This document shows positions 1 through 64,000 of a DNA stretch of 64,000 nt, one piece after another. The translations under genes and the position numbers were made by a program. Each line of letters opens with the position of its first letter. The stretch's first letter is position 1. The notes under the pieces were generated by a model, which saw only the letters and a list, made by a program, of their open reading frames with translations, had not been told where the DNA came from and searched no databases. The stretch lies in NCBI GenBank assembly GCA_012728855.1, contig JAAYEH010000495.1:1-64000 (forward strand), in the 5' to 3' direction. Origin of the DNA: Rhodopirellula sp. (GTDB lineage Bacteria; Planctomycetota; Planctomycetia; Pirellulales; Thermoguttaceae).

Positions 1-64
1 CAGCCTGTTCACGGTTTCGCGCCTCGCTCTGCCGGAGTCGTTCTTCGAGTTCGGGAATCGTCAT
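1..64 (-). CDS. Partial hypothetical protein, N-terminal 21 residues
   Basis: An ATG at 64-62 on the minus strand opens a frame that runs off the left edge. The visible residues are rich in Glu, Arg and Gln (it starts MTIPELEERLRQSEARN), as expected for an amphipathic helix or coiled coil. There is no convincing ribosome binding site just upstream. The product cannot be named from so little sequence; N-termini of some transposases and many coiled-coil proteins look like this. Confidence 0.35.
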   Translation of the reverse strand, partial: MTIPELEERLRQSEARNREQA

Positions 65-441
65 ACCGGAAAAGCTATCCGATTCCCGATTTGCCGCAAA
101 GACCAGTTTTCAAAATGGACGGATACGCCGAGGAGGCACTTGCCGAGATACCGACCTCGCCGGACCCTTCCTCGCCGTCGGCGAGCCCCACGAAACGCTC
201 GCCAAAATGACGCAAGTAGGTAAGCTGTCCCTGGAATTGTCCCTGCACTTCATGTCGTGCGGGTTCAATGCGTCGAACCAGTGTTCGATTCCGGTGATCA
301 TCAGGGAATCATCCGGGAGATCGATAATCGAACCGGGAGAGACATGCCAATCTGGCTATGCACTCCTCCACATTTGTCAGAATCCAAGGCTTCTTCAACG
401 TAGACGCCCCCTCGCACGCATCATAAGCTGCCCCATCCTGA
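65..441. other. Intergenic stretch, no clear gene
   Basis: This 377-bp stretch lies between the partial frame at the left edge and the DUF2075 gene. The only minus-strand frame of note is 63 codons long (301-110). Its N-terminal half looks protein-like, with Trp, His and Cys, but the second half is low-complexity Arg/Pro/Ser. It has no ribosome binding site and no family I recognise. It may be the remains of a gene or simply non-coding. Confidence 0.3.
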
Positions 442-2544
442 TCAGATCAATGGCAGGCCCTGCTCTTGCAGGAACGCCGCTGTCGCGTCGAAGGAACGCG
501 GATCACGCGTTGGATCGTTAGGATCACCTTTGGGTATCCAGATCACCATGCCCCGGCGCGCTCGCGTTAGGAGCACGCGATACTTGTTCGCAACGTAAAC
601 TGCCATATTCGGCTGACTGATGCGCTGCCAGCGAGTTCCACGGAACTTCTGAAACCTCCAGCGGCCCGTATCAGGGCAAATCACAAAATCCCCACCCCAG
701 CACACACCCACCCAATCGAGTTCCAGGCCCTGGCATTCAAATTCTGTGGCGGCAACTTCCAGCATCGAGGAAGACCGGCAGTCGTTCATCGCGGCCAGGA
801 ACCATTCGACGAAGGGGTATCCCTTGCGGAAAGCCGAAGACACTTCAAGTCCATGCGCGCGCAGACGTAGGGCGCCTGAACTTGCCAAGAGACCGCACCG
901 CTGCGATCCGTCGGCACGCGACCGCAGCCACTGCCGTGCCGCATCAATATTCCGAGTAAGGACAACAGGGAACTCCCCGGTCAGGATGTCCGACTGCTTG
1001 TCATCCATCCCACTCCGCGTGATGATCGCGTTCACCCATTCGCCGATTCGCCGCGCACGTGGGCTGCGGACGCTCACGTCCAGGTGAAGACAGTCCGATT
1101 CAACAATGGTCAGGTGCCCGCCCGGCTGGTCGTCGAAGAGCCGGTGCCCGGCGACGGATCCACCGCCCCGAAGCGCGTCGGGCGAAGCGAAAACTCGCCA
1201 AGGCGTTTTACGTCCGTTAAGCGCGCGCCCCCACTCGGCGAGGCCAGCCTCGCCCTGGTGGATTTCTTGTCCTCCCCCGACCAGCGCGATCACAGTACAC
1301 CAATCCGGCGCTCGCTCCATGATATCCAAGACCAATTGGGGCTCAGACTTCGACAGGCCATGTTTCTTTTTGACGGCGGCGGCATTCCAAGCGCGCTGCG
1401 CTTCGTCGAACACAATCGCGTGCTCGTACGGCGGATCGCTCGGCCTCTTGACCGCGTAATTTGTCAGAAATCCATGCACGTTGCCGACAAAGGTGGAAAC
1501 GGTGCGTTGCGCCTGATTTCGCGGCATTCCCGACCGTCGCCGGTCGCGAACGAGTGCCTCCCGAATGATCTTGACAAGCGGGCCATTGCCAGAAAGGAAT
1601 ACGGCTGCGGGGCGGTCCTGATTGCGAATGCGCGGATCATGGACCGCGTTCAGGCCGGTCAGGGTCTTTCCAGCACCCGGGATCCCGGTTACAAAACAGA
1701 TGGTGCGGGCCTTCGTGCCTTGCGAGAAGTCGATGGCTTCACGAATTGCTGAGGAAGTAACGTCCAAATTGTGCGCGAACGCGTGCGAAATGTCTGCCAC
1801 ATGATGACCGGAAAACAGACGTTCTGCCGCGTCGATAATGCTGGGGCAGGGGCGGTATGCTGCACTTGCCCAAGCGTCTGCATTGATCGGGGCATCCAGT
1901 GATTTATGAAAATATTGATACGATGAGGTAATGCAGCTCGCGAGGGAGTGCCCTCCGTTCCCACCTGTCCCCTGCAAGGGCACAACGAGGTTAGCAGTCA
2001 TAAGTGTATCCAGGAGGGAGGGTGAGGATTCGCCTGCTGCCTCGGTCGCTACAAGGATGGGCAGAATGGTCCGATCGTGGCTGGCGAGATGAAAATCGCG
2101 GAGGTCCAATGCGTAGCTGACGACTTGCCACTCGTCCTCGCCTGAGTAGTGAGTGGCCCCGACCTTGAACTCAATTACGAAAATGAGATCATCTGCAAGC
2201 AGGATGGCGTCTGGACGTTTCCCTCGCCTTGGTATTTCATACTCAAGCAAGAGCCACCATTTTCGACTAGCGGGCGCAGTTGCTGTCAGCCGGCCGGCCA
2301 ATCGCTGCAATAACTCAAGCTCCCTCTGCCATGCCTCCGTCTGCTTTGTGTGATGCGTGGCGAAGCCTGCGGCCGCAGCCGCTGCAATCAGCGAACCAAG
2401 CTTCTCGCACGCGCTAGTGCTATCGAACTCTTCAAGACGACAACGGTACGCGAAACTCACAACAGCAAACTCCACAGAAATGACTTGGGCAACTGTGACG
2501 AATACCCTTGGGTTCTCACCCGTTATCCACTCGTGACCCCGCAT
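442..2544 (-). CDS. DUF2075 family P-loop ATPase (Schlafen/helicase-like)
   Basis: This is a 700-residue protein with a Walker A motif GIPGAGKT near residue 288 and a Walker B motif IVFDEAQRAW near residue 380. The arrangement matches DUF2075, a P-loop domain related to superfamily 1 helicases and prokaryotic Schlafen-type ATPases. The first ~270 residues resemble the N-terminal nuclease-like region often found in this family (DAILLADDLIFVIEFKVG, an E-x-K pattern typical of PD-(D/E)xK folds). The C-terminal third keeps helicase-like features (FECQGLELDWVGVCWGGDF; NKYRVLLTRARRGMVIWIP). The start at 2544 has no good ribosome binding site. Its neighbours are a helicase and a phosphorothioation-associated protein, so a role in defence is plausible but inferred. 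Confidence 0.8.
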   Translation of the reverse strand: MRGHEWITGENPRVFVTVAQVISVEFAVVSFAYRCRLEEFDSTSACEKLGSLIAAAAAAGFATHHTKQTEAWQRELELLQRLAGRLTATAPASRKWWLLLEYEIPRRGKRPDAILLADDLIFVIEFKVGATHYSGEDEWQVVSYALDLRDFHLASHDRTILPILVATEAAGESSPSLLDTLMTANLVVPLQGTGGNGGHSLASCITSSYQYFHKSLDAPINADAWASAAYRPCPSIIDAAERLFSGHHVADISHAFAHNLDVTSSAIREAIDFSQGTKARTICFVTGIPGAGKTLTGLNAVHDPRIRNQDRPAAVFLSGNGPLVKIIREALVRDRRRSGMPRNQAQRTVSTFVGNVHGFLTNYAVKRPSDPPYEHAIVFDEAQRAWNAAAVKKKHGLSKSEPQLVLDIMERAPDWCTVIALVGGGQEIHQGEAGLAEWGRALNGRKTPWRVFASPDALRGGGSVAGHRLFDDQPGGHLTIVESDCLHLDVSVRSPRARRIGEWVNAIITRSGMDDKQSDILTGEFPVVLTRNIDAARQWLRSRADGSQRCGLLASSGALRLRAHGLEVSSAFRKGYPFVEWFLAAMNDCRSSSMLEVAATEFECQGLELDWVGVCWGGDFVICPDTGRWRFQKFRGTRWQRISQPNMAVYVANKYRVLLTRARRGMVIWIPKGDPNDPTRDPRSFDATAAFLQEQGLPLI

Positions 2545-2996
2545 AAGCGGCTAGTTGATCGACTCAAAAAATCAGATCATACATTACTGCCGAACGAGTG
2601 CCAAGCAGCGTATTCTACAGCGTACCGTCGCTCCCCACCTCGCTTCGTGCTAATATATTGATTGACAGCAGCCGTCCAAGCGGCGGGCTCTGGGTCCGCA
2701 TACGCATCGCGGTCGCAACTCTATTCTCAACTGCGCGGACGGTGACGGCAACAAGTGGTTCTTTCAGGCACAAACGCAGGTACAAGCGGGGGTCGGGGCT
2801 CATTTCACCGATTCGGCTGTACAAATGCTCGAACTCATCATGTCAGCGAGGGCTTTTGCGAGGAGGTGAGGTCCGGTGACACCGGGCCTGTCGCTCGGCA
2901 CACGTTTCAAGCGGCAGCCGTTGTAGCATCCGAAGAACAGACGTGGCACTTTCGCCGGCCATGCTCCACAAGCCAAAGCCGCCTTCGCCCTGGCAC
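2545..2996. other. Intergenic region with a possible gene remnant
   Basis: These 452 bp separate the HIT gene stop from the DUF2075 gene start. On the minus strand a frame of about 75 codons ending at 2615 reads as plausible protein in its first half (LYSRIGEMSPDPRLYLRLCL), with no obvious start or ribosome binding site. It could be a decayed gene. I see no RNA gene, repeat or strong terminator here. Confidence 0.3.
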
Positions 2997-3392
2997 TTAC
3001 GCGAACGGATACTTTCCTCTTCCGGGAATAACATTCCTGACACCGCCTGTCGGATCCGGGAGATCGCCCAAATACCGCGGAATCAGATGGACGTGGACAT
3101 GCAGAATCGTCTGCCCGGCCATCGCTCCAACGTTGACTCCGATGTTATACCCATCCACTCGGAACTCCCAATCCAGCCGGCGGCGCTGTGAAATCAGCAA
3201 GTTCCAAATTGCGGTCACCTCCTCAGCGTCCAATCCGAAGAAGTCCGAGACATGCCGGCGCGCGATGATGAGCGTGTGCCCTGGACTCACCGGATAGCGG
3301 TCCGCAATCGCCACCGCAAGCCGATTCTCCTGCAGAATCCGCTCCGGCGGCAGTCGGCAGAAGGGACATTCAGGATCAGCCGATTCGTTCAT
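2997..3392 (-). CDS. HIT family hydrolase (histidine triad)
   Basis: The protein has 131 residues and carries the histidine triad HVHVHLIPRY near residues 95-104, which binds the phosphate of nucleotide conjugates. The CPFC motif at residues 10-13 is typical of bacterial HIT proteins of the HinT/Ap4A-hydrolase-like group. A longer frame is open upstream, but the start MNESADPECPFC at 3392 fits the family and overlaps the end of the helicase gene by 17 bp, so the two are probably co-transcribed and translationally coupled. The substrate is likely a nucleoside phosphoramidate or dinucleoside polyphosphate. Its place behind a restriction-like helicase is unusual and may be incidental. Confidence 0.9.
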   Translation of the reverse strand: MNESADPECPFCRLPPERILQENRLAVAIADRYPVSPGHTLIIARRHVSDFFGLDAEEVTAIWNLLISQRRRLDWEFRVDGYNIGVNVGAMAGQTILHVHVHLIPRYLGDLPDPTGGVRNVIPGRGKYPFA

Positions 3393-5637
3393 AGTACCTC
3401 GCGATGCTCTCGTTACAGACTTGCCGCAGTTCCTGAAGGTCGTCCGGCCGGAGCTGCCGCCAGAGGTCGGGATGGAAACGGACGTAAGCCAGATCGCGGT
3501 CATACTTCAAGTACTTCCGCCGCTCGAATTTCTCAAACGGCATTCCGAGCATGATCCCCTGCACGTCAGACGGTTCCATGCTTTCGACCCTCGCCATCCG
3601 GTTTCGCAACGACTCCACGGGCAGGCCCTGCTCTCGCCGTGCGTTGTAGAACTGCCGGAAGTTCGCCACGGCATCGGCCAGCTTCGCCCGGCCGCGGTCG
3701 TCCGCCGCGTCGAGGATCGCCAGGAGCAGGACGGGCTTATAAGAAGCCGACATGTCCCTGGCGGCGATATACTTCAGGAAGAGGTCGCGGATATTGTGCT
3801 CGCCGACTTCGGGCAGGTCCAGCGCGGCGCGGACCTCAGGGATCCGATCGCGACTGAAGTAGCAGTAGGTACGGTCGCCCAGCGTAAGCGTGTGGTCGGG
3901 CGCTACCTGGCCGCGTTCGACCGCACGGCGGACCAGCCCCTCCGAGGCCGCCAGCTCGACCTCCAGTTGGGCGACCGTGAGCATGCCCGCGACCGCATCT
4001 TGCCAGTCGAACAGGTCGATCTCGCGGTAGTCCTTCACCCAAAGCCCGATCTCGACGATCGCATTGGGTTTCTCCCCGCGCGCCATCGCTTCCTCCTCGG
4101 CGCGCCGTTGATCCTCCGGTGCCAAGACGAATCCGCCGGGGCGGTACTGAGTCTGGCCGGCGATGCGGTGCAGGCTGAGCGACTGGTTGTAGCGGGTGGC
4201 GTTGTCGACGAAGTCGAAGACCAGCAGCGACTCCTTGCCGGGAGCCTTGCGGGTGCCGCGGCCGAGTTGCTGGAGGTAGACGACCTTGGAGAGCGTCGGC
4301 CGGGCCATGAGGAGGACTTCGACGTCGGGGCAGTCCCAGCCTTCGTTGAGGATGTCGCACGCGCAGAGCACCCGCAGCCGGCCCGCGTGGAAAGCGGCCA
4401 GGTGCTCTTCGCGCTCGCCCTGCGGCATGCGGCCGGAGACGGACTGCGCGGGCACGCCCGCCTCGCGAAGGCGCTCGGCGAGCGATTCGCCGTGCCGTAC
4501 GTTGACACAGAAGACGACCGCCTTGCGGCCGCGGACGTGCTGGAGATACGTGTCGACGATCAGCCGGTCGCGAGGTGGGATGAGGATCTTTTCCTCCAGC
4601 TCGCGGCGGTTGTACTGCACCTGGTTGAAGCGGACGCGGCTCAGGTCGACGTTGGTCTCCACGCGGACGCAGCGGATAGGAACAAGCTCGCCTAGTTCGA
4701 TGGCTTCCCGGAGGCTAAGCCGGTGGGCCGACTCGCGGAAGAGGTCGAGGATCGACTGGCCGTCGGCGCGGTCGGGCGTGGCGGTGAGGCCGAGGACGAA
4801 TTTCGCGCGGAAATAACCCAGTAACGACCGGTAGACCCGCGCGGCGGCGTGGTGCGCCTCGTCGATCACCAGGTAATCGAACTCCGTCGGCAGGAACTCG
4901 CTCAGACGCGCCGAGACGGCCTGCACCGAGCCAACCACGTTGTAGGCATCCGGGTCGCGGGACCCGCCCATGAAGAGACCGACGGAGGCTTCCGGCCACA
5001 GTTCGCCAAAGCGCTGGAAAGCCTGCTGGACCAGCGGACGGGTGTGGGCGAGGAAGAGCGTTCGGCCGCCGAGCCGTTTGGCGTCGGCAATGGCGACGAT
5101 CGTCTTGCCGGTCCCTTGGGCGTGGGTTAAGAGGGCAATCGTCTTGTGGTCCGCCCGCATGGCCGCCAGCACCGCCAGCGCCTCTTCCTGGTGCGGGCGG
5201 AGTTCCAGATCGACCAGTTCGCCAAGCTGCTGCGGCAGGAAGTCGTCGAACGAGAAGAAGCCTGAGATCCGTTCCAGGAACAGCGCCAGCTCTTCCTTCA
5301 CCCGCTCCGGATCCTGTTGGAGTTGCCGATCAGTCCAGCGGAAGATCCGCCAGCCCTGGTGGACGAGGCTATTCTGGCGCAGCAGGTCGTCTTCGAACTT
5401 CTCGACCGAGACTGCCCCGGGCATGTGCCAGGTGAGGCCGTCGATCTCGAAGGCAACTCGCTCCTCCGCGGTCCGCAGGGCATAGTCGATGAACCGTCCG
5501 CCACCGTAGATGTCCTCGGCGGGGTAGTCGTGCGTGAGTTTCTGCACCTGCTCCAAGCCGAAGACCTGGGCGAAGATGTCGACGAAGATGTCCTCCGGGC
5601 CGCTGGAGAAGCCCTGGCGATCGGTGGCGGTGGACAT
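3376..5637 (-). CDS. SF2 DEAH-box helicase with N-terminal DUF559/Vsr-like nuclease domain
   Basis: With the start at 5637 (MSTATDRQGF) the protein has 753 residues; the ~80 residues open upstream are Pro/Ser-rich and not coding. Residues ~10-120 resemble DUF559/Vsr-type nucleases (FIDYAL, then VAFEIDGLTWH, then QGWRIFRWTDRQL). Next comes a superfamily 2 helicase core: AQGTGKT (near residue 175), VIDEAHHAA (near 255), LTATPDRADG, and motif VI QQLGRGTRKAPGK. The last ~140 residues (MSASYKPVLLLAILD onwards) are a separate C-terminal domain seen in restriction-type helicases and HNH-type proteins. The domain order fits a DNA restriction/defence helicase. It is divergent from the phosphorothioation-associated protein and overlaps the HIT gene. 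Confidence 0.85.
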   Translation of the reverse strand: MSTATDRQGFSSGPEDIFVDIFAQVFGLEQVQKLTHDYPAEDIYGGGRFIDYALRTAEERVAFEIDGLTWHMPGAVSVEKFEDDLLRQNSLVHQGWRIFRWTDRQLQQDPERVKEELALFLERISGFFSFDDFLPQQLGELVDLELRPHQEEALAVLAAMRADHKTIALLTHAQGTGKTIVAIADAKRLGGRTLFLAHTRPLVQQAFQRFGELWPEASVGLFMGGSRDPDAYNVVGSVQAVSARLSEFLPTEFDYLVIDEAHHAAARVYRSLLGYFRAKFVLGLTATPDRADGQSILDLFRESAHRLSLREAIELGELVPIRCVRVETNVDLSRVRFNQVQYNRRELEEKILIPPRDRLIVDTYLQHVRGRKAVVFCVNVRHGESLAERLREAGVPAQSVSGRMPQGEREEHLAAFHAGRLRVLCACDILNEGWDCPDVEVLLMARPTLSKVVYLQQLGRGTRKAPGKESLLVFDFVDNATRYNQSLSLHRIAGQTQYRPGGFVLAPEDQRRAEEEAMARGEKPNAIVEIGLWVKDYREIDLFDWQDAVAGMLTVAQLEVELAASEGLVRRAVERGQVAPDHTLTLGDRTYCYFSRDRIPEVRAALDLPEVGEHNIRDLFLKYIAARDMSASYKPVLLLAILDAADDRGRAKLADAVANFRQFYNARREQGLPVESLRNRMARVESMEPSDVQGIMLGMPFEKFERRKYLKYDRDLAYVRFHPDLWRQLRPDDLQELRQVCNESIARYYERIG

Positions 5638-5741
5638 GGGGGAGGGCGACGGGGAATGAAGTGTTGGAGTGTTGGAGTGATGGGGTTCGGACAGGGGCAG
5701 TTTAGCGGCTGGGAGAGGGGGAGGGAAGTGGACGGGCGACG

Positions 5742-6632
5742 GTGGCAGATGCAACACTAGCAGGCACGGTCCCTCGTGCCGTCCGCGGAATTGGTCGGGA
5801 TGAAGCCGACGAATACGCCGACTACGACGCCGTGGCCTCCAAGTTCGGCTCGGCCCGTCGGGCCTTCGCACTGATCCGGCGGGTGACCCGATTACCGCAT
5901 TGGGCCGAGATCCGCGGGCAGCGGGCCAGCGATCTGTTGGTGTACTTCGCGCTGTCCCGGTTTCGCAAGCGTCCGCCGCTCAAGAAGTTGCCGGCGACGC
6001 TGCGGCGCGACATCAAAGAGTTCCTCGGCACCTACAAGCGGGCGTGCGAGCGGGCAGATGCGCTGCTGTTCCGTGCCGGCGAACCCGAAGCGATCGACGA
6101 GGCCTGCCGCCAATCAGCGATCGGCAAGCTCCTGCCCAATGCCCTCTACGTGCATCGGTCGGCCTTGGACCGGCTGGAGCCGATTCTGCGGGTGTACGAG
6201 GGCTGTGCCCGCGCCTATTTGGGCGAGGTGGATGAGGCGAACGTGATCAAGCTGCACCGGTTTTCGGGAAAAGTGTCGTACCTGGTCTATCCGGGTTTCG
6301 ACAGCGAGGCGCATCCGGCGCTGGCGCGGTCGTTGAAGTTGTCGTTGCGAACGCTTCAGCTCGACTGCTACGACTACGCGACCACCAGCAACCCGCCGAT
6401 CCTGCATCGGAAGGAAACGTTCTTGGCGGAGGATTATCCGGGGTACGCGATGTTTGCGGAGTTAACGCGGCAGGAGGAAGAGCGGGGATTATTGAAGGAG
6501 GCGTCGAGAATTGGGACGAGGGCGGGCTGGGAGGAGAGATTGCGCGAGGCGGGGGTGAGGATTGAAGGGCATGAGTTGGTCGAGAGTTCAGAGTTGATCG
6601 TTGAGAGCCGGAGAGAGGGCAGTGGTCGGTAG
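5742..6632 (+). CDS. C-terminal-half homologue of DNA phosphorothioation-associated putative methyltransferase
   Basis: The 296-residue product carries a run of motifs that I recognise from the C-terminal half of the DNA phosphorothioation-associated putative methyltransferase family (TIGR04096): LLVYFALSRFRKRPPLKKLP, IGKLLPNALYVHRSAL, LRVYEGCARA, KVSYLVYPGFD and NPPILHRKE. The SAM-binding N-terminal half normally present is absent. A GTG start at 5742 follows a purine-rich stretch. The last ~20 residues are encoded by short tandem repeats and are probably not functional. The gene is divergent from the DUF559-helicase gene, about 100 bp apart. No dnd sulfur-modification genes are visible. It could be a stand-alone domain protein or a truncated remnant. 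Confidence 0.7.
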   Translation: MADATLAGTVPRAVRGIGRDEADEYADYDAVASKFGSARRAFALIRRVTRLPHWAEIRGQRASDLLVYFALSRFRKRPPLKKLPATLRRDIKEFLGTYKRACERADALLFRAGEPEAIDEACRQSAIGKLLPNALYVHRSALDRLEPILRVYEGCARAYLGEVDEANVIKLHRFSGKVSYLVYPGFDSEAHPALARSLKLSLRTLQLDCYDYATTSNPPILHRKETFLAEDYPGYAMFAELTRQEEERGLLKEASRIGTRAGWEERLREAGVRIEGHELVESSELIVESRREGSGR

Positions 6633-6870
6633 TCAGTGGTCAGTGGTCCAGGAAGGAAAAGGACCGGCAGTCCGCGACGAGAGGGCACTAGCCACCCACA
6701 GGAGCGGCATCATGGTTCCGCGTCACATATAGCCCGTATGACACGGACCTGAGCGGCCGTGATGCGGACAGCCTCACAAGGGATTCATGTGATTTCGAGT
6801 ATTTCGAGTATTACGACTGTTTCGACGATGTGCTAGAATGTCTTTGTTGCGAAACAGGAGGCAGAAAACC

Positions 6871-7404
6871 GTGACTACATCCATTCCGCCGAACTTTGAG
6901 ACGGTCGCGCCGACTGAGGCCGATGCGCTGCTTGCGCGCGAGTCGAGTCGCCGTCTGGCAGCCCATGACCTCGGTGAGCGAGCCAGTGTCCGCATCCAGT
7001 TGCTGGACGATGGCGAACAGACTGAAACCGTGGCCGTGCCGGCGACGGCATTGCGAGTGTTCCTGCAAGCGCTTACCGAGATGTCGCAGGGCAACGCGGT
7101 CACCCTGATTCCCAGTCACTGCGAACTCTCGACGCAGCAAGCCGCCGACCTGCTCCAGGTCTCGCGGCCCTACGTGGTCAAACTGCTGGACGAAGGGAGA
7201 ATCCCCTTCCGCACCGTGGGCAAGTACCGCCGCGTTCGCTTCGACGACCTGATGGCCTACAAGCGAAAAGACGACGAGGCCAGGGCCAAGGTTCTCGACC
7301 AACTCACCGCCGAAGCCCAGGAACTCGGGATGGGCTATTGCCCGACCCCGACGACCGGCATGTCCTGGCCGCCGCGATTCGCGCCGGTGCCGATACGATC
7401 GTGA
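6871..7404 (+). pseudogene. Excisionase-type HTH antitoxin, C-terminus altered by deletion
   Basis: The GTG at 6871 is preceded by AGGAGG at 6856-6861, which decides this start over the ATG at 6838. Residues ~75-130 contain a MerR/excisionase-like helix-turn-helix (LSTQQAADLLQVSRPYVVKL followed by GRIPFRTVGKYRRVRFDDL) typical of antitoxins paired with PIN toxins. The true family C-terminus seems to be near AQELGMGY. Beyond it the frame continues for about 22 residues out of frame over the PIN-coding remnant, because the normal stop has been lost at a junction near 7337. The antitoxin itself may still fold and autoregulate. Confidence 0.75.
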
Positions 7405-7649
7405 CTTGCAACCTCACTGATTTTCCTGCCGAAACGCTCGCCCGCTTCGATATCCATGCGCAGCATCCAGACGATTTTCTTCTGGGCCTTCTCGATCTGG
7501 ATCCCGGCGTGGTCTGCGCCGCCATCAAACGCCAGAGAGAGAATCTACGCAATCCGCCAAAGACGGCCGCGGAGTTACTTACCACTCTGGAAAACCAGGG
7601 ACTTCCGCAAGCGGTTGCATGCCTCCGCCACGTCGTCGACCAGCTATGA
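7338..7649 (+). pseudogene. C-terminal fragment of PIN-domain (VapC-like) toxin
   Basis: The frame reads PDPDDRHVLAAAIRAGADTIVT then NLTDFP, the second half of a PIN-domain RNase including the conserved D-x-D-D-R-H and N-x-x-DFP elements. The N-terminal half with the first catalytic Asp is missing, and the only possible initiation codon is a TTG. The fragment is joined almost directly to the end of the antitoxin frame, so an internal deletion of roughly half a toxin gene is the simplest explanation. The product should be inactive as an RNase. Confidence 0.8.
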
Positions 7650-7794
7650 AGGGGCGCGGGGCAAGAAAGGCACAACGCCAGCTTACGACCCGGAGTCTCG
7701 TCCGACCGAAATCCCAGAAAAGCCGACTTGTCGAAAAACTCCCTCGCCCCCCTCCCTGTCAACCTTCCCCTCATCCCTTCGCCCAAAAACTTGC

Positions 7795-7823
7795 TTGACA
7801 TGGCGCGCCGCATCGACCATACT
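7795..7823 (+). promoter_or_regulatory. Sigma70-like promoter
   Basis: TTGACA (7795-7800) and CATACT (7818-7823) are separated by exactly 17 bp. The -35 is a perfect consensus hexamer and the -10 differs from TATAAT at two positions. An inverted repeat CAAACG-ATCA-CGTTTG begins about 19 bp after the -10 and could be an operator. The nearest downstream gene on this strand starts 760 bp away. Confidence 0.5.
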
Positions 7824-8365
7824 CAGGCAGGAATAGTAGACAAACGATCACGTTTGTTGCCGGGGCCGGATTCCGCCGCTTTCGCGCCCGGCTCCGCTGC
7901 TCATTGACAATTTGGTAACCGTTCTAAAACTGCAAGTGCGGCAGCCCGGGAAAGGGGGCTGGCTCGGAGATTGCGGCTCGCGGTTCGGAGCCATCAGCAC
8001 GCGATGCTTCAACCTCGATCTTCCAAACTCCCGGCTCCCGGCTCCCTGCAACACACCCTGACAAAACCGGCACCTCCTCCCCCAAAAGCGCGTGGCGCCC
8101 ATGGCGCCTCGGATTTGAGAAATCGCCAACTTGGGCACCACACCCGCCGCTGCCAATCGTCGCACGCGCCCCGCCATCGTTCTTGACGACGGGCCGGCGG
8201 TGACTTCCGCGAGGTCACCGATCCTTTGCGACGGCCGCACTTGCACGGCGACGATGTCTTTCCAACGGCGATCTTTCCGTGCGACCCTTACCCCCCATGC
8301 GTGGATATTCAGCAGGAAGAGGTGAATATGGCCGTTGGCCCAAGACCATTCGCGACTCAACCCTC

Positions 8366-8410
8366 CCTGGGGAGTTTCCCCAGGCTACGGTGACAGAAGG
8401 CCTTCGGCCA
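8366..8410. repeat. Compound short palindromes
   Basis: CCTGGGGAGTTTCCCCAGG (8366-8384) is a stem-loop with 8-bp arms (CCTGGGGA/TTCCCCAGG type). Fifteen bases later come GAAGGCCTTC (8397-8406) and GGCCTTCGGCC (8400-8410). Two adjacent short hairpins of this kind look like a dispersed intergenic repeat unit, but only one copy is seen here. Confidence 0.5.
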
Positions 8411-8584
8411 AAGCATGGGGACGTGCTCCTGCTTCGGGAAGAAAACTCGACGCCCAACCCGCCTGCGAAAACGCGAGATTTTCACCTCCCCAAGCGGGAT
8501 CGACTGACCGCCTCATTGCCTCTTGCCGTCGCGGGAAGTAAAATGCGAGCTTTTCATCCGGCAGCCGCAATCCCGGTGGGAGCC

Positions 8585-9874
8585 ATGGCCAGAGCACGCA
8601 ATCTCGTTGTCGCCCAGAGTGGCGGACCGACGCCCGTCATCAACAGCAGTCTCCGCGGTATTGTCGAGGCAAGCCGCGACTTGGGTGAGATCGGAACGGT
8701 GTATGGCGCGCGGCATGGCATCGAAGGCGTGCTCAAGGAGGAGTTGATCGACCTTTCGGCTCAGAAGCCCGAAGAGGTGGCGCTGTTGCGCTACACGCCG
8801 GTCGCCGGTTCGATCGGCACCTGCCGCTACAAGCTGAAGCCGGCGCAAGATGAAGACTTCGAGCGAACGATCGAGGTCTTCAAGGCTCATGATATTGGTT
8901 ATTTTCTCTATATCGGCGGCAACGACTCGATGGATACGGCGAACAAGGTCGCCGAACTGGCCCACCAGCGGGGCCTGGATCTGGTTGCGGTGGGCGTGCC
9001 GAAGACGATCGACAACGACGTCGGCGACAGCGAGTTCAAGCTCATCGACCACACGCCCGGCTACGGGTCGGTCGCCAGGTATTGGACGCACACCGTCCAA
9101 TACGCCAACCAGGAAAACCAAGGCTCTTGCCCCGCGGATCCGGTGCTGGTGCTGCAGGCGATGGGGCGCAAGATCGGCTTTATTCCCGCAGCCGCCCGTC
9201 TGGCGGACCCCGACCGCGAGATGCCACTGCAAATCTACCTGGCCGAAAGCCCATGCTCGCTCGAGCAGCTTGCCGATCAGGTCAACGACCAGTTGCGCAG
9301 GTCGGGCCGCTGCCTTGTGGTCGTCAGCGAAGGTTTCGACGTGGGGGATCTGGGCGCGGTGAGAGATGCTTTCGGCCATACGTCGTTCAGCGCCAGCCAG
9401 TTGACCGTGGCGCAGATTGTCGTCAACCACCTGAACCAGGTCGGCCTGGCGGCGAAGGGTTCCGCCCGCGGCAACGTGCCCGGCACCGATCAACGCCATT
9501 CCATGGCCTACGCGTCGGCGGTCGACTTGGACGAGGCGTATCGCGCCGGTCAGCAGGCGGCGCTGCTGGCGGCCCGCGGCGAAAGCGGCTACATGGCCAC
9601 GATTTTGCGGGAGCCGGGTCCGATCTACAACGTCCGCTACGACAAGGTTCCACTGCCGGAAGTGGCGATGAGCGAGCGGACCTTCCCGTCGCAATGGATC
9701 GCGCCGGGCGGCTACGACGTTACGGATGATTTTGTCCGCTACGCCAGGCCGTTGATCGGCGACGACATGGTTTCGCTGCCGATGGTCGACGGTCGGCAGC
9801 GGATGACGCGTTTCGAGCCGATCTATGCCGATCGGAAGCTTGCAGAATACGTCCCCCAGGCAGACAGAGAGTAG
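8585..9874 (+). CDS. pfp: Pyrophosphate-dependent 6-phosphofructokinase
   Basis: This enzyme interconverts fructose 6-phosphate and fructose 1,6-bisphosphate in glycolysis. The protein is 429 residues long from the ATG at 8585 (MARARNLVVAQSGGPTPVINSS), preceded by GGTGGGAG; an in-frame ATG at 8543 is possible. The nucleotide/PPi loop reads GGNDSMDT near residue 113, where ATP enzymes have GGDGS. The catalytic stretch reads PKTIDND near residue 138, with Lys as in PPi-dependent enzymes rather than PGTIDND. MGRKIGFIPAAA near residue 193 is the conserved MGR substrate motif. PPi dependence is therefore predicted. It heads a row of sugar-phosphate genes (HAD phosphatase, gnd, SDR). Confidence 0.9.
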   Translation: MARARNLVVAQSGGPTPVINSSLRGIVEASRDLGEIGTVYGARHGIEGVLKEELIDLSAQKPEEVALLRYTPVAGSIGTCRYKLKPAQDEDFERTIEVFKAHDIGYFLYIGGNDSMDTANKVAELAHQRGLDLVAVGVPKTIDNDVGDSEFKLIDHTPGYGSVARYWTHTVQYANQENQGSCPADPVLVLQAMGRKIGFIPAAARLADPDREMPLQIYLAESPCSLEQLADQVNDQLRRSGRCLVVVSEGFDVGDLGAVRDAFGHTSFSASQLTVAQIVVNHLNQVGLAAKGSARGNVPGTDQRHSMAYASAVDLDEAYRAGQQAALLAARGESGYMATILREPGPIYNVRYDKVPLPEVAMSERTFPSQWIAPGGYDVTDDFVRYARPLIGDDMVSLPMVDGRQRMTRFEPIYADRKLAEYVPQADRE

Positions 9875-9945
9875 GCGGACGTCCGCACCCCAGGGCAGGG
9901 TTCACGTTGTTATCACCTTCAGATTAGCAGAGCACTTGATCCGAG

Positions 9946-10812
9946 ATGATTGATTTCACCCCCCGCCACGATTTTCTCGTGGGCATCGACTCCGACGGCT
10001 GCGCGTTCGACACGATGGAATTGAAGCACAAGGAGTGCTTTATTCCCAACATCATCAACCACTGGGAATTGCAGGGCGTCAGCAAGTACGCCCGCGAGGC
10101 GGCCGAGTTTGTCAACTTGTATTCCAAGAGCCGCGGCATTAACCGCTTCCCCGCGCTGGTCGAGGCGATGGAGTGGCTCCAGAAGCGGCCGGAGGTAAAG
10201 GCCCGCGGCGTGAAGATCGACATCCCGCCGTCGCTGCGAGAGTGGATCGAGCGGGAGACGAAGCTGGGAAACCCGGCTTTGGAAAGCGCGGTGAACCGCA
10301 GCGGCGATGCCGACTTGAAGAAGACGTTGGCATGGTCGCAGGCGGTCAATGAGTCGATTGCGGGCATGGTCCGCGGTGTGCCGCCTTTTCCCTACGTGCG
10401 GGAGAGCCTCCGGAAACTCGCGGAGAAGGCCGACATCCTCGTCGTCTCGGCGACACCCCAGGAAGCCTTGCAGCGGGAATGGGACGAGCACGATCTGACG
10501 CAGTTCGTCGTCGCCATCTGCGGCCAGGAGATCGGCACCAAGAAGGAATCGCTCACGGCAGCCGCCAAGTATCAGCCCAACCATACGTTGATGATCGGCG
10601 ACGCCCCGGGCGATTACAAGGCAGCGCAGGCGAACCATGCGCTCTTCTTCCCGATCAATCCGGGCGCGGAAGAGGACAGTTGGAAACGATTTTACGAAGA
10701 GGGGATCGACCGGTTCCTCTCCGGCAAGTTCGAGGGCGACTACCAACAGTCGCTCTTGGCGGAGTTTGAGACGTACCTGCCCGAACGGCCGAAATGGCGG
10801 GTCGAGGAGTAA
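9946..10812 (+). CDS. HAD superfamily hydrolase
   Basis: The 288-residue protein has HAD motif I as GIDSDGCAFDT (residues ~13-23), motif II as LVVSATP, and motif IV as IGDAPGDYKAA. Together they form the phosphoryl-transfer site, with the first Asp as nucleophile. The long insert between motifs I and II is a helical cap of the C1 type. It lies 71 bp after pfp and 55 bp before gnd, so it probably acts on a sugar phosphate or a damaged metabolite of that pathway, but the substrate cannot be read from sequence. Confidence 0.8.
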   Translation: MIDFTPRHDFLVGIDSDGCAFDTMELKHKECFIPNIINHWELQGVSKYAREAAEFVNLYSKSRGINRFPALVEAMEWLQKRPEVKARGVKIDIPPSLREWIERETKLGNPALESAVNRSGDADLKKTLAWSQAVNESIAGMVRGVPPFPYVRESLRKLAEKADILVVSATPQEALQREWDEHDLTQFVVAICGQEIGTKKESLTAAAKYQPNHTLMIGDAPGDYKAAQANHALFFPINPGAEEDSWKRFYEEGIDRFLSGKFEGDYQQSLLAEFETYLPERPKWRVEE

Positions 10813-10867
10813 CCGGACAGCGGCAACCTGAAGACAAGACTTATTCCAGATAGGACGGCGAATTACC

Positions 10868-12313
10868 ATGGCAGAGAAGTGCGATTTCGGATTGGTCGGG
10901 CTGGCGGTGATGGGCGAGAACCTGGCGCTGAATGTCGAGAGCCGCGGCTATAGCGTGGCGGTCTTCAACCGCACGACGAGCAAGGTCGACGAGTTCATCG
11001 CGGGCCGCGCCGCCGGCAAGCGATTCGTCGGCTGTCACAGCCTCGAAGAACTGGTGGAAAACCTGCAGGCGCCGCGGAAGGTGATGCTGATGGTGAAGGC
11101 AGGGCCGGCGGTCGACGCCTTCATCGAGAGCCTCATCCCGCTGCTCTCGCCCGGCGACGTGATCATCGACGGCGGCAACACGCACTTCGCCGACACCGAA
11201 CGCCGCACCGCCCACGTCGAATCGAAGGGCCTGCTCTATATCGGCACGGGCGTGTCCGGGGGCGAAGAAGGGGCGTTGAAGGGCCCGAGCATCATGCCCG
11301 GCGGAAGCGTCGACGCTTGGCCCATCGTCAAGCCGATTTTTCAGGCCATCTCGGCCAAGGTCGGGCCGAAAAACGACATCCCCTGCTGCGAATGGGTCGG
11401 GCCGCGCGGCGCGGGCCACTACGTGAAGATGGTCCACAACGGCATCGAATACGGCGACATGCAGTTGATCTGCGAAGCCTATTGGATGCTCAAGCACGCG
11501 CTAGGGCTCACCAATGACGAGTTGTACTACACCTTCGCCGAGTGGAATCGCGGCGACTTGGACAGCTACCTGATCGAGATCACCCGTGACATTTTCAGCG
11601 TCAAGGACAAGGAAACCGGAAAACACCTGGTCGATCTGATTCTCGACACCGCCGGCGCAAAAGGCACCGGCAAGTGGATGAGCCAATTGGCTCTCGACCT
11701 GGGAGTGCCCAGCACGCTGGTCACCGAGGCGGTCTACGCGCGGTGCCTTTCGGCGATCAAGGACGCCCGCGTGCGGGCGAGCAAGGTGCTTGCCGGGCCG
11801 CCCGCAGCGAAATACCAGGGCGACCGCAAGGAATTCATCGAGCAGATTCGGCAGGCGTTATACGCCTCGAAGGTCTGCAGCTACGCCCAGGGATTCGTGC
11901 AGATGCAGTCGGCCGCGGTCGAGCACGACTGGCCGTTGGATTTCGGCTCGATTCCGCTCTTGTGGCGAGGCGGCTGCATCATCCGCGCGGTGTTCCTGCA
12001 GCGGATCAAAGAGGCGTTCGACGCCGATCCCAAGCTCGAGAACCTGCTTCTCGCCCCGTACTTCCGCGAAGCGGTGGAAAAGGCCCAGCCGGCCTGGCGG
12101 CACGTCGTCAGCACCGCGGTGCAGATGGGCATCCCGACGCCGGCCTTTTCGACCGCCTTGGCCTACTACGACGGTTACCGCTCGGAGTGCCTGCCCGCCA
12201 ACCTGCTGCAAGCGCAGCGAGACTACTTCGGCGCCCATACCTACCACCGAGTTGACAAGCCGGGCGAAGGGCCTTTCCATACCGACTGGATCCGAGAGCG
12301 GAAACAGCCGTAG
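10868..12313 (+). CDS. gnd: 6-phosphogluconate dehydrogenase, decarboxylating
   Basis: This oxidises 6-phosphogluconate to ribulose 5-phosphate and CO2 with reduction of NAD(P)+. The 481-residue length is that of the long dimeric form. The Rossmann motif GLAVMGENLALN opens the protein. The coenzyme segment NRTTSKVDEF carries an Arg typical of NADP binding. The substrate motif GVSGGEEGA is near residue 130, KMVHNGIEYGDMQ near residue 187 (catalytic Lys), and the C-terminal tail ends in FHTDW. The start ATG at 10868 lies between the HAD gene and the SDR gene in a same-strand cluster. With zwf 1.6 kb downstream it covers two steps of the oxidative pentose phosphate path. Confidence 0.97.
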   Translation: MAEKCDFGLVGLAVMGENLALNVESRGYSVAVFNRTTSKVDEFIAGRAAGKRFVGCHSLEELVENLQAPRKVMLMVKAGPAVDAFIESLIPLLSPGDVIIDGGNTHFADTERRTAHVESKGLLYIGTGVSGGEEGALKGPSIMPGGSVDAWPIVKPIFQAISAKVGPKNDIPCCEWVGPRGAGHYVKMVHNGIEYGDMQLICEAYWMLKHALGLTNDELYYTFAEWNRGDLDSYLIEITRDIFSVKDKETGKHLVDLILDTAGAKGTGKWMSQLALDLGVPSTLVTEAVYARCLSAIKDARVRASKVLAGPPAAKYQGDRKEFIEQIRQALYASKVCSYAQGFVQMQSAAVEHDWPLDFGSIPLLWRGGCIIRAVFLQRIKEAFDADPKLENLLLAPYFREAVEKAQPAWRHVVSTAVQMGIPTPAFSTALAYYDGYRSECLPANLLQAQRDYFGAHTYHRVDKPGEGPFHTDWIRERKQP

Positions 12314-12375
12314 GCGGCCGGCGGTTCAAAGGGATTGCTCGATCCGAATTCACAGAAGCGCGAGGAAAAAACACC

Positions 12376-13161
12376 ATGTCTGCCGAAAGCTACTTGAATG
12401 AGATGTTCGGTCTGAAGGGTCAGGTTGCCGTCGTCATCGGCGGGGCGGGCGTGCTCGGATCGGCCATGTGCCGGGGACTCGCCCGTGCCGGCGCCCACGT
12501 CGTCGTGGCCGACGTGACCGAAGCGGCCTGCACGAGTTGCGTCGACCAGATCAAAGAAATGGGCTGTGCCGCCAGCGGCCTGGTGATCGACGTCACCTCG
12601 CGATCGTCGATCGAGGCGGTGCTGGCGAAGGCCCGTGAGATCACCGGTCGAGTGAATATCCTGCTCAACTGCGCGGGGGTGAACCACGGCAGCGATTTCC
12701 TCGACCACCCCGAGGAGAAATGGGACTTCGTGATGAGCATCAACCTCAAGGGCGTCTTTCTCGCCTGCCAGGTGTTTGGAAAACACATGGTGGAGGCAGG
12801 GGGCGGATCGATCGTCAACATCGGCAGCGTGACCAGTCATCTGCCGTTGAGCCGGGTGTTCGGCTACGCGGCGTCGAAGGCGGGCGTGCTCAACCTCACG
12901 CGCAATATCGCCCACGACTTCGGCGACAAGGGGGTCCGCGTCAATTGCATCTGTCCGGGGTTCTTCCCGGCCGAGCAGAACCGCCGACTGCTTGACGAGA
13001 AGCGGGTGGACAGCATCATGCGTCACACGCCCATGCATCGCTACGGCGAACCCGAAGAGCTGGTCGGCGCCCTGTTGTTGTTGGTCGCGCCCAAAGCGGG
13101 CAGTTTTATCACCGGCACCCACGTTAACGTGGATGGCGGGTTCACGGCGGCCTGGTTTTGA
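12376..13161 (+). CDS. SDR family NAD(P)-dependent oxidoreductase
   Basis: The protein is 261 residues long, a classical short-chain dehydrogenase. The cofactor loop reads GGAGVLGSAM near residue 22 (a variant of TGxxxGxG), followed by an Asp (VVADVTE) that favours NAD. NCAGVNHG, the catalytic Ser in NIGSVTS and the YAASK motif are all present, as is the C-terminal VDGGFTAAWF. It resembles sugar-acid dehydrogenases (gluconate 5-dehydrogenase or mannonate oxidoreductase type), which would fit the neighbouring gnd, but the substrate is not determined. It follows gnd by 62 bp on the same strand. Confidence 0.85.
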   Translation: MSAESYLNEMFGLKGQVAVVIGGAGVLGSAMCRGLARAGAHVVVADVTEAACTSCVDQIKEMGCAASGLVIDVTSRSSIEAVLAKAREITGRVNILLNCAGVNHGSDFLDHPEEKWDFVMSINLKGVFLACQVFGKHMVEAGGGSIVNIGSVTSHLPLSRVFGYAASKAGVLNLTRNIAHDFGDKGVRVNCICPGFFPAEQNRRLLDEKRVDSIMRHTPMHRYGEPEELVGALLLLVAPKAGSFITGTHVNVDGGFTAAWF

Positions 13162-13195
13162 TCGGTTGGCGAGTCCGGCCGACGGGTGAGTGTCG

Positions 13196-13513
13196 CTACA
13201 ATCGCGATGCCACGGGGTTGTCGAACTCCACGTTGGCGAAAGAGATCCCGGTCTCGTCCGGACTCAGCAGAAGCAGCAGGCTGATTTGACTCTGAACCTC
13301 TTCGGGCAGATTCTCGAAATGCCGCCAGACGGCGTCATGGCGATCGGCCTTGCTGACTTCCGCGAATTCCGGATCGACGATGCGAACACGGACGGACACC
13401 GAATTCTGACGATACACCGTGATTTTCGCGTGAGGGTGCTGTGTGTCGTACCCGGCAAGGGCGTCGGCGACGGCATCGAGAGCTTTGTCGGTATTGCCGC
13501 GTATCTGTAGCAT
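13196..13513 (-). CDS. Small conserved hypothetical protein
   Basis: The 105-residue frame starts at ATG 13513 (MLQIRGNTDKALDAVADAL), with GGGAG about 10 bases upstream. Its balanced alpha/beta composition, including KITVYRQNSVSVRVRIVDPEF and DAVWRHFENLPEEVQSQIS, looks like a real protein. In my recollection of planctomycete genomes it pairs with a HEPN-domain gene, as here, but its function is unknown. It may be an antitoxin-like or accessory partner. It is convergent with the SDR gene. Confidence 0.65.
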   Translation of the reverse strand: MLQIRGNTDKALDAVADALAGYDTQHPHAKITVYRQNSVSVRVRIVDPEFAEVSKADRHDAVWRHFENLPEEVQSQISLLLLLSPDETGISFANVEFDNPVASRL

Positions 13514-13805
13514 GTTTTAGAGTCTCCCATCCGCCGCTCTCAAAATAACGTCTTCGCAGCCAGTCGAAATCATGTGCGAGCCTGCCACGGAACTCCCCCG
13601 CCATTTCCATTCGCTGTTTGCCTGCTAAAATGGAGAGAATCATGGCCTTTAGAATACATTCTACTCCATAGCCGGCGAGATAGACTGCACCCGTTGTGCG
13701 TGCTGCCTCCAAGAGAAAGGTTGCGTCCTCGAACCGCTGCTTCGCCGATTGATAGAACGCGCGAGCTTCAGGAGCTTGAGGCAGCGCCACAGATAAACTC
13801 TTCAC
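13335..13805 (-). pseudogene. HEPN-domain protein, 3'-truncated
   Basis: From a GTG at 13805 the frame reads ARAFYQSAKQRFEDATFLLE, then AGYGVECILKAMILSIL and HDFDWLRRRYFESGG, a HEPN nucleotidyltransferase-partner fold in its first ~80 residues. The expected last helices are missing. After about 13540 the frame runs out of register through the start of the neighbouring 105-residue gene and ends at 13335 in Arg/Ser-rich sequence. A deletion that removed the 3' end of the HEPN gene and brought the next gene close explains the 179-bp overlap. The N-terminal part might still be expressed. Confidence 0.65.
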
Positions 13806-13908
13806 TGGAACAAACCCGGATATTTACGGTATCTTACACCCGCCACCCGCGTGATGCAAGTATCCAGTTTGGCCGATTGGATTTCCCATCTACCCAAGGG
13901 AATGGTTC

Positions 13909-15360
13909 ATGGCTCACACGATCGTGATTTTTGGGGCGTCCGGCGACCTGACAAGCCGCAAGCTGATACCGGCCCTCTACGAATTGCACCGCAAGGGGCG
14001 TTTGCCGAAGGAGACCCGCATCGTCGGGTTTTCGCGGACACCGTTGGCCCACGACGACTGGCGGAATCGCCTGGCGGAGTCGACGGCTCGCTTCATCGGC
14101 GACCGCTTCGACGCGTCCGCCTGGCAAGCTTTCGCCCCGTCGATCTTCTACCATGCCGGCGACATCGGCAACCAGGAGGACTTCGTCTCGCTCCAGCAAT
14201 TCCTGGCGGAAGTGGAGGGGGAAAGCCGGGCGGAACGGATCTACTACCTGTCGACCGCGCCGCGGTTCTACGAACCGGCGGTTGCGCAGCTCGGCAAGGC
14301 GGGCATGGCCGAGCAGTCGGCGGGCGTCCGGCGGATTGTCATCGAAAAGCCGTTCGGCGTCGATCTCGCCAGCGCCAGACAGCTCAACACCTCCGTCCAC
14401 CAGGTCTTCAATGAAGAGCAGATCTACCGCATCGACCACTACTTGGGCAAGGAGACGGTTCAGAATGTGCTCGTGCTGCGGTTTGCCAACGCCATCTTCG
14501 AGCCGATCTGGAATCGCAATTACATCGACCACGTGCAGATCACGGCGGCCGAGGAGGTTACCATCGGCCACCGCGCCGGGTACTACGACACCGCCGGTCT
14601 GCTGCGCGACATGTTCCAGAACCACCTGCTGCAGTTGCTGACTCTGACCGCGATGGAGGCTCCCTCCCGCTTCGAGGCCGACGCCGTTCGCGACGAAAAG
14701 GTGAAGATCCTCCGCGCCATCCGCCCGATGCGGCCGGCCGACGTCGCCGCGAACACCATTCGTGGGCAGTACCGCAAGTATCGCGACGAAGCGAACGTGG
14801 CGCCGGGCAGCTACACGCCCACCTTCGGCGCCGTCAAGCTGCACGTCGACAACTGGCGATGGCAGGGCGTACCGTTTTACCTTCGCAGCGGGAAAGCGAT
14901 GTCGTGCCGCACCACGCAGGTGGTGATCCAGTTCCGCGAGCCGCCGCACATCATGTTTCCCGAAGGGGCTCAGAATATCCAGGAGGGCAATCGGCTCGTT
15001 CTTCAAATCCAGCCGGCGGAAGGGGTGCAGTTGCACTTTCTCACCAAGGTTCCCGACGCCGGCATGAAGTTTCGCATGACCGATCTCGATTTCCGCTTCG
15101 GCCAGAAGTTTGCCACGGGAATACCCGACTCCTACCAGCGGCTGCTGCTGGACGTGATGCATGGCGATGCCAGCCTTTTCGCCCGCGCCGATGAGGTCGA
15201 GTTGGCTTGGGGAATCATCGACCCGATCCAGGCCGTCTGGGATCGACCCGGTCCGCCGGAACTGGCGCTGTACGAGGAGGGCGGCTGGGGACCGCCGACG
15301 TCGACGGAGTGGATGCAGCGGCAGAACCGGCAGTGGTTCGACACCTGCCCCGTCCTCTGA
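13909..15360 (+). CDS. zwf: Glucose-6-phosphate 1-dehydrogenase
   Basis: This NAD(P)-dependent enzyme catalyses the first step of the oxidative pentose phosphate pathway. The protein is 483 residues long, the normal bacterial length. GASGDLTSRKLIPALYEL at residues ~7-24 is the dinucleotide-binding GASGDLA-type motif. RIDHYLGKE near residue 175 is the signature with the substrate-binding Lys and catalytic His. FYLRSGKAM and the C-terminal region are also typical. AAGGGA lies about 10 bases before the ATG at 13909. It is followed after 12 bp by the tRNA-dihydrouridine synthase gene, so the two probably share a transcript. Confidence 0.97.
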   Translation: MAHTIVIFGASGDLTSRKLIPALYELHRKGRLPKETRIVGFSRTPLAHDDWRNRLAESTARFIGDRFDASAWQAFAPSIFYHAGDIGNQEDFVSLQQFLAEVEGESRAERIYYLSTAPRFYEPAVAQLGKAGMAEQSAGVRRIVIEKPFGVDLASARQLNTSVHQVFNEEQIYRIDHYLGKETVQNVLVLRFANAIFEPIWNRNYIDHVQITAAEEVTIGHRAGYYDTAGLLRDMFQNHLLQLLTLTAMEAPSRFEADAVRDEKVKILRAIRPMRPADVAANTIRGQYRKYRDEANVAPGSYTPTFGAVKLHVDNWRWQGVPFYLRSGKAMSCRTTQVVIQFREPPHIMFPEGAQNIQEGNRLVLQIQPAEGVQLHFLTKVPDAGMKFRMTDLDFRFGQKFATGIPDSYQRLLLDVMHGDASLFARADEVELAWGIIDPIQAVWDRPGPPELALYEEGGWGPPTSTEWMQRQNRQWFDTCPVL

Positions 15361-15372
15361 GACGAACGGACC

Positions 15373-16383
15373 ATGCCCATCCTCACCCCTCTCCGCATCG
15401 GTCCTTTGACTATCGATTTTCCGGTGGTGCAGGCGGCGTTGAGCGGCTACAGCGACTGGCCGATGCGAGTCATCGCCCGGCGACTCGGCGCCGGTTACAC
15501 GCTCGGCGAGGTTCTCCTCGACGCGTTCATCCTCAATGTCACCAAGGGGCGCAAGGCGAAACGATTCATCCGCGTGACCGATGACGAGCGGCCCTGCGGG
15601 GCGCAGCTTATGGGGGCGGAACCGGAGCAGTTTGCTCCGGCGGCGATCAAGCTGCTGGAGGCGGGGTTCGACGCCGTCGATCTGAATTTCGGTTGTCCCG
15701 TGAAGAAGGTGCTTGGCCGTTGCCGAGGCGGCTATCTGCTCAGCCAACCGCAGACTGCGCTGGAAATCGTCGCCCGTGTCCGCGAGGCAACGCCGCCGGC
15801 CGTGCCGGTTACCGTGAAGATGCGGCGCGGCATGGACGATTCACCGGAAAGCCTGGAGAATTTTTACACGATCTTCGACGGCGCCTTTGCGCTGGGGGTT
15901 GCCGCGATTACGGTCCACGGCCGGACGGTCCGGCAGCGATACGAGGGGCCAAGTTCCTGGAGTTTTCTGCGGGAGGTGAAGCGGCATGCCGGGGATCGCG
16001 TCGTGCTAGGAAGCGGCGACTTGTTCTCGGCCGAAGACTGTCTGCGGATGATGTCCGAGACGGGCGTCGACGGCGTCACCGTCGCTCGCGGCGCGATCGG
16101 CAACCCTTGGATTTTCCGGGAGGCGAGGGCGCTGTGGGCGAATCTGCCGCTTCCGCCTCCGCCGAGCCTGGCCGAGCAGCGCGCGGTCATGGAGGAGCAC
16201 TACGCGCTGGCCGAAGAGGCTTACGGGTCGCGGCGCTCGGTTGGGCCGATGAAGAAGTTCGGCATCAAGTATTCGCGGTTACACCCGGAAGAAGGGCAGG
16301 TCCGCGCCGCCTTCTTTGCAGCACGCGACGCCGAAGAGTGGCGACAGGTGCTGCGACGATGGTATGGCGGCGAGCGGACTTAG
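15373..16383 (+). CDS. tRNA-dihydrouridine synthase
   Basis: This FMN enzyme reduces uridines in tRNA D-loops to dihydrouridine. The protein has 336 residues with a TIM barrel start (VVQAALSGYSDWPMR), the family motif DLNFGCPVKKVLGRCRGG with the catalytic Cys near residue 116, VTVKMRRGMD, and ITVHGRTVRQRYEG. GVTVARGAIGNPWIF is the FMN phosphate site. It is closest to the DusB-type group by pattern, but the subtype is not certain. The gene follows zwf by 12 bp and ends next to a 101-bp palindromic element. Confidence 0.92.
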   Translation: MPILTPLRIGPLTIDFPVVQAALSGYSDWPMRVIARRLGAGYTLGEVLLDAFILNVTKGRKAKRFIRVTDDERPCGAQLMGAEPEQFAPAAIKLLEAGFDAVDLNFGCPVKKVLGRCRGGYLLSQPQTALEIVARVREATPPAVPVTVKMRRGMDDSPESLENFYTIFDGAFALGVAAITVHGRTVRQRYEGPSSWSFLREVKRHAGDRVVLGSGDLFSAEDCLRMMSETGVDGVTVARGAIGNPWIFREARALWANLPLPPPPSLAEQRAVMEEHYALAEEAYGSRRSVGPMKKFGIKYSRLHPEEGQVRAAFFAARDAEEWRQVLRRWYGGERT

Positions 16384-16482
16384 AGCCTATCCCAAAACCG
16401 CCGCGGACTGGCTCATTTTGCGGAGTTTTCGGAGCAAAATGTGCCTGTCCCCTTCTCCTCGCGAGGTTTTGGGATAGGCTCT
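16382..16482. repeat. Palindromic element, family B copy 1
   Basis: An 18-bp perfect inverted repeat AGAGCCTATCCCAAAACC (16382-16399) and its complement (16465-16482) encloses an inner stem (GCTCATTTTGC near 16410 against GGAGCAAAATG near 16431) and the words GGACTGGCTC and GTGCCTGTCCCC. The same two words occur in the same order in the element at 30311-30411. The element begins on the stop codon of the dihydrouridine synthase gene, in a convergent intergenic region, and could end transcription in both directions. Confidence 0.85.
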
Positions 16483-16509
16483 TAGCTTAGGAACTGGGGC
16501 GGTGGTTCC

Positions 16510-16576
16510 AGGCACGTAAGGCTTTTCAGCCTGGCTGGGAGGCGGGCCGGGCTGGAAAGCCTGACGTACTTTCTTG
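16510..16576. repeat. Imperfect palindrome, family C copy 1
   Basis: CACGTAAGGCTTTTCAGCCTG and, about 30 bases later, GGCTGGAAAGCCTGACGTAC form an imperfect inverted repeat. A related AAGCCTGACGT arm occurs at 59865-59942 next to the treS gene. Only short arms are shared, so the family link is tentative. Confidence 0.5.
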
Positions 16577-16590
16577 CATCGCTGCGGATC

Positions 16591-17025
16591 TCATGTGGCG
16601 GGCGGAGCGGCTACCGCGAACAATCTTGTCCGCAGGTCCGCGACTTCGCCCGCTTTGGCGCTGAATCGGTCGCCCAGTTTGGCCGGCTCAAGCCACTCGG
16701 GCTCGGTGAACAATCGTGCCGGCTGAGCGAGGCGATGGTAACGGCCAACTTGCGACAGCAGACGGCGAGCGGATCGATCCAAGCGGTGCGTTTCACACAA
16801 CCCTCGAAACAGCGCGGCATGGCTTTGATGGCGGTGGCGGTGGTGCCAGCGATGGCCGTAATAGAGCCCGCCGCTGACGATCCCAACGGCGACCCCGGCC
16901 AAGAGAAGCCAGAGAAGCAGTTGCCCGCCCGAAACGGCCGCGCCGGCCGGCGGGCGAGCCGCCAGCAGAAGCATATCCAACCACGGTTCAGTGTGGACGC
17001 AGTTCGATAACCCAGACCAGATCAT
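16591..17025 (-). CDS. Small single-pass membrane protein, unknown function
   Basis: The 144-residue protein has one clear membrane segment (LLLWLLLAGVAVGIVSGGLY, residues ~36-56), followed by a His/Arg-rich cytoplasmic-type stretch (GHRWHHRHRHQSH) and a soluble tail of ~80 residues. Its ATG overlaps the stop of the HEAT-repeat gene by four bases (ATGA), so translation is probably coupled. I do not recognise a family. The pairing suggests that the HEAT protein is recruited to the membrane by this partner. Confidence 0.65.
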   Translation of the reverse strand: MIWSGLSNCVHTEPWLDMLLLAARPPAGAAVSGGQLLLWLLLAGVAVGIVSGGLYYGHRWHHRHRHQSHAALFRGLCETHRLDRSARRLLSQVGRYHRLAQPARLFTEPEWLEPAKLGDRFSAKAGEVADLRTRLFAVAAPPAT

Positions 17026-18632
17026 GACGCGACTTCCTCCGAACAGGCTTCTTCATCGAGTAGCGACTGCGCGATCCGCTTCAGGCTCTGCTCCGCCGTC
17101 TCCTGGACGATGACGCTTCGATCGAGCAAGGCGTCGCGCAGCGCCTCCCAACTCGGCATGGTATCGCAACCGGCCAGCTCCTGTGCCGCGGCGATCCGCA
17201 CCATGTGATCGTCGTCGGACAGCAACCGGATCACGGACTGTTCGAGTTCTCGCACGAGTCCCATCGCGCCGGCCGCGAGCACGGCGCGCCGGCGCCGCAC
17301 CGGGGAAGGGCTCTCCATTTCCAGATTGAGATCGAAGGACGCCTCAGAATTGATCTTCCGGACCATATACCCCGCCGTGACCCGCACGTCGTCGGACAGC
17401 CGATCGAAGTTGGTCATGAAATGCCGGAACGTGAACTCTGGAAGGGCTTCGCGGAGCGCCTCGCGGATCTGTTCATGAGTCGTGTCGACCATTCTTATCA
17501 GCAGCGACATCGCGCGGGGAATCCTTCGCGGGCGGAGTTCTTTGAGCACCACAGCGCGAACGGTGGGGTCTTCATCATTCAAGGATTGAATGACCAAGAG
17601 ATCGGCCTCCGGACCGTTGAACCCACTGAGGGCGCCAGCGGCCGCGCGGCGGCCCTCCGGCTTCCCTTCACGAAGCAGATAGCCGATCAGTTCCAGAAGG
17701 GTGTCGCGCGGGATCGACGTCGCCATCAGCAAGGCGACGGCGTCGGCCTGCCGCGGGCCGTCCATGCCGGCCAGTATCGGATGTCCTGGTTTCGCCCAAG
17801 GGAACTCGTCGAATCGGGGCAGGGTTTCGGCGACAGCCTTTGACGCGCCGCTGCCCGCCACCGCCAGCAGGTTGTCGATGTATTTCGGATCGGTCCGGTT
17901 GACAAGAATATTCTTGACGACCTGAGGCATTTGCGGATCTTCAAGGAAGCTGAGCAGAAGCCGGAGAATTCCACCCCGAGAACTCGCCGTCAAGGCAGCG
18001 ATCATCGCCGCGTGAGAGCTTTCGCGAGTCTGCCGGAGCATTCGTCGCAGCACGACGTTCTGTTGCTTCGATACAAGCAGAAACGCTTCAACGACCTCAG
18101 CCGACCGGTGCCGGGCGAATTTTTTGGCGCCGTCTTCCAAAGCGGCGATGATCCGCTGGCGGGCCGAATCCTGATCGCGTCTCCTCGACCGCTCATTAGG
18201 ACTACAAAGTTCGCCGTAGAACAACTCCGTCAACTCCAGAACGGTTTGGGCGGCCTTTTGCCGGCATGGACAGTTCTCGCCCAGAAGAATATCGATCAGG
18301 GCGGGCAGCGCGTCGTAGAGCCGGAACAAGATGATGGCGTCGCATGCCTCGGAGCATTGTCGTGCGTCGCCGCTCTGAAAGGTTTCCGAAACGACGCGAC
18401 TGAGCCGCTCCGGCCGCTCCTCGACGATCGAGCGGCTCTGAGCGTCCATTTCGGGCAGACGCCGAAAGATCTCGCGGTGCCCGCGCGGGCTGCGGCGATC
18501 CAGGACGGCTCTTAGCGCGAGGTCGCGGATGGGCAGGTGCGGCGAATCCATCGCCGCCAGGAGTACGTCGTCGGCAAGATGGTTTTCCGTTCGAGCGAGG
18601 TGTTCGAACGTCGCGTTGAGTCCAATCGGCAT
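17022..18632 (-). CDS. HEAT-repeat protein
   Basis: With the start at 18632 (MPIGLNATFEHLARTENHL) the protein has about 536 residues, nearly all alpha-helical, in repeats of ~30-40 residues such as DALPALIDILLGENCPCRQKAA..., EADLLVIQSLNDEDPTVRAV and QSVIRLLSDDDHMVRIAAAQ. These are HEAT/armadillo-like scaffolds that usually bind proteins. A longer frame is open upstream but reads like noise. No enzyme motif is present. The gene is the first of a two-gene unit with the small membrane protein. I cannot name its partner complex. Confidence 0.75.
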   Translation of the reverse strand: MPIGLNATFEHLARTENHLADDVLLAAMDSPHLPIRDLALRAVLDRRSPRGHREIFRRLPEMDAQSRSIVEERPERLSRVVSETFQSGDARQCSEACDAIILFRLYDALPALIDILLGENCPCRQKAAQTVLELTELFYGELCSPNERSRRRDQDSARQRIIAALEDGAKKFARHRSAEVVEAFLLVSKQQNVVLRRMLRQTRESSHAAMIAALTASSRGGILRLLLSFLEDPQMPQVVKNILVNRTDPKYIDNLLAVAGSGASKAVAETLPRFDEFPWAKPGHPILAGMDGPRQADAVALLMATSIPRDTLLELIGYLLREGKPEGRRAAAGALSGFNGPEADLLVIQSLNDEDPTVRAVVLKELRPRRIPRAMSLLIRMVDTTHEQIREALREALPEFTFRHFMTNFDRLSDDVRVTAGYMVRKINSEASFDLNLEMESPSPVRRRRAVLAAGAMGLVRELEQSVIRLLSDDDHMVRIAAAQELAGCDTMPSWEALRDALLDRSVIVQETAEQSLKRIAQSLLDEEACSEEVAS

Positions 18633-18836
18633 GGTGATCTGGCCGCCAGGTCGAGTTCTGTCGAGAAATGGTCCAGCCGGCACCGGCAACCGGGGCCAAC
18701 CGTCAAAACATAGGTCACGGGTGCCAAAAAGCGAGCGCACACGCCAATAAGTCTGATGCTGCAAGGAGTTCCGCCCCGCAGGGCATGACGCATCGCTCCG
18801 CCGGAGAGGGGATTCCCGTGGCTGGCAGCGCTCGGA

Positions 18837-19892
18837 TTACCGGCAGGCCTCGTCCGCGAAGGCCACGACGTTTTCCCAGGGGGTTTCCGGCTGGATGACG
18901 TTCGAGGGCATGAGGATTGTGCGACGGTCGGCCCCGACGATGCCTGCCAAGCGGCGGACTTCAGCGCGGACTTCCTCGGGCGAACGAAAGGGGAAAATCT
19001 GTTGCGCCGAGATCGTGGCCGTCAGAACAATCTCGCGCCCGTAGTTCCGATACGTCTCGCCGAAGTCCATGCACTCCGGCTGGACCGGATGGAGGATGTG
19101 AAAGCCAAGCTCGATCACATCGGGGACAATGGCGTCGATTTTCCCGCAACAGTGGAGGAAGAATTTGACATGGGGATATGCCTGGCGCACGGCATCGAGG
19201 ACGTCGCGCCAGGCGGGCTTGATGAAACGCCGCCATAATTCCGGCGAGATCTGCATGTTGCGCTGGGTGCCCGCGTCGTCGTAAAAGCAAAGCACGTCGA
19301 TGCCGGCGCTGGCGGAGGCCAGGGCGAGTCGCCGGGTGTGACCGGCGATCTTGCGGATCACCGCTTCGGCGAGTTCCGGTTCGCTTACCAGGTCCATCAA
19401 AAAAGACTGCATGCCGCGGATCCACCACGACCATTCGTAGATGCTGCCCGCATAGCCGAAGACCGGATATCCGGCGTCATGATGCCGCTGGATTGGCGAC
19501 ATATCGCCGTCGACCTCGATGATCGGCGAGGGGAGGGCTTCAACATCGCCGATCGAGCGGGCGGATGCCAAGGCGGGATAGGTTCGGTCGGTCGTGCCGG
19601 GCAGCCCGCCCGCCCAATGCCCGATACCCCACTCGTCGAACGTCGTGCCCGGCTCGACGGCACCGTGCAGCGCCGCCGGGTCGTCGCCTCCGAAGCGCGT
19701 CTTCAGCGAGAAGAGGCGGACGTCGGCCTTGAAATACTCGCCCGGATCCTCGGCGCCGGTGACGCGGCGGAAGTTCTCCAGCACGGGTTCGCTCAGTCCG
19801 GGCGCCGCTCCGACGTCCAGCGAGAACGGGATCCATTCGGGCGTCTGGCCTGCGAGCAGCGCGCGGAGATTGTCAATCGGTCGAGTGGGCAC
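18837..19892 (-). CDS. URO-D family (uroporphyrinogen decarboxylase-like/methyltransferase) protein
   Basis: The 351-residue protein has the (beta/alpha)8 fold pattern of the URO-D superfamily, which includes haem-pathway decarboxylases and corrinoid-dependent methyltransferases. Visible elements are YPVFGYAGSIYEWSWWIRG, DVLCFYDDAGTQRNMQISPE and HVKFFLHCCGKIDAIVPDVI. The H-C-C-G element resembles the zinc-binding HxCG of MtaA/MtbA-type methyltransferases rather than true HemE. The start overlaps the last 20 bp of the secreted beta-helix gene, so the two are co-transcribed. Planctomycetes carry many such paralogues of unknown substrate. A catabolic or methyl-transfer role is more likely than haem synthesis. 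Confidence 0.8.
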   Translation of the reverse strand: MPTRPIDNLRALLAGQTPEWIPFSLDVGAAPGLSEPVLENFRRVTGAEDPGEYFKADVRLFSLKTRFGGDDPAALHGAVEPGTTFDEWGIGHWAGGLPGTTDRTYPALASARSIGDVEALPSPIIEVDGDMSPIQRHHDAGYPVFGYAGSIYEWSWWIRGMQSFLMDLVSEPELAEAVIRKIAGHTRRLALASASAGIDVLCFYDDAGTQRNMQISPELWRRFIKPAWRDVLDAVRQAYPHVKFFLHCCGKIDAIVPDVIELGFHILHPVQPECMDFGETYRNYGREIVLTATISAQQIFPFRSPEEVRAEVRRLAGIVGADRRTILMPSNVIQPETPWENVVAFADEACR

Positions 19893-22608
19893 GGTCTTTG
19901 TCCGTTCTCAGGTCGAGCTTGATGTTGTCCAGGTACACGGCCGTTTCTTGATTGGCCAAGCTGACGAACCCAAGCCACTCCACTTGCCGGAAGTCCTCGG
20001 CACCGCAGCGAAGATCGGCGAACGTGCGAGGTTGTCGGCCGGGAACGGTCACCGTCAGACTATACGTGCCGAGCGATTCGTCGTCCAGCGGGCAGACGAT
20101 CTGGACATGGAACCAGACGCCTACAGGCAGATCGGCGAGTTCCGCCCCCGCGGCGCGGAGCGTTCGATCGGCATCGATGCGAAGGGAAGGGCCAACTCGA
20201 TAAGGCTGCCCCTCATCGCGCCATTCATGTGCCAAGACGGCGCCGGCCTCGAGCCGCACGTCAAAGTCCAAGACGGCCGTCCCCTCGCGAAAATGCGGCT
20301 GATAGTAGAGGTGCGGATTGAAAACGTGCTGAAGTCCGGCAACGTCCTGGAGTTTCAGACTTTGCCGCCCGGCGGCGGCCGTCTCGGAAGTGGCAAGAAT
20401 CGAGTCGCCGCGGCCTTCCTCGCAGAGGATTGCGCCGACCGGCTCGCCGCCGGCAGGTATCTGCTCGAACCCATCGTCGATGGTCACGGGTCGGGGTGGC
20501 GGAGACGGCGAAGGCAGTACGGTGGGCGCCAGCGCCGCCTGTTTCGGCAGATCCACCCAGTCCGCCGCGCCGATGAGGCCACAGCGGCTGACGTCGATCG
20601 GTTCGATGCCGAGTTCAAACGCAGGTGAGTCGGCCTGGAGCCGGAAATCGTAATGGGCGGGATCGACGAACTTGGGATCCGCCACCCGCGAATGGCGGTC
20701 GACGCCCTTGGCCTGCCACTGATCCAACCGGTCGCCATAGAAAAGCAGCGGCTCGCCATCGGTCCGCCAATAGAGATTGTTGTCCCACTGTGAGCGGAAA
20801 TCCGACTTGCCGCCGTCGGGATGAAACAGTTCGCCTTGCGTGAGGTAGAAGATGTTTCGCTCCACGACACTGGGGGGATCTTTTTGGAACTGATACCGCC
20901 AGGCGGCGTGCCAAGCGCTGTGCGCAAAGACGTTGTTGCGAATCGTGTTGCCGTGGCCGCCGGTGTTCATGACGCCGCCGTTGAGGGTGTTGTAGACGAC
21001 GTTCTTCTCCACCAACAGGCCATTGCTCCCCTGATCGAAATAAATCCCCCACGCCATGGCCGGCTTGCCCATGTAGGGGAAAATATCGTGAAACACGTTG
21101 CCGCGAACGACCGTGCCGGTCTGCGTACCAAGCGTGTAAATGCCGCCGGCATCGCTCAGCACACCGCGGACGACGTGGTGGACGTGGTTGTTCTCGATCG
21201 TGTTGTGGAGGGTCCGCGTGGGGGCGTCGTTCCAGTTCCAGCCGATCGACATGCCGGAATAGTCGAAACTATGGATCTCGTTGTGCGAGATCGTGTTGTG
21301 GCCGCTTTGGGCCAGCCAGAAACCGACGCCCGCTGCATAGACATGGCCACCGTCGTGAAGGTAGTTGTTCGAGACCAGGTTGCGGCTCGATTCGAGGGCG
21401 TCGCTGGCGGCCATGACGGCGTCGCCGAGACGAATGCCCCCGGCGCCCAGGTCGTGGATGTGGTTTTGAACGATCCGGTTGTCTTGGCAACCGCGGCGGA
21501 ACCACAGCCCGTAGCCGCCGACATGGGCGATTTCGCACTGTTCGACGGTGCAACGCCTTGCCCCATCGGCCATCACCGCGGCGGGCACGGTCACCGCCGC
21601 CTGCGGATCGCCATAGCCGGCGGCCGGCAATTCCCAGTCGCAATGCTGCAGGGCCAGCCCCACGACCCGAATGTTCTCGACGAACCGGCCTGCTTGGGGA
21701 TCGCCTTCGAAGCGAAGCAATTCGCCCAGCACCGGCGCGACGACCTCAGCCTTGGACATATCTTCTCCCGAGAGCGGCCAGTAATAGAGCCGTCCGGAAG
21801 CCCGGTCGAGGAACCATTCACCGGGCGAATCCAGCGCCTCCCGGTAGTTTTCGAGGTAGTAGCGCTGATCGGGATCCCATGCCAGCGGCCGGAAGATCGT
21901 CGGACCAGTGAAAACAACCACCCGGTTCGGCTCGTCGACCGACTTGATCCGCACCCGCGAGGTGTTCCAGGAGTGGAAAACGACCACTTCGACATTGCCC
22001 GCATCGTCCCACGGCCGGATATCGCCGGGCTGGAAGCGGAAGCGGTCGACCCCTTCGTTCCAAGCCGCGCCGGGCCTCGCGTCAACGAGCGACTCCACCT
22101 GCAGATAGCCGTCATTGGGCGACCGGGCGCGGACGGCGCGCCGGCCGTCGACAAAGATTTGCCGGAAATACCACGAGCCGTCGCGGACTTCGGGCAACTC
22201 GGCGACCCAGAGTCGCTGATCGTGCCTCTGCCAACCGGTAATCGCACGGCCGCCGGAGAGAACCGCTGATGGGCCGGGGCCGGCAGCGAACGTCACCGGT
22301 GCATCGTCCGCGCCGGAGTCCTCCGGAGTAAGAACCAACGGACTGTCGAGGCGGTGTGTGCCGCTGATCCGGACCGTCGCCGGCCCCGGCAATCTGCCTT
22401 CCTTGCGGAGGCCGCGGAGCAACTGCTGGGCGCGGGGGATCGAGGCGAGCGGCCCGTCGGTTGCATCCGCGGTGGGCTCGCGGAGCGTGCCCGACCATGC
22501 GTCGTTGCCGCCGGGAGCGACGTAGAGAATGGTTTCCGAAGACGCCGCCGCCGGCAAGCAGCACCATGCTGCAACCAGGATCAACCCAATAGTCCGAAAC
22601 GCTCGCAT
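19873..22608 (-). CDS. Secreted right-handed beta-helix repeat protein
   Basis: The ATG at 22608 is preceded by GGAGG at seven bases and starts a Sec signal peptide (MRAFRTIGLILVAAWCC then LPAAASS), giving 911 residues. After the motif YVAPGGNDAWSGTL (DUF1565-like) comes a long right-handed parallel beta-helix with rungs such as NTIENNHVHHVVRGV, GTVVRGNVFHDIFPY and GNTIRNNVFAHSAWH, a fold used by polysaccharide lyases and glycosidases. The last ~190 residues form a separate beta-sandwich resembling a concanavalin/LamG module. It is probably extracellular or periplasmic and polysaccharide-active. It sits between the tyrosine phenol-lyase-like gene (38 bp upstream) and the URO-D gene. Confidence 0.85.
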   Translation of the reverse strand: MRAFRTIGLILVAAWCCLPAAASSETILYVAPGGNDAWSGTLREPTADATDGPLASIPRAQQLLRGLRKEGRLPGPATVRISGTHRLDSPLVLTPEDSGADDAPVTFAAGPGPSAVLSGGRAITGWQRHDQRLWVAELPEVRDGSWYFRQIFVDGRRAVRARSPNDGYLQVESLVDARPGAAWNEGVDRFRFQPGDIRPWDDAGNVEVVVFHSWNTSRVRIKSVDEPNRVVVFTGPTIFRPLAWDPDQRYYLENYREALDSPGEWFLDRASGRLYYWPLSGEDMSKAEVVAPVLGELLRFEGDPQAGRFVENIRVVGLALQHCDWELPAAGYGDPQAAVTVPAAVMADGARRCTVEQCEIAHVGGYGLWFRRGCQDNRIVQNHIHDLGAGGIRLGDAVMAASDALESSRNLVSNNYLHDGGHVYAAGVGFWLAQSGHNTISHNEIHSFDYSGMSIGWNWNDAPTRTLHNTIENNHVHHVVRGVLSDAGGIYTLGTQTGTVVRGNVFHDIFPYMGKPAMAWGIYFDQGSNGLLVEKNVVYNTLNGGVMNTGGHGNTIRNNVFAHSAWHAAWRYQFQKDPPSVVERNIFYLTQGELFHPDGGKSDFRSQWDNNLYWRTDGEPLLFYGDRLDQWQAKGVDRHSRVADPKFVDPAHYDFRLQADSPAFELGIEPIDVSRCGLIGAADWVDLPKQAALAPTVLPSPSPPPRPVTIDDGFEQIPAGGEPVGAILCEEGRGDSILATSETAAAGRQSLKLQDVAGLQHVFNPHLYYQPHFREGTAVLDFDVRLEAGAVLAHEWRDEGQPYRVGPSLRIDADRTLRAAGAELADLPVGVWFHVQIVCPLDDESLGTYSLTVTVPGRQPRTFADLRCGAEDFRQVEWLGFVSLANQETAVYLDNIKLDLRTDKDRAHSTD

Positions 22609-22646
22609 GGGATTGCCTCCATAATGTCCTCGCCGGCCCGTGGGCG

Positions 22647-24092
22647 CTACATCCGCTCTCCGAAATCGGCACGGAAGGCGTCGGCCAGCTTCTGGCCCCA
22701 GCCGTCCAACGCAACCAGTTTGCCGGTGAAGAACCGGAGCACGGGCGGTTCTTGGATGAACTTCAGTCCGCCGACCAGGTCGCGGTGGGCCAAGAGCCAC
22801 ACGAGCCGATCGACGACATAGTCGATGTGGGCAATGGAGTAGACGCGGCGCGGAACGGCCAGGCGGCACAGTTCCAGATCCGACGGAACGTCGTTGCCGT
22901 GTTCGTCGCGGTCCATCGAAATCGTGCCCCGCTCCATACCGCGCGCGCCGGAGGCCAGGTAGAGCGCGGCGGCCAGCGCACCGGCGGGATACTGGCTCTG
23001 CGGGATGTGCGGGAGGAACTTCATCGCGTCGACATGGCCGGCCAGGCCGCCGGCCGGCGTGACGGCGGGAATGCCCTTCTCCACCATCTGGTCGACGAAG
23101 TATTGAATCAGATCGGCCGAACTGCTCGCCACGTCGAGATCGACCATCTCGCGCAAGCCGACCGTCATCGCCTCAATCTCCTTCGACGACATGCCGCCGT
23201 AGGTAATGAAGCCTTCATAGACCGGCAACCATGCCTTGAGCTGTTCGAAATACTTGGGATCATTGGTGGCCAGCAGACCGCCGCGAACGCAGGTGCTCTT
23301 GCGGCCGGAAAGGTAGATCAAGTCGGCATAGCTCATCATTTCCTTGACGATCGCCGCGATGCTGACATTCTCGTAGCCTTTCTCGCGGCGGCGGATGAAA
23401 TAAGCGTTCTCGGAAATCAGGCTGCAGTCGACGATGACCGGAATATGGTGCCGCTGGGCGACCTGGCGGACTTCGCGAAGATTGGCCATCGAAAACGGCT
23501 GACCGCCGATGAGATTGGTGGTGGCCTCCATGCGGACGAATGCCACCTTGTCGGCGCCGTACTCGTCGATCACCGCTTCGAGCTTGGCCAGATCGATGTT
23601 GCCCTTGAAGGGATTGTCGCTCTCGGTTTCCAGCGCGCCGTCGCCAAAGATCTCCAAAACCTTGGTGCCGGCCATCTCGAAATGGGCCTTGGTCGTGGTG
23701 AAATGGTAGTTCATCGGCGCCGCGGTGCCGGGGCGGCAGAAAATCTTGGCGATGAGGTGCTCGGCGGCTCGCCCTTGGTGCGCGGGCACGCAGTAGTCGA
23801 AACCGAGGATCTCCTTCACCGCGGCGAGCAGCTTGTAGTAGCTTTCGCCGCCAGCGTAGGCGTCGTCGGAAACCATCATCGCGGCAAGCTGGTTGTCGCT
23901 CATCGCGTTGGTGCCGCTGTCGGTGAGCATATCGAGAAAGAGGTCGCGGGTTCGCAACATGAAGGTGTTGTAGCCGGCTTCTTCAATCGCCTGAAGCCGC
24001 TGCCCGACCGGAGGAAGCGTGGTCTTCTGGACGATGCGTACTTTGTGCATCTCGATCGGAAGCTCTCTGCCGTTGGACAGCTTGACAATCAC
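22647..24092 (-). CDS. tpl: Tyrosine phenol-lyase-like PLP enzyme (tryptophanase family)
   Basis: The 481-residue protein is a fold-type I PLP lyase of the tryptophanase/tyrosine phenol-lyase family. The PLP lysine sits in SGRKSTCVRGG near residue 264. Three substrate-pocket positions follow tyrosine phenol-lyase as I recall it: Thr in YHFTTTKAHFE (Asp in tryptophanase), Arg in MERGTIS (R381-like; VEIG in tryptophanase), and Phe in LRFFTGK (F448-like; His463 in tryptophanase). Cleavage of tyrosine to phenol, pyruvate and ammonia is therefore more likely than indole formation. It heads an operon with the beta-helix and URO-D genes. Confidence 0.85.
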   Translation of the reverse strand: MIVKLSNGRELPIEMHKVRIVQKTTLPPVGQRLQAIEEAGYNTFMLRTRDLFLDMLTDSGTNAMSDNQLAAMMVSDDAYAGGESYYKLLAAVKEILGFDYCVPAHQGRAAEHLIAKIFCRPGTAAPMNYHFTTTKAHFEMAGTKVLEIFGDGALETESDNPFKGNIDLAKLEAVIDEYGADKVAFVRMEATTNLIGGQPFSMANLREVRQVAQRHHIPVIVDCSLISENAYFIRRREKGYENVSIAAIVKEMMSYADLIYLSGRKSTCVRGGLLATNDPKYFEQLKAWLPVYEGFITYGGMSSKEIEAMTVGLREMVDLDVASSSADLIQYFVDQMVEKGIPAVTPAGGLAGHVDAMKFLPHIPQSQYPAGALAAALYLASGARGMERGTISMDRDEHGNDVPSDLELCRLAVPRRVYSIAHIDYVVDRLVWLLAHRDLVGGLKFIQEPPVLRFFTGKLVALDGWGQKLADAFRADFGERM

Positions 24093-24409
24093 TGCAGACT
24101 CCTTGGAATGGTCCCGGAAAAGTCAACAAACAATTTAGTCTAATTCCTCGGCAAGGCTGCTGCCAGACCTCTTCAGCCCGGCAATTGACCGTGCCCCTAA
24201 CAAGAATGGTGTGGCGCTGGCGAAGCCTTGGGGCGACGTTGGTAGACGAGCGGACAGGAGGGGGTACAATACCGTCATGACCTCGCCGAAGATCCGGTAG
24301 ATCCCGCTTGCCGAGCGGGATCGCTGCCGCGCCGATCCTGCTTGGCGAACGGATTCTGCCGCAAGATCCCGCTCGGCAAGCGGGATCCACAAATAACCAG
24401 GAGGAACTT
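24093..24409. other. Divergent intergenic region
   Basis: These 317 bp lie between the divergent tpl-like and Usp-like genes and should hold both promoters. Apart from the palindrome array at 24300-24387 and the AGGAGG ribosome site at 24399-24404, I see no strong promoter or gene. Confidence 0.5.
24300..24387. repeat. Three short palindromes in array (family D)
   Basis: A 23-bp sequence starting GATCCCGCTTGCC (24300-24322) and its exact reverse complement (24365-24387) flank a degenerate copy (24334-24356). Each unit is itself a hairpin (GATCCCGC...GCGGGATC). The array ends 11 bp before the ribosome binding site of the Usp-like gene, so it lies in that gene's leader and could form alternative stems in the mRNA. 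Confidence 0.85.
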
Positions 24410-25336
24410 ATGGCCGGGCCCGTGTGGCAGGGAGTGGACCGCGAGGTGCAGGCGTTGCGGGCGATTTTCGAGCGGGCTCGCCTGAAGGGCATCGCTCCGC
24501 TGCAGGTCCACCGCCCGCGGCACGTGCTGCTGGCGGTCGATAGCTCGAGCCAGGATGCCATGGGGATCGCGGTTTCCCAAGAGCTTCGCGGGCGTTTGAA
24601 AAGCGAGTTTTCCGTAGTCGATGCGAGAGAAGGGGCGGTTTCCGGACAACTTGCCACCGGCGCCGCGGCGGCGGTGGGCGGGACGGTGATGCCGCGGAGC
24701 TCCGGCAACAGCGCCGATCAGATCCTGGCGGCCGTCGAACAATCGGGCTGCGATTTGTTGATTCTGCCGTGTCCCTACGGCCATCCGTTGGAATCGCTCG
24801 GCGCCGATAGTGTCGGACCGGTGATCGATGCCTTGCTGTCTCACTGCGGGGTGCCGATTCTTGTGCTGCGGATGCCGTTCGACGGCGTCGGCGCCATGTT
24901 CGAGCAGGTGCAGATGCTCAGCGCCACCGACAGTGGCGCGGCGCCGCTGGCGGCGGCGTGGGCGGCCGGACTGGTCGTTCCGCGCGGCACGTTTCGCCTC
25001 GTGTTGCTGTTCGATCGCGAGGTTCGTCATCGTATCCAAGCATTGATCCATTCGGGCGTGAGCGACGCCAACCTCGATATCAATATGCTTGCCGAGGCGA
25101 TGGTGGACGATCACGTCACGTTGCACCGCTGCTTGCAGAAGACCGCCTCCAGCGGCGTTTTCCGTTACGAATTGGATCTGCGGTTGGACGACGCGGCCGG
25201 CGACATTCCTTTGGTCGCCGAGCATGAGCACCCGTTGCTCGTTCTGCCGATGGATCGCTCCTATCATCCGTCGCACCCGGCCATTCTGGACCGGATTCGC
25301 GTCTGCCCCAGCCCTGTGCTCGTGGTGGCGGAGTAA
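24410..25336 (+). CDS. Two-domain universal-stress-protein-like protein
   Basis: AGGAGG at 24399-24404 fixes the ATG at 24410 (MAGPVWQGVDREVQ), giving 308 residues. The centre has the alpha/beta pattern of UspA-type nucleotide-binding folds: RHVLLAVDSSS, then a helix, DQILAAVEQSGCDLLILPCP, and CGVPILVLRMP. A second, weaker domain follows (FRLVLLFDREV ... PLLVLPMDRS ... CPSPVLVVAE). No other catalytic motif is seen. A stress or signalling role is inferred from fold only. The gene is divergent from the tyrosine phenol-lyase-like gene. Confidence 0.6.
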   Translation: MAGPVWQGVDREVQALRAIFERARLKGIAPLQVHRPRHVLLAVDSSSQDAMGIAVSQELRGRLKSEFSVVDAREGAVSGQLATGAAAAVGGTVMPRSSGNSADQILAAVEQSGCDLLILPCPYGHPLESLGADSVGPVIDALLSHCGVPILVLRMPFDGVGAMFEQVQMLSATDSGAAPLAAAWAAGLVVPRGTFRLVLLFDREVRHRIQALIHSGVSDANLDINMLAEAMVDDHVTLHRCLQKTASSGVFRYELDLRLDDAAGDIPLVAEHEHPLLVLPMDRSYHPSHPAILDRIRVCPSPVLVVAE

Positions 25337-25382
25337 GACGTCGACTTCGAAGAGGTTCCGACACGTGTTCTTTCACCGACGC

Positions 25383-26078
25383 CTATTCGCTCGCCGCACG
25401 TTGACCGTGGTGGTCGATTAGATCACGAAACCGTTGTGGTGTGAGTTCTTGCAAAGTATCGACAACATATTCCGCTTTCGAGAGGAGTTCTCGACTGCGG
25501 CCGGTGCTGACCAGCGCGACGACGGCCATGCCCGCCGCGTGGCCCGCCTTGACGCCATCGGGGGCGTCTTCGACGACGATGCAGCAAGCCGGACGGAGCC
25601 CCAAGCGCGCGGCAGCCAGCAGGAAAACCTGGGGATCCGGTTTGCCTCGCTCGACGTCGGCGCCCGTCACCACGGCTCCGATCAAGTGGCGGACGCCGAG
25701 ACGGTCGATGACCATCTCGACGTTGGCCGGCGGCGCCGACGAGCCGATCCCCAGGCGGAATCCCCCCGCAACAAGCGAGGCGATCAGTTCGGGCGCCCCC
25801 GCCATGACCGGAAACTCGTCGTCGATGATTTTCCGGAAGGCTTCTTCCTTCCGCGCGTCCAGTTCTGCGACCTGTTCGTCGGTGAATTGTTGCTCCGGCC
25901 ACAACTGGCGAATCACCTCGCGACTGGTCCGCCCGAAGGTCGCGGCGAATTGGGCCTCGGTCATCACGCGGCCGGTTTCGCGCCCCAGCGTCTGCCAACT
26001 GCGAAAGTGCGGGAGGTAGCTGTCGATCAACACTCCGTCCATGTCGAAGATCACCGCGGCTTCATGCTCTCGATCCAT
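25383..26078 (-). CDS. HAD family phosphatase (beta-phosphoglucomutase-like)
   Basis: The start at ATG 26078 (MDREHEAAVIFDMDG) is preceded by GAGGGAGAGA, giving 231 residues. Motif I is FDMDGVLIDS, motif II GIGSSAPP, motif III Lys in RGKPDPQVFLLAA, and motif IV VVEDAPDGVKAGHAAGM. This is subfamily IA, like beta-phosphoglucomutases and phosphoglycolate or sugar-phosphate phosphatases. It overlaps the end of the large voltage-sensor-like membrane protein gene by 17 bp, so it is probably translated from the same mRNA. The substrate is unknown. Confidence 0.88.
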   Translation of the reverse strand: MDREHEAAVIFDMDGVLIDSYLPHFRSWQTLGRETGRVMTEAQFAATFGRTSREVIRQLWPEQQFTDEQVAELDARKEEAFRKIIDDEFPVMAGAPELIASLVAGGFRLGIGSSAPPANVEMVIDRLGVRHLIGAVVTGADVERGKPDPQVFLLAAARLGLRPACCIVVEDAPDGVKAGHAAGMAVVALVSTGRSRELLSKAEYVVDTLQELTPQRFRDLIDHHGQRAASE

Positions 26079-29000
26079 TCTCTCCCTCGTCATATTCACC
26101 CAATTCAAAAACGAGATCACAATAGGTTTTCATGTCGAGCACGCTCATTGTCTGCACCGCCCGCAGCACCACGAGTTGCCGACTCCAGGGCGCCGGATCC
26201 GCGCCGACGCCACTGAAGACCCTTCTGGCTTGCTCCACCGGGTCGAGGGGCCGACCTCGGCCCGTCAACTCGCCGACCGCCCGGAGAAGATCGCCGCGGC
26301 GGCAGTAGACCAATCGCCGACAACGTGCTTGTTGCTCCAGGGTATAACGGAGGAAGGCGGGCTGTTGGAAAAGCTTTATCAGCCGCCGCCGCCAGCGGAG
26401 GCGGCACCAGGCGGCGCGGAGCGACCACTCGGGCAAGTTGGCCAGCGACCAGCGGCGCGAGGTCGCGGCCAAGGCATCGTCGAAGGCGCGTTCCAAGAGC
26501 CGCGTGGCCGTTAGATGCGTTCGCGCCCGCTTGTAGTCGATCGAATAGGCGATGGCCATCGCACGCAGTGCCTCGGCGGAAAACTCTGCGAGGTGAAGCC
26601 GGCTGAGCCACGCGCGGAATTCGAGCATCTGCCGGCGCCGCTTGGCGGCCATCCGCCGATATCTTTCCTTCATCGCCGGTTCCGCCTCGATCCTGTCGAG
26701 ATCCTCTTCGATCGCCGCTTCCGTGGCCCCACGGAGCCGATTGGGACAACCGGGCAGGAGCACGCCCAGATACTCGGGGTCGAACTGGGCCCGCATCCTC
26801 ATACATTCGACGAACAGCGGGCGGCGCATGCGATGGATCTTGCGGACGGCCACCGCGAACGGGTCCGCCTCCTCGAGGCCGGAGAGATCGCCGACGCTGG
26901 GATGCAGCACCTCCCGCACGAATCGCCAGATTTGGCGGACGACCAGAAAAACGGCCACCGCCGTCCACCATACCATCTTCACCGGCAGCCAGAGGACGCG
27001 TCCGCCCGCCATGTGCCGCTGGTAGAGCGACAGCGGGTTGAAGATCCGCTCCTCGCGGGGCAATCGATGGAAGGGATAGGTACGGAAGACGCGGCGAATG
27101 TTATCGCGGCGGTCTTTCCGCATCAGATCCGCAACCAGGTCTCCGTAGCGGCGACGGACGTCTGCTTCATATTCCGGTTGATCGGAAAGGAAATGGACCG
27201 ACGTGAAATCGTTGCTCGGAAAACACCGCCCCCGACCGCCGTCGTTCTCGTCGGCAGGGGGCCGCTCGGCCAACGCACGATAACGCCCGTCCAACGGCGC
27301 GGGCAAGTCGATCTGTTCCGGCGGTTTTCTCAGACGCCGCGAGAGCCACTGCGTGTGGCGAAGGACATCCCGGTCAGCGGCCGTGGCGGCCCTGCTCAAG
27401 GGCAGCGCATAGGCATTGTAATCGACGATCAGTTTCGCCGTGTGCTGGGCAAGGCTCCGCGAGATGAAGTGGAACCAGACGTACGGCCCACGGAATGACG
27501 CGCGGGCGTGGGTCAGGTCGAGTTGCCGCAAGCGGGCGCGGTCGCGACGATTGTAGGCCAGCCGTCTTTCGCGGAGCGAGATCAACAAGAGGTTGCCGAG
27601 CAACTGGTTCGTCGTGCCGACGTCGCTGGGATGGAACGGCGGGCGTTCGAGGTAATCCTGCCAGAGCAGTTCCACCGCGGCGGAGGAAACGGCGACCTCC
27701 TCCGAAGCAGCGGGGGAAACCGCCGACTCGGGCGCCAGCACGCGCTGATGCAGCAGGGCATGGTTGCGACGGGCGAGTCGCTGCTTGAGAATCCTGGTGG
27801 CGCCGATGAACTGCGCTTCGGCCACCAGGCCGTAGAAGTCGGTCGCCTCGTTGGCGATTTGGCGAAACCACATGCCCAGCAGCATGGGCAGGAAGCAGAG
27901 CGTTCCCAGGATCACCAGCGGCCCGGCCACGAGACGTTTGAGCACCTGGCTGAGGGTGTGCAACGGAGAGAGCGGCAGCAAGCTGGCCAGATAGGAGACC
28001 AATAAGAATGCGGCCCCGAACATGAGAAACCGCCGGGCCGGCCGCGCCGTCCCCTTAATCATCCACTCGCCCAGCGAATCGACCAGTTGCGGGGCGGTGA
28101 CCGTGCCGTACAGATCGGCCAGCCAGTAGACGCGATCCAACATCTGCCGCAGCAACAGCCCGATGCGGTTGGCGACCTGCGCCGTCGTGTCGTAAGGACT
28201 GGGCAGTCGGCTGGCGCTGACGAGGTCTCGCAGGACAGGCAGCCTCCGAATCGCGAACATATCAAAGGCCCGGCACCAATGGGCGACACTGTCGGCCAAC
28301 CGCCGGCCGACCCGCTCGGAGATGCCTGCCGGGGTGGCGGTAATCAGCCAGGCGACCACCGTTTCCAATGGGATTTCGCGCGAGGCATATCCATCCGACG
28401 GATCGCCGAGAGCTACTTGGCCGATCTGCGGGGCGGAGAGCATGGCCGTGAGATCGTCGATCCGCATCTTGACCAGGCCGATTTGAGCGGCAGGCGCCAG
28501 CCCGCGGAGCATCTCGGCGGCGCGATAGTGGAAGCGTTCGCGCAGCGCTGTCAGTGCGGTTCGGTAAGGAGGCTCGCGGACGGAGATCGCCGCGTGTTCG
28601 AACAACACCAGATTGCGATTGAGCAAGGGACTGAGTTGCCGCACGAGGCGGTCGGAGGCGCGGAGTGTGAAGATGACCAGGCGTGCCATGCGGAGCACCG
28701 GCCGCGCCACGCGCAGCCAGCGGGCCATTCGCGGCAGACGCAGGTAGCGGAGGAAACGGAGTATGACGAACCACTCCCCCTCCTCCGCCAGCAGAAGAGG
28801 AACGCCCGCCGACATCTGGTGCGCGACGTACAACAGGAACCCGACCGGAATCGCCGGCACCAGGCCCGTGATCCAATTCCGCCGCAGATAGAGCCAACGC
28901 CGCTGGCACAACACCAGTTTCAAGGTGAATTCGGCGAGGAACACCAGGCAAATCCCCAGATCGAGCCAGGCGAAGATCGGTTCGACATGGCTGCCGCCGG

Positions 29001-30255
29001 AGTGGAGGGGGCCGGTGCCCCAATGCCGCGACTCATATTGCAGCAGCGGCCCTTCCAGGGCCAGCATCACGACAAAGACGATCAAGAGAGCGAGGATGAA
29101 TCGTTCGAAGACCGCCACGGCGCGGCGGCCGAAGAGCCGCTCCATCCGCAAAGCCAATCGCCGCTCCTGCAGTTCGCCGGCCACCCTCGCTTCCCGGCGG
29201 CGAAGCGACCGCTTCGCGCTCTTCCAGCGCCGGTCATTCACCGCGGCCGCCTTCCGATCGGCTTGCCGGATCGCCGTTCGATTGAGGGCAAGGTTTTCCG
29301 CCAGGGTCTCGAGGCTGCGAACGGCGGCCGGCAGCGGCAGCTCTTCGAGAAAGGTCAGTGTCTCGCCGGTCGTATCGGCGAGATCCTCGGTCACTTCTTC
29401 CAGCGCGGTAAGGCGAGCGGGCCCGGGAACATACTGGATGCGTTGCAGCCACGCATCCGCCGCCCGCTGGCGAAACTCCGACAAGCGGCGGCCGAGAGCG
29501 ACGGGATCGCCTTCCGCCGGTTGCCGGTCTTCCGTGGCCGGCGCCTGACGCGATGCGTCCGGATCGAGCCGCGCGTGCAGCCGGCCGGCAATTTGCCACA
29601 ACCGATACCAGGCTTGCCAGTCTTCCGGTTCCGGCTGTCCCAACAGCGCCTCAATCTGGCGGGCGATCGCGGTGGTGCGGAGTCGCTGCGCGGCCTGGTC
29701 GAGCTGGTCGAGCGCCTCGGAGGCCGAGTCTTGCCCGCCCTCGGATCCGCGATCCTTCCAGGCGTCGATTTCCCGTTGCAGCGCTTCCTGCTCCAGCAGA
29801 GTCCGCCCCAGAAAGTCGACCCCACGGTGGCCGTCGAGCACCGCCGCCTGGGCGCCGAGCCAGTGCAGGTCGTCGCGAAAACACTCGACGGCGAATGCCA
29901 TCGATTCGGCCGGCAGCGTGTGGTCGTCGAGCAACTGGGCGAGATAGCGATCGTCTTCTTCCAACTGCCGAAGCACCGACTCGACCGCGTCCGCGCCGGA
30001 GGTTCCATTGCGATCGAGACTCTTGACGAGCCGCTCGTGACAGGCATTCTGGACCGCCGGAAGCCTGCGGAGGATTTCCAGCCGCCCCGCGGCCGCGGGA
30101 TTCGCGCGATCCCATTGCCGCCTCAACAGAATGCCTTGGCGCGCAAGCCGGTCGCAATGGCAGGCGTCCGAAGCCTCTGGGTGAATCGCCTCTTCAGCCC
30201 GCATGCACCAGGAAGACGTTTCTTCGTGCAGCGAGCCATCCGCGGGGGTGGTCAT
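26062..30255 (-). CDS. 1397-residue membrane protein with ion-channel-like voltage-sensor segment
   Basis: The first ~370 residues are soluble and helical. Residues ~383-530 then look like S1-S4 of the voltage-gated ion channel superfamily: a membrane segment FILALLIVFVVMLAL, one at ~430-450 (LDLGICLVFLAEFTLKLVL), a third near 462-480, and an S4-like helix with Arg at 500, 503, 506, 509, 512, 515 and 518. No pore loop or selectivity filter follows. Two more hydrophobic stretches (FLMFGAAFLLVSYLASLLPL; LPVKMVWWTAVAVFLVV) lie in the long, Arg-rich C-terminal half. The protein could be a voltage-sensing regulator or scaffold; its function is unknown. It is followed in overlap by a HAD phosphatase gene. 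Confidence 0.75.
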   Translation of the reverse strand: MTTPADGSLHEETSSWCMRAEEAIHPEASDACHCDRLARQGILLRRQWDRANPAAAGRLEILRRLPAVQNACHERLVKSLDRNGTSGADAVESVLRQLEEDDRYLAQLLDDHTLPAESMAFAVECFRDDLHWLGAQAAVLDGHRGVDFLGRTLLEQEALQREIDAWKDRGSEGGQDSASEALDQLDQAAQRLRTTAIARQIEALLGQPEPEDWQAWYRLWQIAGRLHARLDPDASRQAPATEDRQPAEGDPVALGRRLSEFRQRAADAWLQRIQYVPGPARLTALEEVTEDLADTTGETLTFLEELPLPAAVRSLETLAENLALNRTAIRQADRKAAAVNDRRWKSAKRSLRRREARVAGELQERRLALRMERLFGRRAVAVFERFILALLIVFVVMLALEGPLLQYESRHWGTGPLHSGGSHVEPIFAWLDLGICLVFLAEFTLKLVLCQRRWLYLRRNWITGLVPAIPVGFLLYVAHQMSAGVPLLLAEEGEWFVILRFLRYLRLPRMARWLRVARPVLRMARLVIFTLRASDRLVRQLSPLLNRNLVLFEHAAISVREPPYRTALTALRERFHYRAAEMLRGLAPAAQIGLVKMRIDDLTAMLSAPQIGQVALGDPSDGYASREIPLETVVAWLITATPAGISERVGRRLADSVAHWCRAFDMFAIRRLPVLRDLVSASRLPSPYDTTAQVANRIGLLLRQMLDRVYWLADLYGTVTAPQLVDSLGEWMIKGTARPARRFLMFGAAFLLVSYLASLLPLSPLHTLSQVLKRLVAGPLVILGTLCFLPMLLGMWFRQIANEATDFYGLVAEAQFIGATRILKQRLARRNHALLHQRVLAPESAVSPAASEEVAVSSAAVELLWQDYLERPPFHPSDVGTTNQLLGNLLLISLRERRLAYNRRDRARLRQLDLTHARASFRGPYVWFHFISRSLAQHTAKLIVDYNAYALPLSRAATAADRDVLRHTQWLSRRLRKPPEQIDLPAPLDGRYRALAERPPADENDGGRGRCFPSNDFTSVHFLSDQPEYEADVRRRYGDLVADLMRKDRRDNIRRVFRTYPFHRLPREERIFNPLSLYQRHMAGGRVLWLPVKMVWWTAVAVFLVVRQIWRFVREVLHPSVGDLSGLEEADPFAVAVRKIHRMRRPLFVECMRMRAQFDPEYLGVLLPGCPNRLRGATEAAIEEDLDRIEAEPAMKERYRRMAAKRRRQMLEFRAWLSRLHLAEFSAEALRAMAIAYSIDYKRARTHLTATRLLERAFDDALAATSRRWSLANLPEWSLRAAWCRLRWRRRLIKLFQQPAFLRYTLEQQARCRRLVYCRRGDLLRAVGELTGRGRPLDPVEQARRVFSGVGADPAPWSRQLVVLRAVQTMSVLDMKTYCDLVFELGEYDEGENGSRA

Positions 30256-30310
30256 GCGACTTATCCGTGGGCAAACTCAGGATTTCCGAAATACATTCGT
30301 GGCGGTTTCC

Positions 30311-30411
30311 GGCATGGTTCAAAAAACGGGGACTGGCTCCGAGCCAAACAGCTTCTGCCGGTGAAAAACACGGTTCGGCGAGGTGCCTGTCCCCGTTTTT
30401 TGGACCATGCC
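30311..30411. repeat. Palindromic element, family B copy 2
   Basis: The outer arms GGCATGGTTCAAAAAACGGG (from 30311) and its near complement ending GGACCATGCC (30411) pair with few mismatches. As in the element at 16382-16482, the left side carries GGACTGGCTC and the right side GTGCCTGTCCCC. It lies in the divergent promoter region between the large membrane protein gene and the cytochrome c gene. Confidence 0.85.
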
Positions 30412-30527
30412 CGGTTTCTTGACGAATCAACACTATCGTGAGCGATCCGGCGAGAATTGTCCACAGAGGAAATGGCCGGTCGGCGGCGGTTTTGCCGATG
30501 CTCAGCCCTTGAGTTAGACTGGTTCCC

Positions 30528-32486
30528 ATGAGTTGCCGCTGTTGCATAGCCTGTTGGATTCTGTTGCCGGCAGCCATAGCGAGTGCCGCCGCCGCGAGGG
30601 ATCCTTGCAAAACACCGTCTGCCGAGAATACAGCCGTTCCGACCGGGAGGGAGCAGCCCGCGGCCACTCGGACGGAACCTTCAGCCAACGACGAGCTGGC
30701 TCCAGTGGTCGTTGCTCCGTTCGGCGAACGGCATCTGGCGGTTCTGGGTTCCGTCGCAAGACGTCTGGTGATTGTTGGCCGCGACAAGGGCGAAGTGAGT
30801 CGAACGATTCTGCTGCCGGCCGAGGGGAGCGGAATGGCGGTTCGAGGCGACACTGCCTATGTCACGACGGCCGAACCGGACGGACGCGTGCTGGCGATCG
30901 ATTTGAAGATCGGTCGGATCGACCGGCAGTGGCCGCTGGGACACACACCGATGGCCCCGATCCTCAGCGGCGATGGACGCACGCTTTTCGCGGCGCTGCG
31001 TTTTGAAAACCGCGTGGTCGCCGTCGACTTGAAGACCGGCGCCCGCCGCTGGGCGACGGTCGTGCGGGAACCGGTCGCCTTGGTGCTTGGCCCGGGGGAC
31101 ACGCATCTGTTCGTGGCCAATCATCTTCCCTGCGTACGGCCTTTCCTGGATGACGAGAACCCCCATATCGCCGCCGAGGTGTCGGTGATCGACACCGGCA
31201 ACATGCGAGTCGTCCGTACGATTGAACTCCCCAACGGCAGCCAGGGCTTGCGCGGGCTGGCTGTTTCGCCGGACGGCAAGTACGTGGCCGTGACTCACAT
31301 TCTGAGCCACTACACCGTGCCGACGATCACCGTCGCCGCCGGCGCCATGAACCGCAACGCCCTCTCGCTCCTCCGCGCCGACTCGCTCGAGTGGTTCGCG
31401 ACGGCGATTCTCGACGACCCCCAACGAGGCGCCGCCAATCCGTGGGGCGTCGATTTCGCCGCCGAAGGCAACCGTTTGGTCGTGGCCCATGCCGGCGTTC
31501 ACGAATTGAGCGTGATCGAGTTCGACGCGCTGGTCGATCGGCTTGCGGCCCGCCGTGACGGGGAAGAAAGCCCGTTTGGCGACGAAGCGCTCGCCATGAT
31601 GACGGGCATTCGAACGCGGATCAGTCTGCCAACCATCGGTCCGCGGGCGATTTGCCTGTGTGGCCAAGTCGCCTACACGGCTGGTTTCTTCTCGGACGAC
31701 ATCGCCGCCGTCGATCTGCACGACCCGAACCACCCCATCGTCACGATCGATTTTGCCCCGTCCAAAACAACATCCGCGGCGAGGCTCGGGGAGCGATACT
31801 TCAACGATGCCATGCTCTGTTTAGAACATTGGCAAAGCTGCGCGACATGCCACCCCGACGGTCGCACCGACGCGCTCTACTGGGATCTGCTCAACGACGG
31901 AATCGGCAACACGAAAAACACCAAGAGCCTGCTGATGGCAGCCTTGACGCCGCCGGTGATGTGGCGAGGCGTGCGGGCCGACGCCGGCATGGCGGTGCTG
32001 TCCGGCATCCGTCACATCCAGTTCATGGAGCCTTCCGAGGGCCAGGCCGAGGCGATCGAGGAATACCTGCGGGCCATGACAGCGACGCCCAGCCCGCGGC
32101 TGAACGCGGCCGTGCGGGAGTCGCCCAAGACAGACGACGCAAGCTGCGCCAAGTGCCACTTCCCCGGCGTGCCGCGCGGCACACTCAGCGAAGCGGCGCA
32201 GCGGGGCAAGACTCTTTTCGAAGGAAAGGCCGGCTGCGCCGCCTGCCATCCGCACCCCTATTTCACGTCGATGCAGACGGTTGACGCCGGTCTGGGATCG
32301 GGCGTGGCCTACGATGTGCCGAGTCTGGTCGAAGCCTGGCGCTCGGCTCCTTATTTGCACTCCGGCGACGCACTGACGTTCGAGGAAGCCGTCAACGACT
32401 TCAATCATCTGCAGATGCGGGGCACAACAAAGCGGCTCAGCGAGACCCAACTGCGAGACCTGGTGGAATACCTCCAGTCGCTCTGA
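30528..32486 (+). CDS. Secreted YVTN beta-propeller/cytochrome c protein
   Basis: The 652-residue protein opens with a signal peptide (CCIACWILLPAAIASAAA). Residues ~50-430 form a propeller of YVTN/NHL-like blades (VVAPFGERHLAVLGSVARRL, LRGLAVSPDGKYVAVTH). The C-terminal ~210 residues resemble the di-haem cytochrome c peroxidase/MauG-type region, with CxxCH haem sites at about residues 438 (CATCH), 540 (CAKCH) and 571 (CAACH). It is exported and probably an electron-transfer or oxidase component, as in many planctomycete propeller-cytochrome fusions. The electron partner is unknown. The next reading frame begins right after its stop. Confidence 0.85.
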   Translation: MSCRCCIACWILLPAAIASAAAARDPCKTPSAENTAVPTGREQPAATRTEPSANDELAPVVVAPFGERHLAVLGSVARRLVIVGRDKGEVSRTILLPAEGSGMAVRGDTAYVTTAEPDGRVLAIDLKIGRIDRQWPLGHTPMAPILSGDGRTLFAALRFENRVVAVDLKTGARRWATVVREPVALVLGPGDTHLFVANHLPCVRPFLDDENPHIAAEVSVIDTGNMRVVRTIELPNGSQGLRGLAVSPDGKYVAVTHILSHYTVPTITVAAGAMNRNALSLLRADSLEWFATAILDDPQRGAANPWGVDFAAEGNRLVVAHAGVHELSVIEFDALVDRLAARRDGEESPFGDEALAMMTGIRTRISLPTIGPRAICLCGQVAYTAGFFSDDIAAVDLHDPNHPIVTIDFAPSKTTSAARLGERYFNDAMLCLEHWQSCATCHPDGRTDALYWDLLNDGIGNTKNTKSLLMAALTPPVMWRGVRADAGMAVLSGIRHIQFMEPSEGQAEAIEEYLRAMTATPSPRLNAAVRESPKTDDASCAKCHFPGVPRGTLSEAAQRGKTLFEGKAGCAACHPHPYFTSMQTVDAGLGSGVAYDVPSLVEAWRSAPYLHSGDALTFEEAVNDFNHLQMRGTTKRLSETQLRDLVEYLQSL

Positions 32487-32526
32487 ACGGCATTGCCAGG
32501 TCGAGTACGGTTTCCTGATAGCCGAC

Positions 32527-33072
32527 GTGATGGGCCACGGTGTCGCTGCCGCCCTGCATACGATGCACCTCAGTTCGCTCTGGACGAGGTACTCGCAACT
32601 GCTCACCGATCCGGTGAAGTTCGCCGCTGCGGTGAACGACGAACTCAGCCGAGTCGTGCAAGACGAATCGTTCGCAACGGGAGTCTGCGGAGTGATCGAC
32701 GCACGGAACAAGCTCGTGCGATTCGTCGGCGCAGGCGGTCCGCCGATCCTCGTCTATCATGCGGATGGCCAGGTCGAACACCTGGAGGCCTCCGGGCTCC
32801 CCTTCGGCATTCTTGAAGACGCTCCCTATGAGATCGTCTCGTCGGAGCTTGCCCAGCGCGATCGCCTGCTGCTGTTCAGCGACGGCGCCTTCGAGATTCA
32901 CAACGCCGAGGGGCAGATGCTCGGGGTTGAAGGGCTGATCCGCATCTTGGAGACGCTCGGATACCCGGGATCGGGCATTCAAGCAAACTTGCTGGAGCAG
33001 GAGCTTCTGCGGTATTCCAACGACATCCGGCTTACGGACGATGTGACGTTTATCGAGGTGCAAGTGAAATAG
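32527..33072 (+). pseudogene. SpoIIE/PP2C-type phosphatase, 5'-truncated
   Basis: The frame reads LIADVMGHGVAAALH, FVGAGGPPILVYHADG, ASGLPFGIL, LLLFSDGAFEIHNAEG and DIRLTDDVTFIEV, the core of PP2C-like SpoIIE phosphatases that act on anti-sigma antagonists and similar proteins. The domain start, including the first metal-binding Asp element (usually GGD-x-x-D), is missing. The recognisable sequence begins within a few codons of the cytochrome gene's stop codon at 32484-32486. Only a GTG at 32527 or ATG at 32530 inside the DVMGHG motif can initiate. A truncated gene is the best reading; activity is unlikely. Confidence 0.8.
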
Positions 33073-33122
33073 AACTGCAAACGCTGCTGACCGAACCGGG
33101 TGTTTTCGACGGTTAAAGATGC

Positions 33123-34496
33123 TTATCCGTTCCACGGTGCGCGGAGCGGACTTGTAAGCATAGCGTTGGCTTCCTCATCGCCCGGAAAACATTCCTGCTT
33201 CGGATCCCACCGCACATTCCGCCCCAGCCGGATCGCCACGTTGCCGAGGTGGCAGAGGCTGGCGGAGCGATGGCCGATCTCGACCGCGGCGACCGGTTCC
33301 TGGCGGCTTCTTACGCAGTCCAGGAAATTCCGCACGTGGGCCGACGTGGCATCGAGCCGTATCCCGCCGGAAGGAAACTGCGATGCGATCAGTGTCGCCG
33401 GCTCGCTCCGCGCCTTCCAGGGGTAAGCGGTTGTCTCGACCATCCCTTCCGTTCCTTCGAACCGCACTCCCACCGGCCGCTCATTCGTCTTGCACAGCAG
33501 TTCGACCCCGTTTTCGTAACGGCAGCGGAACTCGGTCGTCAGCGCCGTATTGAACAGACTCCCCTCGGGCAGCCAAGTGGCGCCGACGTACTCGATCTCG
33601 ACCGGACCGCTGCCGTCCATGCCCAGCCCCCATTGGGCGAGATCGTTCGAGTGGGCGCCATAGTTGGTTACCTGGCCGCCGGAGTAGTCATAGTTGAACC
33701 GGAAGCGGTAGAGGCAACGATCCTTGTGGTACGGTGCGTCGGGGGCCGGTCCCAGCCAGCGATCGTAGTCGAACCCGGCGGGCACCGGCATCGGCTTCCA
33801 ACCGGGGCCGGGGCCGACCTTGTTGTTATACCCGACATTCGTCGTCACGCGCTTGACCTCGCCGATCTTGCCGTCGCGAACCAATTGGCATACGTAGCGG
33901 TTGAGCGGATTGCTCCGCTCCATGCTCCCGGTCTGGAGGATCCGTTTGTGCTTCCCAACGGCCTCGACCATCGCCCGCCCCTGGCCGATCGTCAACGACA
34001 GCGGCTTCTCGCAGTAGATGTCCTTGCCGGCCTCCGCCGCGCGGATCGTCATGATCGCGTGCCAATGGTCGGGCACGACGATCGTCACGGCCTCGACGTC
34101 ACCGCAGGCGAGCACTTCACGGAAGTCGACGTAGGCCCGGCATCCTTGATAGGCGGCGGTTCCCGTCTTCTCGCCGTAATGCGCGTCGACCGCTTTCCGC
34201 GCCGGTTCCCGTCCGAGGAACTGATCGTCGTCCCGATAGCCGTGGCTGGCCGTGTTGACGTCGCAGACGGCGACGACCTGCACGTCGTCGTTCTCCAGAA
34301 ATCGCTTCAGGATGCCGCTTCCCTGATTGCCCGTGCCGATGCAGGCGACCTGGATGCGGTTGCTGGGTGCCTTCGCGCCGAAGACGGATGACGGGACGAT
34401 CCACGGCAACGCCGCCGAGGCCGCGCCGGCGGCCGCGACGTTGAGAAAGCGGCGACGGCCGTAGCGGACTTGCGAAGTTGGTGAATTCTTGGCCAT
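33123..34496 (-). CDS. Gfo/Idh/MocA family oxidoreductase with Tat signal
   Basis: The ATG at 34496 (MAKNSPTSQVRYGRRRFLN) follows AGGAGCAGG and yields 457 residues. The twin-arginine signal RRRFLNVAAAGAASAALPW predicts folded export. After it come the Rossmann motif ACIGTGNQGSG and the family motif YCEKPLSLTIGQGRAMVEA with the catalytic-region Lys. The rest is an alpha/beta dimerisation domain (WLGPAPDAPYHKDRCLYRFR). Planctomycetes encode many such periplasmic sugar-oxidoreductase-like proteins, usually of unknown substrate. It is divergent from the DUF5060-type glycosidase gene, about 110 bp away, so both may serve polysaccharide degradation. Confidence 0.9.
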   Translation of the reverse strand: MAKNSPTSQVRYGRRRFLNVAAAGAASAALPWIVPSSVFGAKAPSNRIQVACIGTGNQGSGILKRFLENDDVQVVAVCDVNTASHGYRDDDQFLGREPARKAVDAHYGEKTGTAAYQGCRAYVDFREVLACGDVEAVTIVVPDHWHAIMTIRAAEAGKDIYCEKPLSLTIGQGRAMVEAVGKHKRILQTGSMERSNPLNRYVCQLVRDGKIGEVKRVTTNVGYNNKVGPGPGWKPMPVPAGFDYDRWLGPAPDAPYHKDRCLYRFRFNYDYSGGQVTNYGAHSNDLAQWGLGMDGSGPVEIEYVGATWLPEGSLFNTALTTEFRCRYENGVELLCKTNERPVGVRFEGTEGMVETTAYPWKARSEPATLIASQFPSGGIRLDATSAHVRNFLDCVRSRQEPVAAVEIGHRSASLCHLGNVAIRLGRNVRWDPKQECFPGDEEANAMLTSPLRAPWNG

Positions 34497-34608
34497 GACG
34501 ACCTGCTCCTGTTTGGTGATCCGGCGGATTCGTGCTATGTTAAGTTGCCGCCGGCGCTGCGTCAATCGCCAACCGACCGCCAACCGCAACACCACTCGGA
34601 GCCCTATC

Positions 34609-37482
34609 GTGCAACTTCTGCAAACCGTTGTGCTGTTCGCCACCCTGTGTGTGCCGCTCTCGGCCCAGTCGTTCCGAGCAGACGGCGATGCGCTGCTATT
34701 CCAGTCCGGCCGCGAGTATGTCCGCTTCGAGAAAGGAAAATGGTCCGCCGGAATCGAGGGCGGGCCGGTCGTGCGCTGGCACATGTTCCTCTGGCACGAT
34801 CAATGGGTTTACGAGACGCTGCCGGGCGGCGAGGTCCGCTCCGGGCCGACGTTGGAAAACGACGGCGCCATCACCATGAGCGGCGTCTTTTCGGCAAGAG
34901 AGAATTCGGCGCCTGTGAAATACGCCTATCGGATCACGCCGGAAGAAGGTCGCGTTTACGTCCGCTGCGAGTTGGAGAAGACCGGGCCTCTGGAACTTCG
35001 CAACGGGGTCTGGCTGCACGTCGGCGTTGCCGGCGACCGGCTGGATCGGACCAACCGCGTCTGGATCCGGCCGGCTTCGTATGGCACGATCGCCTCAAGC
35101 GTCAGCGGCGTCGGCGACGGCCTGTTGATGGAAGTCGAGCGCGGTCGAGCGGTCTGCCTGGCCGCCCGTGGGCTGCACGAAGTGAATACGGAAGGGACGA
35201 AAGATTCTACCCTGTTGCGTTACAACGTGCTGCGGAGCGAATTCCCACCGGGCGAAAAAGCCGTGGTGGAATACACGATTTCTTTCGCCCCGATGCCCGA
35301 GAAACTGCCAGGCCAGATTGAGCCGGCCCGTGAGCCGCTGGCGATCAAGAAGGCCACGCCCAGTGCGGACTGCATACCCCAATACGAGAAGCTGGAATTG
35401 GCGGTCGATCTCGGAGCGGCCTACGCAAACCCCTACGATCCCGAGCAGGTTGCACTCGACGCCATTTTCACCGCGCCCTCCGGCAAACGGCAGATCGTCC
35501 CCGGTTTCTTCCTGGTCGACTGCCGGCGCGAGGTCGTCGAGGGGGCGGAGTTGATGGTGCCCGAGGGCAACGGCGCCTGGCGGGTCCGATTCGCTCCGCT
35601 GGAGCAGGGCCGCTACCAGTGGCGGCTGAAGCTTCGGGACCGCAGCGGAGAAATCACTGGCGGGGAGGGCGCCTTCGAGGCAACGGCGCCGGATCGCTCC
35701 GGGTTTGTCCGGCGCAGCAACGTCGATCCGCATTACCTCGCCTTCGACGACGGCAGAGGATATTTCGCGATCGGCCACAACCTGCCCATCTATCACACCA
35801 CGGGCCAACTGGGCGACGAGGCGATGCGGAAATTCGCGGCGGCGAAGGAGAATTTCAACCGCTGGTGGATGTGCTCCTATGGGTTCGGCATCGAGGGGGC
35901 GGAGAAGCTGGGCTGGTATCGGCAGGACTCGGCCGCGCGGATCGACCTGGTTCTCGACGTGGCGCGGGAACTGGGGCTGTACTACATGATGTGCATGGAT
36001 ACTCACCAGGATTTTCGCGAGAGCGGCTGGGAGAAAAACCCTTTCTCTGCGAAGAACGGCGGGCCGTGCCCGTCGCCGCGCGACTGGTTCACCGACGAGA
36101 CCGCGCGGTCGCTCTACCGCAAACGCCTCCGCTACACGGTCGCCCGCTGGGGTTACAGCAGCAACGTGCTCTGCTGGGAGTTCGGCAACGAGATGGAAGG
36201 CTGGGCCGATTCTCCCGACTCGGTCAAGCTCCTCTGGCACAAGGAAATGTCGGACTATCTCCGCTCGATCGATCCTTTCCAGCACCTGATCACCACCAGT
36301 TTCTGGAGCAAGACCGGGCCGGAAGCATATTGGCAGTTGCCCAACATCGACATTGTCCAGACCCATTGCTACACCAACGACGACGGCAACGTGGCCGAAG
36401 CGGTCCGCGGTTATTGCCTGCACCAGTGGGAGCGGTTCGAGAAACCCCATGTTTTCGGCGAGTTCGGCATCCGCAGCCATTCCAGCACGGCCGACAAGGA
36501 TCCAGAGGGACGTGCGATCCACAACGGGCTTTGGGCGGGCCTGTTCAATTTCGCCGCCGGCGGGCCCATGCCCTGGTGGCACGAGAACTACATCGAACCG
36601 CTCGATCTCTACTTCCACTTCACGGCGCTGGCCAACTTCGCCGACGGCTTGCCGCTGGGCGAGGCGGCCTGGCAACCGCTATCGACCGTGTCGGCAGAGT
36701 TCGTCGACAAAGATCGCCAGCCCGAAACCCGCGACACGGTCGTGCTTCCCGACGGCCGTTGGGGCAAGCCGGAACACAACGAATTCCACTTGCTCCCTGA
36801 CGGCACGATCGCCGAAGGCCGCCAACCCCATGCGCTGCTCCACGGCGACGGCCACGCTGACCTGAAGAACCCGCCCACGTTTGTCGTCGACTATCCGGCT
36901 CCCGGTAAGTTCGTCGTGCGCGTCGGCACGGTTTCCCACTCGGGCTTGTTGCGATTCCGGATTGACGACCGGCAGATCCTCGACCGCGAACTCCCCTGCG
37001 CCGAAGGACTGGGGAAGAAAAGTGTCTTCCGGCCGCAATGGAAGCTGTGGGAGACAACGTACGACGAAGACGTCGCCATCGACGTGCCGGCCGGCCGCCA
37101 CCGCATCCGGGTCGAGAACCTTGGCCGCGATTGGGTGCGGGTGGCCAGCTACGTCATGACGGGATGCTCCGTCTTGGATAAACCGAACGTGCTGGTGTGC
37201 GGAATGAAGAGCGACGGCGTGGCGATGCTCTGGGTCCAGAACCGCGACAGTTCGTGGTTCAACCATGCGCGAGGTGCTGTTCCGCCGGTTGCGGCATTCA
37301 CTGTCACCGCAACGGATCTGCCCGACGGAAAGTACCGCCTCCAGTGGTGGGAAACCTGGCGGGGAACCATCGAGCGGACCGAGCCGGTCGAGGTGCGCGG
37401 CGGGAGACTCACTGTGGGAATTCCTGAATTGAAGACGGACATCGCGATCAAAGTGCTGCCTGAAAAGTCGGCGAAAGATTAG
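34609..37482 (+). CDS. Secreted DUF5060-type glycoside hydrolase-like protein
   Basis: I take the GTG at 34609, with GGAG seven bases before it, because the following residues form a signal peptide (LLQTVVLFATLCVPLSAQS). The protein has 957 residues. The N-terminal ~250 residues are beta-rich. A DUF5060-like Ig domain follows (residues ~270-360). The central region is a TIM barrel of GH5/clan A type with the acid/base candidate in WEFGNEMEGW (near residue 528) and the nucleophile candidate in VFGEFGIRSH (near 618). The C-terminal ~250 residues are beta-sandwich domains. It probably cleaves extracellular polysaccharide; the linkage is unknown. Confidence 0.8.
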   Translation: MQLLQTVVLFATLCVPLSAQSFRADGDALLFQSGREYVRFEKGKWSAGIEGGPVVRWHMFLWHDQWVYETLPGGEVRSGPTLENDGAITMSGVFSARENSAPVKYAYRITPEEGRVYVRCELEKTGPLELRNGVWLHVGVAGDRLDRTNRVWIRPASYGTIASSVSGVGDGLLMEVERGRAVCLAARGLHEVNTEGTKDSTLLRYNVLRSEFPPGEKAVVEYTISFAPMPEKLPGQIEPAREPLAIKKATPSADCIPQYEKLELAVDLGAAYANPYDPEQVALDAIFTAPSGKRQIVPGFFLVDCRREVVEGAELMVPEGNGAWRVRFAPLEQGRYQWRLKLRDRSGEITGGEGAFEATAPDRSGFVRRSNVDPHYLAFDDGRGYFAIGHNLPIYHTTGQLGDEAMRKFAAAKENFNRWWMCSYGFGIEGAEKLGWYRQDSAARIDLVLDVARELGLYYMMCMDTHQDFRESGWEKNPFSAKNGGPCPSPRDWFTDETARSLYRKRLRYTVARWGYSSNVLCWEFGNEMEGWADSPDSVKLLWHKEMSDYLRSIDPFQHLITTSFWSKTGPEAYWQLPNIDIVQTHCYTNDDGNVAEAVRGYCLHQWERFEKPHVFGEFGIRSHSSTADKDPEGRAIHNGLWAGLFNFAAGGPMPWWHENYIEPLDLYFHFTALANFADGLPLGEAAWQPLSTVSAEFVDKDRQPETRDTVVLPDGRWGKPEHNEFHLLPDGTIAEGRQPHALLHGDGHADLKNPPTFVVDYPAPGKFVVRVGTVSHSGLLRFRIDDRQILDRELPCAEGLGKKSVFRPQWKLWETTYDEDVAIDVPAGRHRIRVENLGRDWVRVASYVMTGCSVLDKPNVLVCGMKSDGVAMLWVQNRDSSWFNHARGAVPPVAAFTVTATDLPDGKYRLQWWETWRGTIERTEPVEVRGGRLTVGIPELKTDIAIKVLPEKSAKD

Positions 37483-37505
37483 GTGTCGCAACCAAGAAGA
37501 CCAAG

Positions 37506-37600
37506 AAGGGGTCGGGAGTCTTTTTCCGCATCGGCCCCATCGTCGCTTGGCAATTCCAGGGTGGTCGGTGGCCGATACGGAAAAAGACTCCCGACCCCTT
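37506..37600. repeat. Palindromic element, family A copy 1
   Basis: Perfect 23-bp arms AAGGGGTCGGGAGTCTTTTT-CCG (37506-37528) and their complement (37578-37600) enclose 49 bp with an inner TCGGCC/GGCCGA pairing. It lies between convergent genes (glycosidase-like and nucleosidase), where its T-run and stem could end transcription both ways. Related copies are at 53699-53797 and 56045-56141. Confidence 0.93.
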
Positions 37601-37663
37601 GCGTCACGCCGCCCGCTGATTGCGACCGCCAGTCTTTCGCCGATGCCAAGGCAGACCCAACCA

Positions 37664-38569
37664 TCACTTTATGTTTCTCTCAGCCGCTTGCGGCACGAGC
37701 TGTTCGATCGTCGCGGCCAGGAATTTCCCCAGTCGATCCGACGCCACCAGCGCCGTCTCCTTGAGTTGCCACATGTCCTTGGCGCTTGCGGGGCGGTTCC
37801 AGACGGTCCCGACGACCGCGCCGAACTTCGAGAGGCGAGTACTCTGGCGCATGAGCCGTTCGAGATCGGGCGGCAATCGCTCGTCCATGGCGTCGGTGAC
37901 GACACGGACGGCCAGGAATTTCACTCGGCGCTCGCGACAGACCTCGGCCACGGAGAAGCTTTCCATATCCACGGCGATCGCGCCATGCCGTTGGCCTAGC
38001 GCTTGTTTGTCCGCGGGCAGTCGGACGATCTCGTCGACCATCAGCAACGAACCGACGCGTACGCCCGGCGTTTTTGCCAGCGACTCGGGATCGACTTTCA
38101 GGTCGACTTGAAGCTGCCCGCCCGTCGCGTCCATGAGTCCATTGGCCATGATCACGTCGTGCCGTTTGACCTCCGCGGCCAGCCCACCGGCGAATCCGGC
38201 TGAAACGATCCACTGCGGCTTGTGCCCGGCAATCATCGCCTCGGTCGCCTGTCGCGCGGCAGCTTTCCCGGATCCGGAGCGAAAGAGCACGACCTTCCGG
38301 CCGCGGTAGCCGCCTTCTTTGGCCGTGAAACCAAAGCCGCGGGTGGTAACGACGCCGCTAAGCAAATCTTCCAGCCCGCCCGATTCAATCCCCAGTGCGA
38401 AAACGATCCCCACATCCGCCGGGCGCTCTTGCTTGTCAGCGTGCGGTGGCGAATCCGCCGCGCCCGCGGCTTCGGAAAACTCCTTGCGCGCGGCCTCAGT
38501 GACCGCCTCACGGACTTTCTGCCGAGCGGCGTTCTGAAGCCAATTGCGAACAAAATAGCGGAGCACCAT
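37664..38569 (-). CDS. Nucleoside phosphorylase/nucleosidase family protein (MTA/SAH nucleosidase-like)
   Basis: From 38569 (MVLRYFVRNWLQ; a GTG six bases upstream is an alternative) the protein has 301 residues. After an ~50-residue Ala/Glu-rich helical start it follows the PNP/UDP fold: DVGIVFALGIESGGLEDL, KPQWIVSAGFAGGLAAEVKRHDV, and AIAVDMESFSVAEVC, the purine/ribose binding ME motif. The conserved Glu of nucleosidases is likely VDMESF. It probably splits or phosphorylates a nucleoside or 5'-methylthioadenosine-like substrate. The sense gene is convergent with the glycosidase gene, and the divergent neighbour is a GHMP kinase. Confidence 0.8.
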   Translation of the reverse strand: MVLRYFVRNWLQNAARQKVREAVTEAARKEFSEAAGAADSPPHADKQERPADVGIVFALGIESGGLEDLLSGVVTTRGFGFTAKEGGYRGRKVVLFRSGSGKAAARQATEAMIAGHKPQWIVSAGFAGGLAAEVKRHDVIMANGLMDATGGQLQVDLKVDPESLAKTPGVRVGSLLMVDEIVRLPADKQALGQRHGAIAVDMESFSVAEVCRERRVKFLAVRVVTDAMDERLPPDLERLMRQSTRLSKFGAVVGTVWNRPASAKDMWQLKETALVASDRLGKFLAATIEQLVPQAAERNIK

Positions 38570-38635
38570 TCCCACATCTTGAGCCCCCCACCAGGAAAAG
38601 TCAATGAAGCAGCCCTTCCGCAATAACCAGCGGCC

Positions 38636-38663
38636 AATGACAAATGACAAATGACGAATGACA
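38636..38663. repeat. Heptamer tandem repeat (AATGACA x4)
   Basis: Four tandem 7-bp units AATGACA/AATGACG occur in the divergent region between the nucleosidase and GHMP kinase genes. Similar 7-8-bp tandem units, of different sequence, lie at 5662-5679, about 6575-6648 and 57916-57934, always at gene edges. Confidence 0.8.
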
Positions 38664-38734
38664 CTCTTGCCTGGGCCGCGGCCAACCGCTAGCTTGAATG
38701 AACCCAGCAAAACCATCCTCGAGGGAGCCCAACC

Positions 38735-39835
38735 GTGGCCGGCAGTCCGCCTCTCCGCGTTATCTGCAGTGCCGCGCCGATCCGGATCTCCGATTTCGGC
38801 GGCTGGACCGATACCTGGTTCGCCAAATACGGACGTGTGCTGAACATCGCCGTCTATCCTTACGCGGAAGTTCAGATCCGCGTCTTCGCTCGCGACGGCG
38901 AGCGGGCGCCGGTCTCGATCTACGCCGAGAACTACGGCGAACGGTACACCCTGGAAAGCGTCGGCGGGACGTATGATCGCCACCCACTGCTGGAAGCGGC
39001 GCTGGAGTATATGGGTGTTCCCCAGAACATCGCATTGGAGATCTCGCTGTTCAGCGAGGCGCCGGTCGGCTGTTCGACCGGCACCAGCGCGGCGGTGAGC
39101 GTGGCGTTGATCGGCGCGCTGGACTGGCTTTCGCCGGGCCGACTCACCCCGCACGAAGTGGCCAAATCGGCCCACCGCATCGAGACGGAGCTACTCAAGC
39201 AGCAGTGCGGTGTCCAGGACCAATTGGCGTCGGCCTACGGTGGGATCAACTTCGTGGAGATCCTCGATTATCCACACGCCATCCTCAGCCCGATCCTGCT
39301 TCCCAACTCGATCCACTGGGAGTTGGAGCGGCGTCTGTCTCTGGTCTTTCTGGGCCAATCGCACAGTTCCTCGAAAGTTCACGAGAAGGTGATTGCCGAA
39401 CTGGAGGCGGCCGGGCCGGAGGCGGAGAAACTCCAGCCGCTGCGAGAGACCCCCGTCCGCGCTCGCGACGCCCTCTATGCCGGCGACTTCCGCGCCCTCG
39501 GCCGCGCGATGATCGAAAACACCGACGCGCAGGCCCGTCTCCACTCGGATCTGGTCAGCCTGGCCCATCAGGCGGTGATCGACATCGCCAAGGATTTCGG
39601 CGCCGTCGGTTGGAAGGTGAACGGCGCCGGTGGCGACGGCGGCTCGGTTACCCTTCTCAGCGGGCTGGAGTCCGCGCGGAAGCGCGAGATGCTCCACGCC
39701 GTCCAGAAAGAGATCCCCGGCACGCAGAACATTCCGATCTACCTCAGCCGTTTCGGGCTACGGGTCTGGGAGGCGCCCGTGCCGGACGCAGATTGTGGAG
39801 AGTCAAGAGTCCAGTGTCGAGAGCCGTCGCTGTGA
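38735..39835 (+). CDS. GHMP family sugar kinase (heptose/fucose kinase-like)
   Basis: The GTG at 38735 follows GAGGGAGC and gives 366 residues. Residues 9-24 (VICSAAPIRISDFGGWTD) are the substrate motif of GHMP kinases acting on sugars. The ATP motif is APVGCSTGTSAAVSVALIGAL, and motif 3 is KVNGAGGDGGSVTLL. The pattern resembles D-glycero-D-manno-heptose 7-phosphate kinases (HddA) and related sugar kinases used to make activated sugars for surface polymers. The exact sugar is unknown. The last ~12 residues (DCGESRVQCREPSL) are encoded by repeat-like sequence and may not be part of the fold. Confidence 0.85.
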   Translation: MAGSPPLRVICSAAPIRISDFGGWTDTWFAKYGRVLNIAVYPYAEVQIRVFARDGERAPVSIYAENYGERYTLESVGGTYDRHPLLEAALEYMGVPQNIALEISLFSEAPVGCSTGTSAAVSVALIGALDWLSPGRLTPHEVAKSAHRIETELLKQQCGVQDQLASAYGGINFVEILDYPHAILSPILLPNSIHWELERRLSLVFLGQSHSSSKVHEKVIAELEAAGPEAEKLQPLRETPVRARDALYAGDFRALGRAMIENTDAQARLHSDLVSLAHQAVIDIAKDFGAVGWKVNGAGGDGGSVTLLSGLESARKREMLHAVQKEIPGTQNIPIYLSRFGLRVWEAPVPDADCGESRVQCREPSL

Positions 39836-39971
39836 TTTGACTTGTCTTGGTTCCCTTGAAAACGGAGTGCGTGGCTGCTTAAGTTAGTTGGTTTCCGTTG
39901 GGCGGTCTGTGAAACGGGCAATGGCTGAAGGTTGCACGTTGGGGCTCCACCGCAGACCCTGGGATTAACAT

Positions 39972-41495
39972 CTATCCGGCGACTGTTTGCCGCTCTTTCC
40001 GCCGCACCTTCCGTCCGGGCTCGCTTCGCGCCAGCAATCCCGGCAAATCCCTGACGACCTTCGCGATGCTGATAAAGACCACGAAGAACTCCAGCCGGCC
40101 CAGGAACATGCCGGCTGTCTCGGTCCAGAGGACCAGCCGCGGGGCCGATGGGCTGGTGACTCCCAGCGAGAGTCCCACGGTGCCCTGGGCCGAGGCGTAT
40201 TCGAAGAGGGCTTCGGGTAAGGCGTAGCCGTGCGCTGCCAAGATCGCTGTTCCCAGGGCCAAGGTTGCGAGATAGAGAAAAGCGAAGGCGGCGATCTGCC
40301 GGATATGGTGATCCCTGACGAATGCCCGCTGGTCGCCCTGCCACACGGCATGCTCCACGACCGCCGACTGAGGCAACAGCGAACGACGAAGTTCCCAGGC
40401 GACCGTCTTTGCCAGCAGAAAGACGCGGTACTGCTTCAGTCCCCCTGCCGTCGAGCAGGTTCCGCCACCGATAATCATGAGGATCGTGAGCACGAAAACT
40501 CCCAGCGGATTCCAGTCCAGATAAGAAACCGTCGAGAATCCGGTGGTGGTCAATGCGGTGATCGTTTCGAACACCGCCACGCGCAGGCTCTTCTCGAGCG
40601 AGGGATAGACGCTGCCGACCACCAGGGTCAGCAACACCACGATGCACACCGGCGCCACTACGGCGACCAGTCGCACCTCGCCACTCCGCGTGGCCGCACG
40701 GATGCGTCCCCTCACCAGCAAGTACGCCGTGAAGAAGTTCAAGTTTCCCAGCAACATCAGCATGATGGTAACCGCCTCAACAGCGGCCGAGTTCCAATAC
40801 CCGATGCTCTCCACATGCGTGGAGAATCCGCCGGTTGAGACCGCCGCGAAGGCGTGGTTCACCGCATCGAACAGAGTCATGCCGACGAGGAGATACGCCA
40901 CGATGCCGGCAATGGTGTACCCCAGATACAGCGTCAGCACGATTCTCGCCGACTGGCGGACGTGGGGTACGAGTTGATCCGTGCGACCCTCGGCGCTGGA
41001 GAGCCCCGGCCCGATGGGCCCGATGAACGCGGCAAGCATGATGATCGCGAAGCCGGCCCCGCCGACCAACTGCATCACGCTCCGCCAGATCAACGTGATG
41101 TGGGCGGCGCGCGTGACATCGACCACCGACAAGCCCGTCGTGGTCCAACCGCTGACCGCCTCGAATACGGCCTCGGTGAACGTGAGCCCCTCCACAGCCA
41201 TCAGCGGCCAGGCACTGAACAAGCACGCCAGGAGCCAACTGGCGACCACTACCACGCTGCCATCCATCAGCGAGAGCGAGACCGCCCCGGACCGGTATCT
41301 CTGGAAACAGCCGACGCCGCCCGCGACGAGCAGCAGAGCAGGGACGAGGAATGCCGCCGTGTGGCGCATTTCGCCGGGCCGGAACAGAAATGTCGCCAAC
41401 GGCAGGAGCATCACTCCGCCGATGACCGCCAGTGTCAGCCCGGTGTAAGCGACGATCGCCCGGTACTGTGCTCGGAGCTTTCGGCTACTGCGCAC
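39972..41495 (-). CDS. trkH: TrkH family potassium channel subunit
   Basis: A GTG at 41495, with GAGG six bases before it, starts a 507-residue polytopic inner-membrane protein. Four pore-loop repeats typical of TrkH/KtrB are visible: VSGWTTTGLSV, AVSTGGFSTH, ALTTTGFSTVS and SAQGTVGLS, each with the filter glycine. About ten hydrophobic segments surround them. TrkH forms the K+-translocating channel that is gated by TrkA rings. It is the last gene of a five-gene unit: histidine kinase, TPR response regulator, TrkA (142 aa), TrkA (220 aa), trkH, with overlaps or gaps of at most 12 bp. Confidence 0.95.
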   Translation of the reverse strand: MRSSRKLRAQYRAIVAYTGLTLAVIGGVMLLPLATFLFRPGEMRHTAAFLVPALLLVAGGVGCFQRYRSGAVSLSLMDGSVVVVASWLLACLFSAWPLMAVEGLTFTEAVFEAVSGWTTTGLSVVDVTRAAHITLIWRSVMQLVGGAGFAIIMLAAFIGPIGPGLSSAEGRTDQLVPHVRQSARIVLTLYLGYTIAGIVAYLLVGMTLFDAVNHAFAAVSTGGFSTHVESIGYWNSAAVEAVTIMLMLLGNLNFFTAYLLVRGRIRAATRSGEVRLVAVVAPVCIVVLLTLVVGSVYPSLEKSLRVAVFETITALTTTGFSTVSYLDWNPLGVFVLTILMIIGGGTCSTAGGLKQYRVFLLAKTVAWELRRSLLPQSAVVEHAVWQGDQRAFVRDHHIRQIAAFAFLYLATLALGTAILAAHGYALPEALFEYASAQGTVGLSLGVTSPSAPRLVLWTETAGMFLGRLEFFVVFISIAKVVRDLPGLLARSEPGRKVRRKERQTVAG

Positions 41496-41507
41496 GGCTG
41501 GCCTCGC

Positions 41508-42170
41508 CTACCTTTCGCCGGTCAGGGCCTTGACGGCCGGACCATGGCTTTCGGGCAGAGTCACAAGAACGATTCGGTCGCCGGCAGCGAGCGTCGTGCC
41601 GCCGTGCGGAATCACTGCGCGGCCGTCGCGCACAACACAAGCCACCAGGCAGTCTTTCGCCAACCGAACTTCCGCCAGCGGCTTCTCCAGGGCGGGCGAG
41701 CTTTCGTCCAGCACCATTTCCGTAAGATGGACCGCTCCCCCGCCCACGGTCATCAGGCTGGTGATCTCCTCGACCCCCGTCGATTCCTCGATCAGATTCG
41801 AGACGATCCGTGTCAGCGATACGACTCGCTGGACGCCAAGTTGGGGAAAAATCGTCTCGTTCTCGGGATTGCTGACCACGGCCAGCGTCATCGGCACATT
41901 GAAGCGGAGCTGGGCCGTCTGGCAGATCACCAGGTTGTCCTCGTCGTGCGGCGTGGCCGCCAGAACGGCTTCGGCATCGTCGGCGCCGGCGTCACTCAGC
42001 ATCGCTGCCCGGCTGCCATCGCCGCAGAGCACGGTTGCTCTGAGGTGCCGCGCCAGCCAGCGGCACTCGGCCGGGTCGCGGCTGATCACGACAACCTGGT
42101 GTCCCTTGGACAGAAAGTTCCTCGAGAGAAAGTAGACGACCTTCCCGTTGCCGACAACGATCACTCTCAT
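41508..42170 (-). CDS. trkA: TrkA family RCK protein with C-terminal TrkA-C domain
   Basis: The ATG at 42170 overlaps the upstream trkA gene's stop by four bases (ATGA). The 220 residues comprise an RCK-N Rossmann domain (MRVIVVGNGKVVYFLSRNFL, residues 1-~135) and a TrkA-C ligand domain (residues ~145-220, LVACVVRDGRAVIPHGG). The canonical GxGxxG is GNGKVV, with the third Gly replaced by Val, so nucleotide binding may be weakened. It should form a gating ring with the 142-residue partner beneath TrkH. Confidence 0.9.
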   Translation of the reverse strand: MRVIVVGNGKVVYFLSRNFLSKGHQVVVISRDPAECRWLARHLRATVLCGDGSRAAMLSDAGADDAEAVLAATPHDEDNLVICQTAQLRFNVPMTLAVVSNPENETIFPQLGVQRVVSLTRIVSNLIEESTGVEEITSLMTVGGGAVHLTEMVLDESSPALEKPLAEVRLAKDCLVACVVRDGRAVIPHGGTTLAAGDRIVLVTLPESHGPAVKALTGER

Positions 42171-42595
42171 GTGGACCTCTCCCGGCCCCCAGGTGAATCC
42201 GCAGCCGCCCGAAGCAGTTCTCCGGCAGCTAGGGTAAGCGGGCAAACCGTGCGCACGCCCAAGTCGCGGAAGATCGCTTCCCGGTCGGGATCGGAGACGC
42301 GCGCCACGACTTCGGGTACGCGACAGACCACCTTGGCCATCTGAGCCACGGCCAGGTTGACGTTGTCGTCGCGCGTTACGGCGATCAATTGATCAGCCTG
42401 CTCCGCCTTCGCCTGGCGCAAGATGGCGACTTCGGTGGCATCGCCCTCCATGCGAAAGCCGCCGAACTCGGGCGGCAGGGAGGCCAACGCCAACTCTTCC
42501 GGATCGACAACCACCACGCTGTGCCCGCGGCGGCTGAACTCGCTCGCCAGATGGGCTCCCAGGCGGCCACATCCGACCACGATGATGTAGGCCAT
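42167..42595 (-). CDS. TrkA family RCK-N protein without TrkA-C domain
   Basis: The protein is 142 residues, only one RCK-N domain: VVGCGRLGAHLASEF gives the complete GxGxxG dinucleotide loop, followed by VVVVDPEELA (Asp/Glu for ribose) and IAVTRDDNVNLAVAQMA. The TrkA-C half is absent. Its start is 5 bp after the TPR response regulator's stop and its end overlaps the next trkA gene. Together the two genes resemble one E. coli TrkA split in two (each half RCK), with the ligand domain on only one half. Confidence 0.9.
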   Translation of the reverse strand: MAYIIVVGCGRLGAHLASEFSRRGHSVVVVDPEELALASLPPEFGGFRMEGDATEVAILRQAKAEQADQLIAVTRDDNVNLAVAQMAKVVCRVPEVVARVSDPDREAIFRDLGVRTVCPLTLAAGELLRAAADSPGGRERST

Positions 42596-42600
42596 GTGCT

Positions 42601-43266
42601 TTAGAACTCGATTTCACGGGGAGCAGGCTGCCAGGCGGTCAGTCGCTCGATGTTGTTCCGGCTCGGGTCATACGTCGGGTCGAGCCAATAGGCGGTGCGG
42701 TAGTACGGCAGGGCCGCTTCGATTTGGCCGCGCTTCTCGGAAACCACGCCGAGCAGGTTGAACGCTTCCGGTTTGCCCGGGTCGATGGAAACGGCTGTCT
42801 TCAGGTAGTCCTGCGCCAGGTCGAGATCTTCCTTGAGCACCGCCTCCCGGCCTCGTCGAACAAGGGCGTCGTAGTCATGAGGTGCATTCCTCTTCCACTC
42901 CTCGCGGCCCAATGCCTGCGCGACCACCTGGCGGATCTCATCGGGCGTGAACGGTTTCTGCAGAAAATCGAGCGCCCCCAGCTTCATCGCCTCGACGGCT
43001 GAATCGACCGTGCCGTGCGCGGTGATGATGATCACCGGCAACCCCGGGCGCGTCGAGCGCAACCGCCGCAAGACTTCCATGCCTCCGATGCCGGGCATAT
43101 TGAGATCCAGAAGCACCACCTGGTACTCTCGCGCGGCGATCTTGTCCAGGGCCTCCTCTCCATTGACCGCCGTGTCGGCGACGAAGCCCAGCGGCCCGAT
43201 CGTTTCTGAAAGCGTCAGACGAATGTTCTTCTCGTCGTCGACTATAAGAGCGTGTTGACGAGTCAT
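42601..43266 (-). CDS. Response regulator with C-terminal TPR repeats
   Basis: The 221-residue protein has a receiver domain (residues 1-~120; ALIVDDEKNIR, phospho-acceptor Asp in VVLLDLNMPG, Lys in LQKPF) and then about 90 residues that contain tetratricopeptide-like helices (LAQDYLKTAVSIDPGKPEAFNLLGVVSEKRGQIEAALPYYRTAYWLDP). It has no DNA-binding domain, so the output is probably protein binding. The ATG overlaps the histidine kinase gene by four bases, so it is the likely partner of that kinase. It lies in front of the trkA-trkH genes. Confidence 0.93.
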   Translation of the reverse strand: MTRQHALIVDDEKNIRLTLSETIGPLGFVADTAVNGEEALDKIAAREYQVVLLDLNMPGIGGMEVLRRLRSTRPGLPVIIITAHGTVDSAVEAMKLGALDFLQKPFTPDEIRQVVAQALGREEWKRNAPHDYDALVRRGREAVLKEDLDLAQDYLKTAVSIDPGKPEAFNLLGVVSEKRGQIEAALPYYRTAYWLDPTYDPSRNNIERLTAWQPAPREIEF

Positions 43267-45122
43267 GCCAGTTTCTCCTTAAGAGGCTTTTCAGCGGCGG
43301 GCAGAGCGATCGTGAACAGGCTCCCTTTGCCCGGTTCCGATTCCACCCAGATATGGCCTCGATGGGCTCGGACGATCTCTTTGGCGATCGCCAGCCCCAG
43401 GCCCGTGCCGCCGCTGTCGCGCGGGCCGCCTCCCTGCACGAACTTGTCGAAGATTCTCGCCTGCTGCTCGTAGGCGATGCCCGCTCCGTCGTCGCGCACA
43501 TAGACATGGACCCAGCGCCCGGCCTCCTCGGCCGATACCCAGATGTGGCCGCCTCGTTCGGTGTACCGCAAGGCATTGCCGATCAGGTTGGTGATCGCCC
43601 AGGTCATCTTGTTGACATCCATCTTGAGCACCGGCAGATCCTCGGCAGCCGTCACCGACAGTTCGACGCCCTGTTCGTCGGCTTGAGAACCAAAAGGGCT
43701 CGCCGCCACCTCAAGAATGGCTTTGACCGAAGCCGGCGCGAAGTAAAGCTCGATCTTTCCCGATTCCATCTTCGACAGATCGAGCAGATCGTTGACGATC
43801 GCCTTCAGACGCTGGAGTTCTTCGATTGCGATCCGGACCAGTTCTCGCTGGTATGGCGACAACTGCTCGGAAATCTGCTCGCTCAGCAGGTGCAGGCTCA
43901 TTCCGATACTGGTCAGCGGCGTTCGCAGTTCGTGAGAGGCGGTCATCACAAACTCGCTCTTCAGCCGGTCGAGTTCCTTCAACTCGGTGACATTCCGCAG
44001 CAACACGACGACGCCGAGCGTGTCGCCGTCGGGCGTGCGGACGGGCGTTACCGAGTATTCGTAGTGGGAAGGAGTGTCGCCCCGGTCAACGGTCAGGTAG
44101 TTCTCGCCCCGCTTCATGACCGGCGGCCGGCCGCGGGCCAGCCACTCCTCGATATGCGACAGCATCGCTTCGTCGCGAATCACTTCAACGAGACCTTTTT
44201 CTTCCCCCGCATTGGCGGTCATTTCCAGCGCGTCGGCCGCCGCCGGATTGACGCTGGTCACCTTGCGTGCGGCGTCGACCACGAACACGCCGTCGTCGAT
44301 GCTCCGCAAAATGGCCTCGCTCTTGCGTTTCTCGTCCACGATCCGCCGGATGTTCAGGTCGCGAAACGCGCGGAGTTTCGTGACCATGAGGTTGAATTTC
44401 TCAGCCAGCCGGGCCAGTTCGTCGCCGGTTTGCGGGGCGATGTGCGTTTCGTAGTCGCCGGCGGCCACCTGCTCGGTCGCCTGCATGAGTTGCTGCAGCG
44501 GCCGAACGATCCTGGCGGACAGGAGCAGGCTGAAACCCACGCCGGCGGCCAACGCACCGATTCCGACCGCCGCCATGGAAAGAACGGACGTGTGAGCGAT
44601 CATCGCGGCGCGGTTGGCGCTAGCTGTCATCGTCTGCTGATTGAGTTGCCAAAGTTGGTCGATCGACCGGCGAATGGCCTCGACCTCGCGGGAGAGCTTG
44701 TCTCGATAGAACGCGGCGGCGCCGGCACCGTCGTCAGGAGACATCTGCTCCAGTCGTCGGAGGTCCGACAGGTAAACCGTGTACTGCCGTTGGATATCCT
44801 CCAGGATCGGCTTCTCGCCGCGGACGGTGATGTTGTCTTTGGCGAGGGCGAGATTCAGCAGGAACTGTTGCTCCAGCAGCGTTCCCTCGTGCGCAAGCGC
44901 TCCCTCAACCCCGGAGATCCGCTGTAGCGCGCCGTTCTGCTGGCGCTGAATCGCGTCGAGCATCTGCCCAGCGGCCTGAATGCTGCGGTAATTCTCCCGC
45001 AGAATGGCCTCACTGGCCTGGCCGAGGTGCAGCAAGCTCGCCAGTCCCCAGGCCAACACGAGAATCGTCAGGCCGACCGCGATACCGTAACCAGTGAGAA
45101 TTTTTCGACGTAGGGTAATCAT
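43263..45122 (-). CDS. Membrane sensor histidine kinase (HAMP-PAS-HisKA-HATPase)
   Basis: The 619-residue protein has one membrane segment at ~9-31 and one at ~175-200, enclosing a periplasmic sensor region of about 140 helical residues. A HAMP linker follows (SARIVRPLQQLMQATEQVAAG), then a PAS domain (SIDDGVFVVDAARKV), the HisKA phospho-acceptor in TASHELRTPLTSIGM, and ATPase boxes NLIGNALRYTERGG, DDGAGIAYEQ and GTGLGLAIAKEIV. The likely stimulus is an envelope or potassium signal, by context. A sigma54-type promoter lies 52-67 bp upstream. The gene leads the trkA-trkH operon. Confidence 0.95.
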   Translation of the reverse strand: MITLRRKILTGYGIAVGLTILVLAWGLASLLHLGQASEAILRENYRSIQAAGQMLDAIQRQQNGALQRISGVEGALAHEGTLLEQQFLLNLALAKDNITVRGEKPILEDIQRQYTVYLSDLRRLEQMSPDDGAGAAAFYRDKLSREVEAIRRSIDQLWQLNQQTMTASANRAAMIAHTSVLSMAAVGIGALAAGVGFSLLLSARIVRPLQQLMQATEQVAAGDYETHIAPQTGDELARLAEKFNLMVTKLRAFRDLNIRRIVDEKRKSEAILRSIDDGVFVVDAARKVTSVNPAAADALEMTANAGEEKGLVEVIRDEAMLSHIEEWLARGRPPVMKRGENYLTVDRGDTPSHYEYSVTPVRTPDGDTLGVVVLLRNVTELKELDRLKSEFVMTASHELRTPLTSIGMSLHLLSEQISEQLSPYQRELVRIAIEELQRLKAIVNDLLDLSKMESGKIELYFAPASVKAILEVAASPFGSQADEQGVELSVTAAEDLPVLKMDVNKMTWAITNLIGNALRYTERGGHIWVSAEEAGRWVHVYVRDDGAGIAYEQQARIFDKFVQGGGPRDSGGTGLGLAIAKEIVRAHRGHIWVESEPGKGSLFTIALPAAEKPLKEKLA

Positions 45123-45173
45123 TTTTCAAGCGGAGCTTGCGCAGTCGAATCCGCGGACCACCGCGAATGACCA

Positions 45174-45189
45174 AGCAAGAGCCGTGCCT
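45174..45189 (-). promoter_or_regulatory. Sigma54 promoter upstream of the histidine kinase operon
   Basis: On the minus strand the sequence reads AGGCACGGCTCTTGCT. It matches the -24/-12 consensus TGGCACG-N4-TTGCW at every defined position but the first, with the required GG-N10-GC spacing. The predicted start site would be about 12 bp downstream (near 45162), 40 bp before the kinase ATG at 45122. Confidence 0.75.
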
Positions 45190-45296
45190 CTTCGATGTGT
45201 GAATGGCCGGAATAATTTGGCAATCGGCTCTCGCCGCCAGAAGTACAACACCGCAAATCATGTTCAAGAATGGGTGTAGACTGATCCGTACGAGTT

Positions 45297-45339
45297 TGCA
45301 TTCTGCAATGTCCAAGGCGGTCCGGCATTGCAGAGTGCA
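45297..45339 (-). promoter_or_regulatory. Candidate enhancer: paired TGCA-N3-TGCA sites
   Basis: TGCATTCTGCA (45297-45307) and TGCAGAGTGCA (45329-45339) are two 11-bp dyads with centres exactly 32 bp apart, about three helical turns. Seen together they also form a 13-bp inverted repeat with one mismatch (45298-45310/45326-45338). They lie about 110-165 bp upstream of the sigma54 promoter, the usual distance for an NtrC-type activator, and just upstream of that activator gene's stop. Confidence 0.5.
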
Positions 45340-45355
45340 GTCCGGTCCAGCAAAG

Positions 45356-46729
45356 TTATTCCGCTTCGTACTTTTTGCGTTTCCTCCAGAGCGTCGAGAC
45401 ATCAATCCCGAGGGTCTGGGCCGCGTCTTCCTGCGTGGCTGTGCGCGTCAGCACGCGGAGAATGTGCTGGCGCTCGATCTCCTCCAGCGTGCAATCTCCA
45501 CCGAGTTGCGGCACTTTCGCAGCGTCCTGCTGCATCCGCTCCGGAAAAGCCTCGGGCTCGATAGTGGGGTGTGGCCAGAGGATCACGGATCGCTCGATGG
45601 TATTGCGAAGCTCACGAACGTTGCCCGGCCAGGGGTAGTCCACAAGCATGTCGTGCGTTGCCGCCGACAGCACGGGCACAGGCCTGCGCATGGTGCGGGC
45701 GAAAAATGCCAGGAATCGCTGAGCCAACACCGGGATGTCCTCGCGGCGCTCGCGCAGCGGTGGTACCTCGATCTCGATAACGTTGAGCCGGTAGAGCAGA
45801 TCCTGCCGGAACCGCCCTGCCGCAACATCAACTTCCAGATCCCGGTTCGTGGCGGCCACGATCCTCATGTCGGCTCGGCGGGTTCGGGACTCGCCGAGTC
45901 GCTCGAACGCCTTTTCCTCAAGAAAGCGCAAGAGCTTCGCCTGCAAGCCGGGCGAAATCTCGGCAATCTCATCGAGAAAGAGCGTGCCGCCTTGAGCCGC
46001 CTCGACCTTTCCGGGCTGGTCTTGCACAGCCCCGGTGAATGCACCTCTTACATGGCCAAACAGCTCGCTGGCCAGCAGTTCGCCGGAGAGTGTGGGGCAG
46101 TTGACAACCACAAAAGGCCGCTCCCGACGGGGGCTCTCGGCATGCAGCAAGCGGGCAAGAACTCCCTTTCCCGTCCCGTTTTCTCCGCGGAGCAGGACGG
46201 CGGCATCGGCGGCCGCCGCCCGATGCACCGTGTCGAGAACCGTCTGCATCCGCGCGGATCTCGTCTGGAGTTCCGCCTCGGGGACGGCGGCTCGCAGTTC
46301 CTGGTCCATTTCCGCCAACCGTTGGAGCGTATGTTGCCGTTCGGCGACCTTGGAAACAGCGTGCCTGATCTGATCCGGCGTGAACGGTTTCGCGAGGTAG
46401 TCCGCCGCTCCCGCCTTGATTGCCTCAACGGCGGTGTCCAGGCTGGCGTACGCCGTCAGCATGACAATCGAAAGCCCCGGCGACTCCGCCAGCAGTTGGG
46501 GGATCAGATCCAGGCCGGTCTCGTTGCGGAGCCGCAAGTCGAGAAATGCCAAATCGAAAGGCATCTGCCGCATCACTGCCGCCGCCTCGGATCCCGAACC
46601 GGCGGCAATTACGGAGCAGCCGAGGCCCTCCAAGCACATGGCCAACGTCGAGCGGATGTTCTTCTCGTCATCGACGACGAGCACGCGGAGCGGCGTCGCG
46701 GTGACAAGTTGATCTTTCTCTTTTCCCAT
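45356..46729 (-). CDS. NtrC-family sigma54-dependent response regulator
   Basis: The start at 46729 (MGKEKDQLVTATPLRVLVVDDEKNIR) gives 457 residues. A receiver domain (phospho-acceptor in DLAFLDLRLRN) is followed by the AAA+ sigma54-interaction domain with Walker A GENGTGKGV, the sigma54-contact loop GAFTGA, Walker B LFLDEIAEIS, and an Arg-finger region. The C-terminal Fis-type HTH ends in LGIDVSTLWRKRKKY. It must activate sigma54 promoters. It lies between two of them: one drives the kinase-trk operon, the other the divergent trkH. Its own kinase is likely the adjacent one. Confidence 0.96.
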   Translation of the reverse strand: MGKEKDQLVTATPLRVLVVDDEKNIRSTLAMCLEGLGCSVIAAGSGSEAAAVMRQMPFDLAFLDLRLRNETGLDLIPQLLAESPGLSIVMLTAYASLDTAVEAIKAGAADYLAKPFTPDQIRHAVSKVAERQHTLQRLAEMDQELRAAVPEAELQTRSARMQTVLDTVHRAAAADAAVLLRGENGTGKGVLARLLHAESPRRERPFVVVNCPTLSGELLASELFGHVRGAFTGAVQDQPGKVEAAQGGTLFLDEIAEISPGLQAKLLRFLEEKAFERLGESRTRRADMRIVAATNRDLEVDVAAGRFRQDLLYRLNVIEIEVPPLRERREDIPVLAQRFLAFFARTMRRPVPVLSAATHDMLVDYPWPGNVRELRNTIERSVILWPHPTIEPEAFPERMQQDAAKVPQLGGDCTLEEIERQHILRVLTRTATQEDAAQTLGIDVSTLWRKRKKYEAE

Positions 46730-46801
46730 TGAACCGATTCCTCGTCGCAGGTTGGGCGTTTTCGGAGCGGCGTAGCCAGGGCGGCGGAAAATCGAAAACT
46801 C

Positions 46802-46849
46802 CGCAACCACGCATTATACATCCGGCGCTCGGCGGCGACGCGGGTTGCG
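46802..46849. promoter_or_regulatory. Inverted repeat upstream of second trkH
   Basis: CGCAACC (46802-46808) and GGTTGCG (46843-46849) form a 7-bp inverted repeat with a 34-bp spacer. It ends only 7 bp before the sigma54 promoter at 46856, which is close for an enhancer. It has no TGCA-N3-TGCA site, so its role, if any, may be different. Confidence 0.3.
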
Positions 46850-46855
46850 CCGTCT

Positions 46856-46871
46856 TGGTCCGATTTTTGCT
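46856..46871 (+). promoter_or_regulatory. Sigma54 promoter upstream of second trkH
   Basis: TGGTCCGATTTTTGCT matches TGGCACG-N4-TTGCW at all but two of the defined positions and keeps the GG-N10-GC spacing. It lies 89 bp before the ATG of the second trkH and faces away from the NtrC-type gene, which starts at 46729. Confidence 0.65.
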
Positions 46872-46959
46872 CTGCCGGCGTCTACTATTTCGGTCGAATG
46901 GCTGAGACGGGGGTTGTTTCGGCTGCCTCGATCCAGCCGTCCTCTTACGAGCGGTACGA

Positions 46960-48507
46960 ATGAACCGGCAACTGATTTCGTGGATTCTGGGGTGGGTTGC
47001 GATCTTGATCGGCGCCTCAATGCTTATGAGCCTGCCATGGGCGTTTCCCGCCTTCGGGCAGGTGGAGTATTTTGACGCAAAAGGTTTTTCCGCGATGCTC
47101 GGTTCGATGGCGCTGTGCGGCGCCGCGGGAGCAGGGCTGCTGTACCTTGGCCGCAGAGGGCGTCTGATGCGCAAAGAGGCAATCGCCGTCGTCGCCCTAA
47201 GCTGGCTGATGGCGACCGTCTTGGGCGCGGTTCCTTTCTGGCTCAGCGGCGCGGCCATGGGGCGCGACGGCGCGGGCGAACCCGTCCGCATCGGGTTCTT
47301 TCAGGGCATTTTCGAGTCGGCGTCCGGGTTCAGCGGCACAGGGGCCACGATCATCACCGATCTGGAAGATCCCGAACTGATGCCCCGCCCGATTCTCTTC
47401 TGGCGATCGGAGACGCACTTCCTCGGTGGACTGGGAATCATGGTCTTGTTCGTGGCCATTCTGGGATTGGGCTCGGCGGGCAAGGTTCTCATGCGGACCG
47501 AGATCACCGGACCGAAGCAGGAGAGCCCTCATACCCGCACGCAGCGCGCCGCCATGATCTTCGCGTCGATTTTTGTCGGCATGAACGTCGTGCTCACCTT
47601 GCTGCTGCTCTTGGAGGGGATGAATCTGTTCGACGCGCTGTGCCATGCCTTCGGCACCATCGCTACCGGCGGCTTCAGCACATACAACAAGAGCGTCGAA
47701 GCCTTTGGCAATGCGGGCATCGAGATGACCATTGTGGTCTTCATGATCCTGGCTTGCACGAACTTCTCGCTGCTCTACTTCCTGCTGGTGTGGAAACCGG
47801 GGCAGCTCGTCGGCGACGTGGAGGTTCGTGTCTACCTGGGCATCCTGGTCGCCGCCACCGCCCTGGTGGCCGGGGTTGGCATATGGCACGGAGATTTCCA
47901 CACCTTCGGCGAAGCGGTCCGCTACTCGCTCTTTCAGGTTGTTTCGATCCAGACCAATACCGGATTCGGCACGCGCGACTTCGACCAGTGGAGTTCCACC
48001 AGCCGTGCGGCCTTAATACTGCTGATGTTTATCGGCGGCTGCGCGGGCAGCACGAGCGGCAGCGTGAAAGTAATCCGCTATGTGCTGCTGACGAAGATTC
48101 TCTGGCTGGAGTTGGAACAGGTCTTTCGTCCAACCGTGGTCCGGCCCGTACGCCTGGGCAAGAAGCCGCTGACCGACCCGGAACTGCGAGACAACGTGCT
48201 GATCTTTTTCTGCGTCTGGATGGTTTTGTTCGTTGCCGGTTGGTTTTTGCTGGTGGCGCTGGAGCCGGAAGCGACCTGGCAGGGCGAGGGAACCAACGTG
48301 CGCGAAAAGCTGACCGACACGGCCAGCGCCGTGGCGGCGACACTCAATGGCGTCGGCCCGGGACTGGGCATAGTCGGCGAGTCGCAGAACTACGCGCGGT
48401 TTCACACTCCCAGCCTTTTTGTTCTCACCTGGCTGATGCTCCTCGGCCGCCTCGAGGTGTTTGTGCTTGCCGTGCTGTTCGTACCGCGGTTCTGGCAATC
48501 CGGTTAG
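46960..48507 (+). CDS. trkH: TrkH family potassium channel subunit (second copy)
   Basis: The 515-residue protein differs from the other TrkH of this locus but has the same four filter loops: ASGFSGTGATI, TIATGGFSTYN, QTNTGFGTRD and LNGVGPGLG, all within a multi-pass membrane protein. The Arg/Lys-rich loop region (GSTSGSVKVIRY) that follows the third pore segment is typical for gating. No trkA gene adjoins it, so it probably shares the TrkA rings of the operon on the other strand. A sigma54 promoter lies upstream. Its stop overlaps the stop of the convergent treY gene (TTAG, 48504-48507). Confidence 0.95.
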   Translation: MNRQLISWILGWVAILIGASMLMSLPWAFPAFGQVEYFDAKGFSAMLGSMALCGAAGAGLLYLGRRGRLMRKEAIAVVALSWLMATVLGAVPFWLSGAAMGRDGAGEPVRIGFFQGIFESASGFSGTGATIITDLEDPELMPRPILFWRSETHFLGGLGIMVLFVAILGLGSAGKVLMRTEITGPKQESPHTRTQRAAMIFASIFVGMNVVLTLLLLLEGMNLFDALCHAFGTIATGGFSTYNKSVEAFGNAGIEMTIVVFMILACTNFSLLYFLLVWKPGQLVGDVEVRVYLGILVAATALVAGVGIWHGDFHTFGEAVRYSLFQVVSIQTNTGFGTRDFDQWSSTSRAALILLMFIGGCAGSTSGSVKVIRYVLLTKILWLELEQVFRPTVVRPVRLGKKPLTDPELRDNVLIFFCVWMVLFVAGWFLLVALEPEATWQGEGTNVREKLTDTASAVAATLNGVGPGLGIVGESQNYARFHTPSLFVLTWLMLLGRLEVFVLAVLFVPRFWQSG

Positions 48508-51500
48508 AGGCTTTCCGAGAGGTTCGTCAGCACGGCCACCGGGAAGTCGGCGAATGCCGCGGCCAACGGCAGACGCCCGTTGTCGAAGCGGCACTGCCGC
48601 CCCGTGAAGATGTTCTTCATCGGCCACGGCGCCAGCGCCGAGACGTTCAACTGCGTATCGCCCCAGACGCCCTCTCCCAACGGGGGCGGCGGGATGCTGC
48701 CCACGTCCGCGGGCGTCAACTGCGCCAGGCGGCGCGGTACGGCAACGACGGCGAGTTGCTCCGGCCGGCCGGGAGCACTTGCCAGTTGCCAGGCAAACGC
48801 GCAGACGTAATCCATCCGCGCCCCTTCGGCTTCCAAGGGGAGATAGCTGCCGGCGTGGAAGAGGGCCGCGTGCCGTCGCCGAAACTCCAGGAGTTTCCAG
48901 GTAACGAAGAGCTTGGTGCGGGGATCGCGGGGATTGCGGGCGAGGTGTTGTGCCAATCCGACGAGGCTGGCGTCGTCGGCCATGTCGTCCTGGAGTTGGC
49001 TGAGCATATCCCGATGGCGGTTGAAGGGGACCGGGCGACGGTTGTCGGGATCGACGAGACTGAAGTCCCAGACTTCCTGCCCCTGGTAAATGTCGGGCAC
49101 ACCGGGTGAAGCCAGCTTCAAGACAACCTGCGACAAAGCCGTGTAGAGACCCCAGTTTGCCACCTGCTCGTGGACGCGCCGGAGATCCTCGACGAAACGA
49201 TTTCGCGGCCCTTCCTCCAACGCCGCGGCGACGAATTCCCGCACGGCCTGATCGTAGTCGGCGTTGGGGGTGATCCAGCTTGTGTGCCGCTTCGCTTCGT
49301 GCGTGGCCTTTTCCATGTAGGCCTGCATTCGCTCGATCACTTGCCGGTGCGTCGGGCCGTCGGGCGGTTCCAGAGGCCAGATCCCCAGCAGGGTTTGGTA
49401 GAAGAGGTACTCATCGTTGCGGCTGGGGGCGGGTTGGCCGTCGACGTCGCGGCGATAGCGGCGGTTGAAGCGGCCCCATCGATTGACCGAGTCGCGCCAC
49501 ATACGAGGGATTTCCGAGAGGACGTTGATCCGGGCCCGGACGTCTTCGCTCCGCTTGGTGTCGTGGGTGCTTGTGCAGGTGAGCGACCAGGGACGCTGTC
49601 CCAGCCGCGCCAGGTTTTCTCCGTGAAACTCCTCAACGGAGAGGGCGCCTTCGGCCGGTTCGCCGCCGACCTCATTCAACGACACGAGCGGGATGTAGCG
49701 ATAGAAAGCGGTGTCTTCCACCCCCTTGGCCATCACCGGACTGGTGACTTGCTGGAATCGTCCCACGAAAAGCTCCCGTTCTCGATATCCGGCGTCGTTC
49801 ATCTCCGGTGGTTGTTCCAGCAGCAGGACGTCGCGGATGAAGTCGAAAGCGGCGGCATCGGTGGCGGGATTGCGGCGTTTGGCCTGGGCAACGGCGCGAT
49901 GGACGAAGTGGCGGTCTCGCTCCGGCACGCCGCCGGGGCCGATGTACGTGCGGTAGATCGGAAAGAAGGCGAGGATTTCGCGCAGCGCGGAACGGAGCGT
50001 GTTGAGCGTGAAGTCACGGGAGCGGCGGTGACGTTCGGAGATGCGATTAAGCCGGTAGGAGAGCAGTTGCAACTCGCTCGACATCGCCGCCCGCAGGATC
50101 AACTGCTTCGACTGGTAGACGATCTCGCGGAAATCCATCCCGTCGGCCACGAAGCGGCCGTAGGCCTTGGTGATCTCCGGCAGCCCATGGGGGTCAACGA
50201 GGAGCCGATTGACCGTGTTGAGGAAATCGTAGCCGGTCGTACCGGCCACGGGCCATTCGGGCGGCAAAGGCTCCTCGGCGCTGAGGATCTTTTCCACAAC
50301 GACGTAGAGCGGAAGCCGCGAGGCGGGAGTTTGATGGATTTCCAGGCCGCTGTTGCCCGCCTCGCCGTCAGACGCGAAGGCGATCGACGGAAAAACGCGA
50401 GACGGGTGCAGGCCGCCGATTTGTTTCCACATGGCATGGAGGAAATGCGGGTGGAGGTCTTCCCATTGCGGAACCACCTCCTCGGCCGAAGCGTTGTCGG
50501 CGTTTTCGGCCTCCGGGACCGGCGCCGCCGCGAACGTCGGCGGAGCGACTGCGGACCCGACATGCTCGGGCGTTGAGGTGGCTACGGCAAGATCCTGCCG
50601 GATCCGCGCGAACTCGGCGCGGCCGAGGGCTCGCAGGTAGCCCCACTGAAGTCGCCAGAGATAGCCCATCGGGTCAAAGAGACCGTCGATGTGATCGATC
50701 CGCAGTCCGCCCGCCTCGCCGCGGACGATCAGGTCGAGCACAAACTCGTGGCTGGCCTCGAAGACCTCCGGCTCCTCCATCGAGACGGCGGCCAATTCGT
50801 TGATGTCGAAGAAGCGGCGGTAGTTGATTTCATCGGAAGCGGCCTTCCAGTGCGACAGCCGGTAGACTTGCCGATCGAGCAGGACGTCGAGCAGGTCGAA
50901 GCTTTGCGGATGTTGAGGATCGCCGTTGAAAACCGCCAGGTTCCGCTCGACGAATTGGGCGATGACGGGTGATTCGCCGGTGAGCCGATGGAGCCGAACT
51001 TTGATCACTTCTTTCTCGCGGCGGCGTTCTTCCACGCGGTCGGGCGCGGTTTCGATGCGATCGGGAAGGTATTCCAAGGCCGTGAGAATGCTTTCCAGCT
51101 CGCGGAGATGTTCGTCCTCCGCCGACAAAGTCTGCTTCAGTTCGTCGAGCTGATGCACCAGCAGGAGACGGTACGTGCTGGGGTCGAGCGGCAGTTCGCG
51201 GTCATAGTACCTCAGCACGAAGGCGCCTTCCTGAAAGACGATCCGCAGATCGCCCGATTCGAGAACCCGACCGTACTGGTCGCCCAACAGCGGCAGAAGG
51301 ATCTTGTTTCTCAGTTCGTCTTTGACGGGCCGCCAGTCGATGTCGAAGTAACGGGCGTAGGGGGAACTGGGGCCGTTTTCCAGCACGTCGCGCCACCAGA
51401 CGTTCTCGGGATCGGCGCTCATGTGGTTGGGCACGATGTCCAACAACTGGCTCATGCCATGACTGTGGAGCGCTTCGCACATGGCGCCGTATTCGTCTTC

Positions 51501-51770
51501 GGTTCCCAGCTCCGGATTGAGCCGGGCATAATCGACGACGGCGTAGCCGTGCGGGCTGCCGCTGCGGGACTTGAGGTAAGGCGAGGCGTAGAGATGGCTG
51601 ACGCCCAACATTTCAAGGTAGGGAGCAATCTCGGCGGCGTCGCCGAACTTGAGATTGTCCTTGTTCAGTTCCAGCCGATAGGTCGCCTCGGGCCAGGCGG
51701 AACGGTCGAGGATCTTCGAACCGATCGCCTCGACGAGCCGATTCACCCAATCATCCATCCGTTCGCTCAT
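48504..51770 (-). CDS. treY: Malto-oligosyltrehalose synthase
   Basis: This GH13 enzyme isomerises the reducing end of maltodextrins to a trehalosyl unit. The ATG at 51770 overlaps the stop of the upstream treZ by four bases and gives 1088 residues, longer than the usual ~700-900. SHLYASPYLKSRSGSPHGYAVVDY opens the barrel, GLRIDHIDGL holds the nucleophile, VEKILSAEEPLPPEWPVAGTTGYDF is the TreY signature, and TSTHDTKRSEDVRARI completes the site. Residues ~350-440 hold an extra Pro/Ala/Glu-rich insert. It is the last gene of the glycogen/trehalose operon. Confidence 0.95.
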   Translation of the reverse strand: MSERMDDWVNRLVEAIGSKILDRSAWPEATYRLELNKDNLKFGDAAEIAPYLEMLGVSHLYASPYLKSRSGSPHGYAVVDYARLNPELGTEDEYGAMCEALHSHGMSQLLDIVPNHMSADPENVWWRDVLENGPSSPYARYFDIDWRPVKDELRNKILLPLLGDQYGRVLESGDLRIVFQEGAFVLRYYDRELPLDPSTYRLLLVHQLDELKQTLSAEDEHLRELESILTALEYLPDRIETAPDRVEERRREKEVIKVRLHRLTGESPVIAQFVERNLAVFNGDPQHPQSFDLLDVLLDRQVYRLSHWKAASDEINYRRFFDINELAAVSMEEPEVFEASHEFVLDLIVRGEAGGLRIDHIDGLFDPMGYLWRLQWGYLRALGRAEFARIRQDLAVATSTPEHVGSAVAPPTFAAAPVPEAENADNASAEEVVPQWEDLHPHFLHAMWKQIGGLHPSRVFPSIAFASDGEAGNSGLEIHQTPASRLPLYVVVEKILSAEEPLPPEWPVAGTTGYDFLNTVNRLLVDPHGLPEITKAYGRFVADGMDFREIVYQSKQLILRAAMSSELQLLSYRLNRISERHRRSRDFTLNTLRSALREILAFFPIYRTYIGPGGVPERDRHFVHRAVAQAKRRNPATDAAAFDFIRDVLLLEQPPEMNDAGYRERELFVGRFQQVTSPVMAKGVEDTAFYRYIPLVSLNEVGGEPAEGALSVEEFHGENLARLGQRPWSLTCTSTHDTKRSEDVRARINVLSEIPRMWRDSVNRWGRFNRRYRRDVDGQPAPSRNDEYLFYQTLLGIWPLEPPDGPTHRQVIERMQAYMEKATHEAKRHTSWITPNADYDQAVREFVAAALEEGPRNRFVEDLRRVHEQVANWGLYTALSQVVLKLASPGVPDIYQGQEVWDFSLVDPDNRRPVPFNRHRDMLSQLQDDMADDASLVGLAQHLARNPRDPRTKLFVTWKLLEFRRRHAALFHAGSYLPLEAEGARMDYVCAFAWQLASAPGRPEQLAVVAVPRRLAQLTPADVGSIPPPPLGEGVWGDTQLNVSALAPWPMKNIFTGRQCRFDNGRLPLAAAFADFPVAVLTNLSESL

Positions 51771-53644
51771 GATCGCCATCCGTCTTCGCCGAAGAGAACG
51801 AGTTCGTAGGGGTGGAGTCGACCGATCCGCCGTTCGCCCTCGCGGCTGCCACCATACCATTTGGATTCGGAACTGAGAAGCAGCGCCCGCGGGCCGAGGT
51901 CGATAGCCGGCAACGGCTGGATCTCGGCGGTGAGGTTCGCCACGGCCAGCAGACCGCCCTCGCCGCCGCGGCGGATGACCAACACCGCCGACGCTCCGCC
52001 TTCCACCGGCACCACGGAAGCCTCGGTCCGCTGTCGCTCGCCGAGCGGCGGCCAGGTTCGACGGGCGGTGAGCAAATCCTGGTAGAGTCGCCGCAGGCTT
52101 GCCCGCGAACTTCCTTCCGGCCAGGACCAACTGAGCCGGGCCGATTCAAAGGTGGCGGGATCTTGCGGGTCGGGGATTTCCGTGCCCCACTCGAACGCCA
52201 GCGCCGCGAACTCGGCTCGCCGCCCCTTGCGGACCGCCTCGATCAGCCCCGGATCGCCGAAGGAGCAGAAGAACGGAAAGGGACGCTCTTCGCCGTACTC
52301 TTCGCCCATGAACAACAACGGCAGGCAAGGGGACAACAAGAGCAGGCCGGCCGCCAGCCGCCGGGCTTCGGGCGGCAGTGTGGCGGCCATGCGGTCGCCT
52401 TGGGCTCGGTTGCCGATCTGGTCGTGGTTGTGGATGCAGACGACGAATTGCGAGCGGTCCGCGTCGCCCACTGCGTTGCCGTGGCGGCGGCGGCGAAAGC
52501 GGCTGTAGACGCCGTCGTAAATGAAGACGTCGTTGTAGGCTTTCGCCAAGTGGGCCGGTTCGCCGAAGTCGGAGTAATAGCCCTCGCGTTCGCCTGTCAG
52601 GAGGGTGTGGACGGCGTGGTGAAAGTCGTCGGCCCAGCAGCCGTCCAGCGCATAGCCGCCCCGCTCGACCGGGTCGATCAGCCGCATGTCGTTCAAATCG
52701 CTTTCGGCGATCACATGGACCGTGCGACCGCCGCGGGCGGCTTCCGCCTGGACCGCCGCTTGCAGTTCGGCGAGGATGTGATGGGCGCTGAAATCGAAAA
52801 TGGCGTCGACGGCGTCGAGTCGCAGCCCATCGATGTGGAAATCGCGGATCCACATCACGGCGTTGTCGACGACGAGCTGCCGCACCGGCCCGCAGTCGGC
52901 GTCGTCGAAGTTGATCGCGTCGCCCCAGGGAGTGTGGTAGCGGTCGGTGAAGTAGTGGCCGAACTTCCCCAGGTAGTTTCCCTCCGGGCCGATATGGTTG
53001 TAGACCACGTCCATGAGGACGGCCACGCCGGCCCGGTGCGCGGCGTCGACCAGTCGCTGGAGCCCCTGCGGGCCGCCATAGGTGTTCTGGACGGCGTTGG
53101 GGTGGACGCCGTCGTAGCCCCAGTTGCGTCCGCCCGCGAACTGGGCCACCGGCATGATCTCGATGGCGGTCACCCCGAGTTCTCGAAGCTGCGCCAGGCG
53201 TGGCACGATGGCGTCGAACGTCCCCTCGGGAGTGAACGTGCCGACGTGCAACTCGTAAATCACCAGGTCTTCCCGCGCCACGCCTTTCCAATCGTCGTCG
53301 GACCAGGCGTACTCATCGGGGAAGAAGACGGCCGACGGCCGGTGCAGCCCCTCCGGCTGCCAACGCGAGACCGGATCGGGATATTCGCCGCCGTCCTTGA
53401 GCTTGTAGGCATAGCGGAGACCGGCAGCGACGCCATCTCGCCGGTGTGTGAAGAAGCCGTATCCTTCCGGCTCCATCGGGATCTCTTGCCGCTTGCCATT
53501 GGCGATCACGACGAGCGAGACGCCGTCCGATTGCGGCGCCCAGATGCGCCAGAGGACGCTGCCGTCGCTTTGCCGCGAGACTCCTTGGGGCTTACGGTCC
53601 GGTAAGTCCGGGCGGTTGTGGGTGGAAGCGAGGTTGATCGTCAT
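51767..53644 (-). CDS. treZ: Malto-oligosyltrehalose trehalohydrolase (copy 1)
   Basis: This GH13 enzyme releases trehalose from the product of TreY. It has 625 residues, with an N-terminal CBM48-like domain and the barrel signatures IYELHVGTFTPEGTFDAI, NWGYDGVHPNAVQNTYGG, GLRLDAVDAI (nucleophile), VIAESDLND (acid/base) and IHNHDQIGNR. The C-terminal beta domain ends in RLHPYELVLF. It is coupled to treY by a four-base overlap, the classical treZ-treY arrangement. A 99-bp palindrome (family A) separates it from malQ upstream. Confidence 0.95.
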   Translation of the reverse strand: MTINLASTHNRPDLPDRKPQGVSRQSDGSVLWRIWAPQSDGVSLVVIANGKRQEIPMEPEGYGFFTHRRDGVAAGLRYAYKLKDGGEYPDPVSRWQPEGLHRPSAVFFPDEYAWSDDDWKGVAREDLVIYELHVGTFTPEGTFDAIVPRLAQLRELGVTAIEIMPVAQFAGGRNWGYDGVHPNAVQNTYGGPQGLQRLVDAAHRAGVAVLMDVVYNHIGPEGNYLGKFGHYFTDRYHTPWGDAINFDDADCGPVRQLVVDNAVMWIRDFHIDGLRLDAVDAIFDFSAHHILAELQAAVQAEAARGGRTVHVIAESDLNDMRLIDPVERGGYALDGCWADDFHHAVHTLLTGEREGYYSDFGEPAHLAKAYNDVFIYDGVYSRFRRRRHGNAVGDADRSQFVVCIHNHDQIGNRAQGDRMAATLPPEARRLAAGLLLLSPCLPLLFMGEEYGEERPFPFFCSFGDPGLIEAVRKGRRAEFAALAFEWGTEIPDPQDPATFESARLSWSWPEGSSRASLRRLYQDLLTARRTWPPLGERQRTEASVVPVEGGASAVLVIRRGGEGGLLAVANLTAEIQPLPAIDLGPRALLLSSESKWYGGSREGERRIGRLHPYELVLFGEDGWRS

Positions 53645-53698
53645 TGTGGCTATTCCTTCTTGCCGGTTTGGCGTCGTCTTCCCGGCATGGCGAGTCTA

Positions 53699-53797
53699 AG
53701 GGGTCGGGAGTCTTTTTTTTCGTGTCGGCCTGGCAAGGCTTTCAGGCATGCCGAGAGCTTTTCCGGCCGACACGAAAAAAAAAGACTCCCGACCCCT
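53699..53797. repeat. Palindromic element, family A copy 2
   Basis: The left arm (53699-53730, AGGGGTCGGGAGTC then eight T, then CGTGTCGGCC) and right arm (53765-53797, the complement with nine A) pair almost perfectly over 32 bp. It lies between malQ and treZ inside the operon, where the stem plus T-run might act as an attenuator or processing site. Confidence 0.93.
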
Positions 53798-53810
53798 ACC
53801 CGGCGTTTGG

Positions 53811-55940
53811 TCACTGCGATCGTTCCTGCTTGTCGGCTTGGGCTCGAAATTCGTTGACGGTATTGAGAATGTGGATCACATTGGGCAGTTCGCGAAACTG
53901 CTCGAAGCTGTAGCGTGCCTTGCGGCGCCAGTTGGGACGCTCATCCCACGTGCCGGGAGTGTTTTGCGGCAGGGTCTCTTCCCAGAGATCCTCCAGGTTC
54001 ACCAGCACGATCGGCGCCGGGCCGGCGGCGAGCAATGCGAGGCAGGCCTGCAAAACGGCTTCCGGATCGAGACTGGCGGGGGAGAGCACGTCGAGTCGGC
54101 GGAGCAGCGCGACCAACGCGCCGCGCATCGCCGCTCGCTGGTCTCTGGCCTCGCTGGCCCCTGGTTCGTCGAGCAGGCCGAGGTCGAGGCGGTCGTCGAT
54201 TTCCAGGCCGGTCCAGAACGAGGCGAAGGGGGGCATGTCGTGTGTGTTTATCGAGGCCGCGGCCCGCGCTGAAACGGGCGCAAGCGGCCGTTGGTCGTCA
54301 GGCTGCAGTTCATACTGGACGACGTACATGTCGCCGACGTTGTGCTGTTTCATCGCCTCGTTGAAAACGTCGGGCACCGTGCCGAGGTTTTCGCCAATGA
54401 TCCGCGACTGATGGCGGTGCGACTCCAGCGACAGCAGGGCGAACAGCTCGTCGCGCGGATAGCGGACGTAGACGCCCTCGCTCGGCGACATCCCCTCGGG
54501 CACCCAGAAGAGCCGATGGAGACTCATGGCGTGGTCGATTCGCAGCACGCGGGCGTAGGCCAGGTGGCGCCGGAGCGACGCAATCAGGTATTGGTAGTGT
54601 TGTTGGCGAATCGTCTGCGGATTCAAGGGCGGGAAGCCCCAGTTCTGGCCCTTGGTGAAGAAGGTGTCGGGCGGCGCCCCGCCCGCAGCGCCCAGGGCGA
54701 AGGAATCCCGCCAGCGCCAAACATCGTAACTGCTGCCGCTGACGCCCAGCGGAAAGTCGAGATACCAGAGCAAGTCCGTCGATCGAGCGGTTTCGCTCAT
54801 TTCGCGAAGCTGCTCTTCGATCTGCCACTGCGTGTAGAGATGGTAGCGATGAACGGCTTCGTCATAATCGCCGGACACGATGCGCCCGCCGCGGAGCGGT
54901 TCGGGCCACTCGGTCCACGTGCGGCCCTGGCGTTCGCCGACGGCGCGAAAGCGAGCGAATTCATCGACGCGCGGGTGCTCGCTGCGATAACGCTCCAATT
55001 GGCTTCGCCGCGCATCATCGCCAAGGAAAAACTGCTTCGCCAACTCCCAGAGAATTCCCCGCTTGATGCGCATCTGACGCCGGTAGTCGACAAGCCGTTC
55101 CAGCCGCAGGGCGTGCTGGTCTTCGCGAATCTCGGCGTTTTCCAGGATGCGGCGTGCGGCGGCGCAGCCGGCGAATTCGGGGATCCGCGTCACATCGAGA
55201 TAGAACTCGTTCCAGAACAGCCGGCTGGCGGGCGAATAGGGACTGGGATCGCCGTCGAGTTCCCAGAGGGTCGATAGCAGCGGCAACGTGGCGACCAGAC
55301 TGCCGCCTTGCTCGGCAACCCACTGCATCAGCGCCTCCAGGTCGGAGAAATCGCCCGCGCCCCAGCTCGACTCGCGATGCAACGCATACAACGGCAGAAA
55401 GACGCCCCAGAAATGCCGCTTTCCGCCCGGCGGCTCGGCATAAGCCATGCGAGGCGCGGAGATGATCAGGCTCCGCGTCTGCCGGTCGCCCAGCTCGACA
55501 ACCAGCCGGTGGTATCCCCAGGGCAACTTCTCCGGCAGGTCGAATTGAAAGGCCAGGTAGGCTTCGCCGTCAACGTCTCCGCGGCGGATCGGCGAGAACT
55601 CGTCGAGCGATAGATCGTACTGTCGGCACTGGCCGTCCTCCAATTCCATACGGAAACTCGCGGCCGCCGACGCCTGTCCCGACGCAACGCGGATCCGGAT
55701 TCGAGCCGGCCGGCCATCCCAGGCAACGACCACCGGTTCGACCATCGTTTGCCAACACTGCCGTCGCCGCTGGCGCAAGGCGTCGGAGACGTCTCCGATG
55801 CGCTCGACCGGCGCGCCGAGAATCCGCAATGTCTGCAAGAGCGACTGCTGCTTTGCTTCCCAGCGGCGTTTCGCCACGTCGACATAATCCAGTTGCACCG
55901 AGTAGAGGCGAGCCAATTGTCTGAGGTCGTCCGTGTTCAT
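53811..55940 (-). CDS. malQ: 4-alpha-glucanotransferase (amylomaltase)
   Basis: This GH77 enzyme disproportionates maltodextrins. The 709 residues carry SSWGAGDFSDLEALMQWVAEQGG, the nucleophile motif VLRIDHAMSLHRLFWVPEG, the Glu motif HRHQSRIIGENLGTVP, and NTHDMPPFASFW. About 150 N-terminal residues form an extra beta domain as in longer proteobacterial MalQ. The ATG overlaps the upstream treZ stop by four bases. It should supply longer malto-oligosaccharides to TreY and recycle glucose and maltose from glycogen breakdown. Confidence 0.95.
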   Translation of the reverse strand: MNTDDLRQLARLYSVQLDYVDVAKRRWEAKQQSLLQTLRILGAPVERIGDVSDALRQRRRQCWQTMVEPVVVAWDGRPARIRIRVASGQASAAASFRMELEDGQCRQYDLSLDEFSPIRRGDVDGEAYLAFQFDLPEKLPWGYHRLVVELGDRQTRSLIISAPRMAYAEPPGGKRHFWGVFLPLYALHRESSWGAGDFSDLEALMQWVAEQGGSLVATLPLLSTLWELDGDPSPYSPASRLFWNEFYLDVTRIPEFAGCAAARRILENAEIREDQHALRLERLVDYRRQMRIKRGILWELAKQFFLGDDARRSQLERYRSEHPRVDEFARFRAVGERQGRTWTEWPEPLRGGRIVSGDYDEAVHRYHLYTQWQIEEQLREMSETARSTDLLWYLDFPLGVSGSSYDVWRWRDSFALGAAGGAPPDTFFTKGQNWGFPPLNPQTIRQQHYQYLIASLRRHLAYARVLRIDHAMSLHRLFWVPEGMSPSEGVYVRYPRDELFALLSLESHRHQSRIIGENLGTVPDVFNEAMKQHNVGDMYVVQYELQPDDQRPLAPVSARAAASINTHDMPPFASFWTGLEIDDRLDLGLLDEPGASEARDQRAAMRGALVALLRRLDVLSPASLDPEAVLQACLALLAAGPAPIVLVNLEDLWEETLPQNTPGTWDERPNWRRKARYSFEQFRELPNVIHILNTVNEFRAQADKQERSQ

Positions 55941-57904
55941 CCTTTATCTCCCGTTTCTCGCTTCACCGCCGTGCTGTCGCCGATTACCCGCTCGAAGACC
56001 GCCACCGAGCGGGCGGAGAGTTTCAGAGCCAGTTCTCCACCCAAGGGGGTCGGGAGTCTTTTTTCCGTGTCGGCCGGTGGGAATGCTGTCCACATGGAAG
56101 ACTGTTCCCCGGCCGACACGGAAAAAAGACTCCCGACCCCCTCCCGCGTTGCGCTCTCGTCGGAGCGAAGTCGCAGCCGCCATTCCCCCGCGGGCGCGGA
56201 TACGGCGACTTCTGCAGGCTCATTGCCGAAATAATAGACAGCTATCACCTCACTGCCCGCGGCCCAGCGGCGGCAGACGAGCACCCGGCTGGCTTCGTCC
56301 CACGAGACCTCGCGATGATCCTTGCTCAAAAGGGCCAGCGCCGGCACGGTCTTGCGCAGGTGGATCAATCGCCGATAGAAATCCAATAGCTCGCGATGCC
56401 GCGGCTCGTCGGCCAGCATGCGGTTGAGGATCGCGCGGCGGAAGGTTGCCTCGTCCTTGGGATCGGGGATTTCTCCGTGCCATTGGAAGCGGGTGAATTC
56501 CGCGCGGCGGCCTCGCCAAACCGCCTCGTTCAGCGCGGCGTCCTGGTGATCGACGAAGTACGGAAACGGCGCCGTTTCGCCGTACTCTTCGCCCATGAAC
56601 AACAGCGGCACCGCCGGCGACAGGAGCACTAAGGCCGCTGCCAATTTCAAATCTCCGAAGGGGATGAGCCGGCTGAGCCGCTCGCTCTGGAGCCGATTGC
56701 CGACCTGGTCGTGGTTCTGGGAATAGACAATGAACTTCGTCGCCGGAATGTCTCGGGAAGAGACGCCTTGGCGTCGGCCGCGGTAGTGCGAGTATTGGCC
56801 GGTCAGGGCCCAGCCGTCGCGGAAAGCGCGGCCGAGGTGGTCCAATGTGCCGAAGTCGCGATAGTAGCCGTTACGCTCGCCGGTCAACAGCGCGTGCAGC
56901 GCGTGGTGGAAATCCTCATTCCACAGCCCGTCCAACCCGTAGCCGTCGCTGGCCGCTGATCGGATGTGGAGGGTGTCGTTCTGGTTGCTCTCGGCAACCA
57001 GGTAGACGCGTCGGCCGAGTCGCTCCGCTTGGCGGTGGACGGCCCGGGAAAGCTCGCGAAGGAAGGGGCGAGCGGAGACGTCGAAGATGGCATGGACCGC
57101 GTCGAGCCGCAGCATGTCGATCTCAAGCTCCCCGGTCCAATAGAGGGCATTCTCGATGAAGTAGCGAACCACGTGGTCGCTCTGGTGGCCGTCGAAGTTC
57201 ATCGCCTCGCCCCAGGGAGTGCGATAGCGATCCGTGAAATAGGGGCCGAACTCGGCCAGGTAATTGCCCTCCGGCCCGAGGTGATTGTAGACCACATCGA
57301 GCGCAACGGCCATGCCGCGGTCGTGACAGGCCCGCACCAGTCGCCTCAGTCCTTCCGGCCCGCCATACGAGTTCTGTGCCGCGAAGGGATAGACGCCGTC
57401 GTAGCCCCAATTCCTCGCGCCGGGGAATTGGGCCACCGGCATCAACTCGATGGCGCTGACGCCCAGGTCTTTCAAACCATCGAGATAGGGGATCACCCCG
57501 TCGAAGGTTCCCTCCGCGCTGAACGCACCGACGTGAATTTCATACAACACATAGTCGGCGATCGGCAGGCCCGTCCAGTCGCGATCTTCGCGGGCAAAGC
57601 CGAGATCGACCACCTCGGACGGGCCGTGGACGCCGTCGGGCTGAAGCCGCGAGGCGGGATCCGGTCGGCGGCGTCCGCTGTCGAGCCGGAAGAAGTATCT
57701 CGCGCCCGCTCCCACCCCGTCGACGATGCCGTGGAAGTAGCCATCGCCAACCGGCTCCAATGGCCGGCTCAGCGGCGCCGGCGTGACGATTTCCACCGCC
57801 ACTCGGCTCGACTTGGGCGCCCAAACGAGAAACCGGCAGCGGTCCGGCCCCAAGCAGGTTGCTCCCAATCGGCCCTGGGGATGCTCGCTAATCACGACGT
57901 CCAT
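55937..57904 (-). CDS. treZ: Malto-oligosyltrehalose trehalohydrolase (copy 2) with in-frame palindrome insertion
   Basis: The ATG at 57904 (MDVVISEHPQGRL) is preceded by GGAG and gives 655 residues. CBM48-like start, YEIHVGAFSAEGTFDGVIPY, NWGYDGVYPFAAQNSYGG, MLRLDAVHAIFD (nucleophile), LVAESNQND (acid/base) and SQNHDQVGNRL mark it as TreZ-type. It is a clear paralogue of the treZ 2.3 kb downstream. Near the C-terminus, SDESATRE is followed by ~33 residues (starting GVGSLFSVSAG) encoded by a perfect 97-bp palindrome, after which GGELALKLSARSVAVFERV resumes the last strands. Specificity may differ from copy 1. Confidence 0.9.
   Translation of the reverse strand: MDVVISEHPQGRLGATCLGPDRCRFLVWAPKSSRVAVEIVTPAPLSRPLEPVGDGYFHGIVDGVGAGARYFFRLDSGRRRPDPASRLQPDGVHGPSEVVDLGFAREDRDWTGLPIADYVLYEIHVGAFSAEGTFDGVIPYLDGLKDLGVSAIELMPVAQFPGARNWGYDGVYPFAAQNSYGGPEGLRRLVRACHDRGMAVALDVVYNHLGPEGNYLAEFGPYFTDRYRTPWGEAMNFDGHQSDHVVRYFIENALYWTGELEIDMLRLDAVHAIFDVSARPFLRELSRAVHRQAERLGRRVYLVAESNQNDTLHIRSAASDGYGLDGLWNEDFHHALHALLTGERNGYYRDFGTLDHLGRAFRDGWALTGQYSHYRGRRQGVSSRDIPATKFIVYSQNHDQVGNRLQSERLSRLIPFGDLKLAAALVLLSPAVPLLFMGEEYGETAPFPYFVDHQDAALNEAVWRGRRAEFTRFQWHGEIPDPKDEATFRRAILNRMLADEPRHRELLDFYRRLIHLRKTVPALALLSKDHREVSWDEASRVLVCRRWAAGSEVIAVYYFGNEPAEVAVSAPAGEWRLRLRSDESATREGVGSLFSVSAGEQSSMWTAFPPADTEKRLPTPLGGELALKLSARSVAVFERVIGDSTAVKRETGDKG
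56045..56141. repeat. Palindromic element, family A copy 3, inside a treZ gene
   Basis: Perfect 31-bp arms (56045-56075 GGGGGTCGGGAGTC, then six T, then CCGTGTCGGCC; 56111-56141 complement) enclose 35 bp. The element falls within the coding sequence of the second treZ and keeps the reading frame open on the minus strand. Confidence 0.95.
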
Positions 57905-57918
57905 CTCTTCTCCGGCTC

Positions 57919-59823
<1,905 letters not shown>

Positions 59824-59864
59824 GGCATCGCCATCGGGGGTTGAAGGTTCAGGGAAGCATGCCA

Positions 59865-59942
59865 AGCTATCCAGCCTGACATTGCGATGCGGTCAGGCTT
59901 GTTAACTTGTCATCAGGTCAGGTTGGAAAGCCTGACGTGCAG
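59865..59942. repeat. Repeat-like sequence, family C copy 2
   Basis: Between glgB and the treS gene, CCAGCCTGACATTG, GGTCAGGCTTG and GGTTGGAAAGCCTGACGTG give short complementary words like those at 16510-16576. Arms are imperfect and short. Confidence 0.4.
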
Positions 59943-59944
59943 CC

Positions 59945-62900
59945 TCAGTTGGTCGTTTCCAGCAGCCGCAGGATTCCCCGCAGCGGAATATGAGCCCAGT
60001 CGGGCCGGTTATTGAGTTCGTATTGCAGTTCATGGAAGGCTTTCTCTAACAGGTATGCGTCCAGAAGCGTCTGGACCGCATCGTGCGGTTTGGGGACGAA
60101 CGGCGCCTCGCCCGACACCGCCAGGTACGACCGCAGGAAGGCCGCGCTGGTCCAGGTAACCCAGAACCGCACCCAGTGGTCCAGCAGCGAATAGTCTTCG
60201 GTTGGAACCACCACGTTGGCGAACTGGTCATCCAGGGCGGAATGGCAGGCGTAGTCGAAAGACCGCAGCATTCCGGCCACGTCGCGCAGCGGCGACATCT
60301 TGATCTGGCGCTCGCTGATCGGCCGTGCCGGCTCCCCCTCGAAATCGATGATGATGAAGTCGCTGCCGGTGTAGAGAACCTGACCGAGGTGGTAGTTGCC
60401 GTGATTCCGCATCCGCACGGCGCTGATGCCGCGCCGGGTGATTGCCTGTAATCGCTCTTCCACCTCGGGCCGTCTTCCCAGCAGATCCTCGGCAGAGGCG
60501 CGGGTTTCGACGGGAAGCAGGTCCAGGCATCGCTGGAGCAACTGCAGACTGCGGGCGGCCTGGTTTCGCAGCCCTTGGTAAAGCGATCGCTGGTACAGCC
60601 GTGAAAACCGTTCCGGACTGAACGAGGGATTCTCGGTCTCGCTGGCCAGTGCCGTGTGCAGTTCCGCCGTGCGACGGCCGAGAAGTTCGGCCGATTCGAG
60701 GTAGGAGCCGAACCATCTCTTGGCCGCATCCGGGGTCTCCCCTTCGCTGAGCGTCAACAACGGCAGTCGCGGCAATTCGGTTTCGGGCGGCGCCACCGTC
60801 GCGTCGGCGAAGACCCGTTCGAAGTAGCCGCTGAGGCTGTCCAGCGTGAACTGCCAGGCGTTGCCTTCATTGGCGACGAATCCCCGCAAGACGGCCATCG
60901 TGGCCGGCTGCGAGCGGTCGGCGCGGTATTCGATCGCCCCTGCCACCGGCGGGATATGGGCAAAGGCGACCTGATCGGTAAGGTAGGCGCCGATCTCCAG
61001 ATCCGGATTGATCCCTTCCTCCAACCGGCGGAAGAGCTTCAAGATGAACCGGTTGCCGTAGAGAACCTCGCTGTCGCTCTGCTCGGCCCTCAGGGGAATC
61101 ACTTCCAGCCGGTCGCTTACCGGACCCTGCAACCGACGAAACGCCCGGCTCTGCCGTCCGGAGAGTTTTCCGCCCCAGCCCTGAAGCACCCGCCGTGAGG
61201 CGATCACCTCCAATAGGGCGCGGCTGAACGCTTCATCTCCGAAGGCGTCGTAGAGCGCGCCTGTCTCGCGCATGCCGCGGCGATCCACCTGCAACCGTGC
61301 CACAATCGGCGATGCGCTTCGCACATCCGTCAATTGCAGTTGCTCCTCGTCGCCGAATCCCAGGGGAAGCAAGTAGTCTTCCGCATCGGCATCGGCATAT
61401 TCGACGTGGACCGCCGTAAGGTAAACGTCCGGATGCTCGGCGACGTGTTGCATTGAGACGGCTTCGACAATTCGCGCGGAGCGGATCGTATTGGCCTTGC
61501 CGCCGAACCAGCGGCAGCCGTTGAGGAAAGCCGGAAGAATCTGCTCCAGGCTGCGACGGTTGCGGCCCTCGAAGACCCGATCCCAATCACCGGCAACCTC
61601 CAGCAGCGGGGTCGGCGTTTCGCCGGCAACGCCCGTCGGCTCCCCGGACGCCTCGGCGGTTTCCACCGGTCGCTGGATGGAAAACCAAAAGAAGGCATGA
61701 GGGGTGAGCGTCAGCAGGTAAGGCAGCTCTCCGATCCGCGGAAACTGCACCCGACCAAACAGCTCGACCGGCGTGGCCCCCTCGAACTGTGAGAGATCCA
61801 GTTCCACAAACTGCGCGAAGCGGGAAAGGTTGGCGACGACCAGCGCCGTCTCCTCGCCCGAGCGGCGGAGATACGCCAGCACCTTGGAATTCTCGGGGAA
61901 AAGAAACTCCAGCGTTCCTCGCATCAAGGGGGGCGACTGTTGCCGCAGGTTGATCAACCGTTTCATCCAAGCCAGCAGCGAATGCGGGTTATCGCGCTGG
62001 GTCTGGACGTTGATCGCCTCGTAGTGGTACTCGTAATCGATGATCGGCGGCAAGAAGAGCTGCTGCGGGTTAGCGCGGGAGAAGCCGGCATTGCGGTCGG
62101 CGCTCCATTGCATGGGGGTGCGAACCCCGTTGCGGTCGCCCAAATAGATGTTGTCGCCCATGCCGATCTCATCGCCGTAGTAGATCACCGGCGTTCCCGG
62201 CAGGGAGAGGAGCAGGCCGTTGAGCAACTCGATGCGGCGGCGGTTGTTGCTCATCAAGGGCGCCAGGCGGCGGCGAATGCCGACGTTGATCCGCGATTGC
62301 GGATCGCGGGCGTAGACGCGGTACATGTAGGATCGCTCTTCCTCGGTGACCATCTCCAGCGTCAGTTCGTCGTGATTCCGCAAGAAAAGCATCCACTGCG
62401 AATTGTCGGGGATCTGCGGGGTCTGCTGGAGGATGTCGACCACCGGGAAGCGGTCTTCCATGTGGACGGCCATGTACATTCGCGGCATGAGCGGAAAATG
62501 GAAGGCCGAATGGCACTCGTCGCCGTCGCCGAAGTAGGCAGCGGCGTCTTCCGGCCACTGGTTCGCCTCGGCCAAAAGCATGCGTTCCTGGTAGCGCGAG
62601 TCGACATAGGCGCGGAGCTTTTTGAGAAAGGTGTGGGTTTCCGGCAAGTTCTCGCAGTTGGTGCCCTCCTCTTCGTAGAGATAGGGGACGGCGTCGAGCC
62701 GCAGGCCGTCGACCCCCATCCCCAGCCAGTGATCGAGCGTCTGAAACACCGCCCGCTGCACGTCGGGATTGGCGAAGTTCAGATCGGGCTGGTGGTGGTA
62801 GAAGCGGTGCCAATAGTAGGCGTGCGCGGCGTGATCCCACGACCAGTTCGATGCCTCGAAATCCTTGAAAATGATCCTCGCTTCGCGGTATCGGTCGGGC

Positions 62901-63355
62901 GAGTCGCTCCAGACGTAGAAATCCCGCCAGCGGCTGCCCGGCTTGGAGCGGCGCGCGCGGCGAAACCAGGGATGCTGGTCCGAGGTGTGGTTGATCACCA
63001 ATTCCGTGATCACCCGCAGCCCACGGCGGTGCGCTTCTCGCAAGAATGTCTTGAAGTCCCGCAGCGAGCCGTAATGGGGATGGATGTTGCGGTAGTCGGC
63101 GATATCGTAGCCGTCGTCCTTCAACGGGGAGGGATAGAACGGCAGCAACCAGACGGCCGTCACCCCCAGATCCTGGAGATAATCGAGCTTCTGCGTCAAT
63201 CCGGGCAGATCGCCGATGCCGTCGTCGTTGGAATCGAAGAACGATCGCACGTGAAGCTGGTAGATCACCGCGTCCTTGTACCAGAAGGGATTGGCGACCT
63301 TCGCCGCGCCAAGTTTCTGTCCGCCCGTAGCGGTGTGAGGCATCTCCGTTGCCAT
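59945..63355 (-). CDS. treS: Trehalose synthase fused to maltokinase
   Basis: This 1136-residue protein combines two enzymes. Residues ~20-560 are a GH13 trehalose synthase: FWYKDAVIYQLHVRSFFDSN, GVDGLRLDAVPYLYEE (nucleophile), LLAEANQWPED (acid/base) and FLRNHDELTLEM. Residues ~580-1136 are a maltokinase-like domain (EVLYGNRFILKLFRRLEEG for the ATP-binding Lys; MRNHGNYHLGQVLYTGSDFIIIDFEGEP for the catalytic Asp/His loop). It would convert trehalose to maltose and phosphorylate it to maltose 1-phosphate, the substrate of GlgE. glgE is not in the window. Confidence 0.95.
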   Translation of the reverse strand: MATEMPHTATGGQKLGAAKVANPFWYKDAVIYQLHVRSFFDSNDDGIGDLPGLTQKLDYLQDLGVTAVWLLPFYPSPLKDDGYDIADYRNIHPHYGSLRDFKTFLREAHRRGLRVITELVINHTSDQHPWFRRARRSKPGSRWRDFYVWSDSPDRYREARIIFKDFEASNWSWDHAAHAYYWHRFYHHQPDLNFANPDVQRAVFQTLDHWLGMGVDGLRLDAVPYLYEEEGTNCENLPETHTFLKKLRAYVDSRYQERMLLAEANQWPEDAAAYFGDGDECHSAFHFPLMPRMYMAVHMEDRFPVVDILQQTPQIPDNSQWMLFLRNHDELTLEMVTEEERSYMYRVYARDPQSRINVGIRRRLAPLMSNNRRRIELLNGLLLSLPGTPVIYYGDEIGMGDNIYLGDRNGVRTPMQWSADRNAGFSRANPQQLFLPPIIDYEYHYEAINVQTQRDNPHSLLAWMKRLINLRQQSPPLMRGTLEFLFPENSKVLAYLRRSGEETALVVANLSRFAQFVELDLSQFEGATPVELFGRVQFPRIGELPYLLTLTPHAFFWFSIQRPVETAEASGEPTGVAGETPTPLLEVAGDWDRVFEGRNRRSLEQILPAFLNGCRWFGGKANTIRSARIVEAVSMQHVAEHPDVYLTAVHVEYADADAEDYLLPLGFGDEEQLQLTDVRSASPIVARLQVDRRGMRETGALYDAFGDEAFSRALLEVIASRRVLQGWGGKLSGRQSRAFRRLQGPVSDRLEVIPLRAEQSDSEVLYGNRFILKLFRRLEEGINPDLEIGAYLTDQVAFAHIPPVAGAIEYRADRSQPATMAVLRGFVANEGNAWQFTLDSLSGYFERVFADATVAPPETELPRLPLLTLSEGETPDAAKRWFGSYLESAELLGRRTAELHTALASETENPSFSPERFSRLYQRSLYQGLRNQAARSLQLLQRCLDLLPVETRASAEDLLGRRPEVEERLQAITRRGISAVRMRNHGNYHLGQVLYTGSDFIIIDFEGEPARPISERQIKMSPLRDVAGMLRSFDYACHSALDDQFANVVVPTEDYSLLDHWVRFWVTWTSAAFLRSYLAVSGEAPFVPKPHDAVQTLLDAYLLEKAFHELQYELNNRPDWAHIPLRGILRLLETTN

Positions 63356-63451
63356 GATTGCTCCCGACTACATGAAGTACTGGAACGGCTGCTCAGTCCG
63401 CAGGTGCGAGTTCGGCTCAAGGTGGTTTCGCGGGCCGTTCTTTACACTCTT

Positions 63452-64000
63452 CTACTCCTCGTCCCCTCGAACGATCCGCAGCATTGCCACGGACCGTCCG
63501 CGCAGCGGATATTCGTCACCGCCGCCGAGCGGCTCCGATTCGTCCGCCAAGTCCGCAGTGTCGAGAACCAGTTCCCAGTGCTGGCCTTTCTTGTGTACCG
63601 GAAGCAAGAAAGGGATGTCGCCGGCGTCGGCGTTCAGCAGGATCAGCAGCGTGTCGCCCACCAGCCGCTCGCCGAATTCGTCGACGTCGGCGATGGTATC
63701 ACCGGCCAAACGGAGACCAATGCACTTCACAAAGCCGGCGTCCCATGCCTCGTCGGTCATCTCTTGCCCCGACGGTTCGAACCAGGAGATGTCGGCGATC
63801 TCCGAACCCCGCAACGGCCGTCCCTGAAGAAATTTGGGCCGGTGCAGCACCGGTTCCTCTTGTTTAAGGCGAATCAACTCGCAGACAAACTGGAGAAACT
63901 GCTCTTTGCCCGGGTCGGTCGTCCAGTCGAGCCAACTAATCTCGTTATCCTGGCAGTAGGCGTTGTTATTGCCTTGTTGGGAATGCCCGAGTTCGTCGCC
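63452..64000 (-). CDS. glgX: Glycogen debranching enzyme GlgX, C-terminal part (runs off right edge)
   Basis: The visible 182 residues start inside the protein: GDELGHSQQGNNNAYCQDNE then ISWLDW is the diagnostic GlgX motif after the active site. RLKQEEPVLHRPKFLQGRPL, ISWFEPSGQEMTDEAWDAGF and LILLNADAGDIPFLLP continue the typical C-terminal beta domain. The enzyme cleaves alpha-1,6 branch points of glycogen phosphorylase limit dextrins. The true start lies beyond 64000. Its stop at 63452 is 96 bp before the treS start, so it probably leads or joins the trehalose operon. Confidence 0.95.
   Translation of the reverse strand, partial: GDELGHSQQGNNNAYCQDNEISWLDWTTDPGKEQFLQFVCELIRLKQEEPVLHRPKFLQGRPLRGSEIADISWFEPSGQEMTDEAWDAGFVKCIGLRLAGDTIADVDEFGERLVGDTLLILLNADAGDIPFLLPVHKKGQHWELVLDTADLADESEPLGGGDEYPLRGRSVAMLRIVRGDEE

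Follow-up and report, generated by a model that had tools for sequence, protein, structure and literature searches.

Type 4 BREX and Ssp have been described as related phosphorothioate (PT) systems (PMC12839542). In several bacterial phyla, members of the protein family considered here, TIGR04096 (dnd_rel_methyl, the DNA phosphorothioation-associated putative methyltransferase), are found directly beside genes of these systems or of Dnd or Pbe. The papers searched offered little on the family itself: a search with its number returned nothing, and a search with its name returned one passing mention. Among 80 homologous loci, at least 33 had Ssp, Dnd or Pbe genes near the TIGR04096 gene (Ssp in 17, Dnd in 10, Pbe in four and mixtures in two, with thresholds set on the query proteins), a lower bound because many contigs were short and the queries few; the other 47 showed no Ssp, Dnd or Pbe gene. 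A full-length copy lies immediately downstream of SspA-B-C-D in L038. In L026 the full-length gene runs divergently to SspB and SspD, and in L101 to SspB-C-D; PbeA/PbeC lie near the gene in L024, and Dnd genes in L030, L037, L039 and others. These neighbourhoods bear out the general link to phosphorothioation made in the initial annotation of the DNA described below, with partners that are more often Ssp than Dnd. They are more useful than the locus itself, because they offer the accessory methyltransferase, with its duplicated C-terminal domain, as a concrete target for learning what, besides sulfur, these systems may place on DNA.

That domain, a homologue of the end of the TIGR04096 protein, also occurs as a separate gene of 192-202 aa beside full-length copies and, elsewhere, is fused before or after the methyltransferase (separate or fused examples are at L018:17085-17663, L016:3860-4468 and L027:2924-3402). 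The motif IYHHKWL is invariant in the duplicated domain.

In contrast to the full-length genes that adjoin SspABCD, DndABCDE, PbeABCD or BREX type 4, the last of these in the same genome, no such genes were found around the present locus. It lies in the 64 000-nucleotide stretch that was analysed (the window), which is the start of contig C452 in a genome bin of 11.3 Mb and 721 contigs; the bin, which its nearest named relatives suggest to be a planctomycete, is fragmented and has an estimated contamination of 8.9%, and statements about the whole genome are therefore soft. We consider it quite probable that the protein at this locus, P0001, is encoded by a 5′-truncated TIGR04096 accessory gene of a PT system, beside a separate, intact restriction-type helicase-HIT operon. 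The features of the locus are as follows.

442-2544, minus strand: PDC-S41 / SLFN-g3 helicase-domain protein (PADLOC PDLC05014, E 1.8e-218; PF09848)
2997-3392, minus strand: HIT-domain protein (PF01230, E 2e-21), with a 17-base overlap with the end of the helicase gene
3376-5637, minus strand: SF2 (ResIII/RadD-like) helicase with an N-terminal MTES_1575/DUF559 nuclease, motifs intact (profile matches and orthologue alignment)
5742-6632, plus strand: P0001, a TIGR04096 protein reduced to its C-terminal half, in a 296-codon ORF with the homologous part at about 5805-6587
5758-5788, no strand: REP-like palindrome TAGCAGGCACGGTCCCTCGTGCCGTCCGCGG, which marks the truncation junction and encodes residues about 6-16 of P0001
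6838-7404, plus strand: HTH (excisionase-type) antitoxin-like gene of a broken TA pair (TIGR01764, PF12728)
7338-7649, plus strand: C-terminal remnant of a PIN_3 toxin (PIN_3 profile positions 90-113 of 115, sub-threshold)

These genes are best accounted for as a defence island that has a truncated PIN toxin among its members. The broken TA module was correctly recognized in the initial annotation, the antitoxin-like HTH gene being followed by only the end of the toxin; the nearby gene described there as a DUF2075 ATPase is present, and its identity is now SLFN-g3_helicase/PDC-S41. The match to this candidate single-gene defence protein is nearly full-length, and does not imply that the gene at 442-2544 belongs to the helicase-HIT unit. 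The PIN_3 toxin is the second N-terminally truncated gene here, about 1 kb or less from P0001.

P0001 scores 296.8 bits against TIGR04096, above the curated cut-off of 150 (E 2.7e-88), and shares about 50-60% identity with planctomycete members over the C-terminal 260 positions, but the match is limited to profile positions 218-477 of 478 (NCBIfam). Positions 1-217, the SAM-binding half with the FDYGCGHG and NLGY motifs, are absent, as had been annotated. The window contains no methyltransferase half, and the single one that a profile search detected in the genome is at the end of contig C541. What is left of P0001 is otherwise undecayed, with 260 codons free of stops and frameshifts and with 39 of 40 family-wide conserved columns and 64 of 65 close-group columns kept (one altered in each set), so that either the loss happened recently or what remains is still of some use. 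A GTG start is available upstream of the repeat, and the half may therefore be translated. Its AlphaFold2 model is a compact, confident fold (pLDDT 91.5), in which most of residues 1-17 have very low confidence. A PDB sequence search with the C-terminal half gave no meaningful match and a Foldseek search with its model a best E of 1.5; the best VIA hit (Z 5.5) was a weak likeness of residues 51-112 to a TetR-type HTH, below the noise level of about 8.

The first codons of P0001 overlap the repeat TAGCAGGCACGGTCCCTCGTGCCGTCCGCGG. Allowing two mismatches, this sequence was matched at five other places in the genome and at none in a reversed control, and a looser pattern for the palindrome found 12 genome copies, including that of the window, again with none in the control. 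Two aligned copies extend into full hairpins, and paired inverted copies lie on C470 and C564. The window copy differs at two central positions from its five closest relatives and so shares only short exact stretches with them. The GC3 of 5742-5804 is 0.38, compared with 0.82 in 5805-6587, a composition at the start that resembles non-coding DNA. Repeat-coded start, low GC3 and low model confidence together look like the trace expected of a junction at a REP-like element. An ORF at L018:5127-6989, in the relative G016, is one that we take to resemble RAYT, the tyrosine transposase associated with REP-like palindromes.

Homologues on other contigs were retrieved with a four-sequence alignment as the query, P0001 alone having given none; because the query was the C-terminal half, lone methyltransferase halves were invisible to the search. 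Sequence of the methyltransferase half was detected by tblastn in 75 of the 80 homologous loci from other species. One of the other five is cut by a contig end (L102), while four (L025, L034, L042 and L050) are truncated in place, and no second half was found anywhere in their four genomes. Their breakpoints fall at profile positions 153 (with a stop), 189, 258 and 258, compared with 218 for P0001, and the sequences upstream of the truncated copies are unrelated to one another. Two of the other truncated copies lie near the ends of MAG contigs, the copy in L050 is on a complete chromosome, and the similarly cut half in L034 lies near dndC-D-E. Loss of the N-terminal half therefore recurs, at differing points, in four other genomes. 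In the phylum sample, copies above the cut-off and away from contig ends were full-length (from positions 2-4 to 444-477), with P0001 the sole exception. The initial annotation had taken homologues that are always full-length, with a methyltransferase half, as grounds against its reading; this is nearly the case, the four other truncated copies being the exceptions.

The helicase and HIT genes facing P0001, and the Vsr/DUF559-like nuclease at the N-terminus of the helicase, are real, as had been proposed, but the likely start of the helicase is at 5637 (MSTATDRQG) rather than 5871, since the ORF 3376-5871 carries about 78 leading codons that are absent from orthologues. The nuclease domain matched MTES_1575 in all 12 orthologues and DUF559 in 11 of them, with scores around the gathering cut-offs; the domain from the window, taken alone, scored 35.6 bits with MTES_1575 (cut-off 38.2) and 21.8 bits with DUF559 (cut-off 20.6). 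Residues D51, E64-x-D66 and R87 are invariant across the 12 orthologues, the helicase motifs are kept in them, and the nuclease domain is modelled as H-H-E-E-E-H-E-H-H (pLDDT 75). The H-x-H-x-H motif of the HIT protein is intact in an alignment with seven homologues from helicase or TIGR04096 neighbourhoods. The helicase core resembles PADLOC mREase_IV (type IV methyl-directed; E 2.1e-53), PDB 7clg (E 2.3e-47) and RadD (E 3.4e-31; 6jde is also among the PDB relatives), with 7clg and RadD the closest solved relatives by sequence, whereas the N-terminal nuclease and the C-terminal 250 residues are not covered by these matches, which lie mainly in the core. The protein is not a member of RadD, scoring 121 bits, far below the NCBIfam cut-off of 720, nor of TIGR04095, the DNA phosphorothioation system restriction enzyme, which it matches in the helicase motifs (61 bits, cut-off 600).

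The helicase beside P0001 is probably a working restriction helicase. Judging from its family, the helicase-HIT unit would most likely work alone, translocating with the energy of ATP and acting as a nuclease that tells DNAs apart by their modification state. We also considered the idea that the HIT protein could be an aprataxin-like remover of adenylylated DNA arising from DndC/SspD-type chemistry.

Orthologues of the helicase occur near full-length TIGR04096 genes in L018/L036, L027, L059, L075 and L081, all of which were found via TIGR04096; in G016, the full-length TIGR04096 gene has SspD, the helicase and HIT as neighbours. The divergent pair noted in the window does recur, in L059, L075 and L081, but with TIGR04096 full-length in each. 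A sample drawn with the helicase itself added seven further genomes of the class in which no TIGR04096 gene accompanies it on the fetched sequence, part of it short contigs: in one it lies by SspB/SspC (L166), in another by a dndC fragment (L168), in two it is accompanied by HIT, and in five no PT gene was detected near it. The helicase-HIT unit therefore behaves as a separate module, and DUF559-type helicase and HIT protein recur near some of the same PT systems as TIGR04096. The initial suggestion of a restriction system that senses modification through a stand-alone recognition module finds no support in this comparison, because co-occurring TIGR04096 proteins are full-length elsewhere and seven genomes have the helicase without TIGR04096 on the sequence fetched; the lone half and the helicase have no comparative support as a recognition-plus-restriction pair.

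We read the locus chiefly as ordinary gene decay within a defence island, rather than as a new two-part system, because the methyltransferase half is kept in 75 of 80 loci, P0001 begins in a dispersed repeat and the PIN toxin nearby is cut short as well. A deletion or a rearrangement, joined at the REP-like palindrome, would have taken away the class I methyltransferase half, so that the C-terminal half now faces the separate, intact nuclease-helicase and HIT operon. In the full-length protein, the C-terminal half would bind the target or a partner for the methyltransferase; the orphan half would be unable to methylate, and is most likely functionless or no more than a passive binder of DNA or of a protein. 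The initial annotation had offered a decayed dnd locus as an alternative, of which the decay stands, while no PT gene was found with it at the locus. The corresponding variant of our reading, that a complete dnd or ssp locus was once present here and that the helicase was its restriction component, we regard as rather doubtful: the adjacent genes of G016 and the orthologues by SspB/SspC and the dndC fragment speak for such an origin, but neither a PT modification gene nor a piece of one was identified beside the window locus, and the helicase lies near no detected PT gene in most of the class genomes.

The undecayed sequence of P0001, its compact fold with the sub-noise HTH likeness, the retention of this same half in four other genomes and the existence of the homologous domain as a separate gene would also suit a working DNA- or partner-binding module, one that recognizes modified or unmodified targets for the PT machinery or the helicase without methylation. 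We think this unlikely, since the differing breakpoints and unrelated upstream sequences point to repeated loss rather than to a conserved design, the N-terminus of P0001 is coded by a repeat, and the pairing with the helicase is not conserved. It is more improbable still that the half has repeatedly been freed from the methyltransferase to serve PT defence by itself, as a subunit that recognizes DNA or acts as a decoy, paired here with the nuclease-helicase. Finally, the draft assembly might have joined two places at a repeat and so hidden the methyltransferase half, and the number of contigs, the contamination, the position of the junction within a repeat and the two truncated copies near MAG contig ends are all compatible with such an artefact. 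We give this very little weight, because the window repeat shares only short exact stretches with its closest copies, the genome has no spare methyltransferase half other than that on C541, which fits C542, and the same kind of truncation occurs on the complete chromosome of L050.

The statement that no dnd genes are visible holds for the window but not for the genome bin. The end of dndD and a complete dndE lie at a contig edge on C200 (L133:2-801), so that part of a dnd modification locus is present in the bin; DndC was not matched in the bin, so DndC, DndD and DndE were not found there together, and none of the three is at the window locus. Homologues of PbeA and PbeC are on C38 (L132:6944-11332). 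The second TIGR04096 copy of the genome has its N-terminal half at the end of C541 (L016:4552-5088) and continues on C542 (L017:1-1168). Next to it are the BREX type 4 set on C542 and a gene that codes separately for the duplicated C-terminal domain. At the contig break, foreign sequence with palindrome-like ends (TTATGTGTTCGAACACATAA; GCCACATAA) separates GTF from QKYY and so interrupts this copy. At the end of C90 (L134:7467-8501), another HIT gene is accompanied by a short C-terminal remnant of the same helicase. In G001, from the same genus, a short piece of the C-terminal half stands alone near an HNH-like gene (L006:1513-1770), and is again a remnant.
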